From: Chloroflexi bacterium HGW-Chloroflexi-1
Lineage (GTDB): Bacteria > Chloroflexota > Anaerolineae > CG2-30-64-16
DNA: 36,727 nucleotides
NCBI GenBank assembly: GCA_002842085.1
Contig: PHCA01000001.1
Location: forward strand, 1,511-38,237
Reading direction: 5' to 3'
Shown here one piece after another: positions 1-36,727 of this stretch. Made by a program: the position numbers and the translations under genes. Every line of letters begins with the position of its first letter. The stretch's first letter is position 1. Under the pieces are notes generated by a model. That model was not told the DNA's origin, searched no databases, and saw nothing but the letters and a program-made list of their open reading frames with translations.

Positions 1-62
1 ACATGCCAGCCGAAGGGTCAATGCGCTGCGGCGCGGCGAGTTTCTCGATGGCTTCTTCTCAG

Positions 63-91
63 TTGACAGGTAGACGCGTCCTTGTTATACT
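63..91 (+). promoter_or_regulatory. sigma70-like promoter TTGACA-N17-TATACT directly upstream of ATG at 99
   Basis: ttgaca at 63-68, 17-nt spacer, tatact at 86-91; ATG begins 7 nt after the -10 box. Confidence 0.65.
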
Positions 92-98
92 CCAAGCC

Positions 99-821
99 AT
101 GACACCTATGGTCGTTCGCAAGGAATCTGATGCCTTGGCCGCGTTCGCCGCACTGACTGACCATCTGCCGGGCGATTATCTGATTATTGGACCGCGCGCA
201 AGTTACATCTACCACCATTGGCTCATGCCAATCCACAAAATGATTGACTTGCGCATTCGCCCTGCAGACCTCTCGGCCTGGCAAGCCGCGCTCACCGCGC
301 CCTGGACCGTCTCGACTCAGATTCCCACGATCACGCAAATCCGTGCGGCGGTTCGCCTGACGCGGCTCGAACCGACGTTAACTGACACGCTCTATTATCG
401 CCGCCGTGTCATTGATGGATTGAATTTTATCTCGCCAGAGGACTTGAGCGTGGAATTACTCGCCTGCGCGTCCACGCAAATCAGCCTATCCGAGTGCGCC
501 GCCCTGCTCATCGCCCAGCGTGCTACGTTAGCTTGGGAATACCTCGCTGAACGTGCCGCTGCCGTGGGCCTCCTGGTTCGTTTGCAGCAGATTGTTACGG
601 CGGTCAACCGTGAAGCCGGGTTGCCGCTTCTCCCACACGCAAGGCTGAATGTCTGTTCCGCACCAGACCGTTCCGCCGTGGTTCGCCAGGTGAAACAACT
701 GACCGCTTATCTACCGCCAGCGCTTCGCCCATCCCATCATCCACCTATCGCCCCCGCCTCTGTCGCGGATGTCTTGCGCGGCTTACGGCTTAGTTGGAAA
801 GCCGCCTCCTATGGACGATGA
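99..821 (+). CDS. hypothetical protein, upstream partner of a nucleotidyltransferase-like ORF
   Basis: Long ORF with internal ATG at 99 behind a consensus promoter; stop overlaps the next ORF start. Confidence 0.6.
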   Translation: MTPMVVRKESDALAAFAALTDHLPGDYLIIGPRASYIYHHWLMPIHKMIDLRIRPADLSAWQAALTAPWTVSTQIPTITQIRAAVRLTRLEPTLTDTLYYRRRVIDGLNFISPEDLSVELLACASTQISLSECAALLIAQRATLAWEYLAERAAAVGLLVRLQQIVTAVNREAGLPLLPHARLNVCSAPDRSAVVRQVKQLTAYLPPALRPSHHPPIAPASVADVLRGLRLSWKAASYGR

Positions 822-1113
822 GCTGCTCGTCCGCGAACTCCGTCAGGTTCTCACCGCTTGCGAGCAGGCAGGCATTCCTCTCTTCATCATCGGTGCGTTC
901 AGCGTCCGCGCCTATGATTGTCTCTTTCGCGTCTCTCAAGACCTCGACCTGGCTGTGACCTCTGACCATTGGCCCAAACTCAAGCCACTGCTGGAGTCGC
1001 TGGGCTATTCGGTCATTCTCGAACAGGTCTGGATTACAGCGATCAAGCCACTGGGAGAGACACGCATTGAAATCAACATTTCAAACTGTTCAAATCAATC
1101 TTCGTGTTCCTAA
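811..1113 (+). pseudogene. AbiEii-type nucleotidyltransferase-like protein, C-terminally truncated
   Basis: Protein reads ...PLFIIGAFSVRAYDCLFRVSQDLDLAVTSD...TRIEINI, a nucleotidyltransferase-type N-terminal domain, then terminates abruptly. Confidence 0.5.
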
Positions 1114-1411
1114 CCAGATTGTGGTAGACCTGGATGATCTGGCGCGGCGGGAACTGGCTTCCCGGATTGACCTGGCCCGCCGGATCTTGCTGGAAGGCAT
1201 TGTCCAACGCAAGCGTGAACTGGCGTTACGTCTCTACCGCGAGGGCCAGGTCACCAAGTCACGCGCGGCGGAGATCGCCGGCATCTCCTTGTGGGAGATG
1301 ATGGATCTGGCCGAGCAGGCCGCGCTGCCTGCTTCTTACACTCTGCAAGAAGCCGTTGACGACGTGCGCCGGCTCGTCGCGCTCAGCGCCAATCCTGCGC
1401 CCGCGGCCTGA
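1067..1411 (+). CDS. UPF0175 family (antitoxin-like) protein
   Basis: ...LALRLYREGQVTKSRAAEIAGISLWEMMDLAEQ..., typical UPF0175 C-terminal motif; only a TTG start available. Confidence 0.65.
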   Translation: MKSTFQTVQINLRVPNQIVVDLDDLARRELASRIDLARRILLEGIVQRKRELALRLYREGQVTKSRAAEIAGISLWEMMDLAEQAALPASYTLQEAVDDVRRLVALSANPAPAA

Positions 1412-1643
1412 GTCGTTACTTTGCAACATGTCCGCTCACAATTGGGGGCCGGCCAGCGGGAACAACAGCAGGAACCAGGCCAACGCCACGAACTGGTAGA
1501 CCTGGGTGAAAAGCTGCCAAAAGCCGGGCCGGGCGATGATCTCCAGCCACTCGGCCTGCGTCATCACCCCGGTCAGCATCAGCACCGTCCCGATTGTCTC
1601 CGGGATCCACGTCACGAAGCAATGATGCTTGAGGTGATTTAGC

Positions 1644-1973
1644 ATGTCAACGCTCAAAGAAGCTCGCGCCACTGACTTAGCCGAACACGCTCTGACCGGC
1701 GAGGCTTTGCTGGAAGCTCGCTTTGACCTTCCCAGGCGCTACGCCTGGTTCAACGAACTGACCACTCAAGAGCGGTTAGACTTCTTTGCCGGCCTGCTGG
1801 CAACCCTGGTCAACCCCGTGCTTGTCCTGCCCAACGGCAAACGGCGCACCCGCCAGGCTGCCCTGGACGAGTATCTTCGTGGGTGGACGGCGACAGCGGA
1901 GATCGAATCCGGCTCGGAATTGCTGCAATCCATCCGGGCAGGCCGAGCCGATCTCCAGCACGGGCGGATCTGA
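1644..1973 (+). CDS. small hypothetical protein
   Basis: ATG ORF with composition consistent with coding; C-terminal GWTATAEIESGSEL resembles small antitoxin-like proteins. Confidence 0.35.
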   Translation: MSTLKEARATDLAEHALTGEALLEARFDLPRRYAWFNELTTQERLDFFAGLLATLVNPVLVLPNGKRRTRQAALDEYLRGWTATAEIESGSELLQSIRAGRADLQHGRI

Positions 1974-2372
1974 TCTTACGCCGAGATCTGCGACGATGTA
2001 CCGCGGTGAGTTCTCGGCAGACACCATTTTCTGACCCCACCCTTTGCTTCCTCGCGCCCTGGCCTGCGGGACCCAGCCAGAGCCGAACGTGCGCCTCTGC
2101 ACACCGGCGGATGTCGTCGCGGGTTGAAAGACGCTTCACCGGCGGAGCGCCAGCGGCAGATAGAGACGCCGCGGCGCACCGCCGGCCACCGCGTGGCCGC
2201 CCGCGCCGCGGTTGACCCACCGCACCGTGTCGCTGATGGTGACGGTCACGGTCGGTGGGTCGAAGCCCGCGTCGGTGATAGAGACTTCGGTCGCGGCGGA
2301 TGCGCAGGCCCCCAGCTTGGTTCGGTCATTACGAATGCATCCTTCGACATCTCAGGACATGGTTGGCGAAGC

Positions 2373-2417
2373 AATCTCGATTGCCGCAATCTCGATTGCC
2401 GCAATCTCGATTGCCGC
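2373..2417. repeat. three exact tandem copies of a 15-nt unit AATCTCGATTGCCGC
   Basis: Read directly; preceded by gcgaagc, the core of the TCATTGCGAG...GCGAAGCAATC repeat family seen elsewhere in the window. Confidence 0.9.
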
Positions 2418-2551
2418 AATCTCCTGCATGTGGAGCATGCTCCCATGACCCTCCGTTTGTTGCCTGTGTCGTCTTGGTGTACAATGGCCGTCAGGTGAAA
2501 GAAATAGCTGCAGTGACCTTATTCAGACAGCCTGTTGACGAGGTGAGCACC

Positions 2552-2857
2552 ATGGCCATCCTGACTCTAAGCAACATTCTCGATGATCTGCGCGTGACAG
2601 AGGAAGCTCTGCATAGATTCGAACGTCGTTACTGGCTCAGCTCGAGTGCATTCTACGACCTTTACTCGAAGGGCTTCCTGGATGACGGCTCTCATGCCGA
2701 AGATTTCTCCGAGTGGGCCGGCCACTACAAGCTTAAGCTCAAACGCGAGGCCGCACTGGAACAATTGTCGCGCCGACGCATTGAGCAATTGCAGCGCCAG
2801 TTTGCCAATCAGACCATCGAGTTGGCGCCCCAAGAGCCGGCATTGGAGTTGGCCTGA
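2552..2857 (+). CDS. small protein upstream of TumE-like toxin (putative antitoxin)
   Basis: ATG at 2552 with upstream gaggtgag; stop overlaps next start. Confidence 0.55.
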   Translation: MAILTLSNILDDLRVTEEALHRFERRYWLSSSAFYDLYSKGFLDDGSHAEDFSEWAGHYKLKLKREAALEQLSRRRIEQLQRQFANQTIELAPQEPALELA

Positions 2858-3285
2858 TGCCTTTTCCCGCCCATGAGAACTATGAATGGTTTATCTACTC
2901 CCTGCCGGCCACTTATCCAAAGATACACTCCTCAACGCTGCGCATCTACACAAATAGCGCAACCACCTGTTTCGTTCGGGGAAGCATCTGGTTTCGGAAC
3001 GGGCTAGAACTTCGCGTCTTCGAGTATCTGGATTTTGCGGATCGGGAGCTTGTAGACTACCACTACGCGGTCTTCCAGGGTGAAGAGCGCATTCGCTGGT
3101 ACGACCCGCAACCCCACCCGGAGCTCCCCGAGCTGGCGCGTACCTTTCCCCACCACCGCCACGAGCCGCCGAATATCAAGCACAACCGCCGTTCGGCCCC
3201 CGGTATCAGTTTTCAAGCCCCTAACCTGCCGACCTTGATTGCGGATTGCATCGAGCTGGCGAAAGAACCTCCCGCAGAGTATTGA
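2857..3285 (+). CDS. TumE/DUF6516-family toxin-like protein
   Basis: RIRWYDPQPHPELPELARTFPHHRHEPPNIKHNRRSAPGISFQAPNL matches the TumE family signature. Confidence 0.7.
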   Translation: MPFPAHENYEWFIYSLPATYPKIHSSTLRIYTNSATTCFVRGSIWFRNGLELRVFEYLDFADRELVDYHYAVFQGEERIRWYDPQPHPELPELARTFPHHRHEPPNIKHNRRSAPGISFQAPNLPTLIADCIELAKEPPAEY

Positions 3286-3317
3286 GAAGATACCGGTCAA
3301 CTGATCTTTCAAGCCCC

Positions 3318-6300
3318 TCAGCGGTTCTTCATCATCACCGGCAGCCAGCTCAGCCACGGCCACTGCGCTGGGTAGTATCCCATTCGCGCCGGGTCGTAGC
3401 GAAACATCGGCCACTCCGGCGCTCTGGGCCGAATAAGGCCGGGCAGATCAAAGACGTAAACGGCGTAGTCGTAGGAGCCGACGGCCAGCTCGACGTCGCC
3501 GTCTTCGTCCATATCGGCCAGGGCCGGACCGGAGACCACGTTGTACCCGGTGCGGATCGGGAAGCCGGGCACCCGCGTGCCGTCGGCGTGCCAGGCGTAG
3601 AGCCGGTGATCGTTGGCGCCGACTGCCACCTCCATGTGGCCATCGCCGTCCACGTCCCCAATAGCGGCCGCGGAGCCGACCCCGCGCAGCTCCCCGGCGA
3701 TGTGTACAGGCCAGCCGGCCACCGGCGTGCCATCCGCGTGCCAGGCGTGGACGTAGCCGTTCTCTGCCCCGACCACGATCTCCGGGCCCCGGCGGCCGTC
3801 CAGGTTCCCCACCGTCGGCTGGGCCGTTATGGCCGCGCTGACGCTCTGCGGCCAGCCGGGGAAGGGCGTGCCCTGGGACGTGAACACGTACACCTGACCC
3901 CCGTGATCGGCGACGATCACCTCGGGCCGACGGTCGGCGTCCAGGTCCGCGAGAACAGGCGAGGCGAAGACCCCCGACGGTAGCACCACCGGCCAGCCGG
4001 CCACCGGTTGGCCGTCGTGGTGCCAGGCGAAGACCCGGCCGTGATCGGCTCCTTCCCAGGTGCCGACCACCACCTCCGGATCAGTATCGCCGTCCAAGTC
4101 CCCCACGGCCGGCGAGGCGACGATCCAGCCGCCAGTGGTGATCGGCCAGCCGGGCTGCACCTGACCCCGGTGGTCCCAAACCCAGACGCGGCCGTCCTCG
4201 GCCGCGGCGATGACGTTCTTGCCCAAGACATCAGGGAAAGGGTTGAGCCTGGCGATGACCGGGGTGGCCAACACGGGCGCCTGGACCTGGATCGGCCAGC
4301 CGGGCAGGAGCACCCCGTAGCTATCCCAGGCATACACCTGTGGCTCGAAGTGTGCGCCGGAGACCCGCGCCGCGGCCACGACGTCCGGTGTCCCGTTTTC
4401 GTCTAAGCCTGCGTTGAGCCCAGTCGAAACGTCCCCTACCGCAGGTGAGGCCCAGACCTGCCCGATCTCCTGCGGCCAGCCGAAGCGCGGATGCCCGCCG
4501 TGATCCCAGACGTACACTTTGCCGTCCAGCGAGCCGATGACCAGCGAGAGGCCGGGCACTACCGGGTCGGGGACGGGGCCGTCTTTGCCCAGGTCGGCCA
4601 GCGCGGGGGAAGCCCAGATCGAGCCGGCGGTGAGCTGGGGCCAGCCGGCCTGGTCGGGCGGGTTGGTGCGGTCGGCCAGGGCCGTGCTCAAGGGCGAGAG
4701 GTTGCCGGAATCGTCCACGGCCCGCACGAAATAGCGATAGGCCTGGTCGCGGCCCAGGCCGGTCTCCAGCCAGCGGCTGGAGCGGGCCAGGAAGTCGGGG
4801 TTGAGCAGCCGGGGCCCGCCCGGCTCATCCTGATAAATCCAGTAGCCAGCCAGGTCAGGCTCGCTGTTTGGCTCCCAGGTCAGCAGCATGGCGGTGCGCT
4901 CGGGCAGGGTGCCCAGCCCCGTCGGCGCGGCCGGCGGGCTGGTGAGCTCGGAGGAGTCGTGTCGCCAGACGTTGCCGTAGCGGTCGCGGGCTTCGAGGGC
5001 GAAGGTCAGGTCGGGCTGGCCGGGCCAGTCGGCGCGCACCTTGATCACGAACCGCTCCGTAGGAACTACCGTGGTCCCGGCCAGCACGTCGCCTACGGCC
5101 ACTGTGTCTCGCACCACGATAACCCAGGGGGTGAGGGAAGTCAGCCGGGCGGTCACGTCGTCGGCGTCGCCGTCCCCCACATTGCGCCAGGGCAGGCTGA
5201 GCTCGGCTCGCTCCCCCGGCTCCAGGCGGCCGTTGCCGTTCGTGTCGTAGATGCCGTTGGCCGGCCAGTGCCGCAGCTCCGGCCGGGCGACCGGCAGCTC
5301 GAAGCTGCTGACCCAACGCCCCGGCAGGGGACCATGGTAGATCGTCAGGGCCGCGTGGATGCTCTGTCCGGCCGGGAAGGCGGGGTCCACCTGCAGGGCG
5401 AAAGGTGTCAGGCTCCAGCGGGTCTCGCCGCCGGGGATTTCGCCGAAGGCAGCCGTGGCAGACGTGACCTGGACTAAATCGCTGCCGGGCCAGCGGGAGG
5501 CGAAGTCCAGCCCGTCCTCGTCGGCCCCCGCCACATGGCTCCGGAAGCGGGCGGCCGCCGGGCCATAGGTTACGAAGCCGTCGCCGGCTTCCAGGTTGTA
5601 GCCTTGCACGTTCCGCAATTCGCCCAGCGAGATCAACCAGCCGGCGAACTCGTGCGCCTCGCCGCCGCCGGCCCAGTGGACGTGCCAGCCGGACTGGTCG
5701 GTCCACACAAAGTAACCCAGGTCGGCGCCCGGGTTGTAAGGCGGCCGGCCGCTGGCCTTGTCGGCCGAAACCAGGAAGGGCACGCCGGCCGGGTGCGCGC
5801 CGGCCGCGCCGATGAATATCTGCTGCGGATCGGCCGGCCGGCCATCTATCAGGGGCAGGACACTGACGGGCGCATCCAGCTCCACGGTCAGGGTGGCCGT
5901 GACATCGGTGGCTGTGTTGACCCCCTCGTTGGTCAACGCCACGGGCAGGGTGATCGCCTCCCCCGCCTCCAGCCGGCCGTTGCCGTTGTCCGCCCCGTCG
6001 CCGACGCGGTGGTCGGCGTAGTGGAGCCACCACTGGATGGGCCGGCCGACCGGCAGACTGCCCAGGAAGGGCAGGTGGTCCGCCGCGGTGACGGTGAGGC
6101 TGATGACACCGGTGGTGCGGGGCGCCACGATGAGGGTCACGACGCCGGTAGCGTCGGTGAGGCCGGCGCTGTACGTCTCCCCATCCTTCCAGAAGGCGAC
6201 GCGGGCATTGGCGACGGGCAAGATCACCGGTAGCCAGGGGTGGCTCGCCTTCACCTGCACGGCCACGGTCTGTGGGCCGGTGAACTCCAGCCACTCCGGG

Positions 6301-6911
6301 TTGGTCGTGACGATCAGAGGCATGGGGGTCTGGATACGGGCAACCAGCTCAGGGTCGCCCAGCAGGTTGGTGAGGAAACTGGCCATGGCGCCACTCCAGC
6401 CCTGGGTGCTGGCCAGGGCCAGGCCCACCTCGGGCGCGCCGCCGAAGATCGTCTGCCAGAAGCGGAGGTCCTGGTAGAACTGCGAAGCATAGCCCTCACG
6501 GGTGTTGCCGACGAAGGCGATGCCGCCACCCCCCGGATTGCGCAGGAAGTGTTCGGAAATGGAATCCATGTCGAAGGCATTGGGGGAACAGCCGTAGGTC
6601 CACAGGATGGAGAGGCGGTCGCGGTTGGTCAGCCCGTCCATGTCCTCCTTGCTCAGGATGCCGCCGCCGGTGTAGTAGACGCCGGCGCCCATGCCGTAGG
6701 GGTTGGAGTGGTCGAAGTGGTTGACGAGGTCGTAGCCCTGGTTCAGCCGGTGGATGGCGTTGGCCCGGTTCAATTCCTCGTCCCCGCCGGTCTCCTGGTG
6801 CTCGGCGTACAGTTTCCAGAGGGGAAAGCCGGCAGGAAAGGGGGTGGCCGCGAGCTGGTTCTTCTGTTCCTGCGCCTCGTGGTCGTGTTCATAGAAGAGG
6901 TTGGCGGCCAT
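3318..6911 (-). CDS. C-terminal part of gingipain-like (peptidase C25) protein with CARDB-like and FG-GAP/beta-propeller repeats
   Basis: VNHFDHSNP...LWTYGCSPNAFD (candidate catalytic His and Cys), repeated NGNGRLExGE and GWP...ASPAVGDLDGD modules. Confidence 0.8.
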   Translation of the reverse strand: MAANLFYEHDHEAQEQKNQLAATPFPAGFPLWKLYAEHQETGGDEELNRANAIHRLNQGYDLVNHFDHSNPYGMGAGVYYTGGGILSKEDMDGLTNRDRLSILWTYGCSPNAFDMDSISEHFLRNPGGGGIAFVGNTREGYASQFYQDLRFWQTIFGGAPEVGLALASTQGWSGAMASFLTNLLGDPELVARIQTPMPLIVTTNPEWLEFTGPQTVAVQVKASHPWLPVILPVANARVAFWKDGETYSAGLTDATGVVTLIVAPRTTGVISLTVTAADHLPFLGSLPVGRPIQWWLHYADHRVGDGADNGNGRLEAGEAITLPVALTNEGVNTATDVTATLTVELDAPVSVLPLIDGRPADPQQIFIGAAGAHPAGVPFLVSADKASGRPPYNPGADLGYFVWTDQSGWHVHWAGGGEAHEFAGWLISLGELRNVQGYNLEAGDGFVTYGPAAARFRSHVAGADEDGLDFASRWPGSDLVQVTSATAAFGEIPGGETRWSLTPFALQVDPAFPAGQSIHAALTIYHGPLPGRWVSSFELPVARPELRHWPANGIYDTNGNGRLEPGERAELSLPWRNVGDGDADDVTARLTSLTPWVIVVRDTVAVGDVLAGTTVVPTERFVIKVRADWPGQPDLTFALEARDRYGNVWRHDSSELTSPPAAPTGLGTLPERTAMLLTWEPNSEPDLAGYWIYQDEPGGPRLLNPDFLARSSRWLETGLGRDQAYRYFVRAVDDSGNLSPLSTALADRTNPPDQAGWPQLTAGSIWASPALADLGKDGPVPDPVVPGLSLVIGSLDGKVYVWDHGGHPRFGWPQEIGQVWASPAVGDVSTGLNAGLDENGTPDVVAAARVSGAHFEPQVYAWDSYGVLLPGWPIQVQAPVLATPVIARLNPFPDVLGKNVIAAAEDGRVWVWDHRGQVQPGWPITTGGWIVASPAVGDLDGDTDPEVVVGTWEGADHGRVFAWHHDGQPVAGWPVVLPSGVFASPVLADLDADRRPEVIVADHGGQVYVFTSQGTPFPGWPQSVSAAITAQPTVGNLDGRRGPEIVVGAENGYVHAWHADGTPVAGWPVHIAGELRGVGSAAAIGDVDGDGHMEVAVGANDHRLYAWHADGTRVPGFPIRTGYNVVSGPALADMDEDGDVELAVGSYDYAVYVFDLPGLIRPRAPEWPMFRYDPARMGYYPAQWPWLSWLPVMMKNR

Positions 6912-6959
6912 GAACAGGCCGGCCGGCTGAGGGGGAAAGACGCCGACCGGCCCCGAGGC

Positions 6960-8273
6960 CTACTCGTAGGTCAGGATCTTGTCCACGAAGACGGTCGCCT
7001 CCTCCGGCGTGCGCACGGGCGCGCGGCCGACGAAGAGGTCGGGGTAGAGGTCCATGCCGTCCCCCGGCTCACCGAAGTAGGCGTCGTGGTCAGCGTTCCA
7101 GTCGCCGTCCAGGTCGGCGTAGTAGAGGTCGGTGGGGATGGGCAGCGAGTAGCCGGCGCCGATCCAACCCTCCCGCACCGGCGCCAACGGCACGAAGTCG
7201 GCCGTTTCCACGTCGCTGGCGAGCAAGACCCAGGTGGTCCCCCAGAAAGCGTAGGCCTCCCGCAGGAAGTTGCGGATCCGCTCCGCCAGGTCTACACCGC
7301 CGTAGTTGGCGGCGATCCAACGGGTGGTGGCGATCCGGGCTGGCAGCCCCTTTTGGGTCTTCCAATGGGCCAGGGGTCGGAAGGCGGAGGCCAGGCTCTC
7401 GTCGGCGACGATGAGATAGGGGATGAGCGGATCGGTCTGCGCAGGCCGGCTGAGGACGTCAGGTTGTGGAGGGGTCAGGTCATACGGAGTGTCGTGCCAC
7501 ATCTTGAGCTTGCTCAGCGTGGCCGGCGGCGCGAATCGCTCGATGTCCTGGGGGTTATCGGTCACCGCCGCGAGCAAGGCGTGGTAGCGAGCCCAACTGT
7601 CGTCGGTGAGCGGGTGAGGAAGGGGCTGGGCCTGGTCGGCCGGACGCGGCGCCAGCTCAACCTGGAAGCGGACGTGAGTATGGAGCAGCAGTTGGCGCTG
7701 GGCGGGCACGTATTGCAGCGGATAGACCGCCAGGTTCACTACATGCCATCCGCCCAGGTAGCCCTCTCGCACCAGCGTCACCGGCACGCCGGGGTAGGGC
7801 GTGTTGCTGGCGTAGGTAGCCGGGTCGGGCGGGGCAACGGGACGCGTGGGCGCCCAGCCGGGGGGTTGCGGGCCGGGCGGCTGGCAGCACGGCGCGGGTG
7901 GTTGGACCGGGATGATGGCGAATGTGCCCGCCAGCGCCTGGGTGACGACTTCGCTGACGGTGAGGCCGGTCACCGTGGCGTCGGATGGGACGAGGAGCTG
8001 GACCCGGCGGAGGGGCAGATCCGGCCTACCGACCTCGGCGCTCGGCTCGGCGCCGGGGTACGTGACCCGGTCGTAGGTCACATCGGCCACAGTCTCATGG
8101 GAGAACTGGAGGTCAGCAGCGGCGAAATCGAGGGTGAAGGCAACGGATGGCAACGGATAAACGGATGACGGCGGATGATCGGGTGACGCTGCGACCGGCT
8201 GCATGTGGGGCCAGCCGGATGATCCACTTGCCAGAAGGAGTGCCAGCAGGCTCACTAACATCAGACGCTTCAT
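6960..8273 (-). CDS. N-terminal part of gingipain-like protein: signal peptide, propeptide, start of C25 domain
   Basis: MKRLMLVSLLALLLASGSSG signal peptide; gcaaggaggtgtcccATG RBS; same frame as 3318..6911, separated by TAG. Confidence 0.8.
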   Translation of the reverse strand: MKRLMLVSLLALLLASGSSGWPHMQPVAASPDHPPSSVYPLPSVAFTLDFAAADLQFSHETVADVTYDRVTYPGAEPSAEVGRPDLPLRRVQLLVPSDATVTGLTVSEVVTQALAGTFAIIPVQPPAPCCQPPGPQPPGWAPTRPVAPPDPATYASNTPYPGVPVTLVREGYLGGWHVVNLAVYPLQYVPAQRQLLLHTHVRFQVELAPRPADQAQPLPHPLTDDSWARYHALLAAVTDNPQDIERFAPPATLSKLKMWHDTPYDLTPPQPDVLSRPAQTDPLIPYLIVADESLASAFRPLAHWKTQKGLPARIATTRWIAANYGGVDLAERIRNFLREAYAFWGTTWVLLASDVETADFVPLAPVREGWIGAGYSLPIPTDLYYADLDGDWNADHDAYFGEPGDGMDLYPDLFVGRAPVRTPEEATVFVDKILTYE

Positions 8274-8333
8274 GGGACACCTCCTTGCATCCCCAAACGG
8301 CCGTGGATTGCACGGTGGCAATGGGATAAGGCC

Positions 8334-8414
8334 GTTCCAGAAAAATAGATGTCCCAAGATCGCCGGTTTCCCTGGGAATCTCAGGAGGTTTTGGGACGAG
8401 TATTTTTCCGGAAC
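8334..8414. repeat. imperfect inverted repeat (about 25-nt arms) upstream of the C25 gene
   Basis: gttccagaaaaatagatgtcccaa ... ttgggacgagtatttttccggaac. Confidence 0.75.
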
Positions 8415-8618
8415 TAACTAAGAGCAGCAGTTGCTTGATGTGCCCCCGGAGGAACACGATGAGAGGTTGGCGAACCGGAGCAATTTGATTATAGCACACG
8501 GAGGGAGGGCGCGTCAAAATTGCGAATTGGGCAACCGAACGGCGGCCACAGCTACCCTGGATTATCGAATGGTGACGTCGGGGAGCCAGGGCGCGGTGTT
8601 GGAGGTGTGATGCGCGCC

Positions 8619-8652
8619 AGTCCCGAAGGGTTTCCCAAAACCCTTCGGGACT
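8619..8652. repeat. perfect 15-bp hairpin with 4-nt loop
   Basis: agtcccgaagggttt-ccca-aaacccttcgggact. Confidence 0.9.
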
Positions 8653-8792
8653 TTCCTGATCCCTGCCTCCTGTCTCCTGTCCCCTGTCCCCTGTCTGGCG
8701 AACCCCGAGATGTATCCAGTGCAACGTGATGCGCACTATACATCACGTGCATCATGTGAGCTATGCATGTGTGCGATGAGGCATTTGTGAAC

Positions 8793-8821
8793 TTGACAAC
8801 GAGAGCGAAGTGTGTTATCTT
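8793..8821 (+). promoter_or_regulatory. sigma70-like promoter TTGACA-N17-TATCTT
   Basis: ttgaca 8793-8798, tatctt 8816-8821. Confidence 0.6.
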
Positions 8822-8843
8822 ATGCATAAGGTTGTAAAGTATC

Positions 8844-9010
8844 GTAACTACTCAGCCGCCGTGTCATTGCGAGCGTTTTTTGCGAAGCAATCTCGGATTG
8901 CCGCAATCGAGATTGCCGTAATCTCCTGGCACTGAACGCGAGGATTGCGGCAATCCCGATTGCTTCGTCGGCAAAAAACGCCTCCTCGCAATGACAGGCT
9001 GAGTAGTTAC
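8844..9010. mobile_element. 167-bp MITE with perfect 14-bp TIRs and 8-bp target-site duplication
   Basis: GTAACTACTCAGCC...GGCTGAGTAGTTAC flanked by aaagtatc at 8836-8843 and 9011-9018; interior carries tgtcattgcgag...ctcgcaatgaca. Confidence 0.85.
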
Positions 9011-9018
9011 AAAGTATC

Positions 9019-9035
9019 GCACATGCTGCATGTGC
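9019..9035. promoter_or_regulatory. palindromic putative operator GCACATG-CTG-CATGTGC
   Basis: Perfect 7-3-7 dyad 24 nt upstream of the ATG at 9060. Confidence 0.45.
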
Positions 9036-9059
9036 CTACAGTGAAGGTAATGTGACGTG

Positions 9060-9842
9060 ATGGCCGATCTGTTGACGACCAGGCAAGTCCAAGACATCCT
9101 CCAGGTGGACCGCACGACGATCTACCGGATGGTTGACGGCGGGCAACTGCCGGCGATCCGGGTCGGCAAACAGTGGCGCTTCGACCGGGCCGAGATCGAG
9201 CGTTGGCTGCATGCCCAGGCGGCCTTGCCGGCCAGCAGCGCCTCGTCCATGAATGGCCCAACGCCGGCCGCGGTGGCCAGGCCGGCCGGCCACCTCTCCG
9301 AGTTGTTGCCGCTCCAATGCAGCCAGATGATCCAGGACGCGTTTGCGGATGCGCTGGGCGTGATGATCGTGGTCACCGACATGCAGGGGCAGCCGGTCAC
9401 CCAGGTGAGCAACGCCTGCGGCCTATACGACGCCGTGATGGGGGACCGGGCCGCGATTGCGCGTTGCATCGCCAACTGGCAGAAGCTCGTCGGCGCCGCG
9501 ATGTTGGAGCCCAGGTTCGCGCCCAGCGACCTGGGGTTGCTGTGTGCCCGGGGCTTGATTCGCGGCGGCAACGAGCTCAAGGGGATGGTGTTTGTCGGCG
9601 GGATCGCGCCGGAGGGGTGGCCGCCGCCGGCGGAGCAAATCACGGCCATTGCGACGCACTTCGGGCTGGAACCGGGTTACGTCGCGGCCAACATCGATGC
9701 CGTGCACCGGTTGGACAAAGCGGCCCGGGACAAGGTGTTGCAGTTCGTCCAGCGCATCGCCGACATCTTCGCGCACATTCTCGAGGATCGCAACGCGCTC
9801 TACAGCCGGCTACAGGCCATCGCATCGTTGACCGTGTTGTAG
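9060..9842 (+). CDS. transcriptional regulator: excisionase/MerR-type HTH + PocR sensory domain
   Basis: LLTTRQVQDILQVDRTTIYRMVDGGQLPAIRVGKQWRFDRAEIERWL HTH; LLPLQCSQMIQDAFADALGVMIVVTDMQG...PocR-like. Confidence 0.75.
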   Translation: MADLLTTRQVQDILQVDRTTIYRMVDGGQLPAIRVGKQWRFDRAEIERWLHAQAALPASSASSMNGPTPAAVARPAGHLSELLPLQCSQMIQDAFADALGVMIVVTDMQGQPVTQVSNACGLYDAVMGDRAAIARCIANWQKLVGAAMLEPRFAPSDLGLLCARGLIRGGNELKGMVFVGGIAPEGWPPPAEQITAIATHFGLEPGYVAANIDAVHRLDKAARDKVLQFVQRIADIFAHILEDRNALYSRLQAIASLTVL

Positions 9843-9966
9843 GGGCGTAGCATCGCAACGGCGTGGTGCGTGGTGCGTGGTCCGTCACGCAATCCGCAAT
9901 CCGCAACACTGAAGCGATTATCAATAGTCGATTGGAACAGGTACACCAAGTAGGAGAAGAACACCG

Positions 9967-11199
9967 ATGAAGCAACTGTTGATCCTGGGAGCCGGGACCG
10001 CTGGCACGATGGTCGCCAACCGGCTCAACCATCTGCTCGATAGCGACGAGTGGAAGATCACGATCGTGGACCAGCACGAGACGCACTACTACCAGCCGGG
10101 TTTTCTGTTCATCCCGTTTGGGATGTACAGTAAGAACGACGTGATGAAGCCCAAGCGCGACTTCATCCCGGCCGGCGTCGAAATGATCATGTCGCCCATC
10201 GAGCTCATCGAGCCGGAACACAACCGGGTGCGGATCCAGAAGGACGGGCGCTACCTCAACTATGACTTCCTGGTCATCGCGACCGGCACGGGGACACGGC
10301 CGGAGGAGACCCCTGGACTGGCCGAGCACGAATGGTACAACTCGATCTACGATTTCTACACCATCGAAGGCGCGCTGGCGCTGGCGAAACATCTGCGCAC
10401 GTGGCAGGGTGGCCGGCTGGCGCTCAACATTGTCGACACCCCGATCAAGTGCCCGGTGGCGCCGTTGGAGTTCATCATGCTGGCCGACTGGTTCTTCTAT
10501 GAGCAGGGCATCCGGGATCGGGTGGACCTGACCCTGGTGACGCCATTGCCGGGCGCTTTTACCAAGCCGGTGGCCTCCAAGCACCTGGGCAACATCCTGG
10601 AGCAGAAGGGGATCAAGGTCGTGCCGGAGTTTTTGATCGAGCATGTCGATCCGGACGCTAAGAAGCTGGTCTCTTACGACGAGAAGGAGATCGAGTACGA
10701 TCTCCTGGTCACTGTGCCGCTGAACAAGGGCAGCGACGTGATCGCCCGGTCAGAGATGGGGAATGAGCTGAACTACATCCCGGTCGACAAGCACACTTTC
10801 CTGTCGCCGAAATACCCAAACATTTTCGTCCTGGGTGATGCGGCGGACGTGCCGACCTCCAAGGCCGGCTCGGTGGCCCACTTCGCCGTGGATTGCTTCT
10901 CCGAGAATTTCCTGCGCTACATCGATGGCCTGGAGATGCTGCCGACCTTCGACGGCCATGCCAATTGCTTCATCGAATCCGGTTTCGGCAAGGGCTTGCT
11001 GATCGACTTCAACTACGATGTCGAGCCGTTGCCGGGGCGCTATCCGTTGCCCGGCGTGGGGCCATTCAAGCTCCTGCAAGAGTCGGAGATGAATCACTGG
11101 GGCAAGATGATGTTCCGTTGGATGTATTGGAATATCCTGCTCAAGGGGCAAGAGTTGCCGTTGCCGGCTCGCATGAGCATGGCCGGCAAGTGGAAATAG
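9967..11199 (+). CDS. sqr: sulfide:quinone oxidoreductase-like FAD/NAD(P) oxidoreductase
   Basis: LLILGAGTAGTMVANRL nucleotide-binding motif, TPIKCPVAPLEF, NIFVLGDAADVPTSKAGSVAHF; aggagaag RBS upstream. Confidence 0.85.
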   Translation: MKQLLILGAGTAGTMVANRLNHLLDSDEWKITIVDQHETHYYQPGFLFIPFGMYSKNDVMKPKRDFIPAGVEMIMSPIELIEPEHNRVRIQKDGRYLNYDFLVIATGTGTRPEETPGLAEHEWYNSIYDFYTIEGALALAKHLRTWQGGRLALNIVDTPIKCPVAPLEFIMLADWFFYEQGIRDRVDLTLVTPLPGAFTKPVASKHLGNILEQKGIKVVPEFLIEHVDPDAKKLVSYDEKEIEYDLLVTVPLNKGSDVIARSEMGNELNYIPVDKHTFLSPKYPNIFVLGDAADVPTSKAGSVAHFAVDCFSENFLRYIDGLEMLPTFDGHANCFIESGFGKGLLIDFNYDVEPLPGRYPLPGVGPFKLLQESEMNHWGKMMFRWMYWNILLKGQELPLPARMSMAGKWK

Positions 11200-11209
11200 G
11201 AGGGACGCG

Positions 11210-11776
11210 ATGGATCAGGCTATGCAAGAACTGAACCAGAAGATCGACCTCCTGACCGCTCAGGTTCAGTTCCTCACCGGGCAGGCTCAGATTGCCGAGC
11301 GGCAGCGCCAGGAGCGCGCTGAGCTGATGCGCGACGTGATGCCGATCGTCAACGATGCCTACCGGCTGACGGTGGACCAGTTGGAAGAGGTCGAGCAGTA
11401 CGTCGACCTGGGCGATCTGCTCCGGCTGCTCAAACGGCTGCTGCACAACGGCCGCAACATCGAGCAGATGCTCGACCAGATGGAGAGCTTAATGGGCCTG
11501 GCGGAGACCATCGGGCCGTTGACCGATGCTGTCTTTGCCAAAGCCGTGGACACCCTGGCCGAGTTCGAGCACAAAGGCTATTTCACCTTCGCCCGCAACA
11601 GCCTGCAACTGATGGACGGGGTGGTGGCCGCCTTCGATGAAGGCGCGCCGGCCCACGTTTCGTTGCTGGCTTTACTGCGCCAGATGCAAGACCCCGACGT
11701 CCGCCGCGGGCTGGCGCTCACTGTGCGGGTCTTGCGTGCCGTGGGCGCGCACGTCGGCGACGGGGTGACGGGGTGA
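11210..11776 (+). CDS. DUF1641 domain protein
   Basis: GLAETIGPLTDAVFAKAVDTLAEFEHKGYF...LLRQMQDPDVRRGLAL, DUF1641-type; immediately downstream of sqr. Confidence 0.75.
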   Translation: MDQAMQELNQKIDLLTAQVQFLTGQAQIAERQRQERAELMRDVMPIVNDAYRLTVDQLEEVEQYVDLGDLLRLLKRLLHNGRNIEQMLDQMESLMGLAETIGPLTDAVFAKAVDTLAEFEHKGYFTFARNSLQLMDGVVAAFDEGAPAHVSLLALLRQMQDPDVRRGLALTVRVLRAVGAHVGDGVTG

Positions 11777-11830
11777 CAAGGAAACAAGGAAACAAGGAAA
11801 CAGGGAAACAGGGAAACAAGGAAACAAGGA
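11762..11830. repeat. octanucleotide tandem array starting inside the DUF1641 stop region
   Basis: ggggtgac x2, aaggaaac x3, agggaaac x2, aaggaaac, aaggagat in strict 8-nt register. Confidence 0.9.
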
Positions 11831-11869
11831 GATGCCTCGCCTGTATCTTCCTCGGTTTTTCGGGGCATG

Positions 11870-11922
11870 CTGTAGCCGGTCTGTGACCGAGCCATCGTGG
11901 CCCGGTCACAGACCGGCCACAG
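11870..11922. repeat. near-perfect hairpin repeat, copy 1 of the TGTGGCCGGTCTGTGACCGAGCCA family
   Basis: ctgtagccggtctgtgaccgagcca-tcg-tggcccggtcacagaccggccacag; preceded by gtatcttcctcggtttttcgggg. Confidence 0.85.
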
Positions 11923-11949
11923 CCCCGGAGGTTAGGCCCTTATATCCTT

Positions 11950-12012
11950 GTCTACCAACCTACCAACCTACCAACCTACCAACCTACCAACCTACCAACC
12001 TACCAATCTACC
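11950..12012. repeat. octanucleotide array CTACCAAC/CTACCAAT
   Basis: ctaccaac repeated about 8 times. Confidence 0.9.
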
Positions 12013-12041
12013 AGGCATCACGATACCAGGAGGTAACAAGA

Positions 12042-12359
12042 ATGGCTACCCGTGTAATCGCAGGCAAGACCGTGCAGGTCAACGATGAAGGTTTTTTGAC
12101 TGAGCCAGGCGAATGGACGCGCGAGATCGGCCAGGTTCTGGCTCAAGAAGAGGGTGTTGGCGAGCTGACCGACGCGCACTGGAAGGTGATCGACTTCTGC
12201 CGCCAGGACGCCAAGGATTCGGGCAAGGCGCCGACGCTGCGCCGCATCACCGGCGCGGCCGGCGTGTCCACGAAGGATATGTTCAAGCTGTTCCCCAAAG
12301 GTCCGGCCAAGAAGGTCGCTCGGATCTCCGGTTTGGGCAAGCCCGAGGGGTGTGTGTGA
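12042..12359 (+). CDS. TusE/DsrC family sulfur-relay protein
   Basis: VNDEGFLTEPGEWTREIGQVLAQEEG...DAHWKVIDFCRQ...TLRRIT...KLFPKGPAKKVARISGLGKPEGCV with penultimate Cys; aggaggtaacaagATG. Confidence 0.85.
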   Translation: MATRVIAGKTVQVNDEGFLTEPGEWTREIGQVLAQEEGVGELTDAHWKVIDFCRQDAKDSGKAPTLRRITGAAGVSTKDMFKLFPKGPAKKVARISGLGKPEGCV

Positions 12360-12368
12360 GAGGGGATA

Positions 12369-12525
12369 TTGGGAAACTGGTAAATTGGTGAATTCGTAAA
12401 TTGGTAAATTGGTAGGTGGTAAATTGGTAAATTGGGGGTTGGTTCTTGGTGAATGGTGCGACTCCCCATCACTGTACCAATCTACCAATCTACCAACCTA
12501 CCAACCTACCAAACACCAATCAACC
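12369..12525. repeat. convergent pair of octanucleotide arrays (GGTAAATT-type then CCAATCTA-type)
   Basis: aaattggtaaattggtaggtggtaaattgg ... ccaatctaccaatctaccaacctaccaacc between dsrC and dsrE. Confidence 0.85.
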
Positions 12526-12552
12526 GCATTATCAACAGAGAGGAGACTTTCC

Positions 12553-13056
12553 ATGTCTGACGAAAATCGCCACGTTGTATTCATCTGCTCCAAGGGTAAC
12601 CTGGACATGGTCTACCCGGCCCTGGTGATGGGCTGGGCTGCGCTGGGCAACGGCATCGACGTAACGATCTTCTTCACTTTCTGGGGTATGGACATCATCA
12701 CCAAGAAGCGCCAGCCCCACCTCGAGATCGCGCCGGTGGCCAATACCAGCATGAAGATGAGCCTGATGGGTCTGCCGACCGGCAACCTGGGGATCCCGAA
12801 CATCTTGGGCATCTTGCCCGGCATGACCGCCTTCGCCACCAGCATCATGCACAAGAAGATCGCCGAGGTCGGCGCACCGCCGGTGGGCGAGTACCTCCAG
12901 ATGCTCGTCGACGGTGGCGCCAGGCTCTACGCCTGCAAGATGTCGGTGGACATGTTCGGGCTGACGAAGGAAGACTTCGTCGACGGCGTCGAGGACATCG
13001 TCACCGCCAGCGACTTCATGGACATGAGCGAAGGCGCACAGATTATTTTCATTTAG
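12553..13056 (+). CDS. DsrE family (DsrE/DsrF/DrsH-like) sulfur-transfer protein
   Basis: HVVFICSKGNLDMVYPALVMGWAALGNGIDVTIFFTFWGMDII...GARLYACKMSVDMFGL; aggagactttccATG. Confidence 0.8.
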   Translation: MSDENRHVVFICSKGNLDMVYPALVMGWAALGNGIDVTIFFTFWGMDIITKKRQPHLEIAPVANTSMKMSLMGLPTGNLGIPNILGILPGMTAFATSIMHKKIAEVGAPPVGEYLQMLVDGGARLYACKMSVDMFGLTKEDFVDGVEDIVTASDFMDMSEGAQIIFI

Positions 13057-13126
13057 GGTGTGGCGCTGTAGGGCGAATGCGCGTTACGAGTGCAAATAAT
13101 GAGTAACGAGTAACGAGTGAACATCG

Positions 13127-13177
13127 ACGGGCAAGGCGCGGCGGTGTAACCGCCCTGCCTTGCCCGTTACGTTTTTT
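13127..13177 (+). terminator. Rho-independent-type terminator of the sqr-dsrE operon
   Basis: acgggcaaggc/gccttgcccgt 11-bp stem, internal ggcggt-gta-accgcc, then gttttttcg. Confidence 0.75.
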
Positions 13178-13277
13178 CGCCAGGTTCAGCGCGTCTCGGA
13201 TGCGGTACGGCACCCCATGGTCGACGGGTGCGGTGCGGAGTTTTGCGCTGCTCAGATAGTTCTGGAAAAATACTGTA

Positions 13278-14375
13278 TTAGGATAAAAGTCTGTAAATAC
13301 AATGCTGTTCCCCTCCTCGCATTACCCAACAACCACCATAACAATCAAATTTCGACTTACATTCGGCGCAGTATGGATCAGCCACAAGTATTTCACGGTT
13401 TCGATACCGCTTGAAACCGTTTTGCCAAATCTCCGTAAATGAATTCTCCAAAAGAGATCCCTCCCTGGTATCAACCGTATCTGGCTGTTCAGGACATCCT
13501 CTCACATTCCCATCAACTCCAATACAACATGCTAAAAATCCGATCGGACAAATCATTGGGCCGCCTCTAATTTTCTTCTCCCAGTCCCCTAAAAATGTCA
13601 AGTTCTCCCCAAGATAGATGCGTATTCCCTTTCTATCATTTTCCTTGATAAATCTAAACAAAGAAATCAATTGGTTGCTATCCAGCGAGACATCCGCGGC
13701 TTGTGCCCTCCCGATCGGCATGACTACGGTGAGTCTCCAAAGTTTAACCCCTAACTGTAAAAGTAAATGCCTCAACTCTCCAATTTCGGAGATATTCCGG
13801 GTAGTAACGGTTGTGGCAACGGATAGTAATGGAATCCGGAATTTGGTCAGTAGCCTGACTGCATTTACAGCCTTTGTGAAGCTTTGACAGTTGTTTCGTA
13901 TGCGATTGTGTGTTTGTTCCAGGCCATCCAGACTGATTTGCACAGAATAGATATTGGCATCTTTTATTCGTTCCGCCATTGAATGATCAATCAGTAAACC
14001 ATTTGTGGCTATCCCAGTTTTTAGACCTTGATGGTATGCATAAGACATAACTTCAAGTAAATCTCTCCGCAATAGTGGTTCTCCGCCTGTAACCGCAAAC
14101 ATATCAACTTTCAAAACTGAGAGATCATCCAGTATGTCTTTAATTTGCTCCGTTTTTAGTTCGCTAGAGTACGTCTCTTTTGTAGCACCGCAGTGGATAC
14201 AACTTAGATTGCATCGGCGTGTACAATCCCAAAGAACATACCTCGGTGGTGGTTTTTTCTTGTTTGCCCAATTCCGTTCACTAAATTCGCTTAGAAAATA
14301 GTCCATCCTCAACTTTGCAAGTTCGTATCGAAGATTTGGCATTTTTCCACTTGGGAAGATTTTCTTAGGGTGCAT
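13278..14375 (-). CDS. radical SAM/SPASM peptide-maturase-like protein
   Basis: CTRRCNLSCIHC (CxxxCxxC), VTGGEPLLR, SPASM CIGVDGNVRGC...CAECKSKFDCYGGC; start 14375 overlaps the upstream peptide stop (alternative ATG at 14342). Confidence 0.85.
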   Translation of the reverse strand: MHPKKIFPSGKMPNLRYELAKLRMDYFLSEFSERNWANKKKPPPRYVLWDCTRRCNLSCIHCGATKETYSSELKTEQIKDILDDLSVLKVDMFAVTGGEPLLRRDLLEVMSYAYHQGLKTGIATNGLLIDHSMAERIKDANIYSVQISLDGLEQTHNRIRNNCQSFTKAVNAVRLLTKFRIPLLSVATTVTTRNISEIGELRHLLLQLGVKLWRLTVVMPIGRAQAADVSLDSNQLISLFRFIKENDRKGIRIYLGENLTFLGDWEKKIRGGPMICPIGFLACCIGVDGNVRGCPEQPDTVDTREGSLLENSFTEIWQNGFKRYRNREILVADPYCAECKSKFDCYGGCWVMRGGEQHCIYRLLS

Positions 14376-14601
14376 AGTCGGGAGGAGGGCCATAGGCGAT
14401 GAATGCGTTGGGTAGCCAAACACTGAAAGAGAAACAACCCAACAACCCAGGGACAATAAAAGTCAGTAATAGGCCAATCACTAAGTAGGATCGCTTTCTC
14501 GTTCGGACATATCGGACGAGAAAAAAGATCCCAATGCCTGACGATATCAGACCAAGAACGATTACTCCTACGATGATCATGATTGAGTGTAGAGATAACA
14601 T
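14365..14601 (-). CDS. 78-aa two-TM peptide with C-terminal NAFIAYGPPPDYAP; candidate substrate/precursor of the adjacent SPASM enzyme
   Basis: Strong SD aaaggaggtactttgaaATG; TM segments; tail read from codons ...ATC GCC TAT GGC CCT CCT CCC GAC TAT GCA CCC TAA. Confidence 0.6.
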   Translation of the reverse strand: MLSLHSIMIIVGVIVLGLISSGIGIFFLVRYVRTRKRSYLVIGLLLTFIVPGLLGCFSFSVWLPNAFIAYGPPPDYAP

Positions 14602-14631
14602 TTCAAAGTACCTCCTTTTACGGGAGATTTC

Positions 14632-15339
14632 TCATCGCGTCCGATACTCGCACGCCGGAAAGCAACACCGGTCGCGCGCGCCGTCGAGGCTCACGCGCAC
14701 AAAGCCGTCACCGCACGTGTCAGAGAGGCCGAGCCGGCGGCGGGTGTAGTCATCGGCCGCCACGGTCGCACCGGCGCGGCGTCCCAACGCCACCAGCAGG
14801 GTGAAGGCGTCGGCCAGCTCGGCCGTGGTCGGGGCCAAACCGGGATGGTCACCCTTGTAGCCCAGGAGCAGCAGGCAGCGGGCGCCCCGCCGCAACGCCT
14901 CGCCGGCCCAGCCGGTCACCTGGGCCAGGCCGCCGGCCAGCAGGAGTAGATTGATCACGGCGGCCGGGTGGTCGACCAGCGCGGTCCACGCGCCCTTGCC
15001 CGCTGAAACGCCGAAGCTATCCAGCAGACCGGCGTCGGCCAGCTCGATGATCGTGTCGGGGGCGCGGGCGTTGGTGGTCAGCCCGGCGCGCAGGCCCCGC
15101 TCGCGGGCAGCTTTCAGCAGCGCGGGCAGCGCCGGGTGCAGGGTCGGCTCCCCGCCGCCCAGCGCGACCGCTTCGACCCCTGCGTCGGCCAGCTCGTTCA
15201 GCAGCGCGGCGAATTGCGCGACCGGCATGTCCTGCTCGGCCTTGGGTTGGTCGCAGTAAGGGCAGGCGTTGTTGCAGCGGCGGGTGATCTCGACCGATGC
15301 CAGCCGCAGACGGTCAGACGGCCAGGTCGGGGCCTTCAT
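14632..15339 (-). CDS. radical SAM protein
   Basis: EITRRCNNACPYCDQPK CxxxCxxC, ALGGGEPTLHPALPALL; further C-terminal Cys (CGDGF...CCFPAC). Confidence 0.8.
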   Translation of the reverse strand: MKAPTWPSDRLRLASVEITRRCNNACPYCDQPKAEQDMPVAQFAALLNELADAGVEAVALGGGEPTLHPALPALLKAARERGLRAGLTTNARAPDTIIELADAGLLDSFGVSAGKGAWTALVDHPAAVINLLLLAGGLAQVTGWAGEALRRGARCLLLLGYKGDHPGLAPTTAELADAFTLLVALGRRAGATVAADDYTRRRLGLSDTCGDGFVRVSLDGARDRCCFPACEYRTR

Positions 15340-16318
15340 CAGGGTTGTCCTCGGCCTCTTCTTCCTCGTCCTCGGCGGCCCACAGGCCCGGCAGCCGATC
15401 CCACGGCGACCGGTGCAACTCGTCGTAGATGTGTTGCAGCGCGGCGACGCCGTCGGCGGTGTAGAGGCCTTTGGCTTGCTCGATCAGGGCCAGAAACCGC
15501 TGTTCCATGAACGGCCGCGCCCGGCCGAAGCCCTGGCAGGCGGTCCACAGGTGATCGAACAGGGCCGCGCGCTGGTAGAGGTAGGGCAACGGCTCTTCGG
15601 CTGCGGCGCACCACTTCTCGAACTCGACACTCAGCCGGACGGCCAGCGCGGCCCAGCGCACGCGTTCGGCCGGTTCGACGCCGGCCGGATCCAACCGGGC
15701 CAGCTCGTATTCCATGACGGCTTCGGCCCGCGTATCGACCTCTTGCAGCGCCTTCTCCACCCGTTCTGCCGCGTCGCGCACCCACCGATGCCCAACCTCC
15801 GGCCAACGCGCCCGCTCGCGCAGCACTTCGCCGCCATACTCCTCTGCCAATCGCTCGCGATGTTCGGCCATCGCCTTGGGCAAGTCCGTGGACATCAGGG
15901 AGATGCCCGGTTCCTCCCAGCGGTCCCAACGGATGCCGTCGGCCAGGTCGCTGATGTACTGTTCGCGTGTCTCCGGTTCGGGACCGCCCTGGGACAGGAG
16001 TGAAGTCCAGCCCAGTTCGAATCGGCCCAGGCCGCGTTCGGCCGCCTGGGCGAGGAGCTTTTTCAGCGGCTTCTCGTCCTGCTTCATCCCCTCTCGGTTG
16101 CCGAAGATGGGCGGATAGCCGCCATCGCCCGGCAACTCCAGTCGAAAGCCGCCCCACGCCCGCTCGACTTCAGGGCCGAGCTCCCGCGCCAGGTCGCTGA
16201 GTTGGCTCTGTAAAGCGCGGGCGCGGTCGAAGTCGATATTGCGCAGGACGTTTTCCAGTTCTTCAGCCAGCGAGATCACCAGGCCGGGATCGCTGCATTC
16301 GACGAGAAGCTGACGCAT
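15314..16318 (-). CDS. hypothetical 334-aa protein coupled to the radical SAM gene
   Basis: agaggaggttagatcATG RBS; 3' end overlaps the rSAM ORF start by 26 nt. Confidence 0.6.
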   Translation of the reverse strand: MRQLLVECSDPGLVISLAEELENVLRNIDFDRARALQSQLSDLARELGPEVERAWGGFRLELPGDGGYPPIFGNREGMKQDEKPLKKLLAQAAERGLGRFELGWTSLLSQGGPEPETREQYISDLADGIRWDRWEEPGISLMSTDLPKAMAEHRERLAEEYGGEVLRERARWPEVGHRWVRDAAERVEKALQEVDTRAEAVMEYELARLDPAGVEPAERVRWAALAVRLSVEFEKWCAAAEEPLPYLYQRAALFDHLWTACQGFGRARPFMEQRFLALIEQAKGLYTADGVAALQHIYDELHRSPWDRLPGLWAAEDEEEEAEDNPDEGPDLAV

Positions 16319-16339
16319 GATCTAACCTCCTCTGTTCGC

Positions 16340-16606
16340 TCACAAAAGCCCCTTGGCTCTCACCATCTTCTCAAAGGCGCGACGCACGGTAATGAGTGTT
16401 TCGACCCGCCACATGTCCAGGCGCTCCGGATTGTCTTTCGACTGAGTAGACAACTCCCAGCCTCTCACCAGGTCGTCGAAAATCGCGCGTGACTGCTCCG
16501 GCATCAGGTGCGCCAGGCGCTCCATACGCTCGTTTTCGATGACCTCGTTCGCCGCGGCATAGCCCGCCAGGGCTTCGCGGATCGCTTCAGGTTGCAGTGT
16601 GCTCAT
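16340..16606 (-). CDS. small hypothetical protein
   Basis: MSTLQPEAIREALAGYAAANEVIENERMERLAHLMPEQ..., same operon direction, short gaps on both sides. Confidence 0.5.
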   Translation of the reverse strand: MSTLQPEAIREALAGYAAANEVIENERMERLAHLMPEQSRAIFDDLVRGWELSTQSKDNPERLDMWRVETLITVRRAFEKMVRAKGLL

Positions 16607-16616
16607 AGGTTCAAAC

Positions 16617-16991
16617 TCACGGATCAACCAAGTCAAAAACCTGCTTCTTGCCGTCGAAAGTGGCGACGAAGAGGCTCAGGACGTCACGACCGAGCAACAT
16701 CTGACGGCGTTCGGCAGCAATGACTGTCAATGACCCGACGGTACATCCCGCCATAGTGACGTCAACGACATAAGCGGGGATCTGCGCGGGCAGCCCATCG
16801 TATCCCGCGACCTATACGTCGCTTTTCGAGATCAAGCCCAGTCCCTTGACCGTTGCTTGAGGGAGAACAGAGATACCGGCGCCTGTGTCCAGTTTGCCGA
16901 CCAGCAAGACCTTTCTCCCGGAAACAGGATTGGTGACCTGCACCGTCAGGATCGCTGCCGGCGGTCGTTCACTCGCGTCGTAACGGTACAT
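16617..16991 (-). pseudogene. retropepsin-like aspartyl protease family protein interrupted by in-frame TAG
   Basis: LLVGKLDTGAGISVLPQATVKGLGLISKSDV-TAG(16812-16814)-VAGYDGLPAQIPAYVVDVTMAG...MLLGRDVLSLFVATFDGKKQVFDLVDP, same frame. Confidence 0.75.
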
Positions 16992-17727
16992 GACGCACGA
17001 CCTCCGGCGACGGCACTTCGTAAACATATGGTTCGGCGCGGACTTCCTGTATGTAGACCGGCTCCCAACCCTGGGTGATCACTCGGCCCGCCAACGCGCG
17101 CTGGTCGGCATCAGCGTCCACCACGCGGCCGTCGTGAATTGCCACGAATTGCCCTGCGTGGGTGTCGAGCAACTCCGGCAGCAGCCGCTGGAACGCGGCG
17201 CGCTCAGACTGCAAATGGGCCAGTTGTTCCTCTCTCCAGGACTGGGATCGGCGCCACGACTGGAAGGCCTGATACTCCTCGGGCGCGATCAGCGCGGCAA
17301 CCAGTCGCCCCTCAAGCTCCAACACTACGGGGCCGTGGGCCAACACAGTCTCGTCAAAAGGCACGCCGTAGACGGTTGGCGGCTCCTGCACGGTGATGAC
17401 CCGGGCTTTCGGCGCATACTCGCCCTGGGAGGGGGCTTCCAGGGCGGCCAGCCCGGCTTCGACAGCAGCGGCTCGCCCTCGCGCTAGCTCCGCCGATTCG
17501 GCATCCCACGCGGCCGGTTGCATCTCGACACCCGTCGGGGCGGCCGGCGAGGTCATCTCGCGCTTCAACCGCTCTACCTCTTCCACGGGCACCCGGCGAT
17601 AGCGGCTGCCGGGCAGCCGGATCATGCGAATCAGGCCGCGCTTTTCCCAACTGCGCAGAGTTTGCTCATGGACGCTCAACTCCTGGGCCGCGCGCTTCAG
17701 GGTCAGGTGCACTTGCGGTTTGCTCAT
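16969..17727 (-). CDS. MerR/excisionase-type HTH protein with C-terminal DUF5678-like region
   Basis: LTLKRAAQELSVHEQTLRSWEKRGLIRMIRLPGSRYRRVPVEEVERL; ...DTHAGQFVAIHDGRVVDADADQRALAGRVI. Confidence 0.65.
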   Translation of the reverse strand: MSKPQVHLTLKRAAQELSVHEQTLRSWEKRGLIRMIRLPGSRYRRVPVEEVERLKREMTSPAAPTGVEMQPAAWDAESAELARGRAAAVEAGLAALEAPSQGEYAPKARVITVQEPPTVYGVPFDETVLAHGPVVLELEGRLVAALIAPEEYQAFQSWRRSQSWREEQLAHLQSERAAFQRLLPELLDTHAGQFVAIHDGRVVDADADQRALAGRVITQGWEPVYIQEVRAEPYVYEVPSPEVVRHVPLRRE

Positions 17728-17745
17728 AGCGTGTCTCCCGGTCTC

Positions 17746-17768
17746 ATGTTGTCAACATTATACAACAT
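17746..17768 (-). promoter_or_regulatory. dyad overlapping a TATAAT -10 upstream of the HTH gene (putative autoregulatory operator)
   Basis: ATGTTGTcaacattatACAACAT; revcomp of 17757-17762 is TATAAT. Confidence 0.4.
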
Positions 17769-17838
17769 TTGTCAGGATATCGCAAGGGTATCTTTTCAAC
17801 AAAGCGGGGCGACTTCCGAAGGATCCTCTCAGTTTTTC

Positions 17839-17899
17839 GGGGCTGTGGCCGGTCTGTGACCGAGCCACCGTGGCTCGGTCACAGACCGGCCACAGCCCC
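17839..17899. repeat. perfect 29-bp hairpin, copy 2 of the TGTGGCCGGTCTGTGACCGAGCCA family
   Basis: ggggctgtggccggtctgtgaccgagcca-ccg-tggctcggtcacagaccggccacagcccc; flanked by ggatcctctcag and agagaggatac. Confidence 0.95.
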
Positions 17900-17911
17900 C
17901 AGAGAGAGGAT

Positions 17912-17944
17912 ACGTGCGACGCACCTCACAGGTGCGTCGCACGT
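17912..17944. repeat. perfect 15-bp hairpin with 3-nt loop just past the glyA-gcvT stop
   Basis: acgtgcgacgcacct-cac-aggtgcgtcgcacgt. Confidence 0.9.
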
Positions 17945-17951
17945 GAAGTGC

Positions 17952-20900
17952 CTATTCGCCCGCCGGCAAGAAGCCCGGCGCTGATTCGACGGGCTTGCCG
18001 CGCCAGTGTGAGCGCTCGGCGTTGTCCGGGAAGCGGCGGAGGAGGGTGGCTCCGTCGGGCAGTTGGAGCTTGTCGCCCGGCTGGAGGTTGGCCTTGTTGG
18101 CCTTCTCGACCAGTGGTTTGGCTGGCAGGCTGAAGACGCCGATCCGGTCCCCCTGTTTGTGGTAGCGGCTCTGGATGTAGGCCAGCCCCAGGATCACGCC
18201 GTCCACGTCCACGGCCGCGCTGGTGACGTAGCCGATGGCCTGCCCCTTTTTGTTGATCACCGGATCGCCGGTCTTGGGCATCCGCACCCCGCGCTCGTTC
18301 ATGCGGAAACGGGCGATCTCCATCGTCCGCTGCTTTTCGCTGGCGATGTGCGCGGCCCGGCCGATGAAGTAAGGCTTATGCAGCTTGACGTAGCCGGGGA
18401 AGCCGGCGCCGACCGGCGAAATGTCGAAGTGGCCGGCCAGCTCGTGGCCGTAGAGCGGCAGGCCGGCCTCGGTCCGGGTGCTGTCGCGGGCGGCCAAACC
18501 GCACGGCTGCAGCCCGAACGGCTTGCCGGCTTCCAGCAGCGTCTCCCAGAACGCCACGGCCCGATCCGGGTGAATGAACAGCTCGTAGCCCACGTCCTCG
18601 CCGGTGTAGCCCGTTCGGGAGATTACGAGATCGAATCCGGCCAGATTACACTCGATCAGCCCGGTCTTGCGCACGCGGCCGATGCGATCCGCCAGCCGTG
18701 GGTCATCCACCATGCTCTGGAGGATGCGCAGGCTGGCCGGGCCCTGCAGCGCCAGGTCGACGCGCATGTCCGGCCCGCTTGACGGATCCTTCAGGTTGCG
18801 CAATGTGGTCGGGCGCAACACCTCGAGATCGGGCCGCTCGCGATCGATCAGCACCTCACTGCGGTTCACGGCGTTGATCCAGGCCCAATCCTTGTCCGCG
18901 TTGGACGCGTTGACCACCATCAGGTACTTGTCGCGCGCTCGCCGGTAGACCAGCAGGTCGTCGATCACCTTGCCGTCCGGGTCCAGGAAGTAGCTGTAGA
19001 AGCTCTCACCCGGCGCGTACCAGCGGACGTAGTTGGTGCAGACCAGGTCCAGGAATTCGGTGGCGTGGGGACCGCTGATTTCGAATACACCCATGTGGGC
19101 CACGTCGAACAGCCCGGCGTGTTTGCGGACCGCGTTGTGCTCGTCGAGCACGCCGGTGTACCAGACCGGCATCTCCCACCCGGCAAAGGGGATCACCCTG
19201 GTGGTGTGCGCCTTGTGCCATTCGTAGAGGGGGGTACGTTGGTAGATTGGTAGATTGGTAGATTGAGGGGTTGGCAGGTTGGTAGATTGGTAGATTGGTA
19301 GATTGGTAGATTGAACGGCGCGGACTTCGGCGAGGACGTGTTGGCCGACGAAATAGGGCTTGCGCAGCTCGAAGCGGGACGGCGCGACCCCGTACAGGTC
19401 GGCGCCGGAGGGACGTTCCTCGGTGACGTGAAAGCCCGTCGGGTCGTTCACCCCTAGCAGGCGTCCAGCCATGATCAACAAATCTACGTCAGGCTTGACC
19501 TCCGCCCACTCGTCGGGCGGAGGCGCAGCCGATGGCCGTGACATCGGCTGCCGGGTGACGGCCGCGAAGAGCCGTGAGACCATGTTCGGGCCGATCTGTG
19601 ACAGATCCTCAACGATCAGCGGCCCTTCGACCTTGGCGAGGAGATCGCTCCGATCGAAGATGATGTAGCCGTCTCCCAGGCCGCGCAGCCAGGCCTTGAC
19701 GCGCTCGTGGTGAACCGGCTGGGTGCGAAGGATGAAGCGGTCACGGCCGCGTTCGTCTTGCGGTAACCGCATCACTGCTACGTCGCTCATCAGCCGGCCG
19801 TCGGGATTTAGAATGAAGCCAAAACTATGCTCGCCGGGCGCTAACGCGCCCACATCGCAGGTGAGGATCTGGTTCAGGCCAGACTCGGCGCGTTCGCCGG
19901 TGACGAGGAGCAGGCCGGGGCGGAGGAGCGGCCCGGTCTGGAGACCGGCCCCAGCAGGATTGGGAAGCATATAGTAATGCGGATATCCCGTGCCCCGATT
20001 CTCGGTCTCGGCCACCCCCTTCGCCGCCAGCGCCGCGACCTCGGCCTTCACCTCCTCCAGCACGTCCAGTTCGATCTTGCCCCTGGGCAGCTCGCCCGCC
20101 AACCCCATGTAGCTGAACGGCCGGATGTTGGTCACAACCTTGTGAATCAGCCCGGCCACCTGATCCATCTCGGCTGGACCGAAGCCGCGCTGGGTGAGCC
20201 ACGGCGCGCCCAGGCGGATGCCCATCGCCAGGCCGGTCTGCGTGTCGCCGGGGATGGTGTTCTTGTTGGCGACGATGCCCGCCATGTCGAGGATGCGCAC
20301 GGCCGGTTCCCCGCGTAGGGGCGATCCCTTGCGGTCGCCCACGCTGTTGAGGTCCAACATGCAGAAATGGCTGTCGGTGCCGCCGTAGGCCAACCCCAGG
20401 CCGCGTTTCACCAGCCCGTCAGCCAACGCCGCGGCGTTTTCCTCGATCCCGAACATCATCCGCCGGAACGCCTTGCTCTGGGCGATCTTGAACATCACGG
20501 CCATGGCGGCGAACTTCTGCGGGTGGGGACCGCCCTGTTCGCCGGGGAAGACGGCCAGGTCAACCCGGCGGGCCAGTTCCTCGTCGGTGGTCACGATGAC
20601 CGCGCCGCGCGGCCCGCAGAGGGTCTTGTGCGTGGTGAAGGTGATCACGTCGGCGATGCCGACCGGGCTGGGGAACGCGCCCGCGGCCACCATGCCGGCC
20701 GGGTGGCTGATGTCGGCCAGCAGCAGCGCGCCGACCTCGTGCGCAATGGCCGCGAACGCCTGCCAGTCGGGCGCCCAGGTATACGACGTAAAGCCGGCGA
20801 TCATCATCTTGGGCCGGTGCCGCCGCGCCAGGTCGCGCAGCTCGTCGTAGTCCAGCTTGCCCGTGGTCTTGCTGACGCCGTAGGGGACGACGTGGTAGCG

Positions 20901-21434
20901 CTTGCCCGAGAAGTTGAACTCGGAGCCGTGGGTCAGGTGGCCGCCCTGGTAGAGATCCATGCCCATGACCGTGTCGCCGGCCTGCACCACGGTATCGTAG
21001 ACGGCCAGATTGGCCGCCGCGCCGGAGAGGGGCTGGACGTTGACATAAATATCGCCGGAGCTGACGCGCTCGTTGGCGAAGGTGTCCGCGCAGCGTCGTT
21101 GTGCGAGCGTCTCGACGAAATGGACGTAGTCTACGCCTTTGTAGAAGCGCCGATCGCCGTAGCGGCGGTAGTAGGCCAGCTCGTGATCGAAGTCGAGGAT
21201 GGTCTCCTCGTCCTCGCGGGTCATGCGGAGCGGGGGATAGCCCTCGGCATACACGTTGTTGAAGACCGAGCCGAGCGCCTGGCGGACGGCCTTCGGCGCG
21301 ATGGACTCGGAGGGGATCATGATCAGCTTGCGCGCCTGGCGCTCCTCCTCGAAGCCGATGATGGCGTCGGTGTCAGGGTCCACCAGGCCGATCTCGGCGC
21401 CGAGAAAAGTGTTCCAGTATTCGTGGTCGGGCAT
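17952..21434 (-). CDS. serine hydroxymethyltransferase fused to a partial GcvT-like region and a full aminomethyltransferase (GcvT)
   Basis: SHMT: LIMIPSESIAPKAV..., FTTHKTLCGPRGA; GcvT: RTPLYEWHKAHTTRVIPFAGWEMPVWY...RTGYTGEDVGYELFI...; one uninterrupted 1160-codon ORF. Confidence 0.85.
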   Translation of the reverse strand: MPDHEYWNTFLGAEIGLVDPDTDAIIGFEEERQARKLIMIPSESIAPKAVRQALGSVFNNVYAEGYPPLRMTREDEETILDFDHELAYYRRYGDRRFYKGVDYVHFVETLAQRRCADTFANERVSSGDIYVNVQPLSGAAANLAVYDTVVQAGDTVMGMDLYQGGHLTHGSEFNFSGKRYHVVPYGVSKTTGKLDYDELRDLARRHRPKMMIAGFTSYTWAPDWQAFAAIAHEVGALLLADISHPAGMVAAGAFPSPVGIADVITFTTHKTLCGPRGAVIVTTDEELARRVDLAVFPGEQGGPHPQKFAAMAVMFKIAQSKAFRRMMFGIEENAAALADGLVKRGLGLAYGGTDSHFCMLDLNSVGDRKGSPLRGEPAVRILDMAGIVANKNTIPGDTQTGLAMGIRLGAPWLTQRGFGPAEMDQVAGLIHKVVTNIRPFSYMGLAGELPRGKIELDVLEEVKAEVAALAAKGVAETENRGTGYPHYYMLPNPAGAGLQTGPLLRPGLLLVTGERAESGLNQILTCDVGALAPGEHSFGFILNPDGRLMSDVAVMRLPQDERGRDRFILRTQPVHHERVKAWLRGLGDGYIIFDRSDLLAKVEGPLIVEDLSQIGPNMVSRLFAAVTRQPMSRPSAAPPPDEWAEVKPDVDLLIMAGRLLGVNDPTGFHVTEERPSGADLYGVAPSRFELRKPYFVGQHVLAEVRAVQSTNLPIYQSTNLPTPQSTNLPIYQRTPLYEWHKAHTTRVIPFAGWEMPVWYTGVLDEHNAVRKHAGLFDVAHMGVFEISGPHATEFLDLVCTNYVRWYAPGESFYSYFLDPDGKVIDDLLVYRRARDKYLMVVNASNADKDWAWINAVNRSEVLIDRERPDLEVLRPTTLRNLKDPSSGPDMRVDLALQGPASLRILQSMVDDPRLADRIGRVRKTGLIECNLAGFDLVISRTGYTGEDVGYELFIHPDRAVAFWETLLEAGKPFGLQPCGLAARDSTRTEAGLPLYGHELAGHFDISPVGAGFPGYVKLHKPYFIGRAAHIASEKQRTMEIARFRMNERGVRMPKTGDPVINKKGQAIGYVTSAAVDVDGVILGLAYIQSRYHKQGDRIGVFSLPAKPLVEKANKANLQPGDKLQLPDGATLLRRFPDNAERSHWRGKPVESAPGFLPAGE
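19239..19314. repeat. octanucleotide array TTGGTAGA inside the SHMT-GcvT ORF, encoding QSTNLPIYQSTNLPTPQSTNLPIYQ
   Basis: ttggtagattggtagattggtagattgaggggttggcaggttggtagattggtagattggtagattggtagattg read directly. Confidence 0.95.
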
Positions 21435-21470
21435 GACGCCGTCACTCCTTTATGCGATGTGCGAAGCTAT

Positions 21471-21591
21471 GTATCCTCTCAAGCGACAGCCATAATCCGG
21501 GATGGCTGTGGCCGGTCTCCTGACCGAGCCACGGTGGCTCGGTCAGGAGACCGGCCACAGCGAGCGATTCCCCGAAAAATTGAGAAGATAC
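21471..21591. mobile_element. 121-bp MITE with 12-bp imperfect TIRs, 27-bp central hairpin and target-site duplication (hairpin family copy 3)
   Basis: gtatcctctcaa...ttgagaagatac flanked by gaagctat at 21463-21470 and 21592-21599; hairpin gctgtggccggtctcctgaccgagcca-cgg-tggctcggtcaggagaccggccacagc. Confidence 0.85.
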
Positions 21592-21666
21592 GAAGCTATG
21601 ATAGGGGGTGTCTGTTGTCCTGGCGGTCTACCGTTTGAGGCGAACGTTCCGTCTGTCCAAAATTGG

Positions 21667-21930
21667 CTATACCGTACACTGGATTGGTAGGCTACGCTTC
21701 TCGAGCTCCTCGTATAACTCTCTGTAGCTCAAGCCTGATCGGCGCGCCATTCCGCGCAACGTGATGTCGCCTCGTTGGTATTGATCGTGCAATTTCCTGA
21801 TCTGGGCCTCGTATCCCCTGCGCAGGAGCAAGCTAAGAATCGTTTGAGGAGTCTGACGCTTCTCAGTTGCCCGGCGCTGTGCGTAGCGCGACACCACATC
21901 ATCCACCACAACCAGCATCTCTGCACTCAT
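21667..21930 (-). CDS. small antitoxin-like protein (UPF0175-like)
   Basis: LHDQYQRGDITLRGMARRSGLSYRELYEELEKRSLPIQ; directly downstream of a PIN ORF. Confidence 0.55.
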   Translation of the reverse strand: MSAEMLVVVDDVVSRYAQRRATEKRQTPQTILSLLLRRGYEAQIRKLHDQYQRGDITLRGMARRSGLSYRELYEELEKRSLPIQCTV

Positions 21931-21931
21931 T

Positions 21932-22462
21932 TCACACCCTGCCTTTCAGTTGTTCCACCGAATGCTCGATAAACCCGGCGCGATATCGCGGCTTGAGAGC
22001 GATTAGCGCTTTTTCACCGCGTTCCGACGGCATGAATCTCTGTCTGACCATCTCGACTACGAGATCGGGCAAGAACCAGGGCCGCATCTCAAAGCGATGC
22101 AAAATGATGTACAGCAGCCGATCATCCACAATGACGTGTTCGTAGACAGATGTCTGCCGGCATAGTTTGAGAACCTCTTTGTCGCCTCTCTCCACGCCAT
22201 AGGCACTCACCACACGATCGAACACGGGCTCGACCAAAGAGATGGGCGAGACGCTGATCTGATGACTCGTAATGCGCGCGTCGAGTTCGTGTGCATCCGC
22301 ATAACCCTGGCCCACGCCTTGGTCAACGGTCTCCTGTTTGATCGTTGGTGGAACGACAACCTGCGCGTATGTGAGCACATCGTCTGGAAGCAGCCATCCC
22401 TGCACCGTTGTCTTGGCCGCTGCAATCAACGCGCTGGCATCAAAGATCAGTTGTCGGGACAT
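21932..22462 (-). CDS. PIN-like domain protein (putative toxin)
   Basis: LIFDASALIAAAKTT...VVVPPTIKQETVDQG...EHVIVDDRLLYIILHRF. Confidence 0.6.
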   Translation of the reverse strand: MSRQLIFDASALIAAAKTTVQGWLLPDDVLTYAQVVVPPTIKQETVDQGVGQGYADAHELDARITSHQISVSPISLVEPVFDRVVSAYGVERGDKEVLKLCRQTSVYEHVIVDDRLLYIILHRFEMRPWFLPDLVVEMVRQRFMPSERGEKALIALKPRYRAGFIEHSVEQLKGRV

Positions 22463-22571
22463 TGGCGAAGCATCCTTTGCGATTCTAGCCGCTATTGTAT
22501 CACCCGGCCGTTACTCTGGCAACCTGTACTCGCACGCCAGAAAAAAGTTGGGACCTCACCCTTTGACCCTT

Positions 22572-22889
22572 TCAAAAGAACCCCAGCTGGTCCTTCGCTT
22601 CCTGACTCATCCGCTCCGGGCCCCACATCGGCGTCCAGACGATGTGCACGTCGATGCGGTTCAGGTCGGGGAAAGCGCGCTGGATGCAGGTCTGCACGCC
22701 GGAGATAATCTGCGGGCCGATGGGGCAGCCGGGGCTGGTCAGGGTCATCTCGACGTCCACGGTGTTGCCCGTTTCGGGTGCCTGGATATCATAGACCAGG
22801 CCCAGATCGACGATGTTCAGACCGAGCTCGGGATCGTACACGTTCTTGCGGATCGCCTCCCGCACGCCTTCCACGGTAACGTTAGCCAT
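22572..22889 (-). CDS. DUF59/MIP18 family (SufT/PaaD-like) Fe-S assembly protein
   Basis: VREAIRKNVYDPELGLNIVDLGLVYDI...MTLTSPGCPIGPQI. Confidence 0.85.
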   Translation of the reverse strand: MANVTVEGVREAIRKNVYDPELGLNIVDLGLVYDIQAPETGNTVDVEMTLTSPGCPIGPQIISGVQTCIQRAFPDLNRIDVHIVWTPMWGPERMSQEAKDQLGFF

Positions 22890-23073
22890 GGCCTTCTCCT
22901 GACGCTCGATGACCGGCGCGGGGGGCGACCGGCTTCGTCTTGGTTTCGTCGTTCTTCCGCATCAGCCGATTCAACAAGGACAGCTCTCTCCTCACCTTTT
23001 CGTTGTCGTTAACTCCAAAAATCGGACGCGGAGAACGCGGATAGAACTTAAATCGGGGGTTCTCGTTGCGGCT

Positions 23074-23382
23074 TCAAGCCGCGATCAGGACATCCTCGCC
23101 CTCGACCTTCACCTCATACGTCGGCGCGGGGTCCACGGCGGGCATCTTGAGGGCCGCGCCGGTGCGCACGTCGAAGCGCGCGCCGTGCCGCGGGCAGATC
23201 AGCTCGCAGCCTTCCAGCTTCCCTTCCCCCAACGGGCCGCCATCGTGGGTGCAAACATCCTCGATAGCGAAGAACTCGCCGTCCAGGTTGACGACGACGA
23301 CCTCGATGCCATCAACCTCCACGATCTTTTTCTCGCCGGGCGCGATCTCGTCGGTGCGAGCGACTTCGATGAAGTTGGTCAT
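23074..23382 (-). CDS. Rieske [2Fe-2S] ferredoxin
   Basis: DVCTHDGGPLGEGKLEGCELICPRHGARFDVRTG; aaggggagcacgtATG. Confidence 0.85.
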   Translation of the reverse strand: MTNFIEVARTDEIAPGEKKIVEVDGIEVVVVNLDGEFFAIEDVCTHDGGPLGEGKLEGCELICPRHGARFDVRTGAALKMPAVDPAPTYEVKVEGEDVLIAA

Positions 23383-23490
23383 ACGTGCTCCCCTTTTGGT
23401 GGACAGGGAAACGAGGGTACCCTGGGAAATTGGTAGATTGGTAGATTGGTAAAATGGTAGATTGGTGATTGGCATTGCCAAGCCACATCG

Positions 23491-23570
23491 TCACCCTGTC
23501 ACCCTGTCACCCCTTCACCCTGTCACCGTGTCACCGTGTCACCGTGTCACCGCGTCACCGTGTCATCCTC
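23491..23570. repeat. octanucleotide array GTCACCCT/GTCACCGT overlapping the sufU 3' end
   Basis: gtcaccct x2, gtcacccc, ttcaccct, gtcaccgt x3, gtcaccgc, gtcaccgt, gtcatcct. Confidence 0.9.
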
Positions 23571-23933
23571 CCCCAACCCCCACACCGCCGCCTTCAACGC
23601 CTTCAGCGGCAGCAACGCGCACTTGATGCGGACCGGCCCGACTTCGATGCCCAGCAGGTCGAGGATGTTATCTTTGTCCCACTCTTTTAGCTCGTCCAGC
23701 GACATGCCGATGATCTCCTCGGACATCATCGACGCGGCCGCCCGGCTGATGGCGCAACCCTGGCCCGTGAACGCGACGTCCACGACATGGTCATCCTCGA
23801 TCCTGAGCTCCAGGTTGATCTCGTCGCCGCAAAATGGGTTGGTGTCGTGATACGTCAGCGTCGGGTTGTCCAGATGCCCGAAGTGCCGCGGGTGTTTGTA
23901 GTGGTCGAGGATCTCCTCTGCGTATAGGTCCAT
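23547..23933 (-). CDS. sufU: SufU-like Fe-S scaffold/sulfur transfer protein
   Basis: HYKHPRHFGHLDNPTLTYHDTNPFCGDEINLELR...FTGQGCAIS...RIKCALLPLKALKAAV. Confidence 0.85.
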   Translation of the reverse strand: MDLYAEEILDHYKHPRHFGHLDNPTLTYHDTNPFCGDEINLELRIEDDHVVDVAFTGQGCAISRAAASMMSEEIIGMSLDELKEWDKDNILDLLGIEVGPVRIKCALLPLKALKAAVWGLGEDDTVTR

Positions 23934-23993
23934 GCCGGTTCCTTATAGTATTACCCAGTAACATTCGCGTGGATCGCGAGAATCTTTGACGGC

Positions 23994-24105
23994 GTCATTG
24001 CGAGCGGTTTTTGCGAAGCAATCGAGATTGCCGCAATCTCCCTCATGTGTCAGAGATTGCTTTGCTTCGTGCCTCGCAACCGCACACCCCGCTCCTCGCA
24101 ATGAC
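23994..24105. repeat. TCATTGCGAG-type palindromic repeat, 11-bp inverted ends
   Basis: gtcattgcgagcggtttttgcgaagcaatc ... gattgctttgcttcg...ctcgcaatgac. Confidence 0.75.
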
Positions 24106-24196
24106 TACCATGTTTGGTTGCGGCTGGAGGCCGCGCTATGAAGGTGTGAAGTGAACGGCTTTCCGAAAGGAGCAGTCCCTTCACACCCGTGATAGA

Positions 24197-25459
24197 TCAA
24201 TAGCTAAAGAATTCCACTACCTTGTGCAATCCGGCCACCAGCAGATCGATCTCGGCCTCGGTGTTGTAGATGTAGAAGCTGGCCCGCGCACTGGCCGGGA
24301 TGCCGTAGCGTTCGTGGAGCGGTTGGGCGCAGTGGTGGCCGGCCCGGATGGCGATGCCCATCGAGTCGAGCACGCCCGCGATGTCGTGCGGGTGCACGTC
24401 CCCGAGGATAAAACTCACCAGCCCGCCCCGCTGTTCGGGGCCAGGCCCCAAGATCTTCAGCCCTTCCACCTCCGACAGCTTTTGCATGGCGTACGCGGTG
24501 ATCTCCTGCTCGTGGCGGTGGACGGTGTCCATGCCGATGGCGTCCAGATAATCCACGGCCGCGCCGAAACCGATCGCTTCAGCGATGGCCGGCGTGCCCG
24601 CCTCGAACTTCCACGGCAGCTCGTTCCACGTTGACTCGCGCAGGTGGACCTCGCGGATCATGTCGCCGCCGCCCATGAACGGCGGCATGGCGTTCAGGAG
24701 CTCGCGACGGCCCCACAGCGCGCCGATGCCGGTCGGGCCCAGCATCTTGTGCGCACTGAACGCCAGGAAGTCGATGTCCAGTTCTTGCACGTTCACCGGC
24801 ATGTGTGGGACGCTCTGCGCGCCATCCACCAGCACCAGGGCGCCGGCCCGATGGGCCGCCGCGGTCAGCTCCTTGACCGGGTTGATCGTGCCCAGGACGT
24901 TGGACATGGCCGTGAACGCGAAAAGCCGCGTGCGGGGGGTCAGCAGTCGGTCCGGATCGTCCAGGATCAGCGTGCCGTTGTCAGCGATGGGCACGAAGTC
25001 CAGGTCCACGCTGGTCTCGGCGGCCAGGATCTGCCAGGGCACCAGGTTGGCGTGATGTTCCATCTCGGTGAGCAGGATGCGGTCACCGCGGCGCAGGTTG
25101 GCCCGGCCCCAACTGTAGGCGACCAGGTTGATCGCCTCGGTGGCGTTGCGCGTCCAGATCACTTCTTTCGGGCAGCACGCGCCGATGAAGTCGGCGACCC
25201 TGGCGCGGGCCGCCTCGTACTGGACCGTGGCCTCCTCGCTGAGCGTGTGGACCCCGCGATGCACGTTCGCGTGGGTGGTCTCGTAGTACCGCTCCATCGC
25301 GTCCAGCACGGCCTGGGGTTTCTGAGAGCTCGCGGCGCTGTCCAGATAGACCAACGGCTTGTCGTGGACGCGGCGGTGCAGGATCGGGAAGTCGGCGCGC
25401 AGGGCGTGTACGTCCAGATATTGGGTATTGGGTATTGGGGTCATGGTTGCTGTGGGCAT
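24197..25459 (-). CDS. sufS: SufS-type cysteine desulfurase
   Basis: YLDSAASSQKP, ALVLVDGAQSVPHM, DIDFLAFSAHKMLGPTGIG, IRAGHHCAQPLHERYG. Confidence 0.95.
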   Translation of the reverse strand: MPTATMTPIPNTQYLDVHALRADFPILHRRVHDKPLVYLDSAASSQKPQAVLDAMERYYETTHANVHRGVHTLSEEATVQYEAARARVADFIGACCPKEVIWTRNATEAINLVAYSWGRANLRRGDRILLTEMEHHANLVPWQILAAETSVDLDFVPIADNGTLILDDPDRLLTPRTRLFAFTAMSNVLGTINPVKELTAAAHRAGALVLVDGAQSVPHMPVNVQELDIDFLAFSAHKMLGPTGIGALWGRRELLNAMPPFMGGGDMIREVHLRESTWNELPWKFEAGTPAIAEAIGFGAAVDYLDAIGMDTVHRHEQEITAYAMQKLSEVEGLKILGPGPEQRGGLVSFILGDVHPHDIAGVLDSMGIAIRAGHHCAQPLHERYGIPASARASFYIYNTEAEIDLLVAGLHKVVEFFSY

Positions 25460-25465
25460 GACCAC
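25438..25465. repeat. 28-bp direct repeat copy A (sufS 5' end)
   Basis: gggtcatggttgctgtgggcatgaccac, identical at 26785-26812. Confidence 0.95.
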
Positions 25466-25470
25466 TCCTG

Positions 25471-25505
25471 ATTGCGGATTGCGGATTGCGGATTGCGGAT
25501 TGCGG
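25471..25505. repeat. heptanucleotide array GATTGCG
   Basis: gattgcggattgcggattgcggattgcggattgcgg. Confidence 0.9.
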
Positions 25506-25506
25506 A

Positions 25507-25677
25507 CTACGCCGATCTCGTGATGTCTTCGATGGCCTTGCCTGCGAAGTAGCGGCGACGATGGTCGCTGAATCGCTCGCCGTCCTTGCGTTCAGTGGCA
25601 AACCCGTTTACTTTCCAATACTTGCACAGAAGACATCCGCCACGGCGATTCTTGGGTCGGTTGCGTTTGTGGTTCAT
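25507..25677 (-). CDS. 56-aa basic Cys protein MNHKRNRPKNRRGGCLLCKYWKVNGFATERKDGERFSDHRRRYFAGKAIEDITRSA
   Basis: Not in the supplied ORF list (<60 aa); ATG to TAG read on the minus strand; KRxRPKNRRxGCLLCK resembles a recurrent small-protein family. Confidence 0.6.
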   Translation of the reverse strand: MNHKRNRPKNRRGGCLLCKYWKVNGFATERKDGERFSDHRRRYFAGKAIEDITRSA

Positions 25678-25678
25678 C

Positions 25679-26806
25679 TCATTCCTCCGCCGTTATTGCG
25701 CCGATAAAGCGCCGATATTCCGCCGATAAACGGTAGCGCCGTGATTTGCGGGCCAGGTCGGCCACTTCTAGCCAGCCGGCGGCGACCCAATTCGCCAGCA
25801 GATCGCGTGCTGCCCGTGGAGAAAGCGCCAAGGCCCGCGCGATCTCAGCCGTGGTGAGCGATTCCTGGCGAGTGAACAGGCCCAACACCACACGCGCCCG
25901 CCGGTCGAATTGGCGCAGTTCCGGCAGCTCCGGCGCGCTCGGCCGATCTGCCCTGGCCTGTACTTCGGCGGCGATGTGGCGGAATGTCGCGGCCATACCG
26001 TGGACGAAATAAGCCAGCCAACCGGTGAGCTCCGCGTCCGCCCGTCCCTCGTAATAATTGTGGTGTGGATGGGTCTGCAAGGCCGCATAGTACGCCGCTA
26101 GATCGGCCGCGTAGACTTCCTCCAGGCTGTAAAAATGCCCCAAATCGTAGCCGTGCCGGTACAGGATCAAGGTCGCCAACGCGCGTGCCGTGCGACCGTT
26201 GCCATCGTAGAACGGGTGGACGGTGACGAACTGGTAATGGGTCAACCCTGCGATCACCGGGGCGGGCAGTTTCTCGCGTCCGGCGGTTGCGATCCAGGCG
26301 ACCAGGCTGGCCATCAACCGGGGCACGTCGGCGGCCTCCGGCGGCAGGTAGATGATGGCGCCGGTAGCCCCGTCACGGATGACGTTCTGTCCGTCGCGAT
26401 ATGGGCTGGGCCTGGCCCGCGCGCCGGTGAAGATCAGCGCGTGCAGGCGACAGATCAACTCCTCGGTCATCGGTGTCTGGCGGGCTGCCCACTCCTCGAC
26501 CTGGCCGAGCGCACGGTAATAGTTTTGCACCTCGCGCACGTCACGCTCGCGGCCGGGGAAGCGTCGCCCGTCCAACACCGCTTCTTGCGCCTCGGCCAAC
26601 GTCAGCCGGTTACCCTCGATCCGCGTGGAATAGTGGGTGGCGCGGATGCGCGCACCCTGGCGCAGCGCCGCGGCGATGCTCGGCGGCAGCACGGTCAGTT
26701 GCACCGCCTGCCGAGCCGCCTCGATCTCCATCAAGTCCCGTACGATCGCGGGGGTGAAGGTGTAGCGGAGGTTCATGACAAATTGGGTCATGGTTGCTGT
26801 GGGCAT
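25679..26806 (-). CDS. Fic family protein (class II-like, N-terminal STRIEGN)
   Basis: HPFYDGNGRTAR Fic motif; THYSTRIEGN inhibitory-type motif; C-terminal wHTH. Confidence 0.9.
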   Translation of the reverse strand: MPTATMTQFVMNLRYTFTPAIVRDLMEIEAARQAVQLTVLPPSIAAALRQGARIRATHYSTRIEGNRLTLAEAQEAVLDGRRFPGRERDVREVQNYYRALGQVEEWAARQTPMTEELICRLHALIFTGARARPSPYRDGQNVIRDGATGAIIYLPPEAADVPRLMASLVAWIATAGREKLPAPVIAGLTHYQFVTVHPFYDGNGRTARALATLILYRHGYDLGHFYSLEEVYAADLAAYYAALQTHPHHNYYEGRADAELTGWLAYFVHGMAATFRHIAAEVQARADRPSAPELPELRQFDRRARVVLGLFTRQESLTTAEIARALALSPRAARDLLANWVAAGWLEVADLARKSRRYRLSAEYRRFIGAITAEE

Positions 26807-26812
26807 GACCAC
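26785..26812. repeat. 28-bp direct repeat copy B (fic 5' end)
   Basis: Identical to 25438-25465. Confidence 0.95.
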
Positions 26813-26831
26813 CTCGATTTCGGGTAAGTTT

Positions 26832-27287
26832 TCATGGAGTGGTCAGGTATTCGTCGGGGGTAAGCACTTTGATCACGGTGCGCCCCTCGAAGTGCCTCTT
26901 GTTCCAGGTGAGAATCGCCTCTGCCCCATAGTCTTCTGCGGTAAGGAGAAGCACGGCATCCTCCCAGGTCATCTTGCGTTCATATATCCCCAACACCCGA
27001 TAACTGAAGCGAGCAAACCAACTCATGGCGAGCATGATATCAATCCCCTTCGGCTCCAGCACCTTTACGCCGTACACCTCGTCGAAGTTGTAGCTCCAAC
27101 GTCTTAGCTCCGCTGGGGACATACGGAAAGACGCAATGCCACACAACTCAAATAGAGAGAAGGCCGAGAAGCCCGCGTCTATGCGCGGCAAACAGTCGAT
27201 CAGAGCTTGGTTGGTGGGATAGCGAACGTCGCGCTGGAAGAACCGGTCGATCACGAAGATGTCAGTATCCAGTAAGACCATACTCAT
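26832..27287 (-). CDS. PIN domain (VapC-like) toxin
   Basis: VLLDTDIFVIDRFF...TWEDAVLLLTAEDYGAEAILTWNKRHFEG. Confidence 0.75.
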   Translation of the reverse strand: MSMVLLDTDIFVIDRFFQRDVRYPTNQALIDCLPRIDAGFSAFSLFELCGIASFRMSPAELRRWSYNFDEVYGVKVLEPKGIDIMLAMSWFARFSYRVLGIYERKMTWEDAVLLLTAEDYGAEAILTWNKRHFEGRTVIKVLTPDEYLTTP

Positions 27288-27579
27288 CTCCTCGCATGGC
27301 GCGTTCGAATTCCTCGACAGAGCGATAAGGCATGTTTTCGGCGATGATGGACGACAGCCTGTCGAAATCGGCTCGCCTCGCCTCTGCCGTCATGTAGCGG
27401 AGATCGGGCATCTCCCTGGCGATCTCCTGCTTGACCTGTTGCCAGACGCCCCGTCCCTGGACTATCTCAGCGCGTTCAGGGAACAGGATCAAGACCTCGG
27501 CCCCCTCTCGACTCGGCGCTTCTTCCAATGGTTTGACGACTCCTCCTAGATACTCGCCTCTGACAACTGCCCACGCCAT
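27262..27579 (-). CDS. putative antitoxin of the PIN module
   Basis: VVRGEYLGGVVKPLEEAPSREGAEVLILFPE, AF2212/DUF104-like; overlaps the PIN ORF. Confidence 0.6.
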   Translation of the reverse strand: MAWAVVRGEYLGGVVKPLEEAPSREGAEVLILFPERAEIVQGRGVWQQVKQEIAREMPDLRYMTAEARRADFDRLSSIIAENMPYRSVEEFERAMRGDEYGLTGY

Positions 27580-27618
27580 GTCACACCTCCTCAGGTGAAT
27601 CCTGCGGTCTGCTGAGTC

Positions 27619-28017
27619 TTATTTCAACAACCCTAAGCCACCACTTCGCAATCGTCGAACGGCTTCCTTCGTCGTGTTCAGCCCCAATGTGACGCACTTG
27701 AGCCGGGTGGCGGCCATCTCGCGCCCCATCAAGTCCAGGATTGCCTCGGCCGACGTGGCCTCTACGTCAGCCACCGTCTTGCCGGTGAACATCTCGGTCA
27801 CAATGGATGCCCCCGCCTGGCTGATGGTGCACCCTTCGCCCTCGAACGAAATGTCAGAGATGCGGCCGTCGCCGTCGGCCTTCAGGTAAACCGTCACCAC
27901 GTCACCGCAGCCTGGGTTGACGCCCGTGGCGGTCGCCGCGGCATCCGCCAGCGCGCCGTAATGCCGCGGGTTTTCGTAATGGTCCAGGATGAAGTCAATT
28001 TGGGCTTGGCGATCCAT
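27619..28017 (-). CDS. sufU: SufU-like protein, second paralog
   Basis: DRQAQIDFILDHYENPRHYGALADAAATATGVNPGCGDVVTVYLK...GEGCTISQAGAS...RLKCVTL. Confidence 0.85.
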   Translation of the reverse strand: MDRQAQIDFILDHYENPRHYGALADAAATATGVNPGCGDVVTVYLKADGDGRISDISFEGEGCTISQAGASIVTEMFTGKTVADVEATSAEAILDLMGREMAATRLKCVTLGLNTTKEAVRRLRSGGLGLLK

Positions 28018-28028
28018 GGCAGCAGTAT

Positions 28029-28245
28029 ATCGGTAAATTGGTAGATTGGTAAATTGGGAACGGGTAGATTGGTAAATTGGGGAGCGATAGATTGGGGAGT
28101 GGTAGATTGGTAGCTTGGGGAGCGATAGACTAGCAAGCTGGGAATTGAAACTCGGCGCCCAACGACCGACCCGTTTATCCACCAATCCACCAATCTACCA
28201 ATCCACCAATCCACCAATCTACCAATCTACCAATCTACCAATCTA
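28029..28245. repeat. convergent octanucleotide arrays between sufD and sufU
   Basis: ggtaaattggtagattgg... then ccaatctaccaatccaccaatccacc... Confidence 0.85.
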
Positions 28246-29568
28246 CAACCCCACCTTCCGCGCGATCTCCGTCTCCAACTTGCTCCGCACCCCTTCCACC
28301 GGGATCCGATCGATCACTTCCTCCAGGAAGCCCTGCACGATCATGCGTTCGGCGTTGCCGCGGTCAATGCCGCGGGCCATCAGGTAGAAGATGTATTCTT
28401 CGGGAATCTGCCCCGCGGTGGCGCCGTGCGTGCAGCGCACATCGTCCGCCTCGATCTCCAGGCCGGGGATGCTGTCGGCGCGGGCCATCTTGCTCAACAT
28501 CAGGTTGCGATTGGCCTGGTAGGCGTTGGTCTTCTGCGCCTGCGGATAGACCTTGACGTAGCCCTGGTAGACCGACCGCGCCCGATCCTTGAGCGCGCCC
28601 TTGAAGAGCAGGTCGCTGGTGGCGTGCGGCGACTTGTGCAACTGGTTCGTGTGGTGATCGAGATGCTGCCGGCCGCCGGGAACGTAAAGCCCCAGCAGCT
28701 CGCCGTGGCTGCCCGGGCCGTTCAGCTCCATGTTGATCCAGTTCTTGCTCAACCGGCTGCCCCACGAGCCGATGAAGTAGCGCAGCAGGCTGTCGCGGGT
28801 GAGCAGCATCCGCTGCGTGCTGAAGTTCCATGCCGTATCGGCCAGGTTTTGCAGATGCAGATAGTGCACCTGGCTGTTGACGCCGGGCAACAACTCGACG
28901 ACGCTGTTGGTCATCCCGCCGGCCGCGCCCACGAAGTCCTCCACCAGCGTCACCGCCGCGCCCTCTTCGGTCACGACCAGCGTGTGGTGCATCCCCGCCA
29001 GCTTGCCCGCGCTCTGGCTGATGACGGCCTGGAGCGGCTTGTCAATGGTCACGTTGCGGGGTACATAAACAAATGTGCCGCTGTTCCAGAGCGCATAGTG
29101 CAGCGCGCTGAACTTGTTCTCGTCGGTGGCGACCGCGGTGTTGAAATGCCGCTGCACCAACTCCGGATACGCGCGACAGGCGGTGTCCAGGTCGGTGAAG
29201 ATCACGCCGCGGGCGGCCAGGGCCGGGTCCAGACTGTACCGGGCCGCCGCCCCATCCACGATCGCCAGTTCACCGACGCTCTCGACCTCGGATAAGCTCT
29301 TCTCGACCTCGGCCGGCAGCGTTGCCGGATCACCTGGAGTCGAGGCTTTAGCCGGTTGGCCGCCTGATGGCTCTACTCCAGTTCCTCCGGCGAAAGGCCG
29401 GTAATCCTCCAGCCTGAAGCCGGTGAGCCGCGTTCGGCGCCACGTCTCCTCGTTGCCCGTGGGCCAGGGCATCTCCTCGAAGAATCGCCACGCCTTCTGC
29501 CGCAAATCCAGCATCCAGGTCGGCTCGACGGGGGAGGCGGCGGGGATGGGGAATGTGTGTGTTGTCAT
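28243..29568 (-). CDS. sufD: SufD Fe-S cluster assembly protein
   Basis: MTTHTFPIPAASP...GTFVYVPRNVTIDKPLQAVI...MELNGPGSHGELLGLYVPGGRQHLDHHTNQLHKSPHATSDLLFKG. Confidence 0.9.
   Translation of the reverse strand: MTTHTFPIPAASPVEPTWMLDLRQKAWRFFEEMPWPTGNEETWRRTRLTGFRLEDYRPFAGGTGVEPSGGQPAKASTPGDPATLPAEVEKSLSEVESVGELAIVDGAAARYSLDPALAARGVIFTDLDTACRAYPELVQRHFNTAVATDENKFSALHYALWNSGTFVYVPRNVTIDKPLQAVISQSAGKLAGMHHTLVVTEEGAAVTLVEDFVGAAGGMTNSVVELLPGVNSQVHYLHLQNLADTAWNFSTQRMLLTRDSLLRYFIGSWGSRLSKNWINMELNGPGSHGELLGLYVPGGRQHLDHHTNQLHKSPHATSDLLFKGALKDRARSVYQGYVKVYPQAQKTNAYQANRNLMLSKMARADSIPGLEIEADDVRCTHGATAGQIPEEYIFYLMARGIDRGNAERMIVQGFLEEVIDRIPVEGVRSKLETEIARKVGL
29334..29381. repeat. palindromic element inside the sufD coding sequence
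   Basis: ctggagtcgaggctttagccgg...gatggctctactccag; shares exact tcgaggctttagccgg with 33241-33256. Confidence 0.6.
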
Positions 29569-29591
29569 AGTTGTTTCCGTCGATGGGGAGG

Positions 29592-29719
29592 CGGGTAGAT
29601 TGGTACATTGGTAAACTGGTAAATCGGTAAATTGGTAAACTGGTAAATTGGTAAACTGGGCTTGTACTGATGCGAAGCCAGAACCCAATCTACCAACCTA
29701 CCAATCTACCAATCTACCA
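29592..29719. repeat. convergent octanucleotide arrays between sufB and sufD
   Basis: ggtaaactggtaaatcggtaaattgg... then ccaatctaccaacctaccaatctaccaatctacc. Confidence 0.85.
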
Positions 29720-32221
29720 TCACCCCACCGTCCCTTCCATCTGCAACTGAATCAGTCGATTCAACTCCACCGCGTACTCCATCGGCAGTTCCTTGACCAT
29801 CGGCTCGATGAAACCGGAGACGATCATGGCGCTGGCTGCGTCCTCCGCCAGGCCGCGGCTCTGGAGATAGAAGAGCTGCTCTTCGCCGATCTTGCTGACC
29901 GACGCCTCGTGGCCGACGGTGATATCGTCCTCGTCGATCTCGATGTACGGGTAGGTGTCGGAGCGGCTGCGCTCGTCCAACAGCAGCGCGTCGCAGACCA
30001 CGTTCGACCTGGCGCCGTGGCTGCCCTTGCTGACTTTCAGCAGGCCGCGATAGCTGGCGCGGCCGCCGCCCTTGCTGATGGACTTCGAGATGAGCTGGCT
30101 GCTCGTGTTCGGCGCGGCGTGCACCAGCTTGCCGCCGGTGTCCAGGTGTTGACCGGGGCCGGCAAACGCCATCGAGAGGATCTGGCCGTGCGCACCCTCG
30201 CCCAGCATGTAGACCGACGGATACTTCATGGTGGTCTTCGACCCCATGTTGGCATCAACCCATTCCATTGTCCCATTTTCATACACCAGCGATCTTTGTG
30301 TCACCAGGTTGTAGACGTTGGTAGACCAGTTCTGAATCGTTGTGTAGCGGCAACGGGCGTTCTTGCGGACGATGATCTCGATGACGCCGCTATGCAGTGA
30401 ATCTGTCGAATATATTGGTGCTGTGCAACCTTCTACGTAGTGCACACTCGCGCCTTCGTCCACGATGATCAGCGTGCGCTCGAACTGCCCCATGCTCTGC
30501 GCGTTGATGCGGAAATAGGCCTGGAGCGGGATGTCGAGATGTACCCCTTTCGGCACGTAGACGAACGACCCGCCCGACCAGCACGCGGTGTTCAGCGCCG
30601 CGAAGCGCGCAGGCCGCTGTCGCTGTCCACGAAGATGACGCCTTGCTTTTCCCACTCTTGCTTAAGGGAATGGTATACAGCTTCGGAGTTGTGAACGATC
30701 AACCCTTCAGCGACGAAATTGTGCGGGCCATCCACTTCGATGTCATAGACCGGCTCGATGCCCGCCGGAATGATGCTCTTGATGCGGGCAAAGCCCACGA
30801 ACTCGTTCGTGTGGTGTCGGAAGGTGGTGCCCTTGCTACTCGAATAGTCGTGGCGAAAACGTCGCTTACCCAGGCGTTCTGTTCGCTGTGGGGAGCGGCA
30901 GCCCAGGCGTTCGAATTCTCCGCTCAACTGCATTCGGTAGCCATCGACATAGCGTTCCTCGTCGTAAGGATGCTTGGACGCGAAGTGGTGGATAGCTGAT
31001 GTGGGGATGCCACACGACAGAGCCAACGCTTGGACTTGCTGCAGAAGCTCGTTGTTGCCGCTGGTGATGACTACGTCATGGCTTGTTGGGTGATCGCGCA
31101 CGTAGCCATCGGCATCCACATACCCGCCCAGGAACGCCAGCCGTTCGCTTTCTGGCAAGGTATGTACCCATTGCGGAATCCGTTTCGTCAGCGCACGACC
31201 GGCAAGACCGTTGACTTCCGGATAGCGCGCCAGGATCGTCGAGTACACCGTCATGCGATTGGGATCGCCATTGGTCGCCGTGATATCAAATACTGACTGG
31301 GTGACGTTCTTGAATTCTGTCCGCAGTGGCGCGTCCGTCTCAGGAATGGCGAACTCCACACGCGCCTTATCGGCGCCTTTGTGGTAATGAATGAAGCCAT
31401 CGCCCACGTAGAGGCCCAACCACCACATCAGATCGGTGGAGGTAGTGGTTGGAAGCGAGACACGATTGTAGCTGCCGGTGATGTCCGGATCGTATTTGAC
31501 GCCCGTCTGATTGCTTCCGACGACTTTGGTTTTGACGTTGGGCATGGTAAGGGTGTACGGCTGTCCTGCATCTGGAAGCTTCTTCGCAACGGCCACCAGG
31601 TCGCCGGGCTTCAGATCACGCAAATACTTCCACTCGCGTGTAAAGCGCCCGCGCTGCTTACCTTCCTCGCGGCGATAGGAAAGGGTCAAAAAGGGGTGGT
31701 TCGATGTGGCGCGAATCGTCTTCGTATGAACTCGCAACTCGAACACCTCGCGCTCACCCTTATCCATCTTGGCCTTGACAGGGGCTGAGATTAGCCGGTT
31801 TTGCGCTTCGTCAAAGGCAAATACGATGTCACCAGGCTCGATCTCGCGAATCGGCGTCAGGCCGCGGGCCGTGGCAACGCGTGTAGTGCCGCTCAAACAC
31901 TCATACTGCGCGCCCGCGCCGGCGAGAAACTTGCGCTCCGCCTCGGGGATGCCGAGCCTGTCGAACGTCTCCTTGATGTCGGCCGGCACGTCATCCCAGC
32001 TCCCAGGTCGGGATCGGCCTGGAGAAGAAGATGTCCAGCGCGGCGTGGCGGTATTTCCGCATCCACTCCGGTTCGCGCTTCATGGCGCTGATCTGGTCCA
32101 CGATGTCGTGGTCCAGTCCCTTGCGCGCCTTGAAAACGTATTTTTCCGGCTGGCTGAACCCGTATTTGTACTCGTCCTTGAGGTCGGCAAGGACCGCGCG
32201 GTCGGTGCTCGTTGCAGACAT
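29720..32221 (-). pseudogene. sufB: SufB, split by an intein and by two exon deletions/frameshifts
   Basis: N-exon MSATSTDRAVLADLKDEYKYGF...SRPIPTW; middle [55 protein letters not shown]-exon [34 protein letters not shown]...LEMEG-type end. Confidence 0.85.
30688..31899 (-). other. 404-aa intein with LAGLIDADG homing endonuclease inserted in SufB
   Basis: Cys1 [22 protein letters not shown] block [11 protein letters not shown] and [33 protein letters not shown]. Confidence 0.95.
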
Positions 32222-32235
32222 GGTTGTTGCTCCCT

Positions 32236-32345
32236 TGAACGGGTATTGGGTATTAGATATTGGATATTGAAACCTGGTCAGCAGTGCGCCGCCACCAATA
32301 CCCAATACCTGATACCCAATACCTGATACCCGATCCCCAATCCCT
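32236..32345. repeat. heptanucleotide arrays GGGTATT / CCAATAC in the sufC-sufB gap
   Basis: gggtattgggtatta... and ccaatacccaatacctgatacccaatacctgatacc. Confidence 0.85.
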
Positions 32346-33159
32346 ACACCGGTTCCCCAAACTCCTGGCGAATCCAATCGTACCCCTTGGCTTCCAGTTC
32401 CAACGTCAGTTCCGGTCCGCCGGAAAGCACCACGCGGCCGTCGAAGAAGACGTGCACGAAATCCGGCTTGATGTAGTTCAGCAAGCGCTGGTAATGGGTA
32501 ATCAGTAGCGTGCCCATCTGCGGGCCGACCAGGCTGTTGATCCCTTCGGCGACCACGCGCAGCGCGTCGATGTCCAGGCCCGAATCGGTCTCGTCCAGAA
32601 TGGCGATCTTGGGTTCGAGCATGGCCATCTGCAGGATCTCCGCGCGCTTCTTCTCGCCGCCCGAGAATCCATCGTTCAGGTACCGGCGGGCGAAAGCCGC
32701 GTCGATGTGCAGCGCCTCCATCTTGTCGCTCAGCTCGTTGCGGAACTCGCGCATCGGCATCAGCTCGGAGCCGATCGGCCTGGCGCTGTCGCCCTCGGCG
32801 ACGGCCTGTTTGGCCTTGTCGGTGTAGCCACGCACCGCGCTGACCGCCTGGCGCAGGAAGTTGGCCATGCTCACGCCGGGGATGGTGGTGGGGTACTGGA
32901 AGGCCAGGAACAGGCCGGCCCTGGCCCGCTCGTGCGGCTCAATCCCCAGGATGCTTCGGCCATCGAGCAGGATGTCACCGTCCGTCACCTGGTAGTGCGG
33001 GTGGCCGGCGATGGTGTAGGCCAGCGTGCTCTTGCCAGAGCCGTTCGGTCCCATCAACGCGTGTACCTCGCCCTGGCGGATCGTCAGGTTGACACCCCGC
33101 AGGATCGGCTTGCCTTCGACGTCGACGTGCAGGTCTTTGATAACAAGTTCAGCAGGCAT
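32344..33159 (-). CDS. sufC: SufC ATPase
   Basis: [24 protein letters not shown] (Walker A), [30 protein letters not shown]; ccaggagatactttccATG. Confidence 0.95.
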
Positions 33160-33206
33160 GGAAAGTATCTCCTGGCAGTAGAGTGTCCTCTGTAATGAGT
33201 AATGAG

Positions 33207-33323
33207 TATACTGAACGGAAATCAAACGAGTGCATTGGAATCGAGGCTTTAGCCGGCTTTTGCGCTTGATTTCCGCCTAAAGGCTCGACTCCGTTTGCAC
33301 TGCATCCATTTCCGTTCAGTATA
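33207..33323. mobile_element. 117-bp palindromic MITE-like element with perfect 16-bp TIRs
   Basis: tatactgaacggaaat ... atttccgttcagtata; internal complementary gtgca...tcgaggctttag / ctaaaggctcgactcc...tgcac. Confidence 0.75.
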
Positions 33324-33363
33324 ACCAGTAACCAACAACTCGTTACTCATCACTCGTTACTCA

Positions 33364-33966
33364 TTACTCGTTACTCATCACTGGTTCGATTCTGAACTGG
33401 CACCCATGATGCCCATCCAACGTACACGCCACCAACTCCACCGGCTGCTGCATCACCTGGGCGATCATATCTTGCTCCATGTCGCAGATCGCCCGATGCT
33501 CACGGGCCAGCTCGTAGTAGGGGCAGGTGTATTCATGGACCAGGATACCGCCCGGTCCCACGTGCACCTCGGCCAGGATGCCCCTGGCGTTGAGCAGCTC
33601 GGTGAGCTTGACCGCCCGGTCTTCGAGCGTGGAGTTGGCGATCTGCCGTCGGTACTGCTCGGCCAGCCGCTGTCCCATGCGCCCCAGCAGCGATCGGACC
33701 TTCTGCGGCCCTTCGCTGACCAGGATCTCGCGCAACAGGCTGTTGGTGAATTCATCGTAGTGTTTTGGGGACAGCGCGCGGCCCTCCGCCGTCAGCGAGT
33801 AGACGTGCCGGGGCCGCCCGCGGCCGGTGCGCTGTACCTCCTGGTCAACGTAGCCGTCGGCCATCAAACCCGTAAGCTGCTGGCGCACCGCGGTCGCAGT
33901 GACGCTCATCGCGATCTCCAGCTCCTTGATCGTCGCGATCATATCAGAGATCGGGACTTTAGTCAA
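33364..33966 (-). CDS. sufR: SufR-like winged-helix regulator with C-terminal Fe-S-type Cys motif
   Basis: SVTATAVRQQLTGLMADGYVDQEVQRTGRGRPRHVYSLT; YTCPYYELAREHRAICDMEQDMI...CTLDGHHGCQF. Confidence 0.8.
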   Translation of the reverse strand: MTKVPISDMIATIKELEIAMSVTATAVRQQLTGLMADGYVDQEVQRTGRGRPRHVYSLTAEGRALSPKHYDEFTNSLLREILVSEGPQKVRSLLGRMGQRLAEQYRRQIANSTLEDRAVKLTELLNARGILAEVHVGPGGILVHEYTCPYYELAREHRAICDMEQDMIAQVMQQPVELVACTLDGHHGCQFRIEPVMSNE

Positions 33967-34087
33967 ATTCTTATGTGTAAATTAGCAGAAATCCAGCAGC
34001 CGGACAGTGCAAACAGGCCAAAGGATCAATAGGAGACTTCTGCGATCAGGGGAGACCTCGGGGTTGGCTCGGATCGCCTGCGTTTGC

Positions 34088-34309
34088 TCACAGCAAAGCG
34101 ACGAACTCCGCCACGGAAAGCCCGGCCTTCCGAATCTGATCTCTCAACAGGCCAGGCCCGAGCGCCTCGTGCAGAGGGAAGGAAAGCGTATAGATGGTGC
34201 CCGGTCTGACCGGAACGACATGGCTCCCGCACTGGCGCGCTACATTCCAGCCTGCGCGCTGGAACACGCGCACCGCCTCTTCGCCGGAGATGCGCGGCAG
34301 TTTAGGCAT
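34088..34309 (-). CDS. hicA: HicA family toxin
   Basis: MPKLPRISGEEAVRVFQRAGWNVARQCGSHVV. Confidence 0.85.
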   Translation of the reverse strand: MPKLPRISGEEAVRVFQRAGWNVARQCGSHVVPVRPGTIYTLSFPLHEALGPGLLRDQIRKAGLSVAEFVALL

Positions 34310-34523
34310 ACACCGGAACCTCAATCTCCCGAGTTGCGATCGTGAGTGGTAGCCCCTGCTCCTGACGCACCTCCAGGCAGAGCTGAATCGCCTCTTGGAT
34401 ATTCGTGAGCGCCGCCGTCTCGGTTTCGCCCTGGCTCATGCAGCCGGGGATCACCGGGCACTCAACGACGTACCAGCCTTCTTCGTCTTGGTACATGGTT
34501 ACGGGAAGTCTCATGGTTTTCAT
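34302..34523 (-). CDS. hicB: HicB family antitoxin
   Basis: YQDEEGWYVVECPVIPGCMSQGETETAALTNIQEAIQLCLE. Confidence 0.85.
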   Translation of the reverse strand: MKTMRLPVTMYQDEEGWYVVECPVIPGCMSQGETETAALTNIQEAIQLCLEVRQEQGLPLTIATREIEVPVYA

Positions 34524-34672
34524 CGGCTCGCCTCGCTTAGGATGTATCGAATCACACCCATGATAACGCCAGGCGCCAGGTTTGTCAATCAAACCACCCA
34601 AGATGGAGATCGGGCCCGGCCGCGGTTCGACAACCGGCGAACTCTGTCGTAGAATAGCCTGCGGAGGTGCGC

Positions 34673-35068
34673 ATGGAGACATTGCAGATCGCCACACCGG
34701 CCGGGTCGGCGCTCGTGGACATCACGGGGGCGGTTCAGGGGTCGGTGGACAAGCTGAGGGTGAACGAAGGGCTGTGCGCGGTGTTCGTTCCGCACACCAC
34801 GGCCGGGCTGACGCTCAACGAGAATTGGGACCCGGACGTGCAGCACGATATCTTGCTCACGCTGAACGATCTGGTGCGGCCCGACCCGCGGCACCGGCAC
34901 TCGGAGGGGAACTCGCCCGCGCACATCAAGGCGGCGCTGATGGGGAACAGCCTGACCCTCATCGTCAGCGGCGGCAGGCTCCAACTCGGCACGTGGCAGG
35001 GGGTCTATCTGGCGGAGTTCGATGGACCGCGGCGGCGGCAGGTGTGGGTGAAGGTGGTGATCGGGTGA
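34673..35068 (+). CDS. yjbQ: YjbQ family protein (UPF0047)
   Basis: CAVFVPHTTAGLTLNENWDPDVQHDIL...HSEGNSPAHIKAALMGNSLTLIVSGGRLQLGTWQGVYLAEFDGPRRRQVWV. Confidence 0.9.
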   Translation: METLQIATPAGSALVDITGAVQGSVDKLRVNEGLCAVFVPHTTAGLTLNENWDPDVQHDILLTLNDLVRPDPRHRHSEGNSPAHIKAALMGNSLTLIVSGGRLQLGTWQGVYLAEFDGPRRRQVWVKVVIG

Positions 35069-35160
35069 CCGGGTGACCGGGTGACCGGGTGACGCCGATG
35101 CTGCGCATCGGACGGTGACACGGTGACAGGGTGACAGGGCGACAGGTGACAGGGCGATCA
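35065..35160. repeat. octanucleotide array GTGACCGG/GTGACAGG starting at the yjbQ stop codon
   Basis: gtgaccgggtgaccgggtgaccgggtgacgcc...ggtgacacggtgacagggtgacag. Confidence 0.9.
35087..35120. repeat. 34-bp inverted repeat, left copy
   Basis: gggtgacgccgatgctgcgcatcggacggtgaca; exact reverse complement at 36007-36040. Confidence 0.95.
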
Positions 35161-35228
35161 ATGACCAATTTACCAATCTACCAATCTACCAATGCGATAT
35201 GCGATACGCAAGACGAGGAGACAAGCAA

Positions 35229-35966
35229 ATGGATCTTAACGGCAAGGTCGCGCTCGTCACCGGCGGCGCGGTGCGAGTGGGCAAGGCGATTGCGTTGGCA
35301 TTGGCTGAGGCCGGTGCGGACATCGCGTTCAGCTACAACTCATCGGCAAACGCGGCTGTAGCGATGGCGGCTGAGATCGAGGCGCTGGGGCGGAGAGCGC
35401 TGGCTTTCCAGGCCGACCAATCGCAGGCACAGCAGGTGACCGCGCTGGTGGACGCCACGATCGGCCGATTCGGGCGGCTGGACGTGCTCGTGAACAGCGC
35501 GTCGCTGTGGCGGCGCACGCCCTGGGACGCGCTGGACGAGGCGGCCTGGGATCAGTTGATTGACATAAATCTTAAGGGGCCGTTCTTGTGTGCGCGGGCC
35601 GCCGCGCCCCACCTGGCTGCCCACGGCGCCGGCGCCATCGTCAACATCGTCGATCTCTCGGCCTACGTGCCGTTCCCGAACTGCTTGCCGCACTCGGTCG
35701 CCAAGGCAGGGCTACTGAATATGACCTATGCGCTGGCGATGGAGCTGGCGCCGGCGGTGCGGGTGAACGCGGTCGCACCGGGTTCGGTCTTGCCGCCGCC
35801 CGACTACACCGACCGACAGATCGCCGCGACCGCCCACCGCACGTTGCTGAAGCGGTGGGGCTCCCCGGAAGACGTCGCCCAGGCGGTCGTGTTCCTGGCG
35901 CAGGCCGACTACATCACGGGCGCGGTGCTGCCGGTGGATGGCGGGGAGCGATTGTGCGTGAGGTAG
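35229..35966 (+). CDS. short-chain dehydrogenase/reductase with His in place of the catalytic Tyr
   Basis: VALVTGGAVRVGKAIA, NSASL, FPNCLPHSVAKAGLLNMTYALA, GAVLPVDGG. Confidence 0.85.
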   Translation: MDLNGKVALVTGGAVRVGKAIALALAEAGADIAFSYNSSANAAVAMAAEIEALGRRALAFQADQSQAQQVTALVDATIGRFGRLDVLVNSASLWRRTPWDALDEAAWDQLIDINLKGPFLCARAAAPHLAAHGAGAIVNIVDLSAYVPFPNCLPHSVAKAGLLNMTYALAMELAPAVRVNAVAPGSVLPPPDYTDRQIAATAHRTLLKRWGSPEDVAQAVVFLAQADYITGAVLPVDGGERLCVR

Positions 35967-36006
35967 GAAGACCCGACAGGTGACCTGAAAACACCGCTTG
36001 ACACCT

Positions 36007-36040
36007 TGTCACCGTCCGATGCGCAGCATCGGCGTCACCC
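36007..36040. repeat. 34-bp inverted repeat, right copy
   Basis: tgtcaccgtccgatgcgcagcatcggcgtcaccc. Confidence 0.95.
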
Positions 36041-36076
36041 TGTCACCCTGTCAAGCGCGCCCGGAAGGCCATGCAG

Positions 36077-36727
36077 TCACCGGCCGTAGACCTCCGGGTT
36101 GACGCAATTGGGCAGGCGTTCGCCCCGCAAGCCGGCGATCAGGTTGGCGGCGGCCATCTGGGCCATTTTGCCGCGGGTGGCGACGCTGCCGCTGGCGATG
36201 TGCGGCGCGACGATGACGTTGTCCAGGGTTAGCAGCGGGCTGTCCGCCGGGATCGGCTCCGGCTCGGTCACGTCGAGCGCCGCATAGCCGATCGTGCCCG
36301 TTCGCAACGCCTGGTAAAGCGCATCGAGGTCTACGATCGGGCCGCGCGCCGTGTTGATGAGGATGGCCGTCGGCTTCATCCTGGCCAGGGCATCCTGGTC
36401 GATAAGGTGATGGGTCTCTTCAGTCAGCGGCGTGTGGAGCGACACGAAATCGGACTCGCGCAACAGGGTATCCAGGTCCACGCAGCGGGCGCCGATCTGC
36501 GCCGCGTACGGATCGTCCCGGCACAGCGGATCGTGGTAGAGCACCCGCATATCGAAGCCCTGGGCCCGTTTCGCCATCCCCTTGCCGATCCGTCCGAAGC
36601 CGACGATGCCCAGCGTGGCGCCTGTGATGTCTCCGCCCAGCAGCAACGTCGGCCCCCAGGTCTTCCACCTGCCGGCCCGCGCGAACTTGTCCCCCTCCAC
36701 GACACGCCGCGCCGCGGCCATCAGCAG
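36077..36727 (-). CDS. D-2-hydroxyacid dehydrogenase family protein (5' end beyond window)
   Basis: GATLGIVGFGRIGKGMAKRAQGF, FVSLHTPLTEETHHLID, LINTARGPIVDLDAL, DVTEPEPIPADSPLL. Confidence 0.9.
   Translation of the reverse strand: MLMAAARRVVEGDKFARAGRWKTWGPTLLLGGDITGATLGIVGFGRIGKGMAKRAQGFDMRVLYHDPLCRDDPYAAQIGARCVDLDTLLRESDFVSLHTPLTEETHHLIDQDALARMKPTAILINTARGPIVDLDALYQALRTGTIGYAALDVTEPEPIPADSPLLTLDNVIVAPHIASGSVATRGKMAQMAAANLIAGLRGERLPNCVNPEVYGR

Follow-up and report, generated by a model that had tools for sequence, protein, structure and literature searches.

Which reaction does a radical SAM/SPASM enzyme perform on a small membrane peptide encoded next to it, and where does the product reside? 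This question is raised by two adjacent genes in a 36,727 nt stretch of the genome of Chloroflexi bacterium HGW-Chloroflexi-1, here called the window. A sequence-only reading had described the genes as a RiPP-like precursor and maturase, and had not assigned the peptide to any class known to it. Here the pair is compared with its ortholog, with homologs of the enzyme and their neighbour genes, and with named radical SAM/SPASM families.

The gene pair and its ortholog

The peptide gene and its near-consensus Shine-Dalgarno sequence were found as previously read, and the features of the locus are listed in Table 1.

Table 1. Features of the gene pair, with positions in the window.
Feature	Position	Strand	Basis
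Two-TM putative substrate peptide (P0001), 78 aa	14365..14601	-	ORF and translation; ortholog (L022) 45% identical; codon-level selection
Predicted splice motif XYGxP, A69-Y70-G71-P72-P73-P74	14380..14397	-	VYGPPP in ortholog; XYGxP near 22/24 clade enzymes
Shine-Dalgarno sequence of the peptide gene, AAGGAGGT	14610..14617	-	Sequence; near-perfect
Radical SAM/SPASM maturase (P0002), 365 aa	13278..14375	-	Pfam Radical_SAM 2e-22, SPASM 1e-5; likely true start Met12 at 14342
Radical SAM cluster motif CNLSCIHC, clade-diagnostic Gly63 right behind	14190..14213	-	
SPASM cysteine region: C276, C294, C336, C339, C345, C349, C359	13299..13550	-	
Low-GC cassette with both genes (coding 42-45% GC)	13260..14625	.	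Missing next to the corresponding neighbour gene of G131, a genome of the same genus

The peptide consists of two hydrophobic segments (residues ~7-25 and ~40-58), which are separated by the basic loop RYVRTRKR, and of the tail NAFIAYGPPPDYAP with the end IAYGPPPDYAP. According to the positive-inside rule, the basic loop of a membrane protein lies on the cytoplasmic side. The loop is therefore predicted to be cytoplasmic and both termini to face outward. The earlier view of the TM part as a membrane anchor is supported. For the enzyme gene, an ATG overlapping the peptide stop had been noted as a possible start. This codon exists at 14375, with an overlap of 11 nt (ATGCACCCTAA), but since the only close enzyme ortholog (L022/L004) aligns from Met12, 22 nt past the peptide stop, the downstream start is the probable one and the overlap is uncertain. 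The AlphaFold model of the enzyme (mean pLDDT 80) has an SkfB/PqqE-type fold with an N-terminal helix of residues 15-36 and contains no RRE. Promoter, terminator and repeat scans yielded nothing for the pair.

The ortholog pair is located in an Anaerolineae isolate from a different family of the class (fen_1073, PLND01000104.1), where a 79-aa two-TM peptide ending VVYGPPPSNYIP precedes an enzyme 64% identical to that of the window. The two peptides share 35 of 78 residues. Their codons differ at 37 first, 19 second and 56 third positions, and 25 identical residues are encoded by synonymous codons, which argues for selection at the protein level. The peptide thus shows the conservation of protein sequence whose absence the earlier reading had named as evidence against its proposal. 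Its YGPPP-xYxP tail is common to both peptides, in support of the tail as the modified site.

Among samples of about 300 genomes of the class and 400 of the phylum, an ortholog of the enzyme was present in only one other genome. Within the 400 phylum genomes, only the two that bear the enzyme yielded the peptide, apart from one weak match (E 4e-4) that spans TM residues 8-53 only, so no convincing peptide orphan was detected. Owing to the rarity of both genes in the phylum, the linkage of this exact peptide is backed by only one ortholog pair, and the second TM segment (IGLLLTF..PG) is conserved to the same degree as the tail. These two points would suit a functional small membrane protein, such as a sensor or transporter subunit, with the tail as binding or regulatory handle, or accidental neighbours from one acquisition. 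Such an explanation is very improbable: the genes are adjacent in two families despite different flanks (ABC transporter genes adjoin the pair in the isolate), they are either both present or both absent in the sampled Chloroflexota, and otherwise unrelated motif-bearing partners of related enzymes recur across phyla, as described below.

The surrounding DNA has a GC content of about 62%, well above that of the two genes. The gene to the right of the pair is retained in the same-genus genome G131 (86%), where the pair itself does not occur at this site. Together with the rarity of the pair, this suggests that a small cassette was gained horizontally. The adjoining radical SAM gene (15339-14632) was rejected as a part of the system, as it persists in G131 without the pair beside it. 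In the own genome no paralogs of the peptide and no close paralogs of the enzyme were found, and the other radical SAM proteins with a readable motif have no CxxxCxxCG. The viral contigs that were searched contained no relatives of the enzyme.

Relatives of the enzyme and the motif of their neighbours

For the analysis of gene neighbourhoods, 80 homologs from a scan of the genome collection were combined with Chloroflexota matches and plasmid records to a set of 96 enzymes. In the tree of this set, the window enzyme and its ortholog belong to a 24-row group with two further Chloroflexota enzymes (L005, L006) and enzymes of Coriobacteria, Spirochaetota and Bacteroidota. A same-strand neighbour ORF with YGxP is present for 22 of the 24 enzymes; L028 has CYGVEP instead and only L044 has none. 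Among the heme- and mycofactocin-type homologs any YGxP neighbour ORF was found for 7/66, with an ORF of at least 75 aa in 2. Fisher values for this association are 7e-13 and 1e-16 when relatedness is ignored, and on the tree the neighbour label requires 4 changes compared with ~21 in shuffles. SPASM homologs without a Tyr/Pro neighbour, which the sequence-only reading had named as evidence against its proposal, are thus the exception in the 24-row group, and the precursor/maturase pairing is supported.

The partners themselves are not one protein but several: TIGR04134-type lipoproteins, Coriobacterial lipoprotein-like proteins, the L005/L006 type, whose N-terminus is hydrophobic and which contains YGPP/YGIP three times plus a TM segment at the C-terminus, and the two-TM peptide. 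In the membrane-anchored partners a lipobox or TM segment invariably precedes the motif, which lies near this anchor and is expected on the outer face in all of them. In the Coriobacteria (L036, L061, L068) the lipoprotein-like genes adjoining TIGR04133-like enzymes contain up to five YGxP copies with acidic linkers in between, and multi-site modification of these proteins is possible.

A careful, unrooted tree was calculated for 60 enzymes, in which the 31 controls are heme- and mycofactocin-type enzymes only. In this unrooted tree 23 TIGR04133-like enzymes, including that of the window, and 6 PlpX/GDL-type enzymes lie together on one side of a branch with a support of 98/97. The 23-enzyme group alone is supported with 84/64, and in a larger quick tree the grouping of the window enzyme with TIGR04133-like enzymes has an SH-aLRT value of 95. 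The window enzyme and its ortholog form a long branch (1.16). Three residues distinguish the two sides: G63, following the third cluster cysteine (29/29 on the PlpX/TIGR04133 side, 0/31 controls), A224 (28/29 and 1/31) and R270 (28/29 and 4/31).

TIGR04133, a radical SAM/SPASM maturase model paired with TIGR04134 ('radical SAM-associated putative lipoprotein'), is the nearest named model of the window enzyme with 226 bits (ortholog 214 bits). As in TIGR04133/TIGR04134 pairs, the partner is encoded next door and is membrane-anchored; there EYGTP, CYGTP or EYGMPPPDY directly follows the anchor. Unlike TIGR04133 members, the window enzyme remains below the cut-off of 425 bits and forms its own deep branch. 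Where TIGR04134 partners have a lipobox and a downstream domain, the partner of the window enzyme shows two TM helices with the tail at the C-terminus; neither a TIGR04134 match nor a lipobox was found in the window peptide. To our knowledge, splicease activity has not been demonstrated for any member of the TIGR04133-like group.

The GDL motif peptide-associated maturase model (TIGR03913) is reached with 119 bits at a cut-off of 592. Enzymes of GDL loci are likewise on the PlpX tree side, but their partners are soluble tandem DUF1843 proteins with no YGxP. Such tandem DUF1843 genes were observed beside GDL-type enzymes on Azospirillum plasmids (L110, L111) and in Aureibacter (L105); some of the encoded proteins have an N-terminal XYG (PYGAGI, LYGGAM; in Azospirillum PYG or LYG) and may be splicease substrates. 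On the Agathobacter rectalis plasmid NZ_CP143948.1, a radical SAM gene of the PlpX side is immediately preceded by an unannotated small ORF ending NLFGPVMYGTGVRM (L106 2687-2896), whose product is a splicease substrate candidate from a gut bacterium.

Two further assignments were rejected. Heme-type (AhbD-NirJ) enzymes fall across the branch, and most of them lack a YGxP partner; the good model scores are attributed to superfamily kinship. A mycofactocin assignment was discarded on the basis of model score, precursor terminus and tree side: the enzyme scores 156 bits with the MftC model (TIGR03962, cut-off 265), and MftA-type precursors end GVY/VY whereas the window peptide ends YAP.

Proposed chemistry at the tyrosine and fate of the tail

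PlpX of Pleurocapsa, an enzyme of the TIGR04103 type, excises tyramine at X-Tyr-Gly together with PlpY, whereupon the backbone is rejoined, and it accepts tags like PIRPLYGLPI and leader-free protein substrates (PMC10533398, PMC11002830, PMC10373908). For TIGR04103 substrates the comparison uses one locus, on a plasmid of Nostoc sp. C057, in which a Nif11 precursor ending GGRGSIALYGLPPELF (ALYGLPPELF) lies upstream of the enzyme (853 bits, cut-off 725) and a 71-aa protein follows in the position of PlpY. As in this locus, the window enzyme adjoins a small gene with XYGxP(P), the X-Tyr-Gly site being AYGPPP in the window, VYGPPP in the ortholog and LYGLPP in Nostoc, and it shares the tree side and the three diagnostic residues with PlpX-type enzymes. 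Since nearly all relatives of the enzyme, including the splicease family, adjoin a protein with the same motif, a backbone change at the tyrosine is probable.

We therefore consider it likely, judging from sequence comparison, that the pair carries out a splicease-type excision at Ala69-Tyr70-Gly71 and displays the product outside the membrane. Against tyramine excision stand the long branch and the lower support of the 23-enzyme group, as well as the differences from PlpX systems: the window enzyme reaches 131 of the 725 bits required for TIGR04103 (nif11-class peptide radical SAM maturase 3), no PlpY-like ORF lies beside the pair, the peptide gave no Pfam or NCBIfam match above cut-off that would indicate a Nif11/NHLP leader, and the substrate would be a two-TM membrane peptide. 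The N-terminal helix seen in the enzyme model may act as a stand-in for PlpY, which is a conjecture. The pair thus appears to be splicease-like and deep-branching, outside both TIGR04103 and TIGR04133 by their cut-offs, and has no PlpY, leader or lipobox. Where the earlier reading could name no class, the motif and the branch of the enzyme point to the splicease (tyramine-excision) family.

A different tyrosine chemistry on the YGPPP tail of a real pair, namely a cross-link to a neighbouring residue, MftC-like oxidative decarboxylation or cyclisation, or epimerisation, is unlikely but deserves serious consideration. SPASM enzymes catalyse many reactions, the closest folds, SkfB and PqqE, belong to thioether and C-C bond makers, and the surroundings of the motif are Pro-rich, unlike those in some PlpX cores. 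MftC, the second-best model, is also a SPASM enzyme with the tyrosine of a small neighbour peptide as target. MftC-type enzymes, however, are found across the 98/97 branch of the unrooted tree and have neither G63 nor A224. Furthermore, the invariant Tyr-Gly of the partner motif is the splicease signature, the Nostoc TIGR04103 substrate has the same YGxPP, and the tail offers no Cys and no Lys or Trp as cross-link partner. A search for a solved TIGR04103-type enzyme structure with which active sites could be compared gave none.

In the proposed splicease mechanism, the enzyme would recognise X-Tyr-Gly-x-Pro in the C-terminal tail of the two-TM peptide and, presumably in the cytoplasm prior to membrane insertion, would excise tyramine with an expected shift of -135.07 Da. 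The two TM helices would hold the tail just outside the cytoplasmic membrane, where the resulting ketoamide would be electrophilic and might serve, for example, as an electrophilic protease trap. Spliceotide products have been described as protease inhibitors (PMC11117315). Owing to this inhibition and to the electrophilic nature of a ketoamide, a tethered protease trap or cross-link site is a plausible role by analogy.

Alternatively, the modified tail could be cut off and freed as a small bioactive peptide, i.e. a secreted RiPP natural product. The gene order is RiPP-like, cyanobacterial spliceotides are of this released type (PMC11002830), and a membrane protease could free the 10-residue tail. 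No leader, protease or exporter gene adjoins the pair in the window, though such genes could lie elsewhere in the genome; in other partners the motif is placed with the anchor on one side and a long repeat or folded domain on the other, a position from which release would hardly make sense. Secretion of a free peptide is accordingly regarded as improbable; it concerns only the fate of the product, would fit the same chemistry, and overlaps in weight with the favoured splicease reading. Of the label 'RiPP-like', the substrate/maturase relationship stands and the narrow sense, in which a leader is removed and the core exported, is unsupported. A modified membrane protein fits the pair better.

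As a possibility somewhat less likely than not, the XYGxP membrane proteins of Chloroflexota, Bacteroidota, Spirochaetota and Coriobacteria could be structural proteins that are armed with ketoamides by splicease-type enzymes immediately outside the membrane. They would then form a cell-surface electrophile system, acting as covalent protease trap or cross-linker, on several unrelated anchors, among them this two-TM peptide, instead of being natural-product precursors. Through the splicease reading, one known and unusual reaction, the splicing of a protein backbone with loss of tyramine, is connected with gene families of which little functional knowledge exists (TIGR04133, TIGR04134 and the two-TM peptide, which has no family name). 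If it is true, ketoamide proteins would be exposed on the outer faces of membranes in common gut and environmental bacteria, and the spliceases of this lineage, which are leader-free and apparently act without a partner, could be handy for labelling.

Further features of the window

Outside the pair, a 1160-aa ORF (17952-21434, minus strand) fuses serine hydroxymethyltransferase-like and glycine cleavage T-protein-like halves via the linker STNLPIYQSTNLPTPQSTNLPIYQ, which is encoded in frame by a dispersed short repeat. A short tandem repeat reading NLPTYQPTNLPIYQ occurs between genes throughout the window (11832-12100, 12409-12500, 27619-28185 and 28243-29710). On the minus strand at 29720-31989, SufB with an apparent intein is encoded; its C-terminal part is in another frame (30655-29720), possibly through a frameshift or an assembly error.
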